DNA of 64,000 nt from Isoperla grammatica (lineage: Eukaryota > Arthropoda > Insecta > Plecoptera > Perlodidae). A program made the translations under genes and the position numbers. Below, piece by piece: positions 1-64,000 of this stretch. The DNA is taken from positions 57,644,311 to 57,708,310 of the forward strand of contig OX246740.1 in NCBI GenBank assembly GCA_945910005.1, written 5' to 3'. Position 1 is the stretch's first letter. Every line of letters begins with the position of its first letter. A model generated the notes under the pieces. It made no database searches. It was not told where the DNA came from and was given only the letters and a program-made list of their open reading frames with translations.

Positions 1-197
1 CGTAATCAAATTTTGAGCTTGTATAATGACGGATACGATATGAGGGACTACAGCAGAAAACGAATCGAGCTTTGCAATAGAACCCCCCAACAGGTCAGAG
101 AATAACAAGTAGCCCAAACACTTGTTGGCTGGCTACAGTGGTTCCTGTTGCGTGTTGGAGTCCTGTGTATCGAGACACGGATCAATTAGCTACCGGG

Positions 198-236
198 GTG
201 CGTGAGTGCGTGAGTGCGTGAGTGCGTGAGTGCGTC
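198..236. repeat. Octanucleotide minisatellite (GTGCGTGA)n
   Basis: About five uninterrupted copies of the octamer GTGCGTGA are visible directly. The short reading frame starting at 214 is an artefact of it. Confidence 0.9.
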
Positions 237-945
237 TGCTGGCCAGCAGTGGGAAGATTGCTCCGAGATTGACCCCCCGGTAATTATTCAAGTCATTAAA
301 ACTACCAATGTGATAAAAACTATTCCTTTTCTTGAGTTGAGGATGCAACTGAGTATTTTCATCTATGTTCGAAATCTATTTCCACGTATGTTTGTAGCGT
401 AACTTCTAATAAAATCCTGTGAATATTGGGCCATGTGCAATTTGAACTATGCAACGCACATCAAACAAGCGCTTGTACTGCATTTATATTTATTTGCTCT
501 ATTTATATCATGTTCAAAACTGTGTGTACACTATCTATCTTTTTACTCTGTCGTAATACATCTTGTATCCCTGTCATCTGATATACTGATTAGTACGTTG
601 CTGTTCAAGATAAATCACACATGCACTAAACGCCACTGCATGAGATCACCTACACTGCAATAGCTCATTGCACAGCCATGCTAGACGTATATAATCTTCA
701 TAACCCCAATAACACCGTAATTACAGCCAGTCTGCATCACCCCATAATTTCCACGTCGTAACAAGTAGCAATATTGGAGGTACCTGTTGCGCAAAACGAA
801 TAAAACCAAATTACCACTTAAATCAATGTTTCATTTCATCAATTAATATCACTTGGAAAATCATCGCGCAACCGTGCACGATTCACTGTATATATGTTCA
901 AACGTAGGCATATGACGTACACTGCTGCAAAGCAGGAGGGCTCGT

Positions 946-968
946 CCCCCCCCCCCCCCCCCCCCCCC
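946..968. repeat. Poly-C homopolymer, 23 bases
   Basis: Uninterrupted C run, the longest of about seventeen G or C runs of ten or more bases in the window. It may be a site of replication slippage or sequencing error. Confidence 0.9.
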
Positions 969-1475
969 TTAGACACCAACGACAACCCCTCCTCAAGGCG
1001 CTGATGTCGGTGCTAAGCCTCACCTGTATTTCGGTGGCTGATGAATGTTGAAGCTAACAGCCCTCATGGTGACAACTACCGTATCATACTGACTGACTCG
1101 CTAGTGATGATAACTGTGGCCTAAACGCCCATCGCGTCTCCAGTTTCATAACATTCATGATCATGACGCTGATACTGTAACACTCGTACCAACTGCTGGA
1201 CGCTAGATAGTCGACAAACTAGGCGCATAAATGTATCTGTTCACGTAGAGTTGCCACGACGTTACTAGTCCCTTGCTGACGTCATAGCCGAGTACAATAG
1301 TACCAACTTAATTTTCTACTCTCTAGTTCCTTCACTATCTAGTTTGTAATTGGGGTTCCCTGGTTGGCCACGAATCACTCGTCTAAGACGAAAGCATCTC
1401 AAAGTTCAGGACAAGTTTACTGTGGGTCAATCAATAAGATTTATATATACAATTAATAAGAAAAGTTGTACTGAC

Positions 1476-2044
1476 CTTAATTCTCCGATGCTGAGTGAGC
1501 TATTACTATTAGTTTCAACTATTGCCGTAGTGGTGCGCAACGAGTCGACGGCATCCTGGCCAATCAGCACTTCGGTCCGTCCGTTGACCAATGGCGCGCG
1601 CACTTCCGTCACACTACCACTCTGATTGGCTATCCCTAGACACTCTTGATTTGGCAACGTCGCACACGTAACAGCCTGTGTCTTATTGGTCACAACACTA
1701 TCACCGAGACTTGTCCCCGCACTATCTACAACCTTCTGATTGGTCACCGTACATTCTCCCGGCCTCTTATTGGCCAACACACTCTCACTAGATCTTGAGC
1801 GTTCTTGTAGGCTGAGATCCTGCTTGAGTTCGATCTCTGCAGAGTCTGGCTCTTCTGTGCTGGAGGTGTTGTTGATGGCGTGACCGTTGGAGAGCGCTGA
1901 TGGCTTCACACCCCTGGACGACGGACGCCGGATGTTGTTGCTGGAGGAATAGTCCGGAGGGATGGAGGTCACGTAGATGGGGCTGCTCTCAATGAAGCCG
2001 TTCAGTTCTTTCTGGTGCTCGGTGGCTGGAATCTGCTGATTTAA
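1476..2044 (-). CDS. Internal coding exon of an unrecognised protein (Ser/Thr/Asn-rich, PPDY motif)
   Basis: Seen: a minus-strand frame of 189 codons plus two bases, bounded by a strong acceptor (T-rich tract ending TTACAG just above 2044) and a donor of form AAG|GTCAGT (GT at 1475-1474). Reading starts in phase 0 with LNQQIPATEHQKELNGF. About 20 residues in is SSPIYVTSIPPDYSSSN, which contains PPDY, a match to the PPxY motif known to bind WW domains. The rest is rich in Ser, Thr, Asn and Gln with few hydrophobic blocks, so probably disordered, and carries a degenerate repeat of the form V-x-N-[KQ]. Phase 0 at its start matches the phase-0 end of the exon at 22625-22761, so the two may be consecutive exons. 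I do not recognise the family and assign no function. A chance open frame is possible, but the splice sites and the abrupt loss of coding character at both edges argue against it. Confidence 0.68.
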
Positions 2045-2187
2045 CTGTAACAAACGACAAACCGATTAGCTATACAGCTACGGATATCTTGGGTCACTAA
2101 CTAATGAGATTCAAATGAGTTGATCATTCCAGTGCAATGTGTAGGTCACGCAAGCCACGGAAGTTACGTTTCAACTGTTATAATTAC

Positions 2188-2231
2188 CTTTGTAAGGAAT
2201 CTATCAAAATATTGACAGATTCCTTACAAAG
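2188..2231. repeat. Perfect short inverted repeat (15-bp arms)
   Basis: The arm CTTTGTAAGGAATCT at 2188-2202 is repeated as its exact reverse complement at 2217-2231 with a 14-nt loop. It could be a MITE remnant or hairpin. Confidence 0.85.
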
Positions 2232-2345
2232 CTAGAGAATGTGCTGGAAGGAACCGAGCTTGGGTGAACAGAAAGTCACAATAAAACAACGAGTCGAAGG
2301 GTTGAACCTGCTTGTTACCCTGCAATGTGTATGCTCGGTGTATGT

Positions 2346-2470
2346 CTCGTTTACACTTCGACGTTCAGAGTGAAGCAAAGTCACCAACCAATCAGCCGTC
2401 GTGTTTCATGGATGTTCACGTGAAACACGACAGCTGATTGGAGACGCCAAAGGACCAAACTGTAAACAAG
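2346..2470. mobile_element. Nested palindromic MITE-like element
   Basis: Inner arms at 2388-2408 and 2421-2441 are 21 bp with one mismatch around a 12-nt loop. Outer arms CTCGTTTACA (2346-2355) and its near complement (2461-2470) flank them. Such fold-back structures are typical of non-autonomous DNA elements. No target-site duplication was established. Confidence 0.5.
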
Positions 2471-4973
2471 ATTATTAAACTAAGAAAAGTCGTTGCTTAC
2501 AAAGATGATATAACCAATCAAACGTATTGGTCGTCATTCACTTCCAATTCACTATAAATTTTCACAATTTAACCATGCTGATGTAGATCAAAATTTTGCT
2601 TTCACTTTACGAATGGGAAAAGGTCAATCGTGTTGTCGCCGAAACGGGAAGAATTGTGGAGTATCATTGTTGCATGATGTCTCTATGTTATGCCCATGCA
2701 GCTCATGTATTGTCAATACTACAATGTGCCAAATTCATCAAGTTCACAGGAACCTCCACTAGAATTGCCCTCACTAAGTTCCTGACAGTTTCACTGTGAG
2801 CCAAGCAACGGATAGGCCTACGTCTGCTGAAACTTGACGAACGTGCAAGATACTGCACACATGACACATGACGTGAACACGACACGAAGGAAACACATTA
2901 CCATAATTACGGAACCATTAAACCAAGTATCTCGTGTACTTGAGTACAATAACGATGAGAATGACGTAGCCAAGACTAATCAGTCCCTTCCCTTGATACC
3001 TTCAAGATAGGCAGACGTAAAGTGTGGGAGCAAGGACGAGCATTAGATTGACCAGAAAGTCAAAATTGAGTAGACAATAGAAACATGTCAAAACATCGAA
3101 AGGTTGGACGTACCACTTTATGCTTTTGGTTGGGGTTGGGGTTTTTGTCACTATAATTATGCCAGCGATCATGTGAACACGCCTTACAGCATCTACTCTT
3201 ATAGTTGGCGGTGTGAACAGCTCTCACCGCAACCATAGTTCTATCAGTGTTCCGATATAATGTACCGTCATGCCCGGGACAAGGCTTCATTATGGTTACT
3301 CTTGTGACTGTGAGAGACCGGATTGGACTCCATCCAAACAACAACTCTTTGTCAGACTCGTGTTCAACAAGATATTGTGTAGGCGGGAGCATTCGTAACT
3401 ATAGTCTCGAGCCTCTGGTGAAACTGCGTTATCTGTGTCGAGTACGGCATGTCATGACGTCAAACAGAGAAGAGCATTGTGAAGAATCAATTCCAATGAT
3501 CAAATAACTTATGTATTTTATGCTATTGAGATTTTCCGGGTATAATCGTGTGAAAAGGTGGAGAAAACCCAACTGTTGGTCCGTATTGCAATGCGCTTCT
3601 TCATGGACCTATGAAGAGAGTTGACAGTGAATGACAACATGTGTTTGCGATAGTGCGTTAGTGACAACAACACTATACAAAGGTTTTAACACGGAAAACC
3701 TCAATAGTATAGTTGACTCCCGTGAATGCATTCGAATTAACTTACATTTGTTGTTTATTTTTTTGTATGTAAGTTACTAAATAGTCCGTAATCTCTGTTT
3801 TCATAAAGTTATTCCAATGATTCACTAAATTAAATGCGTTTACGTGGTCTTATGGGAGGTCTTATGTCAAAGATTGAAGGCATTGCATTGCCCTGGCTTG
3901 GAAGGTTTGACTTTGGGATTAAACACCATTGTTGGGTGGAGTGAATTGCTGTGGACTGGTCTTTGATACGTGAGAGTAATTGGCTATAGATGTTTGGACG
4001 TCGATATCGGGGTCTCGAGTGGCGAGGGAGGTATTTGGAGGGGGTGGGGGCGCTATCGAGTTTCACACGAGGGTGAGGGCGGTGAGGACAGAGTCGAAGA
4101 ATTCCGAGGGCGGTGGAACACGGGGGGGGGGGGGGTACACTACACGTGGCTTCAATGGATTGACAGAGTAGAAAGCGGGATGTACTGTGAGGGGTTTAAC
4201 ACAATGGAAGGAACGGGCGGTTGAAAGTTGAAAGCTAAGAAGTACAGTTTGGACTGAGTAGATTGGAATGATATGTAAATCAGAGCATGTACGAGGGATG
4301 AGTTGACAGCGAGGAATTTGTTTGAGGATATGAAGTATGTAAGCATTCACTCTGCAGGCTCAAACAATACACTTGGAAAATAAACAGCTAACCTTCATAA
4401 TGTTTGCCATTATGACAGGTTATGAGAGTGTTTCTTCAAATCTTAGCATGCATATGTTTAGAGTTTAACATTCAATGTAAATGTTGTCATTACACAGATT
4501 CTTCACACGAGTTGAAAGAAATAAACAGATCACATCCGCCCGTTCACACCAATGTTAGAAAGGTGTTAAAACAACCCATTCTACTCCTCCCGCTTCCTAT
4601 AGAGCCATGGTGTAAAGAGAGAGGATATGACTGTTCATTAGTTCGACAACTGTATAGCAAACACTATAAAAAAAAAACGAAATACATTCCATATGCAGCG
4701 TGTGTCTCATTGCTAAAATGCTACCACCAACGAAACATACACAGCATTCATTACTTTTTACTAATCCATTAGTTTTCGTGCATGTTTTTTACGGGCATTT
4801 CTCCCTGTTGTTTAGGCCACACAAGAGCATCATTTCAGGGCGCATCAGGAAACCGTCCAGCCTCACATACAGTTCGCATAGACGCCCTTCCTGCAATGAC
4901 ACAAAGCCGTCACCCCATACTCTTGACGGTGACTGTACCCCGGTGCCGGCAACCTGTTTATTAGCGGGCGCAC

Positions 4974-5508
4974 TAAACTTTGTCTCACTGCAGGATGAGA
5001 CCGCGAGAAGTGGCAAATGCCACTGCAAGAGTAGGGTTTTACCGACCCCTGAGATTCCTTTATTGTGAACACCCGCGCGCTTCGTCCACTCGACATAATT
5101 GACAAGCAATTATCGGCTTATCGTGCATAACCGAAAATCCTAATACAGTATGATGATAGAACATTTTCTTAGAATTAACACCTGTTCCAATGGCCGTAAT
5201 ATTTAAAACAATACTAAAAACTCAACAACTTGCCCAGTTTTCGATGTAGAGCTTCCATTCAAAATTTCATATTCATGAAATACCGAAAATAAAAACCTTG
5301 TAGTAGTGCTAATTCAGTTGCCGATAATATTGCACTGGTAGTTATTTCTGGTATTTGACCGCGATCATGTGAATCAACTAGGGAAGCTGTCATTCCATTC
5401 ATCTGATGTGCTGTGAGCGCCGAGCTACAATTAGGGTTGCACAAAATCTGGAGAGAGGAAAAACCGGTTTGACTAGTCTCATCCTACGATGAGACAAAGT
5501 TTACTCAG
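4974..5508. repeat. Inverted repeat pair around ACTTTGTCTCA
   Basis: A ~30-bp sequence near 4974-5003 (core AAACTTTGTCTCA then GGATGAGAC) recurs inverted near 5477-5508. The enclosed ~470 bp includes overlapping open frames of no recognised family. It may be a remnant of a transposon with terminal inverted repeats. Confidence 0.4.
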
Positions 5509-5794
5509 CATCCGCCGGCGCTTGGGTCCAGGGGGGGGGGGGGGGTCAGGGGTCAGTGGGCGCTGCCCCGGGCGCCAGGTCGCGCGGAACACAGCTGATT
5601 GGGTCGGTGTCAAGTGACAAGCGGTCGAGCGGTCGAGCTAATAATGAGGGACTTTTGGAACGAAACCGTTCAATTTTAAAACATAACAAGCTTGAAACAA
5701 ATAAATCAAAACGTGCTTGTCACAGAAGTTTGGGAATCGTGTTTCAAAAACGTGCCTTAGCCGCAAGTGAATAATATTTGGACATTAATACGAT

Positions 5795-5920
5795 TATGGA
5801 TGTCTGGATGGAGATGTTAAAATACACCATGCGTGGCCTATCCAGGATTCGAACTGGGAACCACTTAGTGCCCGACTGAGGTTATTAGATCATAAAGCAG
5901 GGCCGACTAAAAGAGTGACA
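5795..5920 (-). mobile_element. tRNA-derived SINE-like sequence
   Basis: Read on the minus strand there is a B-box-like CAGTTCGAATCCTGG preceded about 40 nt upstream by an A-box-like stretch, then a short non-tRNA tail. A true tRNA gene is unlikely because the acceptor and anticodon stems do not pair cleanly. Confidence 0.4.
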
Positions 5921-6994
5921 GACTTAAGAAAGCGGTGGGAAATGGGAATAACCAGACACCGCCAACGCCAACTCCACGGGAAAGAGCGACTCATCCGTCA
6001 CTCAATCACGCCAGCTTATCAGCGCTATCTCTCGACAGTGTTATTGACGTATCGAGACGATGATGGGTGGACACTGCACTAAGCGCATCGTACTACGTCA
6101 CACATGCACGCCAGCCAACGACCACACAGCCTCGTGTTACGTAAGGTAGGTAATTGTCTCCTTGCCCCGACCCAGCACGGATTAGTCTAGACAAAGGAGC
6201 CGACATCCTAGACGAAACTGTCTCACGTCACGTGATCAACTTCTCCAGCATCAGGCTGTCATGTTTAGGACGGATACGTCAATGGTCAAAGAGGTTATAA
6301 CTAAAAAAAAAAACAAGTAGCTCGTCTGAGATATGTAAATACATAGGATTAAAGTTGTGTGTTCGCTACAGATAGCGAGGTTTGGTTTCATACAGCCAAA
6401 GTTATGCGGTTTAAAGTCGAACATTTTTAACTGGAAATTAACCTCCAGCCTAGTCACAGGCAGTTCTTTTATCGTCTCAACTCTCGAACAGTATTATTAG
6501 GTATAGTTAGACTGTTAGTACTGCAATACTATAATGAATCTATAAATAATGAGTAAAACAACAAACAAGCCACGTCAAACATCTTCGCCAACGTTTATAG
6601 TTCCATTTGTAGTTAACTGTGCTTGTGTATATAATTAATCTCCATTACAATGCACAAGAGGCTGCTACTTATTGCTGTGACTGTGAGAGAAATCTTCGCT
6701 ATTCAGACCCCACAGGGCAACAATAACATTATTCTCGATGTGAAAGCAACGAAGACTTAAAAGTTTATAACTCTATTCCTAATAAGGTGTTTTTCATATA
6801 TACAATCGTAGTTTTTATCTTCGTAAATAGCCTACTCAAAAAGTGTAGGCCTGCAAATGCACCTGCACATCCTTTCACCCATGGCCTACATCCGTCTATA
6901 TTACGCCCTTCAGAACAGTTTCTGACTCCAAAGTAGTTAAAAATGATTGATCGACAATTTGAACAAACTCTCTGCTCAGGGCTCACGTTTCTGA

Positions 6995-7561
6995 TCTCTT
7001 TGACCACCACGTCTTTAGCAAAGAAGTTAGAAAGTCCTAATCGAACTTTTCATCTCACTCATCTCAGAGCTGCCATAACTTGCTTTCGTTTCGACCAATT
7101 AAAATGAAGAACTCGGGAGCTGTTTGTTTTTCGTTCGTTATAAGTTATAAGCTATAACCCACCGCCGACTGAAATGGGCAATCAAATGTGTACACGAAGG
7201 CGGTGTGTTTCATGGACACGGTTGGTCATGGGAAGCAGAGAATGCGACATACCTGATATCTTGCACATAACTGACAATGAAGCATGAAAAACGTTCTAAA
7301 TTATACCCTTGTTTTTCTTTATTTTGTTTTTAAAAGTAGTGAAAACTGAGTGTTTTTAGCTTTTCAATCGTACATAGTAAAAAATGATATTTTTCCAAAT
7401 TATCTGTAGCCATTTAAAAAAATTGTTCAAGTATCAATATCGAAAAAGTGAACCATAACCAACAATGTGGTTTCATAAGAACTAAACAAAGAATTCAAAA
7501 TGTGTCAAATAGTTTAATCATCTCCTTGACCACGTCTTTATATCAAAGAAGTTAGAAAGTC
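6995..7561. repeat. Diverged direct repeat, two copies
   Basis: A ~40-bp block (TTGACCAC...GTCTTTA...CAAAGAAGTTAGAAAGTC) occurs at 6995-7036 and 7521-7561, with weaker similarity for about 80 bp further on. It could be an old tandem duplication or two copies of one dispersed repeat. Confidence 0.55.
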
Positions 7562-8396
7562 AGTGTCCTACTCAAACATCTCATAAACATCGACAGTTTA
7601 ATTTTGGAAACCAATTAATTGGTTGTAAACTAAATGTATGGCTATTAATTATTACCCACTTGTTCGATATTGTGTAGCATTTCTCGAGATATTACTGAAC
7701 AGTAAATAATGATGATGTTGGCTGAAATTGTCGGATGTGCCTACTACGTTACGTGGACGGTAATTGCGCCTATAGGGCCGTGCATGATATCTTTATGGAT
7801 GGCAATTGTATTGTTAAAACGCTAATGACGTAATGTCATACCCACCGTGGAACAAAACAACACAAAGTGCACATTTGAAATAGCTGAACCAGGATCTTCT
7901 CTCTGGCCTCGGGCCTTGGGGTTTCACAGTTCCCAGAAGCAACTCCACTGGAAGATAATGTGATACACCTACTTGACTATTCACGTTCTCAAGTAAATAT
8001 AGACTAGGTAAACGAGCATCTAAATAATCATCGTGTACAAATCATCTATCTTGCCTAATAGAACACCGACCAACTTGTATCTGAACTGTTCTATTTCTCT
8101 CAATAACTATCTTCTCACCTCGTGCCCAACCCGTGCTCATGCCTACATTTCACTGTGGCGGTTGCTTTCAGACATTAATGGTAATTGGTAATAATACATG
8201 ATCGACGGTAGGTAAGGTTCGATTATCTAATGATAATCTCACCTTTCATTATAACCTACATGCCCCTTGAAAATGAGCCCAACTTCACGAAAAAATATTC
8301 ACTTGTGTTATCTGCATTCAGATACGAATACAGACAATTTATATTCGACTAGAATCAAATTAACAACCTCGGTTTAAAAACTTAATATGATAGATA

Positions 8397-8424
8397 TTAA
8401 ATAAATAAATAAATAAATAAATAA
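8397..8424. repeat. (TAAA)n microsatellite
   Basis: About seven copies of the tetranucleotide, preceded by GATAGATATTAAATAA, which resembles the retroelement tail seen at 13820 and 44010. Confidence 0.75.
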
Positions 8425-8626
8425 AGAAGATATTCATTACTTCTTGGCGCAAAATTTCAATTGTATTGATTAAAGTCCACACATTATGTATAATGTTTTT
8501 TTGAAAACTTCAGTAAGAAAGTTAATTCGTGCCTGTAACTGCTCTGTCCCCCTCGTTCTATCAGCGAACGATGTCCCGTGGGTGAAGCGCCCTCATATAC
8601 CCGGACCATATACCCGGACCCATATA

Positions 8627-9029
8627 CAGTGAGGATTTCAGGCATATCCCGGGGGGGGGGGGGGGGGGCGGAGCCCCCCCCCGGGATACTTACTTTACAC
8701 TTTGCAAAAAAAAATGCAAAATACAAGAAAATGAGGTTTATTTTGCCATAGGACTAGGAAATAAATCGATTTCCACGAAAAACTCATCTACATAAATGTT
8801 GCAACATTTTATTTTCTATTTAAACGATGTAAGGTAAAGGTAAGAATGGCAAATAGGAATTACCTCATATTCGAAAACTGAAAGGATGGCATCAACAGAG
8901 ACCGTAACCCCCTCCACCCCTGCCTTTTGTCACGGCGTAAAAAAAAAAGCCATAAAATGAGTTACTAATTTAGCAACACCCCAGATTTTTATCAGCCCCC
9001 CCTAGGAAAAATGTCTGAAATCTTCACTG
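8627..9029. mobile_element. Non-autonomous hAT-type DNA transposon, 403 bp
   Basis: Seen: the ends are inverted, CAGTGAGGATTTCAG at the left and the complement of CAGTGAAGATTTCAG at the right, continuing imperfectly for ~24 bp. The element is flanked by identical 8-bp direct repeats CCCATATA (8619-8626 and 9030-9037). Known: 8-bp target-site duplications with CAGTG-type termini are characteristic of hAT-superfamily elements. The left arm carries an 18-G run and a C run that can pair with it. No transposase frame is present, so it would have depended on an autonomous relative. Confidence 0.85.
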
Positions 9030-9039
9030 CCCATATAAC

Positions 9040-11430
9040 CGGGCAAGCAACATCACCCGCAGTAAACTGCATCAACAGAGTAGATGCGACGCTTCGTATG
9101 TAAATGCATCACATTGTGTCTCACATAGACAAGGTCGCCGCCCTCCCACGCTCACAGTCTACCCACGCACAGCCACCTAAACAACGCTTTGTTTTTAACT
9201 TTCACTCTCGTTTCCATCCTTGCATGCTAAACATTGTCTGTTTTGTTGAAATAATGGCGATCCCAGGGCTCGGCCGATAACCGTTCTCTTACACACCTTT
9301 CTCCTTCGTTTTGTACAACAATCTTACCACGTTATCTGTGATCTTACGGTACTTATAATGTTCGGAAGTCGATCGTTAAGTATTTACCTTAATTTATTTA
9401 TTTATTATAATTATACGAATACTTACAAACCGTTATCTATATTAACATATTCCCTAATAGCAAATTGTTGTAGAAATGGTATCCTCCAATAAATGCCGGT
9501 AGCTATCGTAACAGATGACGATGGAAAATAATGAATACATAGCCATAGTCAGCACATACGAAAATGCTTACACACTCGAATACTACTTCTTAGTACTACA
9601 GCTCAACCCCCCTTCACTAATGGTTCTTATATGAGTTATTCAAGCAATGCGTATAAATATTACCACTTTCTGCTCGCCCAATCAGATTGTCCTCATTGTA
9701 AATAACAAAATTAATGAAAGAATTTTAAATCAGTAGAGAGTAAATAAGCCCAATGGGCAATGTTGCTCTATAGGGAGTATGGGTTCTAGAATATGAAAAC
9801 GTTGTAAATATTAAACCACTGCAGCTGTCTGACCCTCAACTCGAGATAATCTGGTCCGCGTTCCCCATGGGAAATAATTTATGTCCTGGAAGAAAAGGTC
9901 ACTAAAACTGAAACCCAAAGGAAGTTAATTATTAAGTTGTAATGTCCCACGATATGTGTTGTGTGTGAGTGGTCGGCTAGCAGTGGCGGCTCGACTGATG
10001 TGAGGGGGGGGGGGGGGTAGATACACGAGAGCAGCTTGCGACGAGGTGAAGGAAGTAGTTTTGATACCGATAGTTGGTCACAAATTGTTGGAGCAGATTA
10101 TCTCATGAGAGTCGGTGAGAAATGTCAAAGATTTGTCGTTGTCGGTGATTGAATTTGCTACATCTTCTACCGAGACACGTGAAAATATTTGAGCAGCAGT
10201 TGGCTACAAATTGAATTGGCGACTGCTGATCCGGATATATACGAAGGAATTAGTTTAGCTTCCTTGAGATGGGTGGGGGGGGGGGGGGGTGGGGGGGACT
10301 CGGTAGTAACCCTAATCGCGATGTAACATAGAACGAGACTTCAAATCCACGATCCCTAAATTGCAAAATGTCGCCGAGATCATCTGTCAAGAGGCGGAAG
10401 GATTACATTCGAAGGAAATTTGTAACGCGGAATAGTGAGGTTTTGAAATAAAATCATGAACAGTGGGTCTGCTTGTTCTTGATAAAAACTTCATGTTAAA
10501 GCATCTTTATCAGCGCTAAAAGGTGTTAGATGAACTATCGCGAAGTACGCATCCTTGTATCCCTACACCTCACACGTCTAGACATCCTTGTATCCCTACA
10601 ACTCACACGTCTAGACATCCGTGTATCCCTACTATGAGGTCTGGACTTTGTCAGAGTGGTGACCCAGGGCTGGAGTCTGGATAACTAGGAGAAAAAAACA
10701 CGGGTTCAGGGTTGAAGGGTGCATGGGATATATCCACGACCCTCGAACTGGTATCTGACAGGTCTCCCTCTCCCTCCCCCCCCCCCACTCAAAGAATGTG
10801 GTGTGTGTGTGTTTATGAAAATTGTGTTTTTTATAAAAATATAAAAGCTTATAATAATTATGGTTCTACTGTCTGATATTTGGAGGTAGCAACCGGCAAC
10901 GACATCAGTGTGCGGTATGTCTGTATGACAATTGCAAATATTCGTCAATGCTCATATCCATATTATTAATATTATTACTTATACCATTCTATGAATTATG
11001 ATAACAATTATTCTGTGATTTAAATTGCAATAAATGTCTGTTACGAGTAGGGATCGAACCCAGCTAATGTTCATGTTCCCATATAAAGCTATTATTATGA
11101 AATGTTACCATGGAACCATAAAATAATGTATTTATAACGTAAATCTGCGAAGACCATGAACTAAATACCTGAAAAAGGTTCAAATTTATTCAACTGTGTC
11201 ACACAATCGCGTATAAAACATGGCAGGCACCGTTTACAATGGGTCTATTCAACTTGCAGGTGTAACAAAATAACAACACAAAACAACGTCACCACATACA
11301 ATAGTGCCCAGGAAGTGGACCGTGAAATGAATTACATTAGGTCCACATTCTTCAGTGGTCATCATTGGTGGACCTGTTTACGGTGTATATGTTGTTGCAG
11401 TACTAGTTTTTCAGAGTGGTATGGTACTCG
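9040..11430. other. Intron-like region, no gene seen
   Basis: Low-complexity AT-rich sequence with G/C runs at 10004-10017, 10275-10289 and 10776-10786 and a 33-bp minisatellite at 10550. The motif CAGTGGCGGCTC at 9981 resembles a hAT terminus, but no matching second end was found. Confidence 0.5.
10550..10632. repeat. 33-bp minisatellite, 2.5 copies
   Basis: The block starting CATCCTTGTATCCCTACA recurs at 10550, 10583 and (partly) 10616 with very few differences, indicating recent duplication. Confidence 0.85.
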
Positions 11431-11434
11431 AAGT

Positions 11435-11592
11435 CAGAGCCTACCTCATTAGCTGGTGATGGTGCAACAAGCGTTGGCCAAGGCCCAGGGTTCGCATCCC
11501 GGCCGGTGCAGCTCAGAGCCTACCTCATTAGCTGGTGATGGTGCAACAAGCGTTGGCCAAGGCCCAGGGTTCGCATCCCGGCCAGTGCAGCT
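11435..11592 (+). mobile_element. Tandemly duplicated tRNA-like SINE head, 2 x 79 bp
   Basis: Two adjacent 79-bp copies (11435-11513 and 11514-11592) differ at a single base. Each has an A-box-like TTAGCTGGTGATGG and a B-box-like GGTTCGCATCCCGG at the spacing of an internal RNA polymerase III promoter. The cloverleaf is poor, so a functional tRNA is unlikely. A tRNA-derived SINE with a doubled head is the best reading. Confidence 0.65.
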
Positions 11593-11799
11593 TTCATTGC
11601 TACTGCATGAGCTCGTCTCAAACCATGAACCTCCCATCTTATTGATGTTGTTTATTGATTTGTCTGTCTCCTATTACTGTCGGTCGGTTGATCACAAAGA
11701 CTATGCATTATTTTATTTATTTATTTATTCTATATTGCAACAGGACCGTGGTCACACTGAGTACTGATGAATGATTATGATAGATCATGAAAGGAGGAG

Positions 11800-11912
11800 G
11801 GGAGCCTGGTACCGGCACGTAGTCTACTCCTGCCGAAAAGTACCAATTGGCATAGCAAGATAGCAATAATAAAGACGTAAATGAGAAAGGATCATCATCA
11901 TTGGTTGAGTTC
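11800..11912 (+). mobile_element. SINE family with ATC-repeat tail, copy 1
   Basis: The 3' part (AGCAATAATAAAGACGTAAA then ATCATCATCATT) closely matches the element at 57600-57800, which has an intact B box. Here the B-box region (GGCACGTAGTCTACTCCTG) is degraded. Confidence 0.6.
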
Positions 11913-13600
11913 TAACGAAACTCCGACTGTAGTTTTCCCCCAAGAATCTCCTCATATCATAGTCCATGCTCATATATATTATGCTGAACGGTTGAATGAA
12001 GGGATTGAGTCCTCGAAACATCTTTGAGCCGCTCTAAATACCTCACACAGCGTTGGCGTCTTCAACTCTTACGTATAAAGTAAATGTATTTCAATTTAAT
12101 TTATATGATAAGAGCGGGAGCGGATCTTCTGCTTCAACTTCGGGTCGAGTCGGTTCGGGCCGGGTCGGAGAATGAAATGAATTGAAATTCGTACTTTGTA
12201 AATAGCAAGATGTCAAACAAATTAGTTCGTCATCGGGCGTCTCCCCCCTCCCCTCGCTCCCCCCTCCCCTCGCTCCCTCCACCAGGGCAGACTTACGGAA
12301 TAACTCTTATTTGTTATTTAAATGAGAGGAATTCCATTACTCAAGTCGGGAGTAAAAAAGAGAATCGTGTTTTCCATTTTACGAGAGTTTCAGGTTATTA
12401 AATTGGGCCCAGCTGAGGAACGCAACGTTCTTTTATAGTCGTGGCAACTTTGCTCTGCAATTTCATGCGCCCTAGTCAAACAAATAGAATTGCGCCAACC
12501 GTATGGGAAACATTTGAACAAATTCCGTCGTTTAAACAATAGTTTGTTAAAAGTTGAACGTGAGCGTTTTAGAGATGACAATAAAGGTTTTGTCTCTCGC
12601 TTATAAACTTTTTAACATTTTTTCCCATAGCTTTAGTTTCATTTGATTTATATACGTATAAAATTGTGTCTTTGATATTAATTCTACAACAAAAAATATG
12701 ACAAGAATGTGTCAAACAAACTATCCCTAAACGACGCCCTAAAACACCTATATTTCGTTTAATTGTTTTGATATTTTAAATCCCTTGTTCCTACTAGACG
12801 TGATAGAATGCTAGGATCACAAATAAAGGACACAGTTATCGATATAATCATTAGTTAGCCCAATATTTCGATTATACAGACTGATTTCTTCTTTTAGCTA
12901 TTATCGTTTTAATGTTACTCATTTAGCTACATGAGGAGCAAAATGTAGGTCTACATTAGTAGATTGGCCTCGTGTGAATAAAACATACCCAAAGAGGAAT
13001 GGGTATAGTATGTTGCGAATCAACACCTCAATAGACTATCTTCCACTTCGATCAGAAAGAACGAGGAGAATCAGCAGCAAGAGTTTGTTCCCGTACATAC
13101 AGAGATCTTCTCACATTCCCTCTAGATTAGTATTATTTATGAGAGATGAGATTTGACTCTCAACTCTCAAACAGCCAGGATGTAAAAGTCGCAAACGAAA
13201 GCCTATCATTCCATTTGCAGCACTAAATCTCTCCGTATAATTATCAGCGCCGAGCATTAGGTGTGAGTAAACTGAATTGTCACCTTGCTTCAATTCAATG
13301 CTAATACGACCCGGGTTCAGAGAAGACGGCGATCACATTCACACCCGCCCTTTTGTCTGAGAAGACAACTCCCGAGCCTGGTTCACACCACCCTCGCTAC
13401 TGACGCAGTCTCCGGCGTCTGTATGTCTAAAGTCTAAGCTAAAGCATCCCCTTCAAGTCTTACCAAACATATAGTCAAGTCAACCAACGTTGGACTATTT
13501 TTATTGTTCTATTTTCCTTGGCATTTTCGTTGCTTTATTGTTGCATATTTACTGTGTATTAGCCTTTGTACTGTTGATATTTGTGAATTGATGAATGATT
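11913..13600. other. No gene seen
   Basis: AT-rich sequence with a GC-rich imperfect duplication (CTCCCCTCGCTCCC) near 12240-12290. Open frames are short and lack splice or family support. Confidence 0.45.
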
Positions 13601-13639
13601 AAAATACAAATATTAATTATATAGTTACTTGTGTGACTA

Positions 13640-13825
13640 CATTGCTGTAATGCCAATATTTCGTTCTATTATATATTTTTTTGTATTTTTTATTGTTGTT
13701 GTGTTATTTGATTTCGTTCAGTGTTTTTATTGTTTCATTGTAAATTGTACAGTTCTATTCATTATTAGCCTTTGTAAATCAGTTTCATATATGAATACGA
13801 GATACATTAAATAAATAAATCAAAA
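13640..13825 (+). mobile_element. 3' end of a non-LTR retroelement (TAAA-tail family)
   Basis: Ends with TTTGTAAATCAGTTT, a short variable region, and GAGATACATTAAATAAATAAA. The same 3' signature is found at 43975-44020 and 45900-45965. The upstream ~150 bp is T-rich, as in 3' untranslated regions of such elements. No coding part is preserved. Confidence 0.55.
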
Positions 13826-14128
13826 TCAAAACTAGCATTGTAGGTTTCCAACAGATGACTGTTTATTTCATACATCGTCGTATACCGTTCTCAGCTGATT
13901 TCTTATCGTCAGGTTGTTAACACTGTTTAGCGTGAGTTGCGAGGTTGCCGCCGCTAGATAGTAGCACCAGTAGCGCGGTTGCGTGATTGCTCGACACAGG
14001 TAAACATGCTCGTGGGTTTACTTTCACTCCGGCTAAGCAGGCCTTCCACAACTAGACTTGTCAAAGGGCCACCAGAATCTGGAGACTACACTTATCGTTT
14101 GCCGGTACAAAATTTACTGTAAAAGGAA

Positions 14129-14145
14129 GGGGGGGGGGGGGGGGG
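14129..14145. repeat. Poly-G homopolymer, 17 bases
   Basis: Uninterrupted G run in otherwise AT-rich sequence. Confidence 0.9.
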
Positions 14146-14342
14146 ATACATTTGGCTCTTCCAACAACCTATAAGTACGAAAATGTGTAACTATATCTAC
14201 TTCTAGCAATAGCCTTGAAGTTTGGTACATAAGAAGGTTCTATTCAGTGTTCATATCTGAGAGGTAGGGTTGTTTTTAATAATTCACTGAAGAAAAGATT
14301 AGCTAGATTCTCATATTGCTGTAATTGTGCAAGTCAAGTTGC

Positions 14343-14611
14343 CCTGGGCCCGGATTCACAAGAGGTCCTAGGTCTTATATTGGTTTTATCTCTAAGACCG
14401 ACCGGCCTAACTTTGAACCTCTTGTAAAACCAAATACAGGTCACATGAAAAGTTACTAATTCCAGGTGAGAACAAGGACATAATGAACATTCCAATAATA
14501 TGTTTTAAATTGTAAGAAATTTGCCTGGTTTTACAAGAGGCTCAAAGTTAGGCCGGTCTTAGAGATAAGATCAAAAAAAGACTTAGGACCTCTTGTTAAT
14601 CCGGGCCCAGG
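14343..14611. mobile_element. Fold-back MITE, 269 bp, arms of about 90 bp
   Basis: The left arm starts CCTGGGCCCGGATTCACAAG and the right arm is its inverted partner, ending CCGGGCCCAGG. Similarity extends for about 90 bp (shared blocks include TATCTCTAAGACCG, GGCCTAACTTTGA and CCTCTTGTAAAACCA), leaving a central ~90-bp spacer. This is the typical organisation of a MITE. A target-site duplication is not obvious. Confidence 0.75.
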
Positions 14612-15656
14612 ATTGTATTGAACGTCTGCACCTAACCGACAGCCGTGGAACGTCCACAAGGCGGTAGGCCAGACCTGAGGACGTTGTGACCACCTATCAC
14701 TATCAGGAAAGCCAGTTGTAGAGTGTAGAGTGTATTAGATGTAGGACAGCCGACAGAGTCGCATCTCTTGGTTTCACAACAATATCCTCCTACAATACGG
14801 CTCACCGTAGGACGTAGGACGGAGTCGCATCTTGGTTTCACAACAATATCCTCCTATACAACACGGCTCACGTGCAATGAATACAAGTACACCTAACTAT
14901 CAACTGAAACTCATGCAAAGCTATCGATATACAAGTCTTTAGCAAACAGGCACTAATATATAACTTGTCTTCTACAATATCTCCTGATTGGTACATTATA
15001 TACTATACTAAGTAACGAAACTAATTACAAGGGTGATATATCTATGTAGAATGGAGGAGCATAACATTACTACAGACTCTACACTATACTAATTACGGTA
15101 ATCATGTACTAAACAGCCGGATGGAAATGTTAGCTTTAAAGCTAAACTAATGACTAATGAGTAATGGTGAGCTATAAAGCTAATGTCGACTGACTAATTA
15201 CTAATGTGTGTTGATTATTCTGTGATGGGTGTCTGGTCACTAAGGGTGGATTCATGGGCGTGAGATGTAGAACATTCTGGTATTTTCATATCATTATTAT
15301 ATACGAACCGATAACGTAGTTATCCTCTTTCTTTACAGCACCGATACAACTTGCATCGTCACGACTTATTGCTAGAATGAATTAAATACCCCAACATTTT
15401 CATGTGAAACATGATTAATTAAACAGTTTCCTAATGAATAACTCACGTCAATAAAAATGTGTACGTCTACATTTCCAAGTAAGTCCTAATTCCTCAGTTG
15501 GTAAATGTTTATTTACCTTGATTATCGTTTATGAGCCTGTTTAATTAACTGGAGAGAATGTCTGTATGCATAGTAAATATAACTAAACCATTATGATGAA
15601 TGATGCCACCTACTAATCGTAGTAAATAGTGTGGATAGTTAAGTGTTTTGCTAGTA

Positions 15657-15768
15657 GACAGATAGTGTTGGCAATGATACAGATAGTGTTTGCACGGATA
15701 GTGTTTGCAATGAGACAGATAGTGTTTGCAATGAGACATACAGTGTTTGCAATGAATGAGACAGATAG
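15657..15768. repeat. Degenerate ~24-bp tandem repeat
   Basis: About five imperfect copies of a unit like ACAGATAGTGTTTGCAATGAG. The cysteine/histidine-rich peptide readable on the minus strand is a by-product of this repeat. Confidence 0.75.
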
Positions 15769-16365
15769 TTGGTCGCTGTGCCATAGCGAGGCAAGATATA
15801 GAAACCTCATCACGTCACAAGGAAAACGGGGACAACCGCAGGAATGTGATCAGCATGTTGGTGCCTGTTTGGAAACGTGTGTGTTATAAGTGTGTACGAT
15901 CTTTCTGGGAAGGCGGCGATGTTGTTGGAGGAAATATCGTCTTCTGCACAGGACGGCCATTCTTAGCGTTGTGCCGTTGTCATCTGTATCTAAAATGTTT
16001 CATAGTTACCGAAGATTTACAAATAAAGGCACCGATCAGTGTACATGTTTTTTAAATATGCCCACTAGAAAAATAATTACGGTTGTAACGTTATACGAAT
16101 TTTTCAAACGACAAAAAATATCATTAAACAACGATTTTCTAACTATTTAATAAAAATGTACATTTATCGAAGCCTTTATTTATATTTCAACTACAAACAT
16201 CCAAAATTTTAGATGTGCCAAATTATTTCTAAGATGAAAAACCACCCCTGTGATGTGATACTATAAAATGTTTATTGTTTCCTTATTCAATTCGGACCTA
16301 CACTTTTCAAATTTTAATACAAGAACATTTACCAGTCACTTGAAGCAATACCTATCAAAAACTGT

Positions 16366-16383
16366 CCCCCCCCCCCCCCCCCC
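16366..16383. repeat. Poly-C homopolymer, 18 bases
   Basis: Uninterrupted C run followed by CACTG on its right side, which resembles the CAGTG start of a hAT end read on the other strand. No partner end was found. Confidence 0.85.
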
Positions 16384-19300
16384 ACTGAAAAGCTGACAAC
16401 TCGCTCCCTGTGTAAAGTGTTTTGAAAGTCCTCCCCCACATTTCCACGTTTGTTTGTCTATTTGTCTGTGAGGGTTTGTCGGCCGCCTCGGTCGTCAGCG
16501 GTCTGAGGTGCGACCACAACCCCCCCCCCCCCCAGTCACGTGACTTAGTAGTTACTCCAGCCGGCCGACATACGGGGCCCCCGTAAAAACTTCCATGGTA
16601 ACCAGCGCATCCCTATGAACTGGGGAAGATGTCTGCTACCGGGCATAGATTCTATTGCTATTACTGTCAATTATGTAAAGAAAACATAGAAATACGTATT
16701 TATCTTTGAATAGAGTCTCGGGCCTTCTATTTGCAGCAGTGACTGTAATGCTATCCCATCGTGGCTGTATCAGTGCCCTTGTACTGTACTGTACCGGTAC
16801 ATCCTACATACAACGTGACATTGAATGCAACACGCCCTGCTAGAGTCACGACATTCCCCCCCCCCTCCCCTGATCGCGTCACTCATCCTAGATTAGTCAT
16901 TACGAGATGAAGCCGGGCTTTATACGTTTCGCTTCCCCGCTACGGTTGCTTGTTTTGTTTGTTGTTATAAATAATCCTTTCTATTTTCACCCCTGCCTGT
17001 CCCTGATTTTAGTATAATCATCTTGAAAGGGTGACTACAGCTAACTCGCCCCGCTGCCGAAGGGTGGCAGCCCAGTAGCGGTAACATTACGACGACATGG
17101 TACAAATGTACTGATGTTTTGGGTGTTTTTTTATTTTAAAGAAAGTTCCACCATTAGATATCGTTTTAATCAAGTTCAACAAACATGCGCAGGTATTAGG
17201 CTGCCTCTAATAAAATCCTTGATCCCTTTTTCCTTGGGCATTGGAGTAAAATAAGTTGAAATAAACCGATTATATTATGTTGTCAACTAGATGTTTGCGC
17301 CTGGTTGCGACTATGGGAGGGTGCAACATGCAACACCTCCTCCATGTCAACGTGGGTACTTGACTTTCTCTTAATTGTCGTATGTGCTGTGGTTCTATGT
17401 CAGTAATGCCGACTGTTTCGTCAGACTAACGGAGACATGCGGAGAATGTCTATCATTAGTGCAGAACACGCCTCAACACTTTCACGTATTATTCGGCACA
17501 TTTGGCACTCGGGCCCCCGTTCGTCCTCTACACCCAACATTTGGCACCTCTCATGGTCCTTACTTTACAGTTCCATCACGACACATGCAAACCATCGGCA
17601 CTTGTGACAAGACGCTTTCCTCGGTTGGGATTCAATTTCATGTATTCATATTCTTTTAAAGAAAGTCCTACACTACACAACAAGAATTTATGTGAAAAAT
17701 ATAGGACTTTTTATCTAGTAAAGCAAATATTTGAGATATGGGATGAACCGCTCATCTATAGCTATGATATAATAAATAATAATGTCTTGTTTTCCCGCCA
17801 CAACGATGTATGAAATGTTTAGCAAGATTTTGAATGAAAAAATTATCTTTTAAACAAACAAATTAATTTATTATCAGATTCAAATTCAGATTCAGTCCGT
17901 ATTTAGCAGACAAAAAATAAAATAAACGACGCCATTCTCTACTGCACGTCCTCTATAGTGTTCACCGTTGCCATGACAATGATGCTACCGCCGGTAGTAT
18001 TGTAGTCGCAGTGCAACACCAGAGATGTGCAACAATAGAAGGCTGTGCTATAAGTGTCGGCATTATCCCAGCATCGCGGCCAACACAGGGGAAAGTAGGC
18101 TGCAGAGGCAAACAGAACGAGGAGGCACCTTACCATACAGGCCACTTCACTTCACTCGTGTGACAATTACTTTGCGGACGAGCAACGCATCAGTTCAGAT
18201 ACTATCTGCATTCGAGTATAAAATAGTGATGATAGAACTCCTATTTCATTTAAATAAAATTCCTAAGTTAAAAATCCTCTAAAAAGTACGAGAACGTTCA
18301 ACATACCACATCGAAAAAATCTTCCTCTTTTGGTGAAGTTCGTGACGTTTACCAACAGGTGGTTGTAGAGGTTGTAGAAACTACCCATATGTATGTGTGT
18401 GTGTGCTCTCCTAGGCCAAACAAATGGCCACTAAATAAAATGCGTCATCAAGGTTTGTTAATAGCAAACGTCTAGACACAAATGAGTTGATAGCCCAGTT
18501 CTAGCTGCTCTGCTGCTCGTTATTGTCGCGCAGGTTCGCTAGCAGAGTTCGACGAACTTCCGCCAGGGGATTTAGAGGACCTTGGTTTGTGTACTCGGGA
18601 GGCGCAACAGGATCGTAGATGTACGCTACAGGAGGAAATACCAAACCAAGTTTATTCTGTGTAGATTGATTGACGGGTTGGCGAGACCGTTTTAAATCAT
18701 TTTCAGGTCATTGTTGTGTTAGCTATGAACGGTGGGGATGTTACTCAAGAGTAAAGACCCAGGGAAAGATGGTTAACTGGCAACTGCGTGTTCTCCTAAG
18801 CTCTAATTGTGTATTTTAGACTAACGCTGTGGACCATTCTCTCGTGAATTAAAACATTATAACCGCCAAACCACTTCTACGTATATTCACCTCATCTATC
18901 TCCAGGCCATTGTTTCCACACACTCGCTGTATCTCTGTTGTGACGTCAATGACATCCAATAGAACAACTGAGGGATGATGTTGAGCTAGATATTATCAAG
19001 ATATACAGATTATCACAACAAAAATGATGAAAAATTCATTTTATTTGGATGAAAATTGGAATCTCAAATTGTCTCATTTATCCAAACACAATCAATTTTG
19101 CATCCACATTTTTTCAGACTATCTGTAAATTTTAATGATATCTATAGTTCGACATCATCCCAACACCTCTATATTGAATGTTATTTTAAAGATGTGAAGA
19201 AAAACCTCTAAGTTCTCACACTTTTTAATCTATAAGTGACGAACACTGACTTGTTCTCATCAGATAAATGCGAAATATATTTGAATCAATCAGTGTATTG

Positions 19301-19744
19301 CCAGCTCGTCATATCATAGATTGACCCTCAACGCAACGAGTTCGTTGCAATGTTCGATCGAGTCAGTTTTCTTGGTGGTGTCTGTACTTTCTCTTAAAAC
19401 AAAACCAGCTCGCGTTGACTACATCTCTTGATGCTCTGTATTCCAACGTAATTAGGCAATTATGTGCAACATGTTGGGGAGTAATTAAATATTATAAATG
19501 ACTGTATCATGTTAGATTTTACAGAAACCAGTTAAGATTTATAAGGTTATGTAACTCATCCATTAATGACTGTCAGTATATATTTTGCTTGAGAAAGCAG
19601 CTTACCTGAAAAATAAGATGTTATGATTTATGGTTTTGCGGTTGAAACGATGCAGAAACTTTGGGAGAGAAAAAATATAGACTCCTCCAATTGAACGCAC
19701 AGATAGGTCGATACATACACGATCTTGACATTCGCGTCCATCTA

Positions 19745-19960
19745 GTAAGTAGAATAGAAGAAGAGAAGAGAAAGAGAAGTAAGAAGAACAAGAGAAGAAT
19801 GAAGACAGAAAAATCTAGCAAGAAGAAAATAATAAAATAATTAGATTGAAGGAGAGAGGAGAATCAGAAGTAAGAAGAAAAATACAAGAAAGAGAAGAAA
19901 GCAGACGTAAGAATGTATAGCAAGAAGAAAGAAGTAAGAAAAGAGCCAAGTCAAAAGCAA
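19745..19960. repeat. Purine-rich low-complexity tract
   Basis: About 215 bp composed mostly of AGAAG and AAGAA motifs on the plus strand, with short interruptions. Such tracts can form triplex DNA or arise from slippage. Confidence 0.7.
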
Positions 19961-22136
19961 ATAGCGAGCGAAGATAGTGAGTAATGTGGCAGTAAGAGCT
20001 CTGAAAAAGCTCTTATGTTAAGGCAGGTTGAACTTATACTCCAGGCTGCTTTGAAATGACAACAGGTTTCATATCAAATGGAGCAACGCAATCTCTAAAC
20101 GGTATGACGCCGAGTTTGTTCATGCATGATGCTTCATCGAAAACCAGCATATTCCTGGCGTTCGTCCACACATTTGTAAAGACTGGTAAGAACTAGAGAC
20201 GTATACAGCACATTAGGTTATCACTACCGGTCTCGGCTATATCGTTACCATGAGAATAGCTACATTGGGTAAACTATACTTTGATTACGATCTAGCAAGT
20301 TGTTTATTTGACACATCTTTTGAACCCACTCCCTCCAGTAACAATACCCGAGCACGTCCAGTGTTACTTCTTGCCCCACGTAAACCCCCTTGGTCGACGC
20401 TTTCAATGTAGGAGGCTAAAAACATCATCAGGTCTTTTCAAAATTAGTATTCATGTCCAGGCATTCTCTCTGCGGCTAACGAGTGTGGCGGGCATTGTGC
20501 GAGCAGGAATACTTGGGCGACACTGGTCGCACACTGGACGACTTTAGGGCGGTTACGACAAAAGGGGCAAATTAATAATCACCCTCATCTTTTTACAAGA
20601 TATTAGTGTGAGTGTCGGACATGAAGCAGTGTGAGACGCTATACCACTCACTCATAGGCAGTGGTTTGTTGATAACTTGAGGCAGATTCTTGGCGGTAAA
20701 CATTCAAATTACTGTTTTCAATGTTGGTTTCATAAGTTTTGATGTGTTTTTGTCCTTGAATTCAAAGAAACTTGAACCGTCTAAAATGGGGCATAAGGTA
20801 AATCTTCTGATAGGGCTTCAGATAAATGCTATCTCTTCACATCCGGCGCCTGATGTGATTGGATGTGATAAACGTGACGTCCTTACGACCGGCGTCTTAT
20901 CGACACTAGCGCTACGTACGATGTGTGAAGCGGCGCGACGGAGAAATAACCAGTGAGAGGGGGGTGTCTCCTCATTCCTCCTTCTAATGGACGAACGAGG
21001 TAGTACTGTGAAGCTTCGTCTGAAAGCATCCACACATCGCAGGGTGCAATAACGTACGCTCTAGCCGACACATATAAACAAGGGGTGTGAACATAACTTC
21101 AACACATCTGAGTTCTTGATGTATGAACAATTAGACAACCGAGTACTCCATGGCTATAGACTCTGAGAATAAAGAACACGGCCTTTCTAAGTTCTACTTG
21201 AACAAGTCTGCGATAAAGTTAGATAGAGCACGTTTAGCGATTTCAATAATTTAGTTTTTATTTAGTTACGTCAGTACGATAACAAAACAAACAGCAGACA
21301 TATCGGTTTTCGTATACTTGCTAGGTTCACACAACCGCAAACTCACGAGCTAAACCGAAGAGGTATTGATAGAAAAGAATCATTACTACCTTTGTTTTAC
21401 ACATGTCTGCGAGAATATGTCGAGGGGGGGGGGGGGGGAACTTGAAGTGCTTCACCTAGTCTAGTATGTCTAGTCCCTCTCACTCCACACGACGACACTA
21501 CACGTACACTCCATCAGACTTCTTCCTCGTGTACAATATAGAATACACTATTTCAATCGAATAAAAAAAAAAAATACGGTGACATTTGACTGACATCTAG
21601 AATATTGTTCGAGCTAACATTAAAACTGTTTTCTCTAAGAATTACCGCAAGAAAATCCAATAAGATAATATATTATTTACTTTCTACCCCTCAGTTACAG
21701 ATAGTTATGTACACGACCTGGACTAGTTCTACGTCATAAATAACGCAGCCTATCAGCTATCCCCACTAAGTCCCTGAGTAGATGAACACACTGCTTGGTG
21801 GATGTGTTTGCATCAAGAGAGGGAACGAGTATCTCCCGTATCACAGTCAGAGACACACAAGGCGAAGGCATGTCTCTGTGTTCGCCCACATAGAAATACC
21901 TTGGGCTCAAAGCGCTGTGTCGTGTGTACACTGCGGTAGATGTGGCACTAACACCCTTACTTCCATAAACCACCCCCTAGGAGGTGGGACGCGCACTACT
22001 AAACAGCGACACGGCTCGGAGAAATAGAACAACCACGTTCAGAAATAGACGCGCTACCAAGAAGATGATGTTTGATGTATGGTTGCAAATTAAAAATAAG
22101 AGTAACAAAATATGTTTGATATGTGTGTTTTGAAAG

Positions 22137-22535
22137 TTGATATTTCGAGACGTGTGTGTGCTCTCGTCCTCAGTTGCAATCGAACTGACGATGAAAGCAG
22201 ACACTACACATGAAATAGAAATTTCGAGAGTCGTTTTTTTATTCCTTGTCAGTCGCAACCGAGCAACCAGACATGACTCACGAAATTATCTGTCACTATT
22301 TCAGTATCTGTTTCTATCCTCGTCGTCAGTAGCAATCGTATCGACCACACAACGAGGATATTCTCGAAGATATTTCGGGAGTCGTGTTATTTGCTCGTCG
22401 TCAGCCGGAATTGATCTGACGACGACATATACATGGATTCCCGAAATTAAAAAAGATATTTCGGGAGTCGTGTTATGTGCTCGTCATCAGCCGGAATCGA
22501 CCTGACGACGCGCACAAAACCCGTCTCCCGAAACA
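22137..22535. repeat. Minisatellite with dyad-symmetric units (~80-86 bp)
   Basis: TTTCG[AG]GAGTCGTG-type starts recur near 22141, 22220, 22371 and 22457 (the last interval is 86 bp), with a diverged unit near 22297. Each clear unit contains CTCGTCGTCAG, a short centre and CTGACGACG, so one unit folds back on itself and ends with the complement of its start (CCCGAAAT). It ends about 90 bp from the coding exon at 22625. Confidence 0.7.
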
Positions 22536-22624
22536 ACGCGGCGATGTATGATTGACCAATGACAGCCGGCCGTGCAAAGCGTTAGTGTAGACAGCTGTCA
22601 TGGCGGGGGTCTTACAGCGCTAAC

Positions 22625-22761
22625 CTGCTGGGACAACTTGGTCATGTCGACGGGCTTGATGCGTTTGAGTGCGGAGAGGCGTTCAAGTCTCTCTCTCGCC
22701 TGCTGCTCCACAGCAATGACGAAGGCGTCCTGGACATTGCTGTTCTGGGCCAGGTCCAACG
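22625..22761 (-). CDS. Internal coding exon of the same unrecognised protein (helical, charged)
   Basis: Seen: a 137-nt minus-strand exon. The acceptor is a T/G-rich tract ending GTGTTGCAG (AG at 22763-22762) and the donor is CAGCAG|GTTAGC (GT at 22624-22623). After two bases completing a split codon it encodes 45 codons: LDLAQNSNVQDAFVIAVEQQ, then an Arg/Glu/Leu-rich segment (ARERLERLSALKR), then IKPVDMTKLSQQ. This is likely a charged amphipathic helix, possibly coiled coil. It ends on a codon boundary, matching the phase-0 start of the exon at 1476-2044. Its first 53 nt and the preceding ~70 nt of intron are the unit of the tandem array that follows at higher coordinates. I do not recognise the family. 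Multi-exon structure means the other exons lie outside the window. Confidence 0.78.
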
Positions 22762-25700
22762 CTGCAACACAGACAAACACTCATCAGACATGTGCAACCT
22801 ACACCAACATGGTCAGAGTTACTCTACTCTACACAGCGATGACGAAGGCGTCCTGGACATTGCTGTTCTGGGCCAGGTCCAACGCTGCAACACAGACAAA
22901 CACTCATCAGACATGTGCAACCTACACCAACATGGTCAGAGTTACTCTACTCTACACAGCGATGACGAAGGCGTCCTGGACATTGCTGTTCTGGGCCAGG
23001 TCCAACGCTGCAACACAGACAAACACTCATCAGACATGTGCAACCTACACCAACATGGTCAGAGTTACTCTACTCTACACAGCGATGACGAAGGCGTCCT
23101 GGACATTGCTGTTCTGAGCCAGGTCCAACGCTGCAACACAGACAAACACTCATCAGACATGTGCAACTTACACCAACATGGTCAGAGTTACTCTACTCTA
23201 CACAGCGATGACGAAGGCGTCCTGGACATTGCTGTTCTGGGCCAGGTCCAACGCTGCAACACAGACAAACACTCATCAGACATGTGCAACTTACACCAAC
23301 ATGGTCAGAGTTACTCTACTCTACACAGCGATGACGAAGGCGTCCTGGACATTGCTGTTCTGGGCCAGGTCCAACGCTGCAACACACAGACAAACACTCA
23401 TCAGACATGTGCAACCTACACCAACATGGTCAGAGTTACTCTACTCTACACAGCGATGACGAAGGCGTCCTGGACATTGCTGTTCTGGGCCAGGTCCAAC
23501 GCTGCAACACACAGACAAACACTCATCAGACGTGTGCAACTTACACCAACATGGTCAGAGTTACTCTACTCTACACAGCGATGACGAAGGCGTCCTGGAC
23601 ATTGCTGTTCTGGGCCAGGTCCAACGCTGCAACACAGACAAACACTCATCAGACATGTCCAGCTTACACCAACATGGTCAGAGTTACTCTACTCTACACA
23701 GCAATGACGAAGGCGTCCTGGACATTGCTGTTCTGGGCCAGGTCCAACGCTGCAACACAGACAAACACTCATCAGACATGTGCAACTTACACCAACATGG
23801 TCAGAGTTACTCTACTCTACACAGCGATGACGAAGGCGTCCTGGACATTGCTGTTCTGGGCCAGGTCCAACGCTGCAACACAGACAAACACTCATCAGAC
23901 ATGTGCAACTTACACCAACATGGTCAGAGTTACTCTACTCTACACAGCAATGACGAAGGCGTCCTGGACATTGCTGTTCTCGGCCAGGTCCAACGCTGCA
24001 ACACAGACAAACACTCATCAGACATGTGCAACTTACACCAACATGGTCAGAGTTACTCTACTCTACACAGCGATGACGAAGGCGTCCTGGACATTGCTGT
24101 TCTGGGCCAGGTCCAACGCTGCAACACAGACAAACACTCATCAGACATGTGCAACTTACACCAACATGGTCAGAGTTACTCTACTCTACACAGCGATGAC
24201 GAAGGCGTCCTGGACATTGCTGTTCTGGGCCAGGTCCAACGCTGCAACAACAGACAAACACTCATCAGACATGTGCAACTTACACCAACATGGTCAGAGT
24301 TACTCTACTCTACACAGCGATGACGAAGGCGTCCTGGACATTGCTGTTCTGGGCCAGGTCCAACGCTGCAACACAGACAAACACTCATCAGACATGTGCA
24401 ACTTACACCAACATGGTCAGAGTTACTCTACTCTACACAGCGATGACGAAGGCGTCCTGGACATTGCTGTTCTGGGCCAGGTCCAACGCTGCAACACAGA
24501 CAAACACTCATCAGACATGTGCAACTTACACCAACATGGTCAGAGTTACTCTACTCTACACAGCGATGACGAAGGCGTCCTGGACATTGCTGTTCTGGGC
24601 CAGGTCCAACGCTGCAACACACAGACAAACACTCATCAGACATGTGCAACTTACACCAACATGGTCAGAGTTACTCTACTCTACACAGCGATGACGAAGG
24701 CGTCCTGGACATTGCTGTTCTGGGCCAGGTCCAACGCTGCAACACAGACAAACACTCATCAGACATGTGCAGCTTACACCAACATGGTCAGAGTTACTCT
24801 ACTCTACACAGCAATGACGAAGGCGTCCTGGACATTGCTGTTCTGGGCCTGGTCCAACGCTGCAACACAGACAAACACTCACCAGACATGTGCAGCTTAC
24901 ACCAACATGGTCAGAGTTACTCTACTCTACACAGCAATGACGAAGGCGTCCTGGACATTGCTGTTCTGGGCCAGGTCCAACGCTGCAACACAGACAAACA
25001 CTCATCAGACATGTGCAACTTACACCAACATGGTCAGAGTTACTCTACTCTACACAGCGATGACGAAGGCGTCCTGGACATTGCTGTTCTGGGCCAGGTC
25101 CAACGCTGCAACACAGACAAACACTCATCAGACATGTGCAGCTTACACCAACATGGTCAGAGTTACTCTACTCTACACAGCGATGACGAAGGCGTCCTGG
25201 ACATTGCTGTTCTGGGCCAGGTCCAACGCTGCAACACACAGACAAACACTCATCAGACATGTGCAACTTACACCAACATGGTCAGAGTTACTCTACTCTA
25301 CACAGCGATGACGAAGGCGTCCTGGACATTGCTGTTCTGGGCCAGGTCCAACGCTGCAACACAGACAAACACTCATCAGACATGTGCAACCTACACCAAC
25401 ATGGTCAGAGTTACTCTACTCTACACAGCGATGACGAAGGCGTCCTGGACATTGCTGTTCTGTGCCAGGTCCAACGCTGCAACACAGACAAACACTCATC
25501 AGACATGTGCAACTTACACCAACATGGTCAGAGTTACTCTACTCTACACAGCGATGACGAAGGCGTCCTGGACATTGCTGTTCTGGGCCAGGTCCAACGC
25601 TGCAACACAGACAAACACTCATCAGACATGTGCAACTTACACCAACATGGTCAGAGTTACTCTACTCTACACAGCGATGACGAAGGCGTCCTGGACATTG

Positions 25701-28700
25701 CTGTTCTGGGCCAGGTCCAACGCTGCAACACAGACAAACACTCATCAGACATGTGCAACCTACACCAACATGGTCAGAGTTACTCTACTCTACACAGCGA
25801 TGACGAAGGCGTCCTGGACATTGCTGTTCTGGGCCAGGTCCAACGCTGCAACACACAGACAAACACTCATCAGACATGTGCAACTTACACCAACATGGTC
25901 AGAGTTACTCTACTCTACACAGCGATGACGAAGGCGTCCTGGACATTGCTGTTCTGGGCCAGGTCCAACGCTGCAACACAGACAAACACTCATCAGACAT
26001 GTGCAACTTACACCAACATGGTCAGAGTTACTCTACTCTACACAGCGATGACGAAGGCGTCCTGGACATTGCTGTTCTGGGCCAGGTCCAACGCTGCAAC
26101 ACAGACAAACACTCATCAGACATGTGCAACTTACACCAACATGGTCAGAGTTACTCTACTCTACACAGCGATGACGAAGGCGTCCTGGACATTGCTGTTC
26201 TGGGCCAGGTCCAACGCTGCAACACACAGACAAACACTCATCAGACATGTGCAACCTACACCAACATGGTCAGAGTTACTCTACTCTACACAGCGATGAC
26301 GAAGGCGTCCTGGACATTGCTGTTCTGGGCCAGGTCCAACGCTGCAACACAGACAAACACTCATCAGACATGTGCAGCTTACACCAACATGGTCAGAGTT
26401 ACTCTACTCTACACAGCGATGACGAAGGCGTCCTGGACATTGCTGTTCTGGGCCAGGTCCAACGCTGCAACACAGACAAACACTCATCAGACATGTGCAA
26501 CCTACACCAACATGGTCAGAGTTACTCTACTCTACACAGCGATGACGAAGGCGTCCTGGACATTGCTGTTCTGGGCCAGGTCCAACGCTGCAACACAGAC
26601 AAACACTCATCAGACATGTGCAACTTACACCAACATGGTCAGAGTTACTCTACTCTACACAGCGATGACGAAGGCGTCCTGGACATTGCTGTTCTGTGCC
26701 AGGTCCAACGCTGCAACACAGACAAACACTCATCAGACATGTGCAACTTACACCAACATGGTCAGAGTTACTCTACTCTACACAGCGATGACGAAGGCGT
26801 CCTGGACATTGCTGTTCTGGGCCAGGTCCAACGCTGCAACACAGACAAACACTCATCAGACATGTGCAACTTACACCAACATGGTCAGAGTTACTCTACT
26901 CTACACAGCGATGACGAAGGCGTCCTGGACATTGCTGTTCTGGGCCAGGTCCAACGCTGCAACACAGACAAACACTCATCAGACATGTGCAACTTACACC
27001 AACATGGTCAGAGTTACTCTACTCTACACAGCGATGACGAAGGCGTCCTGGACATTGCTGTTCTGTGCCAGGTCCAACGCTGCAACACAGACAAACACTC
27101 ATCAGACATGTGCAACTTACACCAACATGGTCAGAGTTACTCTACTCTACACAGCGATGACGAAGGCGTCCTGGACATTGCTGTTCTGGGCCAGGTCCAA
27201 CGCTGCAACACACAGACAAACACTCATCAGACGTGTACAACTTACACCAACATGGTCAGAGTTACTCTACTCTACACAGCGATGACGAAGGCGTCCTGGA
27301 CATTGCTGTTCTGGGCCAGGTCCAACGCTGCAACACAGACAAACACTCATCAGACATGTGCAACCTACACCAACATGGTCAGAGTTACTCTACTCTACAC
27401 AGCGATGACGAAGGCGTCCTGGACATTGCTGTTCTGGGCCAGGTCCAACGCTGCAACACAGACAAACACTCATCAGACATGTGCAACTTACACCAACATG
27501 GTCAGAGTTACTCTACTCTACACAGCGATGACGAAGGCGTCCTGGACATTGCTGTTCTGGGCCAGGTCCAACGCTGCAACACACAGACAAACACTCATCA
27601 GACATGTGCAACCTACACCAACATGGTCAGAGTTACTCTACTCTACACAGCGATGACGAAGGCGTCCTGGACATTGCTGTTCTGAGCCAGGTCCAACGCT
27701 GCAACACAGACAAACACTCATCAGACATGTGCAACTTACACCAACATGGTCAGAGTTACTCTACTCTACACAGCGATGACGAAGGCGTCCTGGACATTGC
27801 TGTTCTGTGCCAGGTCCAACGCTGCAACACAGACAAACACTCATCAGACATGTGCAACTTACACCAACATGGTCAGAGTTACTCTACTCTACACAGCGAT
27901 GACGAAGGCGTCCTGGACATTGCTGTTCTGGGCCAGGTCCAACGCTGCAACACAGACAAACACTCATCAGACATGTGCAACTACACCAACATGGTCAGAG
28001 TTACTCTACTCTACACAGCAATGACGAAGGCGTCCTGGACATTGCTGTTCTGGGCCAGGTCCAACGCTGCAACACAGACAAACACTCATCAGACATGTGC
28101 AACCTACACCAACATGGTCAGAGTTACTCTACTCTACACAGCGATGACGAAGGCGTCCTGGACATTGCTGTTCTGGGCCAGGTCCAACGCTGCAACACAG
28201 ACAAACACTCATCAGACATGTGCAACTTACACCAACATGGTCAGAGTTACTCTACTCTACACAGCGATGACGAAGGCGTCCTGGACATTGCTGTTCTGGG
28301 CCAGGTCCAACGCTGCAACACAGACAAACACTCATCAGACATGTGCAACTTACACCAACATGGTCAGAGTTACTCTACTCTACACAGCGATGACGAAGGC
28401 GTCCTGGACATTGCTGTTCTGGGCCAGGTCCAACGCTGCAACACAGACAAACACTCATCAGACATGTGCAACTTACACCAACATGGTCAGAGTTACTCTA
28501 CTCTACACAGCGATGACGAAGGCGTCCTGGACATTGCTGTTCTGGGCCAGGTCCAACGCTGCAACACAGACAAACACTCATCAGACATGTGCAACTTACA
28601 CCAACATGGTCAGAGTTACTCTACTCTACACAGCGATGACGAAGGCGTCCTGGACATTGCTGTTCTGGGCCAGGTCCAACGCTGCAACACAGACAAACAC

Positions 28701-31700
28701 TCATCAGACATGTGCAACTTACACCAACATGGTCAGAGTTACTCTACTCTACACAGCGATGACGAAGGCGTCCTGGACATTGCTGTTCTGGGCCAGGTCC
28801 AACGCTGCAACACAGACAAACACTCATCAGACATGTGCAACTTACACCAACATGGTCAGAGTTACTCTACTCTACACAGCAATGACGAAGGCGTCCTGGA
28901 CATTGCTGTTCTGGGCCAGGTCCAACGCTGCAACACAGACAAACACTCATCAGACATGTGCAACTTACACCAACATGGTCAGAGTTACTCTACTCTACAC
29001 AGCAATGACGAAGGCGTCCTGGACATTGCTGTTCTGGGCCAGGTCCAACGCTGCAACACACAGACAAACACTCATCAGACATGTGCAACTTACACCAACA
29101 TGGTCAGAGTTACTCTACTCTACACAGCGATGACGAAGGCGTCCTGGACATTGCTGTTCTGGGCCAGGTCCAACGCTGCAACACAGACAAACACTCATCA
29201 GACATGTTCAACTTACACCAACATGGTCAGAGTTACTCTACTCTACACAGCAATGACGAAGGCGTCCTGGACATTGCTGTTCTGGGCCAGGTCCAACGCT
29301 GCAACACAGACAAACACTCATCAGACATGTGCAACTTACACCAACATGGTCAGAGTTACTCTACTCTACACAGCGATGACGAAGGCGTCCTGGACATTGC
29401 TGTTCTGGGCCAGGTCCAACGCTGCAACACAGACAAACACTCATCAGACATGTGCAACCTACACCAACATGGTCAGAGTTACTCTACTCTACACAGCGAT
29501 GACGAAGGCGTCCTGGACATTGCTGTTCTGGGCCAGGTCCAACGCTGCAACACAGACAAACACTCATCAGACATGTGCAACTTACACCAACATGGTCAGA
29601 GTTACTCTACTCTACACAGCGATGACGAAGGCGTCCTGGACATTGCTGTTCTGGGCCAGGTCCAACGCTGCAACACAGACAAACACTCATCAGACATGTG
29701 CAACCTACACCAACATGGTCAGAGTTACTCTACTCTACACAGCGATGACGAAGGCGTCCTGGACATTGCTGTTCTGGGCCAGGTCCAACGCTGCAACACA
29801 GACAAACACTCATCAGACATGTGCAACTTACACCAACATGGTCAGAGTTACTCTACTCTACACAGCGATGACGAAGGCGTCCTGGACATTGCTGTTCTGG
29901 GCCAGGTCCAACGCTGCAACAACAGACAAACACTCATCAGACATGTGCAACTTACACCAACATGGTCAGAGTTACTCTACTCTACACAGCGATGACGAAG
30001 GCGTCCTGGACATTGCTGTTCTGGGCCAGGTCCAACGCTGCAACACAGACAAACACTCATCAGACATGTGCAGCTTACACCAACATGGTCAGAGTTACTC
30101 TACTCTACACAGCGATGACGAAGGCGTCCTGGACATTGCTGTTCTGGGCCAGGTCCAACGCTGCAACACACAGACAAACACTCATCAGACATGTGCAACT
30201 TACACCAACATGGTCAGAGTTACTCTACTCTACACAGCGATGACGAAGGCGTCCTGGACATTGCTGTTCTGGGCCAGGTCCAACGCTGCAACACAGACAA
30301 ACACTCATCAGACATGTGCAGCTTACACCAACATGGTCAGAGTTACTCTACTCTACACAGCGATGACGAAGGCGTCCTGGACATTGCTGTTCTGGGCCAG
30401 GTCCAACGCTGCAACACAGACAAACACTCATCAGACATGTGCAACCTACACCAACATGGTCAGAGTTACTCTACTCTACACAGCGATGACGAAGGCGTCC
30501 TGGACATTGCTGTTCTGAGCCAGGTCCAACGCTGCAACACAGACAAACACTCATCAGACATGTGCAACTTACACCAACATGGTCAGAGTTACTCTACTCT
30601 ACACAGCGATGACGAAGGCGTCCTGGACATTGCTGTTCTGGGCCAGGTCCAACGCTGCAACACAGACAAACACTCATCAGACATGTGCAACTTACACCAA
30701 CATGGTCAGAGTTACTCTACTCTACACAGCGATGACGAAGGCGTCCTGGACATTGCTGTTCTGGGCCAGGTCCAACGCTGCAACACACAGACAAACACTC
30801 ATCAGACATGTGCAACCTACACCAACATGGTCAGAGTTACTCTACTCTACACAGCGATGACGAAGGCGTCCTGGACATTGCTGTTCTGGGCCAGGTCCAA
30901 CGCTGCAACACAGACAAACACTCATCAGACATGTGCAACTTACACCAACATGGTCAGAGTTACTCTACTCTACACAGCGATGACGAAGGCGTCCTGGACA
31001 TTGCTGTTCTGGGCCAGGTCCAACGCTGCAACACAGACAAACACTCATCAGACATGTGCAACTTACACCAACATGGTCAGAGTTACTCTACTCTACACAG
31101 CGATGACGAAGGCGTCCTGGACATTGCTGTTCTGGGCCAGGTCCAACGCTGCAACACAGACAAACACTCATCAGACATGTCCAGCTTACACCAACATGGT
31201 CAGAGTTACTCTACTCTACACAGCAATGACGAAGGCGTCCTGGACATTGCTGTTCTGGGCCAGGTCCAACGCTGCAACACAGACAAACACTCATCAGACA
31301 TGTGCAACTTACACCAACATGGTCAGAGTTACTCTACTCTACACAGCGATGACGAAGGCGTCCTGGACATTGCTGTTCTGGGCCAGGTCCAACGCTGCAA
31401 CACACAGACAAACACTCATCAGACGTGTGCAACTTACACCAACATGGTCAGAGTTACTCTACTCTACACAGCGATGACGAAGGCGTCCTGGACATTGCTG
31501 TTCTGGGCCAGGTCCAACGCTGCAACACAGACAAACACTCATCAGACATGTCCAGCTTACACCAACATGGTCAGAGTTACTCTACTCTACACAGCAATGA
31601 CGAAGGCGTCCTGGACATTGCTGTTCTGGGCCAGGTCCAACGCTGCAACACAGACAAACACTCATCAGACATGTGCAACTTACACCAACATGGTCAGAGT

Positions 31701-34700
31701 TACTCTACTCTACACAGCAATGACGAAGGCGTCCTGGACATTGCTGTTCTGGGCCAGGTCCAACGCTGCAACACAGACAAACACTCATCAGACATGTGCA
31801 ACTTACACCAACATGGTCAGAGTTACTCTACTCTACACAGCGATGACGAAGGCGTCCTGGACATTGCTGTTCTGGGCCAGGTCCAACGCTGCAACACAGA
31901 CAAACACTCATCAGACATGTGCAACTTACACCAACATGGTCAGAGTTACTCTACTCTACACAGCGATGACGAAGGCGTCCTGGACATTGCTGTTCTGGGC
32001 CAGGTCCAACGCTGCAACAACAGACAAACACTCATCAGACATGTGCAACTTACACCAACATGGTCAGAGTTACTCTACTCTACACAGCGATGACGAAGGC
32101 GTCCTGGACATTGCTGTTCTGGGCCAGGTCCAACGCTGCAACACAGACAAACACTCATCAGACATGTGCAACTTACACCAACATGGTCAGAGTTACTCTA
32201 CTCTACACAGCGATGACGAAGGCGTCCTGGACATTGCTGTTCTGGGCCAGGTCCAACGCTGCAACACAGACAAACACTCATCAGACATGTGCAACCTACA
32301 CCAACATGGTCAGAGTTACTCTACTCTACACAGCAATGACGAAGGCGTCCTGGACATTGCTGTTCTGGGCCTGGTCCAACGCTGCAACACAGACAAACAC
32401 TCACCAGACATGTGCAGCTTACACCAACATGGTCAGAGTTACTCTACTCTACACAGCAATGACGAAGGCGTCCTGGACATTGCTGTTCTGGGCCAGGTCC
32501 AACGCTGCAACACAGACAAACACTCATCAGACATGTGCAACTTACACCAACATGGTCAGAGTTACTCTACTCTACACAGCGATGACGAAGGCGTCCTGGA
32601 CATTGCTGTTCTGGGCCAGGTCCAACGCTGCAACACAGACAAACACTCATCAGACATGTGCAGCTTACACCAACATGGTCAGAGTTACTCTACTCTACAC
32701 AGCGATGACGAAGGCGTCCTGGACATTGCTGTTCTGTGCCAGGTCCAACGCTGCAACACAGACAAACACTCATCAGACATGTGCAACTTACACCAACATG
32801 GTCAGAGTTACTCTACTCTACACAGCGATGACGAAGGCGTCCTGGACATTGCTGTTCTGGGCCAGGTCCAACGCTGCAACACAGACAAACACTCATCAGA
32901 CATGTGCAACTTACACCAACATGGTCAGAGTTACTCTACTCTACACAGCGATGACGAAGGCGTCCTGGACATTGCTGTTCTGGGCCAGGTCCAACGCTGC
33001 AACACAGACAAACACTCATCAGACATGTGCAACTTACACCAACATGGTCAGAGTTACTCTACTCTACACAGCGATGACGAAGGCGTCCTGGACATTGCTG
33101 TTCTGGGCCAGGTCCAACGCTGCAACACAGACAAACACTCATCAGACATGTGCAACCTACACCAACATGGTCAGAGTTACTCTACTCTACACAGCGATGA
33201 CGAAGGCGTCCTGGACATTGCTGTTCTGGGCCAGGTCCAACGCTGCAACACAGACAAACACTCATCAGACATGTGCAACTTACACCAACATGGTCAGAGT
33301 TACTCTACTCTACACAGCGATGACGAAGGCGTCCTGGACATTGCTGTTCTGGGCCAGGTCCAACGCTGCAACACAGACAAACACTCATCAGACATGTGCA
33401 ACTTACACCAACATGGTCAGAGTTACTCTACTCTACACAGCGATGACGAAGGCGTCCTGGACATTGCTGTTCTGGGCCAGGTCCAACGCTGCAACACACA
33501 GACAAACACTCATCAGACATGTGCAACCTACACCAACATGGTCAGAGTTACTCTACTCTACACAGCGATGACGAAGGCGTCCTGGACATTGCTGTTCTGG
33601 GCCAGGTCCAACGCTGCAACACAGACAAACACTCATCAGACATGTGCAGCTTACACCAACATGGTCAGAGTTACTCTACTCTACACAGCGATGACGAAGG
33701 CGTCCTGGACATTGCTGTTCTGGGCCAGGTCCAACGCTGCAACACAGACAAACACTCATCAGACATGTGCAACCTACACCAACATGGTCAGAGTTACTCT
33801 ACTCTACACAGCGATGACGAAGGCGTCCTGGACATTGCTGTTCTGGGCCAGGTCCAACGCTGCAACACACAGACAAACACTAATCAGACGTGTACAACTT
33901 ACACCAACATGGTCAGAGTTACTCTACTCTACACAGCGATGACGAAGGCGTCCTGGACATTGCTGTTCTGGGCCAGGTCCAACGCTGCAACACAGACAAA
34001 CACTCATCAGACATGTGCAACCTACACCAACATGGTCAGAGTTACTCTACTCTACACAGCGATGACGAAGGCGTCCTGGACATTGCTGTTCTGAGCCAGG
34101 TCCAACGCTGCAACACAGACAAACACTCATCAGACATGTGCAACTTACACCAACATGGTCAGAGTTACTCTACTCTACACAGCGATGACGAAGGCGTCCT
34201 GGACATTGCTGTTCTGGGCCAGGTCCAACGCTGCAACACACAGACAAACACTCATCAGACATGTGCAACCTACACCAACATGGTCAGAGTTACTCTACTC
34301 TACACAGCGATGACGAAGGCGTCCTGGACATTGCTGTTCTGAGCCAGGTCCAACGCTGCAACACAGACAAACACTCATCAGACATGTGCAACTTACACCA
34401 ACATGGTCAGAGTTACTCTACTCTACACAGCGATGACGAAGGCGTCCTGGACATTGCTGTTCTGTGCCAGGTCCAACGCTGCAACACAGACAAACACTCA
34501 TCAGACATGTGCAACTTACACCAACATGGTCAGAGTTACTCTACTCTACACAGCGATGACGAAGGCGTCCTGGACATTGCTGTTCTGGGCCAGGTCCAAC
34601 GCTGCAACACAGACAAACACTCATCAGACATGTGCAACTACACCAACATGGTCAGAGTTACTCTACTCTACACAGCAATGACGAAGGCGTCCTGGACATT

Positions 34701-37700
34701 GCTGTTCTGGGCCAGGTCCAACGCTGCAACACAGACAAACACTCATCAGACATGTGCAACCTACACCAACATGGTCAGAGTTACTCTACTCTACACAGCG
34801 ATGACGAAGGCGTCCTGGACATTGCTGTTCTGTGCCAGGTCCAACGCTGCAACACAGACAAACACTCATCAGACATGTGCAACTTACACCAACATGGTCA
34901 GAGTTACTCTACTCTACACAGCGATGACGAAGGCGTCCTGGACATTGCTGTTCTGGGCCAGGTCCAACGCTGCAACACAGACAAACACTCATCAGACATG
35001 TGCAACTTACACCAACATGGTCAGAGTTACTCTACTCTACACAGCGATGACGAAGGCGTCCTGGACATTGCTGTTCTGGGCCAGGTCCAACGCTGCAACA
35101 CAGACAAACACTCATCAGACATGTGCAACTTACACCAACATGGTCAGAGTTACTCTACTCTACACAGCGATGACGAAGGCGTCCTGGACATTGCTGTTCT
35201 GGGCCAGGTCCAACGCTGCAACACAGACAAACACTCATCAGACATGTGCAACTTACACCAACATGGTCAGAGTTACTCTACTCTACACAGCGATGACGAA
35301 GGCGTCCTGGACATTGCTGTTCTGGGCCAGGTCCAACGCTGCAACACAGACAAACACTCATCAGACATGTGCAACCTACACCAACATGGTCAGAGTTACT
35401 CTACTCTACACAGCAATGACGAAGGCGTCCTGGACATTGCTGTTCTGAGCCAGGTCCAACGCTGCAACACAGACAAACACTCATCAGACATGTGCAACTT
35501 ACACCAACATGGTCAGAGTTACTCTACTCTACACAGCAATGACGAAGGCGTCCTGGACATTGCTGTTCTGGGCCAGGTCCAACGCTGCAACACACAGACA
35601 AACACTCATCAGACATGTGCAACTTACACCAACATGGTCAGAGTTACTCTACTCTACACAGCGATGACGAAGGCGTCCTGGACATTGCTGTTCTGGGCCA
35701 GGTCCAACGCTGCAACACAGACAAACACTCATCAGACATGTTCAACTTACACCAACATGGTCAGAGTTACTCTACTCTACACAGCAATGACGAAGGCGTC
35801 CTGGACATTGCTGTTCTGGGCCAGGTCCAACGCTGCAACACAGACAAACACTCATCAGACATGTGCAACTTACACCAACATGGTCAGAGTTACTCTACTC
35901 TACACAGCGATGACGAAGGCGTCCTGGACATTGCTGTTCTGGGCCAGGTCCAACGCTGCAACACAGACAAACACTCATCAGACATGTGCAACCTACACCA
36001 ACATGGTCAGAGTTACTCTACTCTACACAGCGATGACGAAGGCGTCCTGGACATTGCTGTTCTGGGCCAGGTCCAACGCTGCAACACAGACAAACACTCA
36101 TCAGACATGTGCAACTTACACCAACATGGTCAGAGTTACTCTACTCTACACAGCGATGACGAAGGCGTCCTGGACATTGCTGTTCTGGGCCAGGTCCAAC
36201 GCTGCAACACAGACAAACACTCATCAGACATGTGCAACCTACACCAACATGGTCAGAGTTACTCTACTCTACACAGCGATGACGAAGGCGTCCTGGACAT
36301 TGCTGTTCTGGGCCAGGTCCAACGCTGCAACACAGACAAACACTCATCAGACATGTGCAACCTACACCAACATGGTCAGAGTTACTCTACTCTACACAGC
36401 GATGACGAAGGCGTCCTGGACATTGCTGTTCTGGGCCAGGTCCAACGCTGCAACACAGACAAACACTCATCAGACATGTGCAACCTACACCAACATGGTC
36501 AGAGTTACTCTACTCTACACAGCGATGACGAAGGCGTCCTGGACATTGCTGTTCTGGGCCAGGTCCAACGCTGCAACACAGACAAACACTCATCAGACAT
36601 GTGCAACTTACACCAACATGGTCAGAGTTACTCTACTCTACACAGCGATGACGAAGGCGTCCTGGACATTGCTGTTCTGGGCCAGGTCCAACGCTGCAAC
36701 AACAGACAAACACTCATCAGACATGTGCAACTTACACCAACATGGTCAGAGTTACTCTACTCTACACAGCGATGACGAAGGCGTCCTGGACATTGCTGTT
36801 CTGGGCCAGGTCCAACGCTGCAACAACAGACAAACACTCATCAGACATGTGCAACTTACACCAACATGGTCAGAGTTACTCTACTCTACACAGCAATGAC
36901 GAAGGCGTCCTGGACATTGCTGTTCTGGGCCAGGTCCAACGCTGCAACACAGACAAACACTCATCAGACATGTGCAACTTACACCAACATGGTCAGAGTT
37001 ACTCTACTCTACACAGCGATGACGAAGGCGTCCTGGACATTGCTGTTCTGGGCCAGGTCCAACGCTGCAACACAGACAAACACTCATCAGACATGTGCAA
37101 CTTACACCAACATGGTCAGAGTTACTCTACTCTACACAGCAATGACGAAGGCGTCCTGGACATTGCTGTTCTGGGCCAGGTCCAACGCTGCAACACAGAC
37201 AAACACTCATCAGACATGTGCAACTTACACCAACATGGTCAGAGTTACTCTACTCTACACAGCAATGACGAAGGCGTCCTGGACATTGCTGTTCTGGGCC
37301 AGGTCCAACGCTGCAACACAGACAAACACTCATCAGACATGTGCAGCTTACACCAACATGGTCAGAGTTACTCTACTCTACACAGCGATGACGAAGGCGT
37401 CCTGGACATTGCTGTTCTGGGCCAGGTCCAACGCTGCAACACAGACAAACACTCATCAGACATGTGCAACTTACACCAACATGGTCAGAGTTACTCTACT
37501 CTACACAGCGATGACGAAGGCGTCCTGGACATTGCTGTTCTGGGCCAGGTCCAACGCTGCAACACAGACAAACACTCATCAGACATGTGCAACTTACACC
37601 AACATGGTCAGAGTTACTCTACTCTACACAGCGATGACGAAGGCGTCCTGGACATTGCTGTTCTGGGCCAGGTCCAACGCTGCAACACAGACAAACACTC

Positions 37701-38300
37701 ATCAGACATGTGCAACTTACACCAACATGGTCAGAGTTACTCTACTCTACACAGCAATGACGAAGGCGTCCTGGACATTGCTGTTCTGGGCCAGGTCCAA
37801 CGCTGCAACACACAGACAAACACTCATCAGACATGTGCAACTTACACCAACATGGTCAGAGTTACTCTACTCTACACAGCGATGACGAAGGCGTCCTGGA
37901 CATTGCTGTTCTGGGCCAGGTCCAACGCTGCAACACACAGACAAACACTCATCAGACATGTGCAACTTACACCAACATGGTCAGAGTTACTCTACTCTAC
38001 ACAGCGATGACGAAGGCGTCCTGGACATTGCTGTTCTGGGCCAGGTCCAACGCTGCAACACAGACAAACACTCATCAGACATGTGCAGCTTACACCAACA
38101 TGGTCAGAGTTACTCTACTCTACACAGCGATGACGAAGGCGTCCTGGACATTGCTGTTCTGGGCCAGGTCCAACGCTGCAACACAGACAAACACTCATCA
38201 GACATGTGCAACTTACACCAACATGGTCAGAGTTACTCTACTCTACACAGCGATGACGAAGGCGTCCTGGTCCAACGCTGCAACACACAGGACAAACAAA
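22709..38300. repeat. Tandem array of a 123-bp intron-exon boundary unit, about 126 copies
   Basis: Seen: a near-continuous array of a 123-bp unit with very few substitutions between copies. Some units are 125 bp (extra CA, giving ACACACAG) or 124 bp (AACAACAG), and a few have one-base losses (for example near 27980 and 34637). On the minus strand each unit reads: intron tail with TCTGATGAG and a T/G-rich tract, TTGCAG, then CGTTGGACC...ATCGCTGTG, the first 53 nt of the exon at 22625-22761 with one silent difference (ATT to ATC). In array copies the exon sequence is then cut off by TAGAGTAG. The final copy at ~38250-38300 is deleted internally and diverges. On the plus strand two of three frames lack stops, so overlapping frames of up to 1044 codons appear. 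They are not genes. Because 123 is divisible by three, these frames run until a +1 or +2 variant shifts them. Confidence 0.97.
22762..22790 (-). promoter_or_regulatory. Authentic 3' splice site of the 22625-22761 exon
   Basis: On the minus strand a branch-point-like CTGATGAG, a T/G-rich tract (GTTTGTCTGTG) and TTGCAG precede the exon. It is the only acceptor in the array followed by the full exon and a donor. The length variants of the array all fall inside this tract, just upstream of the AG. Confidence 0.7.
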
Positions 38301-38959
38301 TACATCTGACATAATAATATGCTACTGCGAACTGTGCTCACGGCGCGGTTGGCACACTTTTCTCACCCTGAGCCAGGGCCAAGGGGGGGGGGGGGGGAGG
38401 GGGGTTATCAGTGCTCAAATGATAGACATTATAAATGTATTATTTTACGAAAACCCCTAAACACTACCCCACTGTGGGATGGTGATTGGTTCCCGATGTT
38501 TGAATTTTAACATCTTCAATTTTGATTTCCAGCTGCACTCGCAGTTCAAACTTATTCCAGCACTTCAAGACTTAACCAATGTACATCAATTAAAAAATCG
38601 TACACACACCTTCAAATTTTTCAAAATTTGTTTTATACCTTGACAAAATACAGCACAACTGTACTCCCTACTGTTTGAAGACTACCTCTAAAACAGAATG
38701 TATTACACAGAAATGACATCCATCAGATTCAATTTCTACCTATATTTACTCCAGTTAATGTTGTGAATTCAAAATCCTTTCAGCTACAACTCACATGTTA
38801 TCTAGGCTCGACATGTTTTACGTCAGTACACATGTTTTTTTGTTGGTATTTTCATTTAATTAATCCTACAGAATATGTATAAAAACATTTCCCCACATGA
38901 TATAGTGTCATGTTATTACGTTTCATGTGCGCATATATGTCAACTCTTTTATCACCCTG

Positions 38960-39010
38960 AATAACAGAACTCCATTAAAAGAGACGTAAATCAACGAACA
39001 ACGACCATTT
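38960..39010 (+). mobile_element. Diverged 3' fragment of the ATC-tail SINE family
   Basis: CATTAAAAGAGACGTAAATC followed by AACGAAC resembles the 3' part of the elements at 11800 and 57600. Too short for certainty. Confidence 0.3.
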
Positions 39011-39204
39011 TAATAGGTTGGGATTTATGTTATAATAATTATGCAGGTGGTAAATCTACGCCAAGCCAAGGCTATGGGTAATTAATATGTACGGGTGGTC
39101 AGTGCAAAGGATACTGTCACAGCCAACGCCGTACATACATACTTGATGTGTACAGGACGTATTGCCAGACCAATTGGTCTTGGTCTGTGACAAGAAGTCA
39201 AAAC

Positions 39205-39292
39205 AACGAAGCGCATAATAAATGGTAGAATGTCCCCACTGAAAATCAGTTCCTTTAAACGAGTTGGTAGACAACAAATACAAAAAATGCAT
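39205..39292 (+). mobile_element. SINE-like 3' segment, CCCCACT...AAATCAGTT family, copy 1
   Basis: ATAATAAATGGTA, then CCCCACTGAAAATCAGTT and GTTGGTAGACAACAAATACA, match the segment at 49180-49262 and, inverted, the one at 47372-47490. Confidence 0.6.
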
Positions 39293-40659
39293 TTTGATAT
39301 AGTACGCAATGAAATATACATTTTGTAGTAGAGTTGGATCTGTATATTATAGCAGCATGAAAAGAACTGTAGTAAAAAGTCCCTCAAACTCATTCTTATC
39401 TATCAGAATAATATGTATTTCACACAGTTCCTACGTCCAGTAATACATTTCAACATCAACGCTCGTAACGGTATCTTTCACGCGACCACTCGACAGTCGA
39501 CACTCAAATCTAGACAAATTATAATAATTTTTAATACAGCGTACACGGAACAATGGCGGTTATTATAATAACTGTATATAGAGTTGAGATGGTAATGACA
39601 GTGAACTACAAGACAGTATTTTAATTAAGTCCGAGTTGTTTGGACCTAAAGAAGCAATCACAGCCTGTTGCGTGTGGCTGGCCTAGTTTGATACTAATGT
39701 GTGGGAAGGAGTGAACACAGTGAGACAATGCACTCAACATGGCCCGGCCATGCACTCAGCAAGGAAGAGAACACGACACAAAAGCGCGGGAAATATAGTC
39801 TGAAAGTGGATTATAAATGTCTCGGAAACCATCGCCTGTTTGAAAGACATTCAGCTATTGTTGCGTGTCTAGAACTGATGGGCCGGTATCACGAGACACG
39901 GGAATATATTGTTTCTAGTTTGTAAAGCACATAGTTCACTTTCTGTTTCAAAGTTACTCCGCTCTTTTATTAGTAATAGTAATAGTACTATACTACTATC
40001 ATCGATGTTAATAAGACATATTTCAAGCCATTTTGATATAACACCATAATTACACGATACAAATGATAGAATGTTAGATCAGCACCAACCTGATCAGTCA
40101 CTGATAGGAAATACATTTGAAAAATATAAAAACCAAAAGGAAAATCCAAAAAGGTGTGAATAGACATAAAAGAAGGAAAAAACACACCCCAACACAAATA
40201 TAGACTACATTAAGATAGTATACAAGACAAAATGTAAAAAACCAACCCCTTAGAATTGACCTATATAAGAACTGTATTGCACGTAAAATACGATGACAAA
40301 TGAAGCCTACAAAGTCGTAAAACTCACTCCGTACGTAAACGTAAGCCGAGTACGTCGACGACCGCTGAGCCACCGAGCCAGCGGACTGAGCTGAATGAGA
40401 TATCAATACACCCTGCACCCCTCTAGTTAGCGATATCACAGACTGGTACACCACAGTGCACAGACCCCGGCAATCACACACCACCACCACCACCAGGCAG
40501 GGTAATAATAGACATGAGGGATGCATACACACATTAGACACTGGACTAGTAACATGGTTTGAACCCATGAGGTTTACAAAATGCTGGACAAGTCGAAAGA
40601 GAATTATTCAGAATGAAAAGGAGGTGAAATTTGTGAACAATAATATACAAAGATGAGAC

Positions 40660-40735
40660 TAATTCAGGAGGTCGTGAGTTTGATTCCTTCCCACCATTGC
40701 AGTGCTGACACTGACAGAAGATTCAAACAAAGTGA
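40660..40735 (+). mobile_element. Possible SINE fragment with B-box-like motif
   Basis: GTGAGTTTGATTCC resembles a polymerase III B box, but no A box or recognisable tail was found. Confidence 0.25.
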
Positions 40736-40919
40736 ATTTAGAGCTTCAAGTATAGTTCACAAATTAACTTTTTAGTCTTCGGATTACAGGACTTGCTGAC
40801 AAGCTACATCTACCTCGGGCGAGTTTACCATACCTAAAATAGCAACATAAAAGCATTTTGTTTTTTAAAATTAACTTGACTAGGATTTTATCCGTCTATT
40901 CTAACAGGCTGAAGACGGT

Positions 40920-41812
40920 TGTCCCGCAACGTATTTGATATACGGTTAGAAGGAATCAAAATTAATGATTACACTCTTGTAAAATCGCTACTATGTACAA
41001 CATAACGTAATTTTCGAATGACAGCCCGTTAAACTTCCGCAATTATCTCAAAATCTGTGGTATGTCACGCAGGTTTGTTCATATATATTTAAAACGGATG
41101 TAATTGAGATTAATTAGAAGGAATGAAATTAAATGAATATACTCAGATTCTCTTACAAATCGCTACTATGTGTGGCATTAAGTAATTTATAATGACAGCC
41201 CGTCAAACTTCCATAATTATCTCAAAATCTGTGGTATGACACGTGGGTTTGTTTATATATGCTTAAATAAGATGTAATTGGGATTACTTAGAAGGGATCA
41301 TATAATTGAATATACTCAGCTTCTCTTACTAATCGATACTTTGTTTTAAATTACGTATTACCGAACGGCAGCCCCTGAAACTTACTTAATTATCTCAAAT
41401 CTGTGGCATGCCACGCAGGTATGTTCATATATGCTTAAAGTAAGTGTATTTGAGATTAATTAGAAGGAATCGTATTCAATGAATATGCTCTTGTGTTGAT
41501 ACAAATCGCTACTATGTGTGACATTACGTCCTAATTTTCGAATGACAGCCCGTCAACTTACGTAATTATCTCAAAATCTGTGGTATGTCACGCAGGTCTG
41601 TTTATATACGCTTAAAGAAGATGTAATTGATATTAACTGGAATGAATCAAATAAAATGAATATACTCAGCTTCTCTTACTAATCGATACTTTGTTTTAAA
41701 TTACGTATTACCGAACGGCAGCCCCTGAAACTTACTTAATTATCTCAAATCTGTGGCATGTCACGCAGGTTATGTTCATATAGGCTTAAAGTAGGTGTAT
41801 TTGAGAGTGAAA
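40920..41812. repeat. Satellite-like tandem repeat, ~174-bp unit, five copies in two subtypes
   Basis: The landmark ATCTGTGG recurs at about 41053, 41228, 41400, 41576 and 41750, a period of 171-178 bp. Each unit also has AATTATCTCAAA, GTCACGCAGGT (or close variant) and TTAGAAGGAATC. Copies 3 and 5 share a long, nearly identical block (TCTTACTAATCGATACTTTG...GAACGGCAGCCCC), while copies 1, 2 and 4 share CGCTACTATG...GACAGCCCGT. Copies 3 and 5 are ~350 bp apart, which is the spacing of a two-unit higher-order repeat. Confidence 0.9.
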
Positions 41813-42634
41813 AACAGTCAGTCAGAACTTGGTCATCATTTGCAGCGAAATGTGAGTTAAATGAGTGAAACTAAACACTACAAACAGATGCACGTGTGGA
41901 TATATGAGGAGATAACTTGATAGTCTGGAGCAAAGGTCTGGAGGCTATCCAAGTGCTTTGACTACGTCCAACGAGACGCCGGCATCAAGTGCTTTGGTCT
42001 TATCAACGTAAGACAAAGACGTTAGACAAAGTGGTCAAGTCGTGCTTGCGATCTGCGTTATATAGAGCTTCTAGTCCAGACGTCGATCCAAGATGTTTCT
42101 TTGGATTCTTTGGATTGGACGCAGAATGAAGGGTTCAAGCGGGTCCAAAGTTTTCTATGCAGTTGTAGTATAAACCAAAATGTAACGTTAGAAAGTATCT
42201 ATGGCTTCAACAAATTAAATGTTTGTAAGATTGCTAAGTCTTAAAATATGCCACAAAAGTTCAAATTTGGTGCACATTCTCAAACTTACGAAAGAAACAT
42301 TTATTTAAAACCTTTAAAAATGTCTGTCACAGCCATGCATAATATCTATGCAAACAGCCTCATAAAACTTCAAAAAGTAATTGACGAATATTGAGACCCA
42401 CAAGCGACAGCGTAACGTCTTGGTATTGAAATGTAAAAAGTGTGTACGATAGTTTATGGAGGTGTAACTTAAGTATTAGTTGTAAATTGTCACACGCTAC
42501 AACATCTACTATATATATGTCGTAGGTCAGATCACATTCACTCCGCAGGAAACGATAAAGTGAAATAAAAGCCGGCATGGAGTCATTTATCTGGGTGTCA
42601 AGTGTTCCCGCCACCAGGGACATAAGAAATGCAT

Positions 42635-42670
42635 GGAGTCGTGACACCCGATACCGGCACGTGGGTTCGA
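42635..42670 (+). mobile_element. SINE-head-like fragment
   Basis: GATACCGGCACGTGGGTTCG resembles the head region of the ATC-tail SINE (GACGTGGGTTCGAATCCC near 57652). It abuts the tandem duplication that starts at 42671. Confidence 0.35.
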
Positions 42671-42842
42671 TTACTGTCATGTGATCTTATCTCTTAATGT
42701 CCGCCCTGTGTCGATATGCCCGCAGCTGACGAGAGATGGCAGCGCACTAGGCAGTGCTTACTGTCATGTGATCTTATCTCTTAATGTCCGCCCTGTGTCG
42801 GATATGCTCGCAGCTGACGAGAGATGGCAGCACTAGGCAGTG
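42671..42842. repeat. Tandem duplication, 2 x ~87 bp
   Basis: The block starting TTACTGTCATGTGATCTTAT is present at 42671-42757 and again at 42758-42842. The copies differ by a few substitutions and small indels, so the duplication is recent. Confidence 0.9.
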
Positions 42843-42977
42843 CCAACCTTAACATGTTACAATAAACCAATCAAAAGTTATCTGGTAGTAATTCAATGAT
42901 ATTTCAACATTCAAAAATAATTTCCGAGTGGATGACATAGGTTTGAAGTTATCGATAGTCACAATACACTTGAGAAA

Positions 42978-43415
42978 GTGCTGCTTCCTGTGGTAACTGC
43001 AAGTAACGAGACTTTCAATGACGAGGTTCATACATACAATAGGCCTACTCGAAGGCAGAAAGATGTACATACAAAAAGATACAATTTAGATGTTTTAAAA
43101 CGAAGTCCAAATATTACCTGTGAACGATTTTATAACATGGTTCCATCTGATATTAAAAAAATTTACTCATTTGATCGTTTTAAGATTACTTTTAAGGACT
43201 ATTTGATCAATCGAGTCTTATATAAGGTGGCTGATTTTTTGGACTGACACATTTCTGTTAGTAACGTTTAATCTCATGTTTTAATTTAATTTAATTTACA
43301 TGTGATTTTAATAGACATTGACGATTATTTAACATGAATGTAATATAATATGTGACGAAATCAGTTGTATGTACACAATGTATGAATGAATAATAAATGA
43401 AATGAAATGAAATAA
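42978..43415 (+). mobile_element. Truncated non-LTR retrotransposon: C-terminus of the reverse-transcriptase protein plus 3' UTR
   Basis: Seen: an open frame from 42978 to the stop at 43245-43247 encoding VHTYNRPTRR near its start, then RFYNMVPSDIKKIYSFDRF, and ending FLD. Known: the pattern of a basic H-x-YNTR segment followed by a LYN-x-LP-x-x-I-K block and a ~25-residue F-K-x-x-L-x-x-YL tail is typical of the C-terminus of CR1/Jockey-like reverse-transcriptase proteins. After the stop come ~140 bp of AT-rich sequence and a tail of ATGAA repeats (about 43380-43415), as in 3' ends of such elements. The frame is broken upstream (in-frame stop near 42957), so this is a 5'-truncated dead copy. 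The catalytic domain is absent. Confidence 0.75.
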
Positions 43416-43621
43416 CACACAGCTCACAGGTTATCCACACACTTGCACTATCAGTGACGGTAGCCACACGTTCAGTGATAGCAGCCTTATCTATACATGT
43501 GTTGTGCCTGTGTTCGGCGCTGGCAGATAACAGGCACACGTCCACCCATTGATAGTACGCTGACACGATCGTAAGACGTGTTAGAAACTGACCTATCATG
43601 TCTGTAAAGTGTAAATAAGAA

Positions 43622-43642
43622 GGGGGGGGGGGGGGGGGGGGG
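43622..43642. repeat. Poly-G homopolymer, 21 bases
   Basis: Uninterrupted G run in AT-rich sequence. Confidence 0.9.
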
Positions 43643-43969
43643 CATATTCGCTCTAAAGGTTTATACATTTAGTTGTAAAAGACGGTTCTAACAGATGTGG
43701 AATTGTTGGTTGTGCATCACTGCTATCGTTAAGTAGGTAAAATACTAAACAGGATGGGAATTGTAAAATTAAGCTTTTTTAGGTTAGGCCTATAGACGAA
43801 CCCAACTTTTACTAACACACCATTAGTTCATTAGCGAATATGCGATGTTCTGGTTAGAAAGACTTGCATTTGTAAACAAGATCAGCTGAGAGTTTTATTA
43901 TACCAACACGATGGTCTAGTTGGCGATATTTTATCAAGAGCTAGGATGCAATAACAGTTCGTTTTTTAG

Positions 43970-44014
43970 GTCCTCCTTTGTAAATCAGTTTTTATAACTG
44001 AATAGGATAGACAT
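43970..44014 (+). mobile_element. 3' end of the TAAA-tail retroelement family, copy 2
   Basis: TTTGTAAATCAGTTTTTATA then ACTGAATAGGATAGACATT leads directly into the TAAA microsatellite. It matches 45900-45955 with few differences and 13775-13815 more loosely. Confidence 0.6.
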
Positions 44015-44432
<418 letters not shown>

Positions 44433-44609
44433 TCCTCTTACCTCGACTAAAATAATGAGAAAGCATAACATTGATAAAATATAAGCAGGATAAACATTAA
44501 ATAATTAATAGGAAGTTCCACGATAGAGGAAGGTCACTGGTAACAACCGAAATACCGGTGTCTATAATAGACCATACGGTCCACGTTTGCCACCTGTCTG
44601 TCTGCTGCA

Positions 44610-44720
44610 AGTAGGTCAGAGCTATTAGCCACCTAGCTATGAGTTCGATCCCTGGCTACGACTATCATGAAGAGGTTTCCTCACTCGTAACAAGCGGTCG
44701 TATAATGAACAAACAAAGAC
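44610..44720 (+). mobile_element. tRNA-derived SINE-like sequence
   Basis: CTATGAGTTCGATCCCTGG gives a clear B box, preceded by TTAGCCACCTAGC, a weak A-box candidate. The following sequence is not tRNA. No second copy was identified, so the limits are approximate. Confidence 0.4.
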
Positions 44721-45439
44721 AATTAACGCTGACGTATTTATAAGGCTGTTTCTTGACACAATATGCTGACTAAAGCGGTTGGCTGACATGATCAAAGCAA
44801 ACAAACACGTGAAACAACTCATAACACTGTTGTATGTACGATATGAGTCGGTATAATACCATTGAGTTTGTTACACTAACAAACTAAATGCACTTAATAA
44901 ACTTCCCCTGTTTGTTCCCCAGTGCGAACAGGAGGTTATTTATACCTAACAATCACGTTAGTGAAGGAAAATACCGGTAATTCAATCGGTTCTTCTGGGG
45001 CCGAGTCCCAGTTGGGAAATCACAATCTAAGCCCGTTTCACACACAGCCATCCGCGTAGAACTAGTGAAATTAATACAACTCGTGCTTCTTTAGATATAG
45101 AAACACTGAAGGAATATATCTTGTGCCGTGTCTTTCAGTTGTGGCTTGTTTGTTACGTTTTTAAAAACAGTGAGATTTCGTTAAATTATAAAGGAATCAA
45201 ATGTGATTTACGTGCGTAGTATAAATCAGTTTTATTAGGAAAATACAAGAAACACAAAGTATACAAGATTTTGTTTACAGAAATTCCTGAGAAACAGATA
45301 GATCTCTTTACTTTTATGACGTAATTGTGGTGATACAGCAGAATAACATAGAGTAAAAGAATGAGGGAAAAAATCATTTAAAAAAAAAACTCGTTTGAGA
45401 GAATAGAAATGACAACTACTAGTCAATTTTACATTAATT

Positions 45440-45510
45440 TACGTGCGTCACGTGAACATGTGAACATGTACAATGTGAACTACGTGCGTCACGTGAACAT
45501 AACATGTACA
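45440..45510. repeat. Short tandem duplication, 41-bp period
   Basis: TACGTGCGTCACGTGAACAT is present at 45440 and again at 45481, each followed by ACATGTACAA-type sequence. Confidence 0.8.
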
Positions 45511-45894
45511 AGCGGCTACATTAGCAAATGTTGCACGTTGCTTCTATGAACCACACACATCACAGCAATGAGTCGGACCATACTTGTGGTTTATGACTAC
45601 GTCACAGTGTTGTAACAGGCAGACCAAGGTCCCTCATTGTGCGAGTGCAACAATGGTGTGGACTCTGCCGTGTACACGTGGAACAGAGCCCATTGGACTG
45701 CCGGATTGGAGTGCACGGAACAGAACATGCATTTCATGTTATCGTTAATGCAATAAAGTTGTAAAGATGATTGTGTTCAAACGGTATATTATACTTTATA
45801 TCATGTGCATTATAGAAATCAATGAAAGCATTTAGTATCTGCGTCGATCTAATATGCATCTGTATAGTATTTACAATGTCACCAATAGAATACT

Positions 45895-45965
45895 AATCTT
45901 ATTTGTAAATCAGTTTTATAACTTAATAGGACAGGCATTAAACAAATAAAAATAAAAATAAAGTG
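45895..45965 (+). mobile_element. 3' end of the TAAA-tail retroelement family, copy 3
   Basis: TTTGTAAATCAGTTTTATAA and TAATAGGACAGGCATTAAAC, then an AAATAA-rich tail. Nearly identical to the segment at 43975. Confidence 0.6.
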
Positions 45966-47250
45966 TGCACTTTTCTTATAATTTCCATACAGCGAGTAAG
46001 ACCTGTACTCATTACAAACAAGTACGGTAATTGGAACAGTCTTATTTTCTGGATGGGGAATTTTTCTTACATGTTCTTATTGAAAATAAAACTGAAAATT
46101 AAATGTTTAACTACACATTAATTAATGATGTGTTTATACCCTGCACACAACGGGGAGATAGACTTTACAGATATAGAGACGTACGCAACAGACGACCTAA
46201 CGATGCACTTAGATAAAGATTGAAACCGCACAAGCTCGTGCATTACATAACAACATGCAACACTAGACCCATAGATGCACAAGGACATACAGTAACGCCA
46301 TTAACATTTACTTATACGACCAGCAATCCAATTGTTTGTCAACCTACAGACCAAGACCCACTAGTCGAGTTGTATTAGTTGTTCTAAGAAACGAAATAAT
46401 GTCAACCACTCGACCCACAAAAGCTGGAATGGACTTATCAAATTGTCAACAATATGTCAGACACCGGTTTTTGTCACACCAAGGTATTATTTAAACGCTG
46501 TTTTATGAAAACCCATGTTAATTAATGGTTCAACCATTTAGCTAACTTTTTATGTACGACCTCAGTTCCTGCAATCTATTGTACAATGCATAACTTAACT
46601 CCGTGAGTATATCTTAGTCCCATGGACGACTGCAAAGCGATGTTTCTCCATCGGTAGCATCTCAGTGCAACAATTAGGCCAGACAGCCACATCATGTTAC
46701 GCATGCGTAGACAGACACCACGTTTACAATCTGCTTGCGGTGAAACACAGAGGATAACTTAATACTGTCACATTGACGTGGTGGAGAAGTGTCGGTAGAC
46801 GTGGTATATTGGCAACACGTTCATCTTAATAACAGACATTTCACGGTTCGTGTACTTTTATTATGAGGTTTAGGTCCGTCTGTTGGGAAAGACTGACTAA
46901 ATTATGTGTGCAAACAGAGTAAACTCGAACCTGTATAGAGGGTAGATGGAAAGGAAGATCGTGTATGTATGATATTGATAGGAAATAGTCTGACAAACGT
47001 GAAGGATTCAATACATGACCGGTATAGTTGTCCCAAGACTACCTTACACATGCTTTCGTCACAGGCGACTGGTTCGTAGCCAATCAGCGATCGGTATTGG
47101 CGCAGGTGTGTCTCGGGCGGTTCACTGGTTGGCTGGGACTGCCCCGGATGTGACGAAAGCAGGTGTAAAGTAATCTTGGGTCCACTATAGTTGTGGTTGC
47201 TAAATGTGTTGCTCCTTCGCGACCACGCCAGAGTCGAGGAACTGATACGG
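45966..47250. other. No gene seen
   Basis: AT-rich sequence. The minus-strand frames at 46902-47270 are of no recognised family and partly overlap a SINE-like sequence. Confidence 0.45.
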
Positions 47251-47254
47251 GAGG

Positions 47255-47370
47255 AACGGTGTCCATACATGTGACTGAGTAAAACCTCAGTCAGCGATGC
47301 CTATTGGGAATCGAGCCCATAAACTAATGTCACTAAGTCAGAGACCTCCAAGCAACCACTCAGCTTGCCA
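47255..47370 (-). mobile_element. tRNA-derived SINE-like sequence
   Basis: On the minus strand GCTGAGTGGTTGC (A-box-like) is followed about 40 nt later by GGGCTCGATTCCCAATAGG (B box). It lies directly downstream of another SINE-like element at 47372-47490 in the same orientation. Confidence 0.5.
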
Positions 47371-47371
47371 A

Positions 47372-47490
47372 GTTAAATAAAATAAATAAATTCACATTTA
47401 GAGTCTACCCACTCATTAACTAAACTGATTTGCAGTGGGGGACTTAAATTTAAAGTCACTAAACCAACCCGGTAGGCTTCGAACACCATC
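47372..47490 (-). mobile_element. SINE-like element, CCCCACT...AAATCAGTT family, copy 2 (inverted)
   Basis: Read on the minus strand: a B-box-like GGTGTTCGAAGCCTACC, then CCCCCACTGCAAATCAGTTT and GAGTGGGTAGAC, ending in TTTATTTATTTTATTT. It matches the plus-strand copies near 39205 and 49180. Confidence 0.6.
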
Positions 47491-47975
47491 GACGAGTGAG
47501 CGATAACCAATCAAAGATCGATATTATCCCACACAATCATTATCTTTTTTAATCTACTTCCAATCTTGTCTACTGAAAAGCAATCACGTATTTTATCTCG
47601 TCCTGTTAGGAATTATCGTCATCATCACTATCATTGTATCAATCAATGTTTTAAGGCAACGCAACTTCCTCCCTAAATCAGTTGTGAAAGTAAAATGGGT
47701 GTGTTAGATATATTTATGAAAGTCTCGGGCTAACTATATCCTTAAATTGATAAAACACGTCGCGCTAATGACTAATTTCGACCAAAACGTGTTGTTCTTA
47801 GGCCTCGCATCCGTTCCTAATGTCCTAATGCAACAGGCTGGCTGCCATGGCAGGTAGTATAGCCTTTCAATCGTCTTTCACTTAGTCGCCGGGCTGTGGA
47901 ATGAATTGATCGAGAAGGATTTCTCATTCAGAAGACGTTTCCGCTTGTCTTATGACGTTTCCTGTCTCGTCAGCT

Positions 47976-48030
47976 TGTCTGTCTGTCTGTCTGTCTGTGC
48001 GAAGAAGACAGACAGAGACAGACAGACAGG
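47976..48030. repeat. (TGTC)n/(GACA)n inverted microsatellite
   Basis: A run of TGTC repeats is followed after ~9 bases by a run of GACA repeats, so the two sides form a strong hairpin of about 20 bp. Confidence 0.8.
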
Positions 48031-48519
48031 CGACGGGTCGTTCATTGCACGCAAAGCAGTGACAATAGGGCCTAAATGGAGCTACTGCTCATGTATCGTG
48101 CGCACGTACGGGGGTATACGAACTGCATTACCAACACATGTAAATGATCATCCAGTTTTAAAGACTTACAAATTTGGTAACAATCCAATTTTTTCAAAGG
48201 GCAACGAAAAATGTTGATGAATTTAGAAGATAATGTTGTAAATTTATAAATAGTAACATTCGAGAGTGGATCCTACACGTAACGACAATATCATTTATGT
48301 AATGGAGTGATTGAACACTGAAATTTGTAATTATTTAGATATTTGGGTCTTACTTGCAAAAATATTGAGTATTTTAATTTTGTCTTATTTGTCTATGTTA
48401 AATGTATTATTGTAAATAGCAAAACAGCCAAATAAATGTCTACTACTAGCATAAGAAAGTGAGGATGTTTCATACTCTTTATGCCTTAATCCTTACCCAT
48501 ACATCTGTTTTGACGATAG

Positions 48520-48610
48520 TGAATGTTACTTAGTGACACCAGTACGGGCATAGAACCCGGGTCTCGTGTGCTACCGCTGAGTCGACTAAGGTGCATCTAG
48601 TTCTACGTAG
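48520..48610 (-). mobile_element. tRNA-derived SINE-like sequence
   Basis: On the minus strand ACTCAGCGGTAGC (A-box-like) is followed by GACCCGGGTTCTATGCCC (B box) at the expected distance. Stem pairing is poor, so a genuine tRNA gene is unlikely. Confidence 0.5.
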
Positions 48611-48959
48611 CACTTGAAACAGAAGCTACCATGCCTATTTGAATATCTAGTTATTTTTTTATGCAAAAGCTGTTCGACATAACTGGTTAAGGTAAAACCA
48701 CGTCCGTGATAGTATCAATCCGTTCTATACGCCATATTGAAGTAAGTGCGAGTGCAAGTGCACTTGTAGATCACGTTACGGAGAATGTGTTGACCCTGGT
48801 CTGGTTTGAATAAAATATCCACGATTGGTTCATGATGAATGATGAATCAGGTATTATAATCTCGCTATCAATGTCTTGAGTATGTTCTTATTTTCAGAGA
48901 GTGGGAAGGATGGACAATTACACTATATACACAAACGTTGTGTAAGACACAAGTTAGGG

Positions 48960-49262
48960 GGCCGCGTTCAAATAACCCCGTTGATCCTGCGGTTCCTATA
49001 GTTCGACTCTTGGCTTGGGCAAGGATGATTTAACAAGGATGTGGCGTCTTCACATCTTCGTATATCAAGAACCGTCACGCCTGGGCTGAGGTGTATGGAA
49101 ATTGACCATCTGCAAATTAAGGTATTGGTAACTGAGTAGATGTAAACGGTGACTTTAGAGTCGTCACTGCAATGAAGCACATAATAAATGGTATAAGTTA
49201 GTGTTCCCCACTATAAATCAGTTCTTGAAACTGAGTGGGTAGACAATACAAACACATTTATT
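48960..49262 (+). mobile_element. SINE-like element, CCCCACT...AAATCAGTT family, copy 3
   Basis: A degraded head (CTATAGTTCGACTCTTGG, B-box-like) is followed by ~150 bp, then ATAATAAATGGTATAAG, CCCCACTATAAATCAGTTC, TGAGTGGGTAGACAATACAA and an ATTTATTT end. The 3' part is shared with copies at 39205 and 47372. Confidence 0.6.
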
Positions 49263-49684
49263 TCTTCGATTAGTTGCCCGAGGCGTAAAGGCCAATTACC
49301 ATGTAGGTCTAATGAATGTAAGTGGAAAATTAATCGCAAACTGTAATTTGAAGAGTGTTCAGGGTATTATAGACCTACACAGCCGACCCAGCTGCAAGAA
49401 ACTGTTTACGTAATGTTAGATGAGATTGTACAATAATTGTGTCAGATGTTGTATGACGTGTAGAATGTAAAAGGTACGAAACAATGAACATGAGACATCA
49501 GTCCAAAGATGAAAAATGTCATTTTCACATCATCGTCATCATCACTGCTACTTTGTACTTTACTACGGTGGATTCATTTATTTATTTATTATGTTTCCCA
49601 GTCATAGTGAACGGGGATTGTCATAAAAAGAGCCATGCTCCAAATATTGTCATAGTTCGGTTCGTGTATAACGTATAGGCACAG

Positions 49685-49716
49685 ATAACTAATTAACTAC
49701 GTAGTTAATTAGTTAT
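49685..49716. repeat. Perfect 32-bp palindrome
   Basis: The half-site ATAACTAATTAACTAC is followed with no spacer by its exact reverse complement. It lies immediately left of the MITE at 49721. Confidence 0.95.
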
Positions 49717-49720
49717 GGTG

Positions 49721-50008
49721 GGTTTACACACCGGAATAAGGTTTAAGGTTTAACATTTAATATTTTGTTCTAAGGAAAGTATTTTCCAAACTGATTTACT
49801 AGGATCGCTACCATTGGCCGGATTTATAAAAGCTCGTCTCTCATTGGCTGGGCTAAGAATTTTTGGGATAAGGGCTAACAAGTTGGAATAGTTTCAACTT
49901 TCGTCCTAGCCCTTAAATCTTAGGAAGTTATGTGAACGCCATGATGCTACTAGCTTGATTCAACTTGGTTAAACCTTAGACCTTAAACCTTATTACGGTG
50001 TGTAAACC
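49721..50008. mobile_element. MITE with 28-bp terminal inverted repeats, 288 bp
   Basis: The left end GGTTTACACACCGGAATAAG plus GTTTAAGG (49721-49748) matches the reverse complement of 49981-50008 with one mismatch. Weaker similarity continues inward (GGTTTAA repeats). The centre has no coding potential. No clear target-site duplication was seen. Confidence 0.8.
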
Positions 50009-50479
50009 GGGCTTTATCTGTGGTATAGGTTTGTCCTACACTCCTGTACACATCACAAAACAATGTAATAATTCAATACACAATGATACAGAGAAGCATA
50101 ACCCAACGTTCCATATTATGATCCAGTCAATTCATTACAAAACTACAATACTTGTATATAATTCTAATGGAAGACCATCCTCACAATTGTTTTTATAATT
50201 TGCAATTACTCCTGTAATAACTTCCTTGTTCTGTAGCCTAGTCTCCTATGTGTACTGCGCGTGCTAGTAACGTACAACGTATTATGTGCTACACAAAGCA
50301 GAACGGCTAACGACATTATACTCCGAGTCTGTTTTCTGCAAGCAAGACTGACACAGAAAGAAGCAACGCCGAGAAGCCTTGCAATACCACGACTACGATT
50401 AATGCAATAAGGTTGCAATAGTTTGATAGTAAAGCTATTATGGTGAAGCCTGAGCAGCGAAACAACCTTTTGATTCGTC

Positions 50480-50531
50480 CGTGGCCAATCAGAAGGCTCC
50501 AATCTCAAATACTGATCGCTGATTGGCCACG
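50480..50531. repeat. Perfect 13-bp inverted repeat around CCAATCAG
   Basis: CGTGGCCAATCAG at 50480-50492 and its exact complement at 50519-50531, with a 26-nt loop. The CCAATCAG core also occurs in the palindrome at 2388-2441. Confidence 0.8.
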
Positions 50532-50599
50532 AGTCCCTCGCCTATGACGAACACATCGGTAATGTTGTTTCGGGCACATATATCTCAAACGGAATAACG

Positions 50600-50690
50600 C
50601 CGTGTAGTAATGTCCGCAGTCGGGTAACGAACCCAGCTCGCCGTGGTCACATCATACTGCCCACTGGGTTCGAGATTATAACCAGTTGTC
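50600..50690 (-). mobile_element. tRNA-derived SINE-like sequence
   Basis: On the minus strand CAGTGGGCAGTATG (A-box-like) is followed by AGCTGGGTTCGTTACCCG (B box). Boundaries are uncertain. Confidence 0.45.
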
Positions 50691-51535
50691 TCGCCAAACC
50701 CGAGAAGTGTCCGATAAACTAAAGCAGTGAGCCAAGTCGGTGTACACCCACGCTCTCAGGGTGACGATATAAAACTAACGTATATCGGTTCTCTAGCCAC
50801 GACACCACATATTATTTCTATTATAAAAAGTATAAGTTACATACTGTGTGTATACAAAATAGCTCTTCTAACATATACGTAAAATAACACAAAACGTAAA
50901 GGTTACGACTTTTAATAAAATATGTATAAATCAGGAGGAAAATAGTTTAAAAAAACCCTCTTCGGATTGTCTATATAAAAGTTAGCGCCCACTATAGTGG
51001 GGGAGATGATTCAGTTTGCATTGGAGGCCATAGTAATTACATTATGTACGCTATGTACCACGTGCAGTTCAAGCGAGCTGGCCGCAGCTGTGGGTGCAAC
51101 TCGGTTTTCATGACAATATTATTCTCTTGACACAATGTTGAATACTGTACAAATACGAACATTAATAAATGTTATTTTTTGTATGGACAGCTGACGGTAC
51201 AAATTTTAGCTGGATGGGTGGATAGAGTGGAGTGGGCCTTACACTTATTATTACATAGTCAACCCCCCCCCCACCGAACCTTGCACGAAGTCGGCCACTT
51301 CTACTACCACGGAACAAGTAACAGAGGTAATTTATTTAATTCGCAAACCATTTAATTTCAACAAATTCGAACATACATTATTATTGGTTTCAAATATAGC
51401 CCTAGGATTCGGAAACTTGGAAAACAAGCCAGCCAGATTCCAGTGTTTCGAGTCTACACGCACAGATACGAGATATGTGTGTAGAGTGTAGAGTGTGAGC
51501 CAGGCAGAGAGAGAGACAGAGAGAGAACATCGTGC

Positions 51536-51973
51536 ATGTTAGCGGAGAGTCGGGCCGCATTCCTCGAGGAAGGACTGTTACTCTGGGCGGCTACTGGTCT
51601 CCTAGCGGCCGTGGCGAGCCTGACGCCCTGGGCTAGCCAGGGTCAGGAGGTGAGCCAAGCCCTGGCTTACTCTGTTGTGACGGGGCTCTTCGATATCGTA
51701 CCGGGGCCCTGTCTTGAGCTTCTATTGGATATCCTCAATTCGAAGTTTGAACTCGTTTCTTTGTACGCCTCATATTTTGGAAGCGATACTTATATAAGCG
51801 ATGAGTGGGTGATGCACGAAGATGAACGGCACATGCCCCAGCCGGGGTTCGAACACAGAACGCAGAAACAACGCCAGGTCTTCACGCAAGCCGTCAGATA
51901 CTCCAGAATCACATACCAAGCGATCAAGAATCACTCAACCCCTCTCTATGGCAATATGTCACTCATACGGTGA
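51536..51973 (+). other. GC-rich open frame of 145 codons, coding status doubtful
   Basis: The first ~80 codons are GC-rich compared with the surroundings and give a hydrophobic peptide (LLLWAATGLLAAVASL). The frame then runs through AGCCGGGGTTCGAACACAG, a B-box-like SINE sequence read backwards, so at least the second half is repeat-derived. No family recognised. An expressed gene is possible but not supported. Confidence 0.2.
51780..51930 (-). mobile_element. SINE-like sequence overlapping the frame at 51536
   Basis: On the minus strand CTGTGTTCGAACCCCGGCTG is a strong B-box-like motif. The segment is followed by non-tRNA sequence. Confidence 0.4.
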
Positions 51974-53560
51974 CTACGACAATGCACAGCTCAATAAAAC
52001 CTTATCACCTCAACTTGTCACTCAGTGTCGTGTGTCAACAGGCAAGATGAATAGCGAGGGAGTAACACCTTGGACTACGACACCGGCTCAGTGACAGCCT
52101 CTGAATAGCGAGGGAGTGACACCGGCTCAGTGACAGCCGCCTTTGTCACACCGATCTTTATTGACACAAACGCTCGTGTTGTGTTATAGATACTTTTGAA
52201 GAAGTATAGACTGACACATCTTCGTAACTGTTTGACCGTACTCTTACGATACTACCCACGAGACGCCTATTAGAGATGTGCAAAAGACAGCCGTTGATTA
52301 TGCTTCCATGCAACAGTCATGATAACAGAACGCAAATACCGTGTTATCAAATATCGCAACGAGAGGTGTGTGTTATTAAAACTAAATAAACAAATGCTTA
52401 AGTATCTCAATGCTAAGTCAAATAGTTTTTCATATTACATAAAGAAATAAAGGCATGTGTATTTAGTGCCGATCCAATGAGCTGCAATCTATTTTTCAGA
52501 GGACATTATACCATTTATTGTCTGGCTCGTTGCTATGAGGGAAATATTTGGTTCTAGACGAGAACACTTTTTTCAATTTTAGTTTCAATCATGTTTTTAT
52601 ATTATTTGGCTATTCACTCTGTATTACACACTCATACACAACTTTGTTTTGTTTGATAAAATGATAACTGCACTGTTCATCTAATTTGACGTATAGTAAT
52701 ATTTATTGCATAAGGAAAATACAAAAAATAAAATCATGAAACTGAAATCATTAGATATCGTACAAATTGACTTCCCATAAAAGTTCGTTTAAAACGGGCG
52801 GCTCGTCAACAGTAGAAGCAGACAGAAGCCGATATCGTGGTAAAGGGTTGAGGGTCTAACCACCTCCAACAGGGGTAACATTGCGTTGCGTGTCTTCTTC
52901 AGGGCAACACCCAACAGCAAGACAGAGCTTAGCTTAGCCCACTTGTCGTACAACTCCACCCCTGATCCTTCTCTTCTCACGCTTCGTAATGTTATTGCAG
53001 TCTTGAAATATGTAATTGCTATCATTTACAACAATGCAGTTTAAAATAATATTTATCTAACTATTTTTGTCTTTACTTTCATTTTTCGAATTTGTGGCTT
53101 CACAAATAGCAAATACCTCCACGGAGCTGTAAGTCATGGTTCAGATGGGGTGAGCTGTGTTTCACCCAAGCTGGGAGTCCATATAACCACCTGACAGTAG
53201 AGACAACAAACATTATTGCTTTACACCCCCGCGGTGGCCCAACCACCCTGAACCGCTTTACCTTACTACAATAATCATCCCGCCATCCCAGCCGTAAATC
53301 AAGCAACCCTCGTGGGAGATCGTGGAACAAACCACCCCAACCCCAATGTTCTACTGTAATATGCAGGTTATGGAGGGGATGAATATCAAGCAGCCTATCT
53401 ATACTCTAGCCCAGGATGTGTAAACATGCCTGGACATTCATGGCTCATCCTCATATAACCTTCTGTTACTGGGCGTTTATGAGTACTACATCCACACAAA
53501 GCAAAACTATTTTGCAAGCACACCCGCTGGTTTCCTGAATATAATATTAAATCTCGTGAT
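51974..53560. other. No gene supported
   Basis: AT-rich sequence with two GC-richer islands (52790-52990 and 53100-53340) that carry minus-strand frames of 76-78 codons without recognised motifs or convincing splice sites. Confidence 0.4.
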
Positions 53561-53655
53561 CATTCCAACAGCTCTCCCCGAATAATATCCCTGGCATTCC
53601 AACAGCTCTCCCCGAATAATATCCCTGGCATTCCAACAGCTCTTCCCGAATGGGT
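53561..53655. repeat. 34-bp minisatellite, 2.8 copies
   Basis: CATTCCAACAGCTCTCCCCG plus AATAATATCCCTGG repeats at 53561, 53595 and 53629 with near-perfect identity. Confidence 0.9.
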
Positions 53656-53727
53656 ACGCCACTGATTCAATACTATGTAATAGAAATCTCCGTAACCGTT
53701 TTATCTTGTTTTTTTTACCAGTACAAA

Positions 53728-54515
53728 CAGTGGCGTAGCTAGAAATCCATGGGCCTCCGGGCAACAGCGAGCTGGCGGGCCCCTGTCATTGACGCCTACA
53801 ATCTGCATGTTATTTACTATTAGGCAATTATAAAAATTTAAGTATTATTGACATCGAGTCTTGGTACTCACCATTCGCCATTGGATTCGACAACATTATC
53901 ACTAGCACTACCGGTATCACACGACGCAGTGTTACTTTTGAGTAAAAAGCTAGTTATTTTAGGAATTTTTCGTTGTTTTTCTAGTTCCTCGGGTTTCTTC
54001 TTACGCTTTTTAATCCCGCTTAAATGTTTATATGAAGACATTATTAAAATAGAAAATCAGAGCTTTTGCGACGACCGTGACTATTAGCAAGAGATAATCA
54101 CGAACTGACTTAAAGTGTGGACATGTCGTATTCTAAAGGGGTTGGGGGTGGTGACTGCAGACTGCAGAGTTGTGAAACATGGTTTTCTGAGAAATGAGGC
54201 ACATTCTATCAACAGCGGATTATTGACAGGATGTAGCCATCAATGAATGACTGTTGGCCGCCAGGGCGTGGGGTAGGGGCAAGGTAAAGATAACTCGCAT
54301 ACAGATTTTCATGATTTTTATGCAACTTATACTTCAACAATTGTTTTTAACAATTATTTTTTGATTTGTATTTTTTTACTCAGTATCCAGGGCCCGGTTC
54401 CGGACCGTCCTGATACTCAGGTCTTTTGAACTCAAGCTTGTCTCAAAACCGGGCCCCTCTAGACCCCGGGCCCCCGGGCCTCGCCCGGGCTGCCCCCCCT
54501 ATTCCTACGCCACTG
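53728..54515 (-). mobile_element. hAT-superfamily DNA transposon, 788 bp, internally deleted
   Basis: Seen: the ends CAGTGGCGTAG and its complement CTACGCCACTG are flanked by identical 8-bp repeats AGTACAAA (53720-53727 and 54516-54523). Inner ends on both sides are rich in GGGCC motifs. Known: 8-bp duplications with CAGTGGCG termini are diagnostic of hAT elements. It contains a minus-strand frame that looks like a transposase N-terminus (see 53872-54041) but not the rest of the enzyme, so it is a deletion derivative. Confidence 0.9.
53872..54041 (-). pseudogene. Probable first exon of a hAT transposase
   Basis: On the minus strand an ATG at 54041 opens MSSYKHLSGIKKRKKKPEEL, followed by a second basic block and KITSFLLKS. 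The frame reads to GEW and then TGA; alternatively the sequence AATG|GTGAGT at 53872 is a splice donor. Known: hAT transposases often start with a basic SGxxKRKxKKE-type region followed by a K[IL]TSFF motif. The dimerisation and catalytic regions are absent in the element. Not functional here. Confidence 0.6.
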
Positions 54516-54523
54516 AGTACAAA

Positions 54524-57500
54524 TACATGACAAATACATTCCTATTTCCTACCAAAGAAAAAGAAAGCCAAGAGAAATTATTCTTTCCTCTGAGGGAATC
54601 TTGTTCGGTCGCCATGAGAAGAATACCAAGTATATTGCCAGGTACATCGTTACCTCGTGCAGCGAGATATAAACTACACCGCCCACGTGATCATTGAATG
54701 TCACCTCGTGTAGCATTACCCCCCTTATAAGGACTGTTGCGCCCTTGACACTGTCTTGAGGTGAGTATATTTCACAACCAGCCCACCTTATGGCGATAGC
54801 ACGCGTCATAGATGTACAAACACGCTGTGCGCTCTTCAACAATACAAAGTAGCTGATGACCGCGAGGAAACACTTGAGTCAAGATGAAGCGGGAAGCGAT
54901 CCGGCAACCTGCCGCATGCGAGTCTCGTGTTATTGTTGCAACAACGTCGTCGATACGTGCATGGGACAAATGAGATTATTAAGGAGAGATTGTGCAGATT
55001 TCGATTCCTACCCTACCCTCCCTGGCAACCCATACGCAAGAATTTGTGTTTGACTCCTCAATCCTTATAGTTCTTACGTATGCACGAGCCCTTTAAAGTT
55101 TTAACGTTCTAAATACGCTTACCACTATCGGTTACATGATGGGGTACGGGGGGGGGGGGGGGGAGGGAAGGTCCCCTCTAAAATACACAATACTCTGTCG
55201 ACACAAAAATAATGAACCTAATATAACCCAATGACTTCGTTTCGAATCTCGCATACGACAAGTGTTTTCCCAATCGCTCTTTATCTTCGATTATATCATT
55301 CATATCTCGCCCCACAAACAGCGCGTCTCGTATCACGTATTCACCGCCAGTAGCGCGCATGTTCTCCGAGCACACGAGTGTTGTATATACTGCGCAGCAG
55401 AGGAGACTATGCGGCCTATCACGGGAACGTGTTGGTTCGAGGCTATGTCACGCACGCACGAAACACACACAACACAGCCACCTATGTCACGCACGCACGG
55501 AACACACACAACACAGCCACCTGTAGCCGTAGGTACGGCCAGTTTGATTTATGCAACTGGGCTAGCCCACCGATTAGTGGGTGATTATACGTAGCCTACT
55601 CCCGCAGGGTTTGCGTCAGTGTTGCGCGTAATAGGCTTCTCCCCGCTGCAGGGAGAACTGCATGGCACAACAGCTTCAGTCGACTAAGGAATTTATTCAA
55701 GGGCTGTCTTACTCGCCGTGTTGTTGATCAAAACTTGGTTAGAATAATACAAACATCTTTAAAAAATGATAAAACATTTATAATTAATATCAAAATCATG
55801 TAAATAACAAGATAAAATAATAAAACACAACTGAAAGATACCCAAAACGCCATATACTGCAAAGTAAGACCTTGCATGTAACTGTTGGAGAAAGTATTTA
55901 CTATATTTACCTAAAACCACCCTTGCTATACTGTCTTCTGGTTACTATTTAATGGTTACTATTATTTATTAATAATAAAATGCAATTGAATGTTTCATTT
56001 AGACCACAGTCTTTGTCGAACTAAGATGGTTACAACTACGATGTTAATAATTTGCGCAATCAACGCCCAATTGAACAGAATAATGTCACGTGACTACCCA
56101 CTTGTCCCGTAAATGAAAACTAGTAATTATCCACCTGTCCCTGTCCCCAGTGACAGTGACAGCCCAGGTCTGTGTCCGACAGCCGTCATTACAATAGCTG
56201 GTATTGATTGTTAGTCTGTCAACGTGATGGTGCATCTTGCTTCACTCGTTGAGCGGCCGAGTGCGGCGATACCATTAGAGCGCACTCTATCATTACTGAG
56301 TGTTGTACTTGTATACAACACGCCAAGTACACTATTGTGTGTGTAGGACCATTACCGGCTGGACATACACTCGCACTGTACTCCAACCAAGGAGTATTGT
56401 TGATGGTTTACGTTTCTATATTGCAATCATCATATGCGTGCTATTTGAGACGATGACGGGAGAAGATGAAGATGAAGGATAATGAATGATAAGTCAATAG
56501 TATAAAACAACTTAAAGTTTCATAACAAGTTATGAGACAGTGAGCAATTCATACAAGCAACGATTTAAAACAAATCAGTATATAAATACCCGTCTCCAGG
56601 TTATCTACAAATCAACAAAATCTTTATCGCACTGATTGTCATAACAGTTAATAATACATTAATGCTAATAATGATATCTTTCCCTTGATGAACGCTGTAG
56701 ATAATTTGAGGAGAAAATGTACCATTTTTAATAAAAGTGCACTCTCAAAAAACTGTTTATAAATCAACTTCTATTGAAAAGACAAATTAAAAGTTATCAT
56801 TGTAAATTTGAAACGTGCACACACAGACATCGACAGCGTTTAAACTGGCACAGGTTTCGTTATACCTCAAGCACAAACAACTCATTAACACACTTGCTGC
56901 GAAGCAATTAGTTATTAGTGTCTTAGGGCTTTCAATTTCACGAGTACCAAGGCAACTCATTCTTGTGCAAAAACCAAATCGACATTCTTGTATAATTTAA
57001 CATGAGCTAGTTTTTAAAGTTATTGTGGATGCCTATAGTTAATTTGCCACGCATGTATTTATTGTATGCACCTATTCATAATACATTAGCTGGCATACAT
57101 CTCACCTTTAGAAATAGGTAGCTAGGAACTATAACGACTAGATTTAAATTAGTTTGATTATTGGCTGAGATTAAATGAGATCGTAATACCAGGGGTTAGG
57201 ATCGTGCAGCACGTTACAGAATAAATAAATGAATAAGAACCAAAAACTTCAGCTCCCAGAACTAGCGTATTTGATATTATTAAAATAATATACATGATAT
57301 ACACAATAAAAACACCTAGGGTAAACATGAACTCCTACTAGTAAATTGCTTCTAAACGCTGACAAAATGGTCTTGCATGCAGAGTTGCACATATCGCCTC
57401 TATAATCAATCTAGTGTCGCCAACCTAGAGGCATACGTACTTAGATAGAGTACGAGGAACTCCCCTGCCTCAAGACACTGTCTAAGTCATTGAGTCTTTC

Positions 57501-57570
57501 ATTTTGTAGGTGTAGCTTTCGTTGTAAGCTGCACTTGAAGCTGCATTGCAAACCATATTGCAAACCATCC
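54524..57570. other. No gene seen
   Basis: Contains a 39-bp tandem duplication (55444) and a 16-G run (55148-55163). Open frames are short and unsupported. Confidence 0.45.
55444..55521. repeat. Tandem duplication, 2 x 39 bp
   Basis: TATGTCACGCACGCACG followed by AACACACACAACACAGCCAC is present twice with about two differences. Confidence 0.9.
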
Positions 57571-57594
57571 ATTGCAGAAGGGAGCACCACCCAG

Positions 57595-57800
57595 GAAACA
57601 TGCTTTAGCAGCTTTTGACGACGAAAAGGTTAACTTCTTCACCGTCCTAGGGACGTGGGTTCGAATCCCGCACACGGCATGGGTTTTAGTAATTGTCCTT
57701 TATCTTCATCTATCGCCCCTCATCGTCTCGAATAGTATGATTGCAATAATAGAGACGTAAACCAACAAGAATCATCATCATCATCATCATCATCATTGAA
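57595..57800 (+). mobile_element. SINE with ATC-repeat tail, best copy
   Basis: GACGTGGGTTCGAATCCCGC is a near-consensus B box. The body ends GCAATAATAGAGACGTAAAC, then GAATCATCATC with eight ATC repeats at 57771-57797. The 3' part matches the copy at 11800-11912, so a family is present in this genome. Confidence 0.7.
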
Positions 57801-58334
57801 TGTTCTCCTCTGATTGTTCCCACAAAACATGATCCTTTACCAAGGTGAGGACTAAGAACTGTTCGAGGTTCCTTAGTTCCTGAATCCGCTACGGTTCTCG
57901 GTGTTTCACGCATATCTCAGCGTTCGACCACAGCTGACGTTTACCATGAAACATTTGAAAGGCGGTGAGCACCAGAGATTCGCGTGACCCATCCCGCAGT
58001 GACCTTACGGCAACCTGGCAACATCGCGACGGCAACATCGCCCGCGGTAGACTAGGCCACGTGATACCGCGGGGACAATAACACGTGTTAGTCGGTCACG
58101 CGCCGGTGTCACGTGGCTGTGCAACGAGGTTCATCGAGAGGGAGGAGGCTTTACTCCCCTCTGAACGAAGTAGCTCTGCTTGTCGTACGAGACTGCGTTG
58201 TTAACAATAATCTACCCCACCAGAATGAACGGGAGCTATCACAATATCATTCACAAGGGATTGATTATTTATTAATTATGTGTATTTCATTGGCGCGTAA
58301 CCAGTATTTGTAAAAAATAAACATCCAACAAACT

Positions 58335-58396
58335 AGTGGCCTCTCGGGAGGGGGGGGGGGGGGGGGGGGGTTAAGCACTCGACCCCCCTAGCTACG
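58335..58396. mobile_element. hAT-type terminus remnant with 21-base poly-G
   Basis: The right side ends CCCCCCTAGCTACGCCCCTG, the complement of CAGGGGCGTAGCTAG, a hAT-like terminus similar to the one at 53728. The left side carries a 21-G run (58350-58370). No matching left end or 8-bp duplication was found, so only a short fragment remains. Confidence 0.45.
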
Positions 58397-59095
58397 CCCC
58401 TGCCTTCATCAACACAGTAACAATGTGTTGTTTATCAACAAACCAGGCAGACAATGTTCTGGCATATCCGGTACCACGATCGTATTTCAGAATTCCTCGA
58501 AGTCTTCAGCATTTAGCACTGTATAGTGTATGGTGTATCTTTCCCTGACACGTGAGCTTGTGTGGCTATTGTACGGGCACGCTCGCAGGCTATTACGACA
58601 CTCACTGATGAGTTGGCTGCATTGTTTAGCAATGATGCAACTCCTCCAATCTCCTTGCTTCATTGACAGCCCAGTGACGTAACAGAAACGTGACGAAAGC
58701 GACACTTTACGACCTCAGAGAATAGTGTGTGCGTTTTTTCGCTTTATTGGCGTTGTTGGTTGGTATGCCTGCATTAATTACTCTCGACATTTTATTTTGA
58801 ATATGTGGCCTTGACGAAGTCACACGTACGACCTTCAGGAATGTTTAAAATTGAAAGAAGAAATTCTTTGGCGTCAACTGACTTTATCACGTGTGTTCTG
58901 GCGTGTTTGGGAAACTTACCGGAGTGTTTGTGTCATTGAGCCTAACAACATGTTTGTGAAATTAGCCGAACTGAGGAAATGTCGAGTTGTTTTCCACTCA
59001 CTCCTTAAACCACTTGAATTCACTCGGAAACAATGACACATGAAAGGCGTTTATACAACGAAAAGAAAATCTGAAAGTTTTTACATTCAATTCAA

Positions 59096-59330
59096 TTAAA
59101 AAACGTTGGTAAATGCCGAAGCCACATGCTGGAGATAAAAGAGAATCAATTTAATTAGCCGAACCAACGGTTCGAATAAAAACATCGAAAGATTTTTACA
59201 TCCACGTAAAAACGTCGTGACAAATGCCAAAACCACGTGACTTGAAATAAAAAACAAACCTAACAATTGACTTAGCCGAATCAATAGTAATGCAAGTATG
59301 AAAGATCTACCCAAACCAGAACCACGTGTC
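59096..59330. repeat. Imperfect tandem repeat, ~112-bp period
   Basis: AAAACGT...AAATGCC...CCAC(A/G)TG...TAGCCGAA(C/T)CAA occurs at 59098 and about 59209, with a partial third copy near 59310. Confidence 0.65.
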
Positions 59331-60990
59331 TAAGATTCAAAACATGTATTTACTCCTTCAATTCGACTGACCCCACCACAGACTTCAATGACAGAGAAAC
59401 GTGCATTATGAGTTTATGATCCTGTAATCGAACCCTTTTATTCGTCGGCCTCATTCATCCAGTGCATACAATACAATACAATACAATACAACACACTCCA
59501 ATGCAGCCACTGCAAGGGCAGTTTTTTGTGTGCTTTTTGAAGGCGTGCGTATCAATAAAAGCCCAATTCAAATCACTCGTTTTCCGTTTCAAGTATCGTA
59601 TAATTCATTCTGTATTATCAACGGTTCGCTGCGTTCCAGATCAACAAACATAATGTTATACAGGGCAGATATTTGCTTGCACTCTACTACTCTTGTAACG
59701 ATTGTTCTTCAATAAAGTAACACTTCTGATGTTCAATACCTACATCTGACAGCTGGAACATGGACGTGTTGTGTATTTGTGTGGGTCGCGAAAGTAGGCT
59801 AAGCTACAAATTAATGGGATTGTGCGAGTTTACGTTTTTATTCCATGCGTTTCTCTCGTGTTTTATTATTATATTATTAAAGCCACAACACGCGTGGCCT
59901 CACTGAAAATAGGCCTCCTACACCATTGTGTTCCCCTCGTGTTATGGTAGCGTGGTTTGTTTCCGTAAAGATCGATATTTCGCTTCATTCATGAGTCTAT
60001 AGAGCGACTGTAAACAGTAGCATCATATGGTTACACCTGTGCGTCGCTTGGTTTGACCGGGGGCCCTCGGGGGAATATCTTTCTGTTGCTCTACGAGGCC
60101 CCGGGGGCTAATCCCGTCCTTTGAGGTGAGCTCGGCATCGAGACCCGAACAAAAACATTGTTTTTTTGGTTTGGGGTTGTAATGTTTTCTCCCCCTCGAC
60201 AGGTCACAGGTGTCGGTGAAGTACTTGTAAACCCCAAGCGGGTACTCACCTAAGATGAGAGAATTCCTCCTAAACCTGTTACAGATGTGTTCTTTTTAAT
60301 CCTTTGAATCCTCTCCGAACACCGCGGAGTGAGCCACAAGAACAACACACCTGACGAGCAAGATGCACCTTGCCACAACACACGACACAATTACTTTAGA
60401 ACCATCACGTCACACGCTTTAGAACTTAGAACACGACCGATCCGAACTAGACAAACACGAGTAACACTCTTATCAAACGATTCTAGTGGATTTGATGAAA
60501 GAAACTGCCGTAATTTGACGTCAAGGTGAAGCCGCGAATTGACCAGGTGCGCTCTCCCTACGTCAGCCACGACACTCAACCGAGCGTTGCCGGAGATACA
60601 CGGACATTGCCGAGCGTGTTGCCAACACTAGAGAATATATTTCCCTAGATTTACCGCGCGTTGAGTTGACCGTAAACGGGGTGAATATGTAATAGGGTTG
60701 GTACATACGTAAAAAATGACCCATTGACAGTACATGTCCAAACGATTTGAATAATTTATATCAATTAACTGTACATTCGTCTTTTTCGAACAAAAGTGTG
60801 TTTTGTGTACACGATCACAATCAACGTGGATATACCGTGAGGGGGGGGGGGGGGGTACAGTCACCTTCAAAACGCATCCTTGACACTATTTCGGCTTATG
60901 TCCTCTTATCACAGAACTTGTTATCCAGCTTCCAGTTATCACTTCAGATAGCGGCTTGGACTGTGAGCTAGTGACGTCATCGTCAGAATA

Positions 60991-63900
60991 GAGGGGGGGG
61001 GGATCTCCCCCCTCCACCGCCTCAGTGAGGGATGGAGCTACTGCACATGTAGACTCTTAATACAGAATACTGCGGGTTCGATTCACAACACCGGTAATCC
61101 TGACTGGAGGATTCTCCGAGCCGAGGTCTCAGTCGTAAAGGCGAACATAGGACTACATGATCGTATTATACACCCCAATACCCATGTACACTCGCAGACA
61201 TAAGTAGATCAAGGGTCGGACAGAACGTGTATGCGATGGCTTTACTTTAACCCTCCTGTACTCACCCTATTATGTTTTTTAAGCAATGCACGTTGATGAG
61301 AAATAACGATCAGTAATGAACTAATGATATCGGGTAAAAAATGAGTGCAGAAGTTGTTAGAGTAAATAGGTGTTCTCATCTATAGCCTTGATTTACTCAT
61401 ATATCGTACACCGTACGTGGTGCTTCGATAAGAAGACAGAAAGAAGGCCGATGTAGAAAAAGGAAAGGCCATATAAATAATGCCACAGTTGTATGCATGC
61501 GTTGCTGGAATGTCAAACAAGAAGGTATGTTCTTCGCCACATGTTCTGCTCCTCGCTCGTTGCGCAATCTCGCATCTCTATCGTCTAACTTGTACCCCAA
61601 TATAATCGTGAGTGTCTTTTATAAGACTATTAAACGCGCCGTAAAAAGATACTGTCTGTCCTCTACGGAGAAACAGTAACGCGAAATGGCCAACTAAACT
61701 TGTGACTCTAGAAAAGACGTACAATCACTTCAAGATATTCTAGCTCAGCTGATTACACTGGTAAACACCGAACTGTGCGTGTGCGTGTACGTGTGTACAC
61801 CTGTTTTGACGGCTCTTTGTAGCGATGGATTGGGGCACGTGGGAATTATATAACTTGATTTCAAAGCGTTATAATCGCAAAACGTTCCATTTGTCTCGAA
61901 TACGATTTTCATAGTTAAATTTTTAATAAAGTTTGATTTCTGCTGATGGTGCGGCACCCATGGTTTTCTCTGGTACAACGTGAAAACAAGTGTATACACA
62001 GAAACCCAAGAAATGCTTACCGCGACTGATGAATTATGTGGAGTTGCTTAATTTTATACGATGCTGTTATTTTGAATTGAAATGAGACCGTGATTACGAT
62101 AGTGAGTTAAAAATGGTTTCTGTAATGTAGCTTTGATCATGAATATGGCCAACTGCCTCCGGGAAGTACCCGCGAGAACGATAACTTTTCCGTTCTCGTT
62201 CCCGGCGCCCGGAAACAAGAACGTTATTGTAACGACAACGTACACATCCGCCGTCATCTATTTCCCTTTCCGTTTCCGGTCGCGACACAGCGGACAATTA
62301 GTATTACACACAATACAATTAACCAATATTGAAGACGCTGAGATTTTATATGTTTTTATGAATGTCTCTTATATATTACATTTTGATATTTTTCAGCTTT
62401 CTATTAAAACGCAAGAACAAGAATAAAAGAGCAATATATGGTAAAACGTACGAAACCTATAAAAAATATGAAAATAAATTGGTGTTTTCCTATGTTGAAA
62501 GCATTATCGTTTCCACGAAGCTGTCTGAATTGATCGAGCAATGTTATGATTGATAAGACTCTAAGAAAACACCCCCATGAATACTGTTTGCATTCGGAAA
62601 ACAGTGAAAAAGCCCCTTGCAACCGACCGACGGCTTTCAATCGCGCATCCGTCTGCGAGAAAGCGGGAAAGCGGGAAAGCAATGCGCGATGATTGATCGC
62701 ATGTCTGGTTGTGGTGTGTTATACGCTGTTATACGGGTAAGCGCCCAGAGGTTTGTATAAGTGCTCTTATCTCAGAGAGCTTCCATTACATCAGGACTCA
62801 GGACCCTCAGCGGTTTAGGGGGAAATACTAGACCGCCAATCTTATCATTGCGATAGAGTGACCAGTCTTTAATCAGGCATTATAACTACGGAAACGCTCC
62901 GCCTTGACAGATCGAGCGATCTGTTTCAATAATGCTGTAGAAATAGTGAAAACTGAGCTCAATTTGGGTTCGGAAAAACCAAAGACTATTAGACAAATAT
63001 TTGTAGTATTATAATATCAAGCTTGATATGTCAAAATTACTTTGTATTAAGTAAATTTAAAGTACTTTTTTAAAACAGTGTTTTTATTTCGCAATGAGAG
63101 ACAATTGAGAAAGTAATATGCATTAATTCACACTTTTTTATCCTTCCGACTCAAATTCGAAAACGTTTGGAGGATCATGAATAAAATTCTCTTTTTATTG
63201 TAAAATCTATTCCATTTTTTTTTTTCTGCGTAAAATCATATATAAAATATGAAAATATCTAATTAGTTATACGTTTGTTTTGGGATTAGTAATAATTTAG
63301 AATGGCGTATAAACATTATTAACACTAGGAACTGTAATAGCCTAAACTGGCTGTTTACGTGACTCGCCTCCGAGCAAAACAGTCTGGCTTAGAACCTACT
63401 TGAGAACTCACAGCTCACAATTATTTTATAATCTAAAAGAAATCTTCTTGAATCTGGCAACGCTAATCTAGCGATAATTAAAAATTAACTTTGGCTCGCT
63501 CCTTATTTTCTTTACTTTTCCCTCTTCATATTTACCTCACGAATACTTTCAAAAGAACCCAATTAATGTCAAAAGAAAGAAGAAAGTAAATAAAAACTGA
63601 TATTTTACAATTAGAGCGAGCAGAGGGAAAGAGGGCGCAAATAATCTGGAAATGGAAAACGCAATTTACAAACTTTCCACCCAGTTTAACTCACGCGGAG
63701 TAAATTAGCTTCGTAAACTCCACCGATTCCACCGATCCTCCACCTACGCGGGTAAAACGTATGTTACACAACCCTCACATAAACTGCCGATCTCCCCTCT
63801 TTAATAAGAAGAACGATTTGACCCGCAGGCACCTCTCGCTACCAAGTATATTAATTGCACTGTATGACCCGCCCCGGGCACCCCCACCCCCCCACGTGTT

Positions 63901-64000
63901 GACGGGGGTAGATGTTGGACTCACCCAGTCGGTTCCCTGTGCGTCGCTTCACCCTCAGACAGATGGTCCGCGATCTGATGCACTGTGAACAATTAAAACA
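60991..64000. other. No gene seen
   Basis: Contains a weak SINE-like head (61025-61100, B-box-like GCGGGTTCGATTC) and a 10-G run at 60993-61002. The remainder is AT-rich with short unsupported frames up to the window end. Confidence 0.4.
61025..61100 (+). mobile_element. Possible tRNA-derived SINE head
   Basis: GCGGGTTCGATTCAC is B-box-like. The upstream TGGAGCTACTGCACATGTA resembles a segment at 48078 (TGGAGCTACTGCTCATGTA), hinting at a shared family. Confidence 0.35.

Follow-up and report, generated by a model that had tools for sequence, protein, structure and literature searches.

A 123-bp Intron–Exon Boundary Present in 126 Tandem Copies beside a Probable Coding Exon: a Likely Mirage-Type Minisatellite

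Introduction

Tandem repeats that span intron–exon boundaries were named "mirages" in amphioxus, where, in the available portions of the reports, they are described as leaving splicing normal (PMC3087553, PMC3902484). In the mirage of the amphioxus gene BflGb6, each unit combines the 3′ end of an intron with the 5′ part of the following exon, acceptor included, and the units show concerted evolution inside the array and divergence at its edge (PMC3087553, as far as its text was accessible). At exon boundaries of Adh3, BflGb9, PGBD5 and troponin C, too, there are tandem repeats containing splice sites, some of them on the donor side, with units of 10–72 bp in Adh3, 157 bp in BflGb9, and 60 and 108 bp in PGBD5 (PMC3902484, PMC3087553, excerpts). 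The boundary repeats of lancelet PGBD5 number 2–7 copies depending on the assembly (PMC3902484, PMC3087553), and the accessible text of PMC3902484 cites the Adh and troponin C mirages as generating no aberrant mRNAs. In human ABCA7, the available sections of one report describe a VNTR in intron 18 as a boundary repeat with a genuine splice site, with about 12–427 units of 25 bp and a length of up to 10,678 bp (PMC5954066).

Here we describe an acceptor-side boundary array in a window of 64,000 nucleotides, the whole stretch of DNA that was analysed. We compare its splice signals with those of the probable true exon beside it, reconstruct part of its history and weigh the explanations of its origin and possible effect.

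Results

Extent and homogeneity of the array

Tandem Repeats Finder placed at 22709–38270 a tandem array with a period of 123, 126.2 copies and 98% matches (score 30090). An exact-pattern scan of the minus strand found 127 junctions of the form TTGCAGCGTTGG (TTGCAG/CGTTGG; here and below the slash marks the splice junction), from the first at 38283 to the last, which is the true one, at 22767. The spacing between neighbouring junctions was 123 (n=100), 125 (n=18), 124 (n=5), 122 (n=2) or 102 (n=1), and this regularity indicates that the scan missed no copy inside the array. The units comprise 25 distinct sequences, the commonest of which accounts for 51 of the 126. The features of the array and its surroundings are as follows.

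22709..38283, minus strand: 123-bp tandem array with 126 decoy acceptor junctions and the true one (repeat finding and junction scan)
38286..38312, minus strand: diverged intron end at the far (upstream) edge (local alignment with the unit tail that keeps the register of the junction)
38182..38283, minus strand: first copy, at the upstream end, 102 nt long; its exon part lacks 21 internal nt (junction spacing and unit alignment)
30415..36823, minus strand: units 13–64, one half of an old duplication (unit-order self-alignment)
23014..30043, minus strand: units 68–124, the other half of the old duplication (unit-order self-alignment)
22762..22831, minus strand: 70-nt intron part before the true exon (sequence)
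22762..22767, minus strand: true 3′ splice site, TTGCAG (junction scan)
22625..22761, minus strand: probable true coding exon, 137 nt (open frame, codon score of 29.6 bits, phase that fits 1476–2044)
22619..22624, minus strand: true 5′ splice site CAG/GTTAGC, intronic side GTTAGC (sequence and matrix score)
1476..2044, minus strand: probable next exon, 569 nt (best minus-strand coding segment, acceptor TTACAG, donor AAG/GTCAGT)

The initial annotation had counted about 126 copies of a 123-bp unit, and the repeat finding agrees with it. Its decoy 3′ splice sites are also present, at a count of 126 rather than about 125, whereas the end of the array, which it had set at 38300, is now resolved into a last clean junction at 38283 and a diverged edge that runs to about 38312.

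Anatomy and variation of the unit

Each unit joins the 70-nt end of an intron to 53 nt from the start of the probable coding exon (22625–22761), and an in-frame TAG comes next. The repeat scan, the junction scan and the reading frame thus bear out the earlier description of a unit made of about 70 nt of intron end and 53 nt of exon start, lying beside its own exon. In the commonest unit, TTGCAG is followed by 53 nt that match 22761–22709 except for one base (position 53) and then by TAGAGTAGAGTAACTCTGACCATGTTGGTGTAAGTTGCACATGTCTGATGAGTGTTTGTCTGTG. The TAG directly after the exon part is intact in all 126 units, and the sequence therefore agrees with the proposal that splicing to a decoy would read 18 codons and then stop. 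Allowing for the common variants at positions 20 and 53 of the unit, 122 of the 126 copies retain the whole 53-nt exon head; in 17 units it is identical to that of the true exon, and the exon-side copy is not diverged. The 70 nt before the true exon begin with the TAG that comes after the exon head of the nearest decoy (22829–22831) and contain a donor-like GTAGGT (from 22802), the branch-like CTGATG and TTGCAG.

Among the copies, the exon part varies at positions 16, 20, 21 and 53, and the rest of the unit at positions 91, 92, 94, 97, 101, 107 and 109 and by a TG-type indel near 123; a difference at position 34 arises from misalignment of the deleted first copy and was left out of the variant counts. 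The commonest exon-part variants, at position 20 (A, n=7; T, n=6) and position 53 (T, n=21), are synonymous in the frame of the exon, and the amino-acid-changing ones at positions 16 and 21 are rare (2 and 1 copies of 126). Synonymous changes make up 34 of the 153 that are possible in the exon part. Small as these numbers are, the synonymous character of the common variants fits a coding exon as the source of the array and exchange between array and exon. The near-invariance of acceptor, exon head and TAG could mean selection, and recent homogenisation explains it equally well.

The probable true exon and its gene

The exon at 22625–22761 is entered after the first base of a codon and left at the end of a codon. 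Its translation is ALDLAQNSNVQDAFVIAVEQQARERLERLSALKRIKPVDMTKLSQQ, where the first residue assumes a G from the previous exon. The first 53 nt (22709–22761) are the exonic part of the array, and the frame continues for 84 nt past it. In a rough codon scan, which used a human codon table, three frames scored above the 29.6 bits of this exon: a plus-strand frame through the edge of the array (78.2 bits), the minus strand within 1476–2044 (51.4 bits over 1544–2038) and the plus strand at 51491–51952 (39.7 bits). The last lies within a plus-strand open frame of 162 codons at 51485–51973, the third-best coding score of the scan when the array frames are counted. Because the segment at 1476–2044 starts in phase 0, it could be joined to the exon at 22625–22761; the intron between them would then measure about 20.6 kb (22624 to 2045). 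In the same rough scan no upstream exon stood out on the minus strand of 38300–64000, and the intron upstream of the probable exon would be longer than about 20.6 kb, provided that the scan overlooked no exon there. Introns of these lengths would be long for amphioxus, a slight argument against a lancelet host. Within 1476–2044, a 24-nt sequence that carries a CCAAT-type motif on the minus strand is present in three copies (1681–1788; 71–83% to the reference copy).

Searches with the exon or with the joined pair of 235 residues found no relative in Pfam, NCBIfam or PDB at a meaningful E-value; Pfam gave nothing for the exon alone, and NCBIfam gave nothing at all. The case that 22625–22761 is a real exon, spliced at 22761, is consequently one made from its sequence. 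The PDB matches were not meaningful; two were to designed helical proteins, at E 0.87 and 9.9, and one to an FAD-binding protein, at E 0.42. Weak Pfam matches below the curated cut-offs, from a search with eight pieces and with the joined peptide, were set aside: MvaI_BcnI for 1430–2065 (E 0.016, seen again with the joined peptide), AdoHcyase for 54552–54878 (E 0.016), and McpB_HAMP_1st (E 0.00067) and AIMP2_LysRS_bd (E 0.27) for 42363–42686. By eye, the start of the exon resembles what we take to be the end of an ankyrin repeat. Rfam at its gathering thresholds returned 0 matches, and ARAGORN returned 0 genes.

Splice signals of the decoys and of the true site

The copies had been described as lacking the rest of the exon and its donor. 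The true donor is indeed absent from them; yet each unit has a donor-like site of its own, 29 nt after the exon part. These sites (n=126) read GGT/GTAAGT in 83 copies, GGT/GTAGGT in 27, GGT/GTAAGC in 14 and GGT/GTAGTT in 2. Because this site follows the TAG, each decoy can be read as a complete candidate poison exon of 82 nt, with an acceptor, an in-frame stop and a donor.

We scored the sites with a simple, rough matrix of human frequencies, in which only the ranks are meaningful: the true donor scored 2.99, and the decoy donors scored 2.14 (GTAAGT), 0.58 (GTAAGC) and −0.41 (GTAGGT). The true donor ranks at the 98.3 percentile of the 3248 minus-strand GT dinucleotides outside the array, and the decoy GTAAGT, which outscores every other GT of the unit, at the 97.6 percentile. 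By the same matrix the true acceptor scored 0.67 and the most upstream decoy acceptor 1.94. With a decoy acceptor that outranks the true one and a decoy donor close in rank to the true donor, silence of the decoys is not obvious. Furthermore, 100 of the 126 decoys share with the true acceptor the 20 nt that precede its TTGCAG, so that the true site can be distinguished only by what lies downstream of the AG.

The donor-like site departs from GTAAGT in 43 of the 126 copies, and the three exon-proximal copies all carry the weaker GTAGGT. The hexamer varies at 3 of its 6 positions, compared with 9 of 117 elsewhere in the unit (Fisher p 0.012, tested after looking). Overall, the decoy donors show no sign of being kept by selection. 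We also considered RNA structure as a function of the unit and rejected it; the one unit that was folded gave a z of 1.0, and 168 of 200 shuffles were at least as good.

Array history

Gapped self-alignment of the unit order aligned 30415–36823 with 23014–30043 at a score of 56.8, whereas 200 shuffles averaged 12.7 and never exceeded 19.6. In the 46 aligned units, 38 are identical and 8 differ, and 19 of the identical ones are of types other than the commonest. The array thus holds an old internal duplication of 52–57 units. A fixed-lag analysis of the unit order gave a modest signal, at a lag of 54 with a z of 5.0, below the maximum of 5.3 over 300 shuffles and all lags.

At the far edge, the alignment of 38286–38312 to the tail of the unit has a score of 23, a value reached in 2 of 2000 shuffles of the bases of the 150-nt flank. 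Other parts of the window outside the array score as high as 26, out of register, so it is the adjacency to a junction that makes this match persuasive. A truncated first copy and a diverged far edge are as expected where homogenisation fails at the end of an array. Length variation between individuals is likely by analogy with BflGb6, for which 6 and 3 units are given for two haplotypes in the accessible part of PMC3087553, and the internal duplication fits it.

Other features of the window

Five imperfect palindromes of about 74–85 nt lie in tandem in the next intron at 22138–22536, some 85 nt beyond the true donor. Each of their RNA hairpins beats nearly all shuffles (z −3.3 to −6.4; 0 to 2 of 200 as good). 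The consensus fold has 12 pairs, none of which shows compensatory changes among the five copies; for this reason an old array of inverted repeats may be a better description than a cluster of functional RNAs. Other tandem repeats are a TAAA microsatellite at 44015–44432 (104.5 copies, 99% matches) and an older repeat at 40982–41806 (period 173, 4.7 copies, 77% matches). Two direct copies of 79 bp, 98% alike, lie at 11434–11592 and carry GGTTCGCATCC, which resembles a tRNA-type promoter box; they are perhaps a SINE. Mononucleotide runs of at least 10 (up to 23) are biased across the whole window, with 13 of G and 6 of C versus 5 of A and 1 of T (for example at 946, 43622 and 58350). Outside the array, the GC content is 40% and the CpG observed/expected ratio is 0.94.

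Discussion

The explanation that we favor, with a probability of roughly 70%, is that the array is a minisatellite of the mirage type, with a unit that straddles an intron–exon boundary, is excised with the intron and is tolerated rather than selected. The unit spans the boundary of the predicted exon, the copies bear its splice signals at all 127 TTGCAG/CGTTGG junctions, and the homogenised interior passes into a diverged edge at the far end only. The phase of the two probable exons on the same strand (22625–22761 and 1476–2044) fits this explanation, and the architecture is that of BflGb6 (PMC3087553, available text). Against it stands a copy number far above that of the mirages described in the accessible portions of the cited papers.

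The last 70 nt of the intron, together with 53 nt from the start of its exon, would have been duplicated beside the exon, and the array would then have grown by unequal exchange. This growth would include the copying of a block of about 52–57 units; the block itself is seen in the unit order, and its copying may have been a single event. All copies but the exon-proximal one are intronic and would be removed with the intron. Exon definition is an established concept, and the true site may be chosen in this way, through recognition of the whole 137-nt exon with its donor CAG/GTTAGC, with the decoys mostly ignored; the downstream cues would be exon length, enhancers and the donor. If the true exon is recognized as a whole, the array can be tolerated for that reason. 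Rare use of a decoy would add the 82-nt piece with its in-frame TAG and would slightly lower the output.

A different possibility is that the array acts on splicing, each unit being a weak poison exon, so that the copy number sets the share of mRNA sent to decay and thereby tunes gene dose. We consider this unlikely. It is favored by the acceptor and TAG present in every unit, by the GGT/GTAAGT of 83 of the 126, and by the donor-side array of human ABCA7, which is associated with splicing changes that include retention of a single unit (PMC5954066, in the sections available). Simple arithmetic also shows what is at stake: a capture of 1% per decoy would leave 0.99^126, or about 28%, of correct splicing, which leaves two options, decoys that are nearly silent or an output that depends on array length. 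However, no part of the unit varies more than the donor-like hexamer, its weaker form is found in the three copies closest to the exon, and adjacent decoys are separated by an "intron" of 41 nt, which is probably too short to splice. Published mirages, moreover, are said in the accessible text not to disturb splicing (PMC3087553, PMC3902484). An extended form of this proposal, in which about 126 near-identical poison-exon modules before the true exon form a genetic dial whose copy number changes by unequal exchange, and perhaps in body cells, and sets the share of transcripts that decays, seems to us improbable. Regulation by the decoys is therefore possible but unsupported. Of the initial annotation's splice interpretation, the anatomy of the boundary stands (array, junctions, phase and TAG), and the suggested tuning of splicing or expression has found no support, the comparable amphioxus mirages leaving splicing normal in the parts of these papers at hand (PMC3087553, PMC3902484).

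The array might also be a repeat with no tie to splicing, beside a chance open frame or a dead exon, and the lack of a meaningful Pfam, NCBIfam or PDB relative is in line with this. We give it only a small chance, as the exon stays in frame for 84 nt beyond the array, scores high on codon usage, ends at a plausible donor, joins in phase to the other strong coding segment (1476–2044), and has common variants that are synonymous in its frame. That the copy number is an assembly artefact, the false expansion of a short array, appears very improbable. One mirage was apparently misassembled in a draft genome (PMC3087553, in the text available), but 25 unit types in a structured order and a diverged duplication of a block are unlike the simple repetition of one read. 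The least credible proposal is a repetitive protein with 41-residue repeats (123 = 3 × 41) encoded by the plus strand, the minus-strand reading being accidental. Although parts of the array are covered by open frames as long as 1068 aa, 25 of the 126 units (those of 125, 124 and 122) shift the frame, and on this ground we reject the proposal; the listed open frames break within the array, none spans it, and the unit is already accounted for by the minus-strand boundary.

The sequence that most acceptors share upstream makes the locus a natural experiment in which the choice of the right site can depend only on information downstream of the AG; a first-come rule would choose a decoy up to 15.5 kb upstream. 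Normal splicing at this locus, if true, would lend strong in vivo support to exon definition; a failure of normal splicing, if true, would make the copy number a dial of dose. The array also suggests the size that a mirage can reach, and one way of reaching it, the copying of about half of itself.

Compared with the described systems, the array differs from those amphioxus mirages that lie on the donor side (PMC3902484, PMC3087553, available portions) in being on the acceptor side, and its unit of 123 bp differs in size from those of Adh3, BflGb9 and PGBD5. The ABCA7 VNTR can likewise reach hundreds of copies, but its 25-bp unit is intronic and begins at the donor GT of exon 18, and its length is associated with altered splicing (PMC5954066, in the text at hand). 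We found no acceptor-side boundary array this large in the open-licence literature, as far as its texts were available. BflGb6 is closer, with units of similar length, 150–160 bp, that are 81–100% alike (PMC3087553, accessible part), compared with 123 bp and 98% here; it is backed by RT-PCR. With 126 units, the array has about 20 to 40 times the copy number of BflGb6, which has 6 or 3 units in its two haplotypes (PMC3087553). Judged by the portions of these papers available, the kind of array is thus already known from the mirages, and it is the size that is notable, 126 units as against 3–6 in BflGb6.
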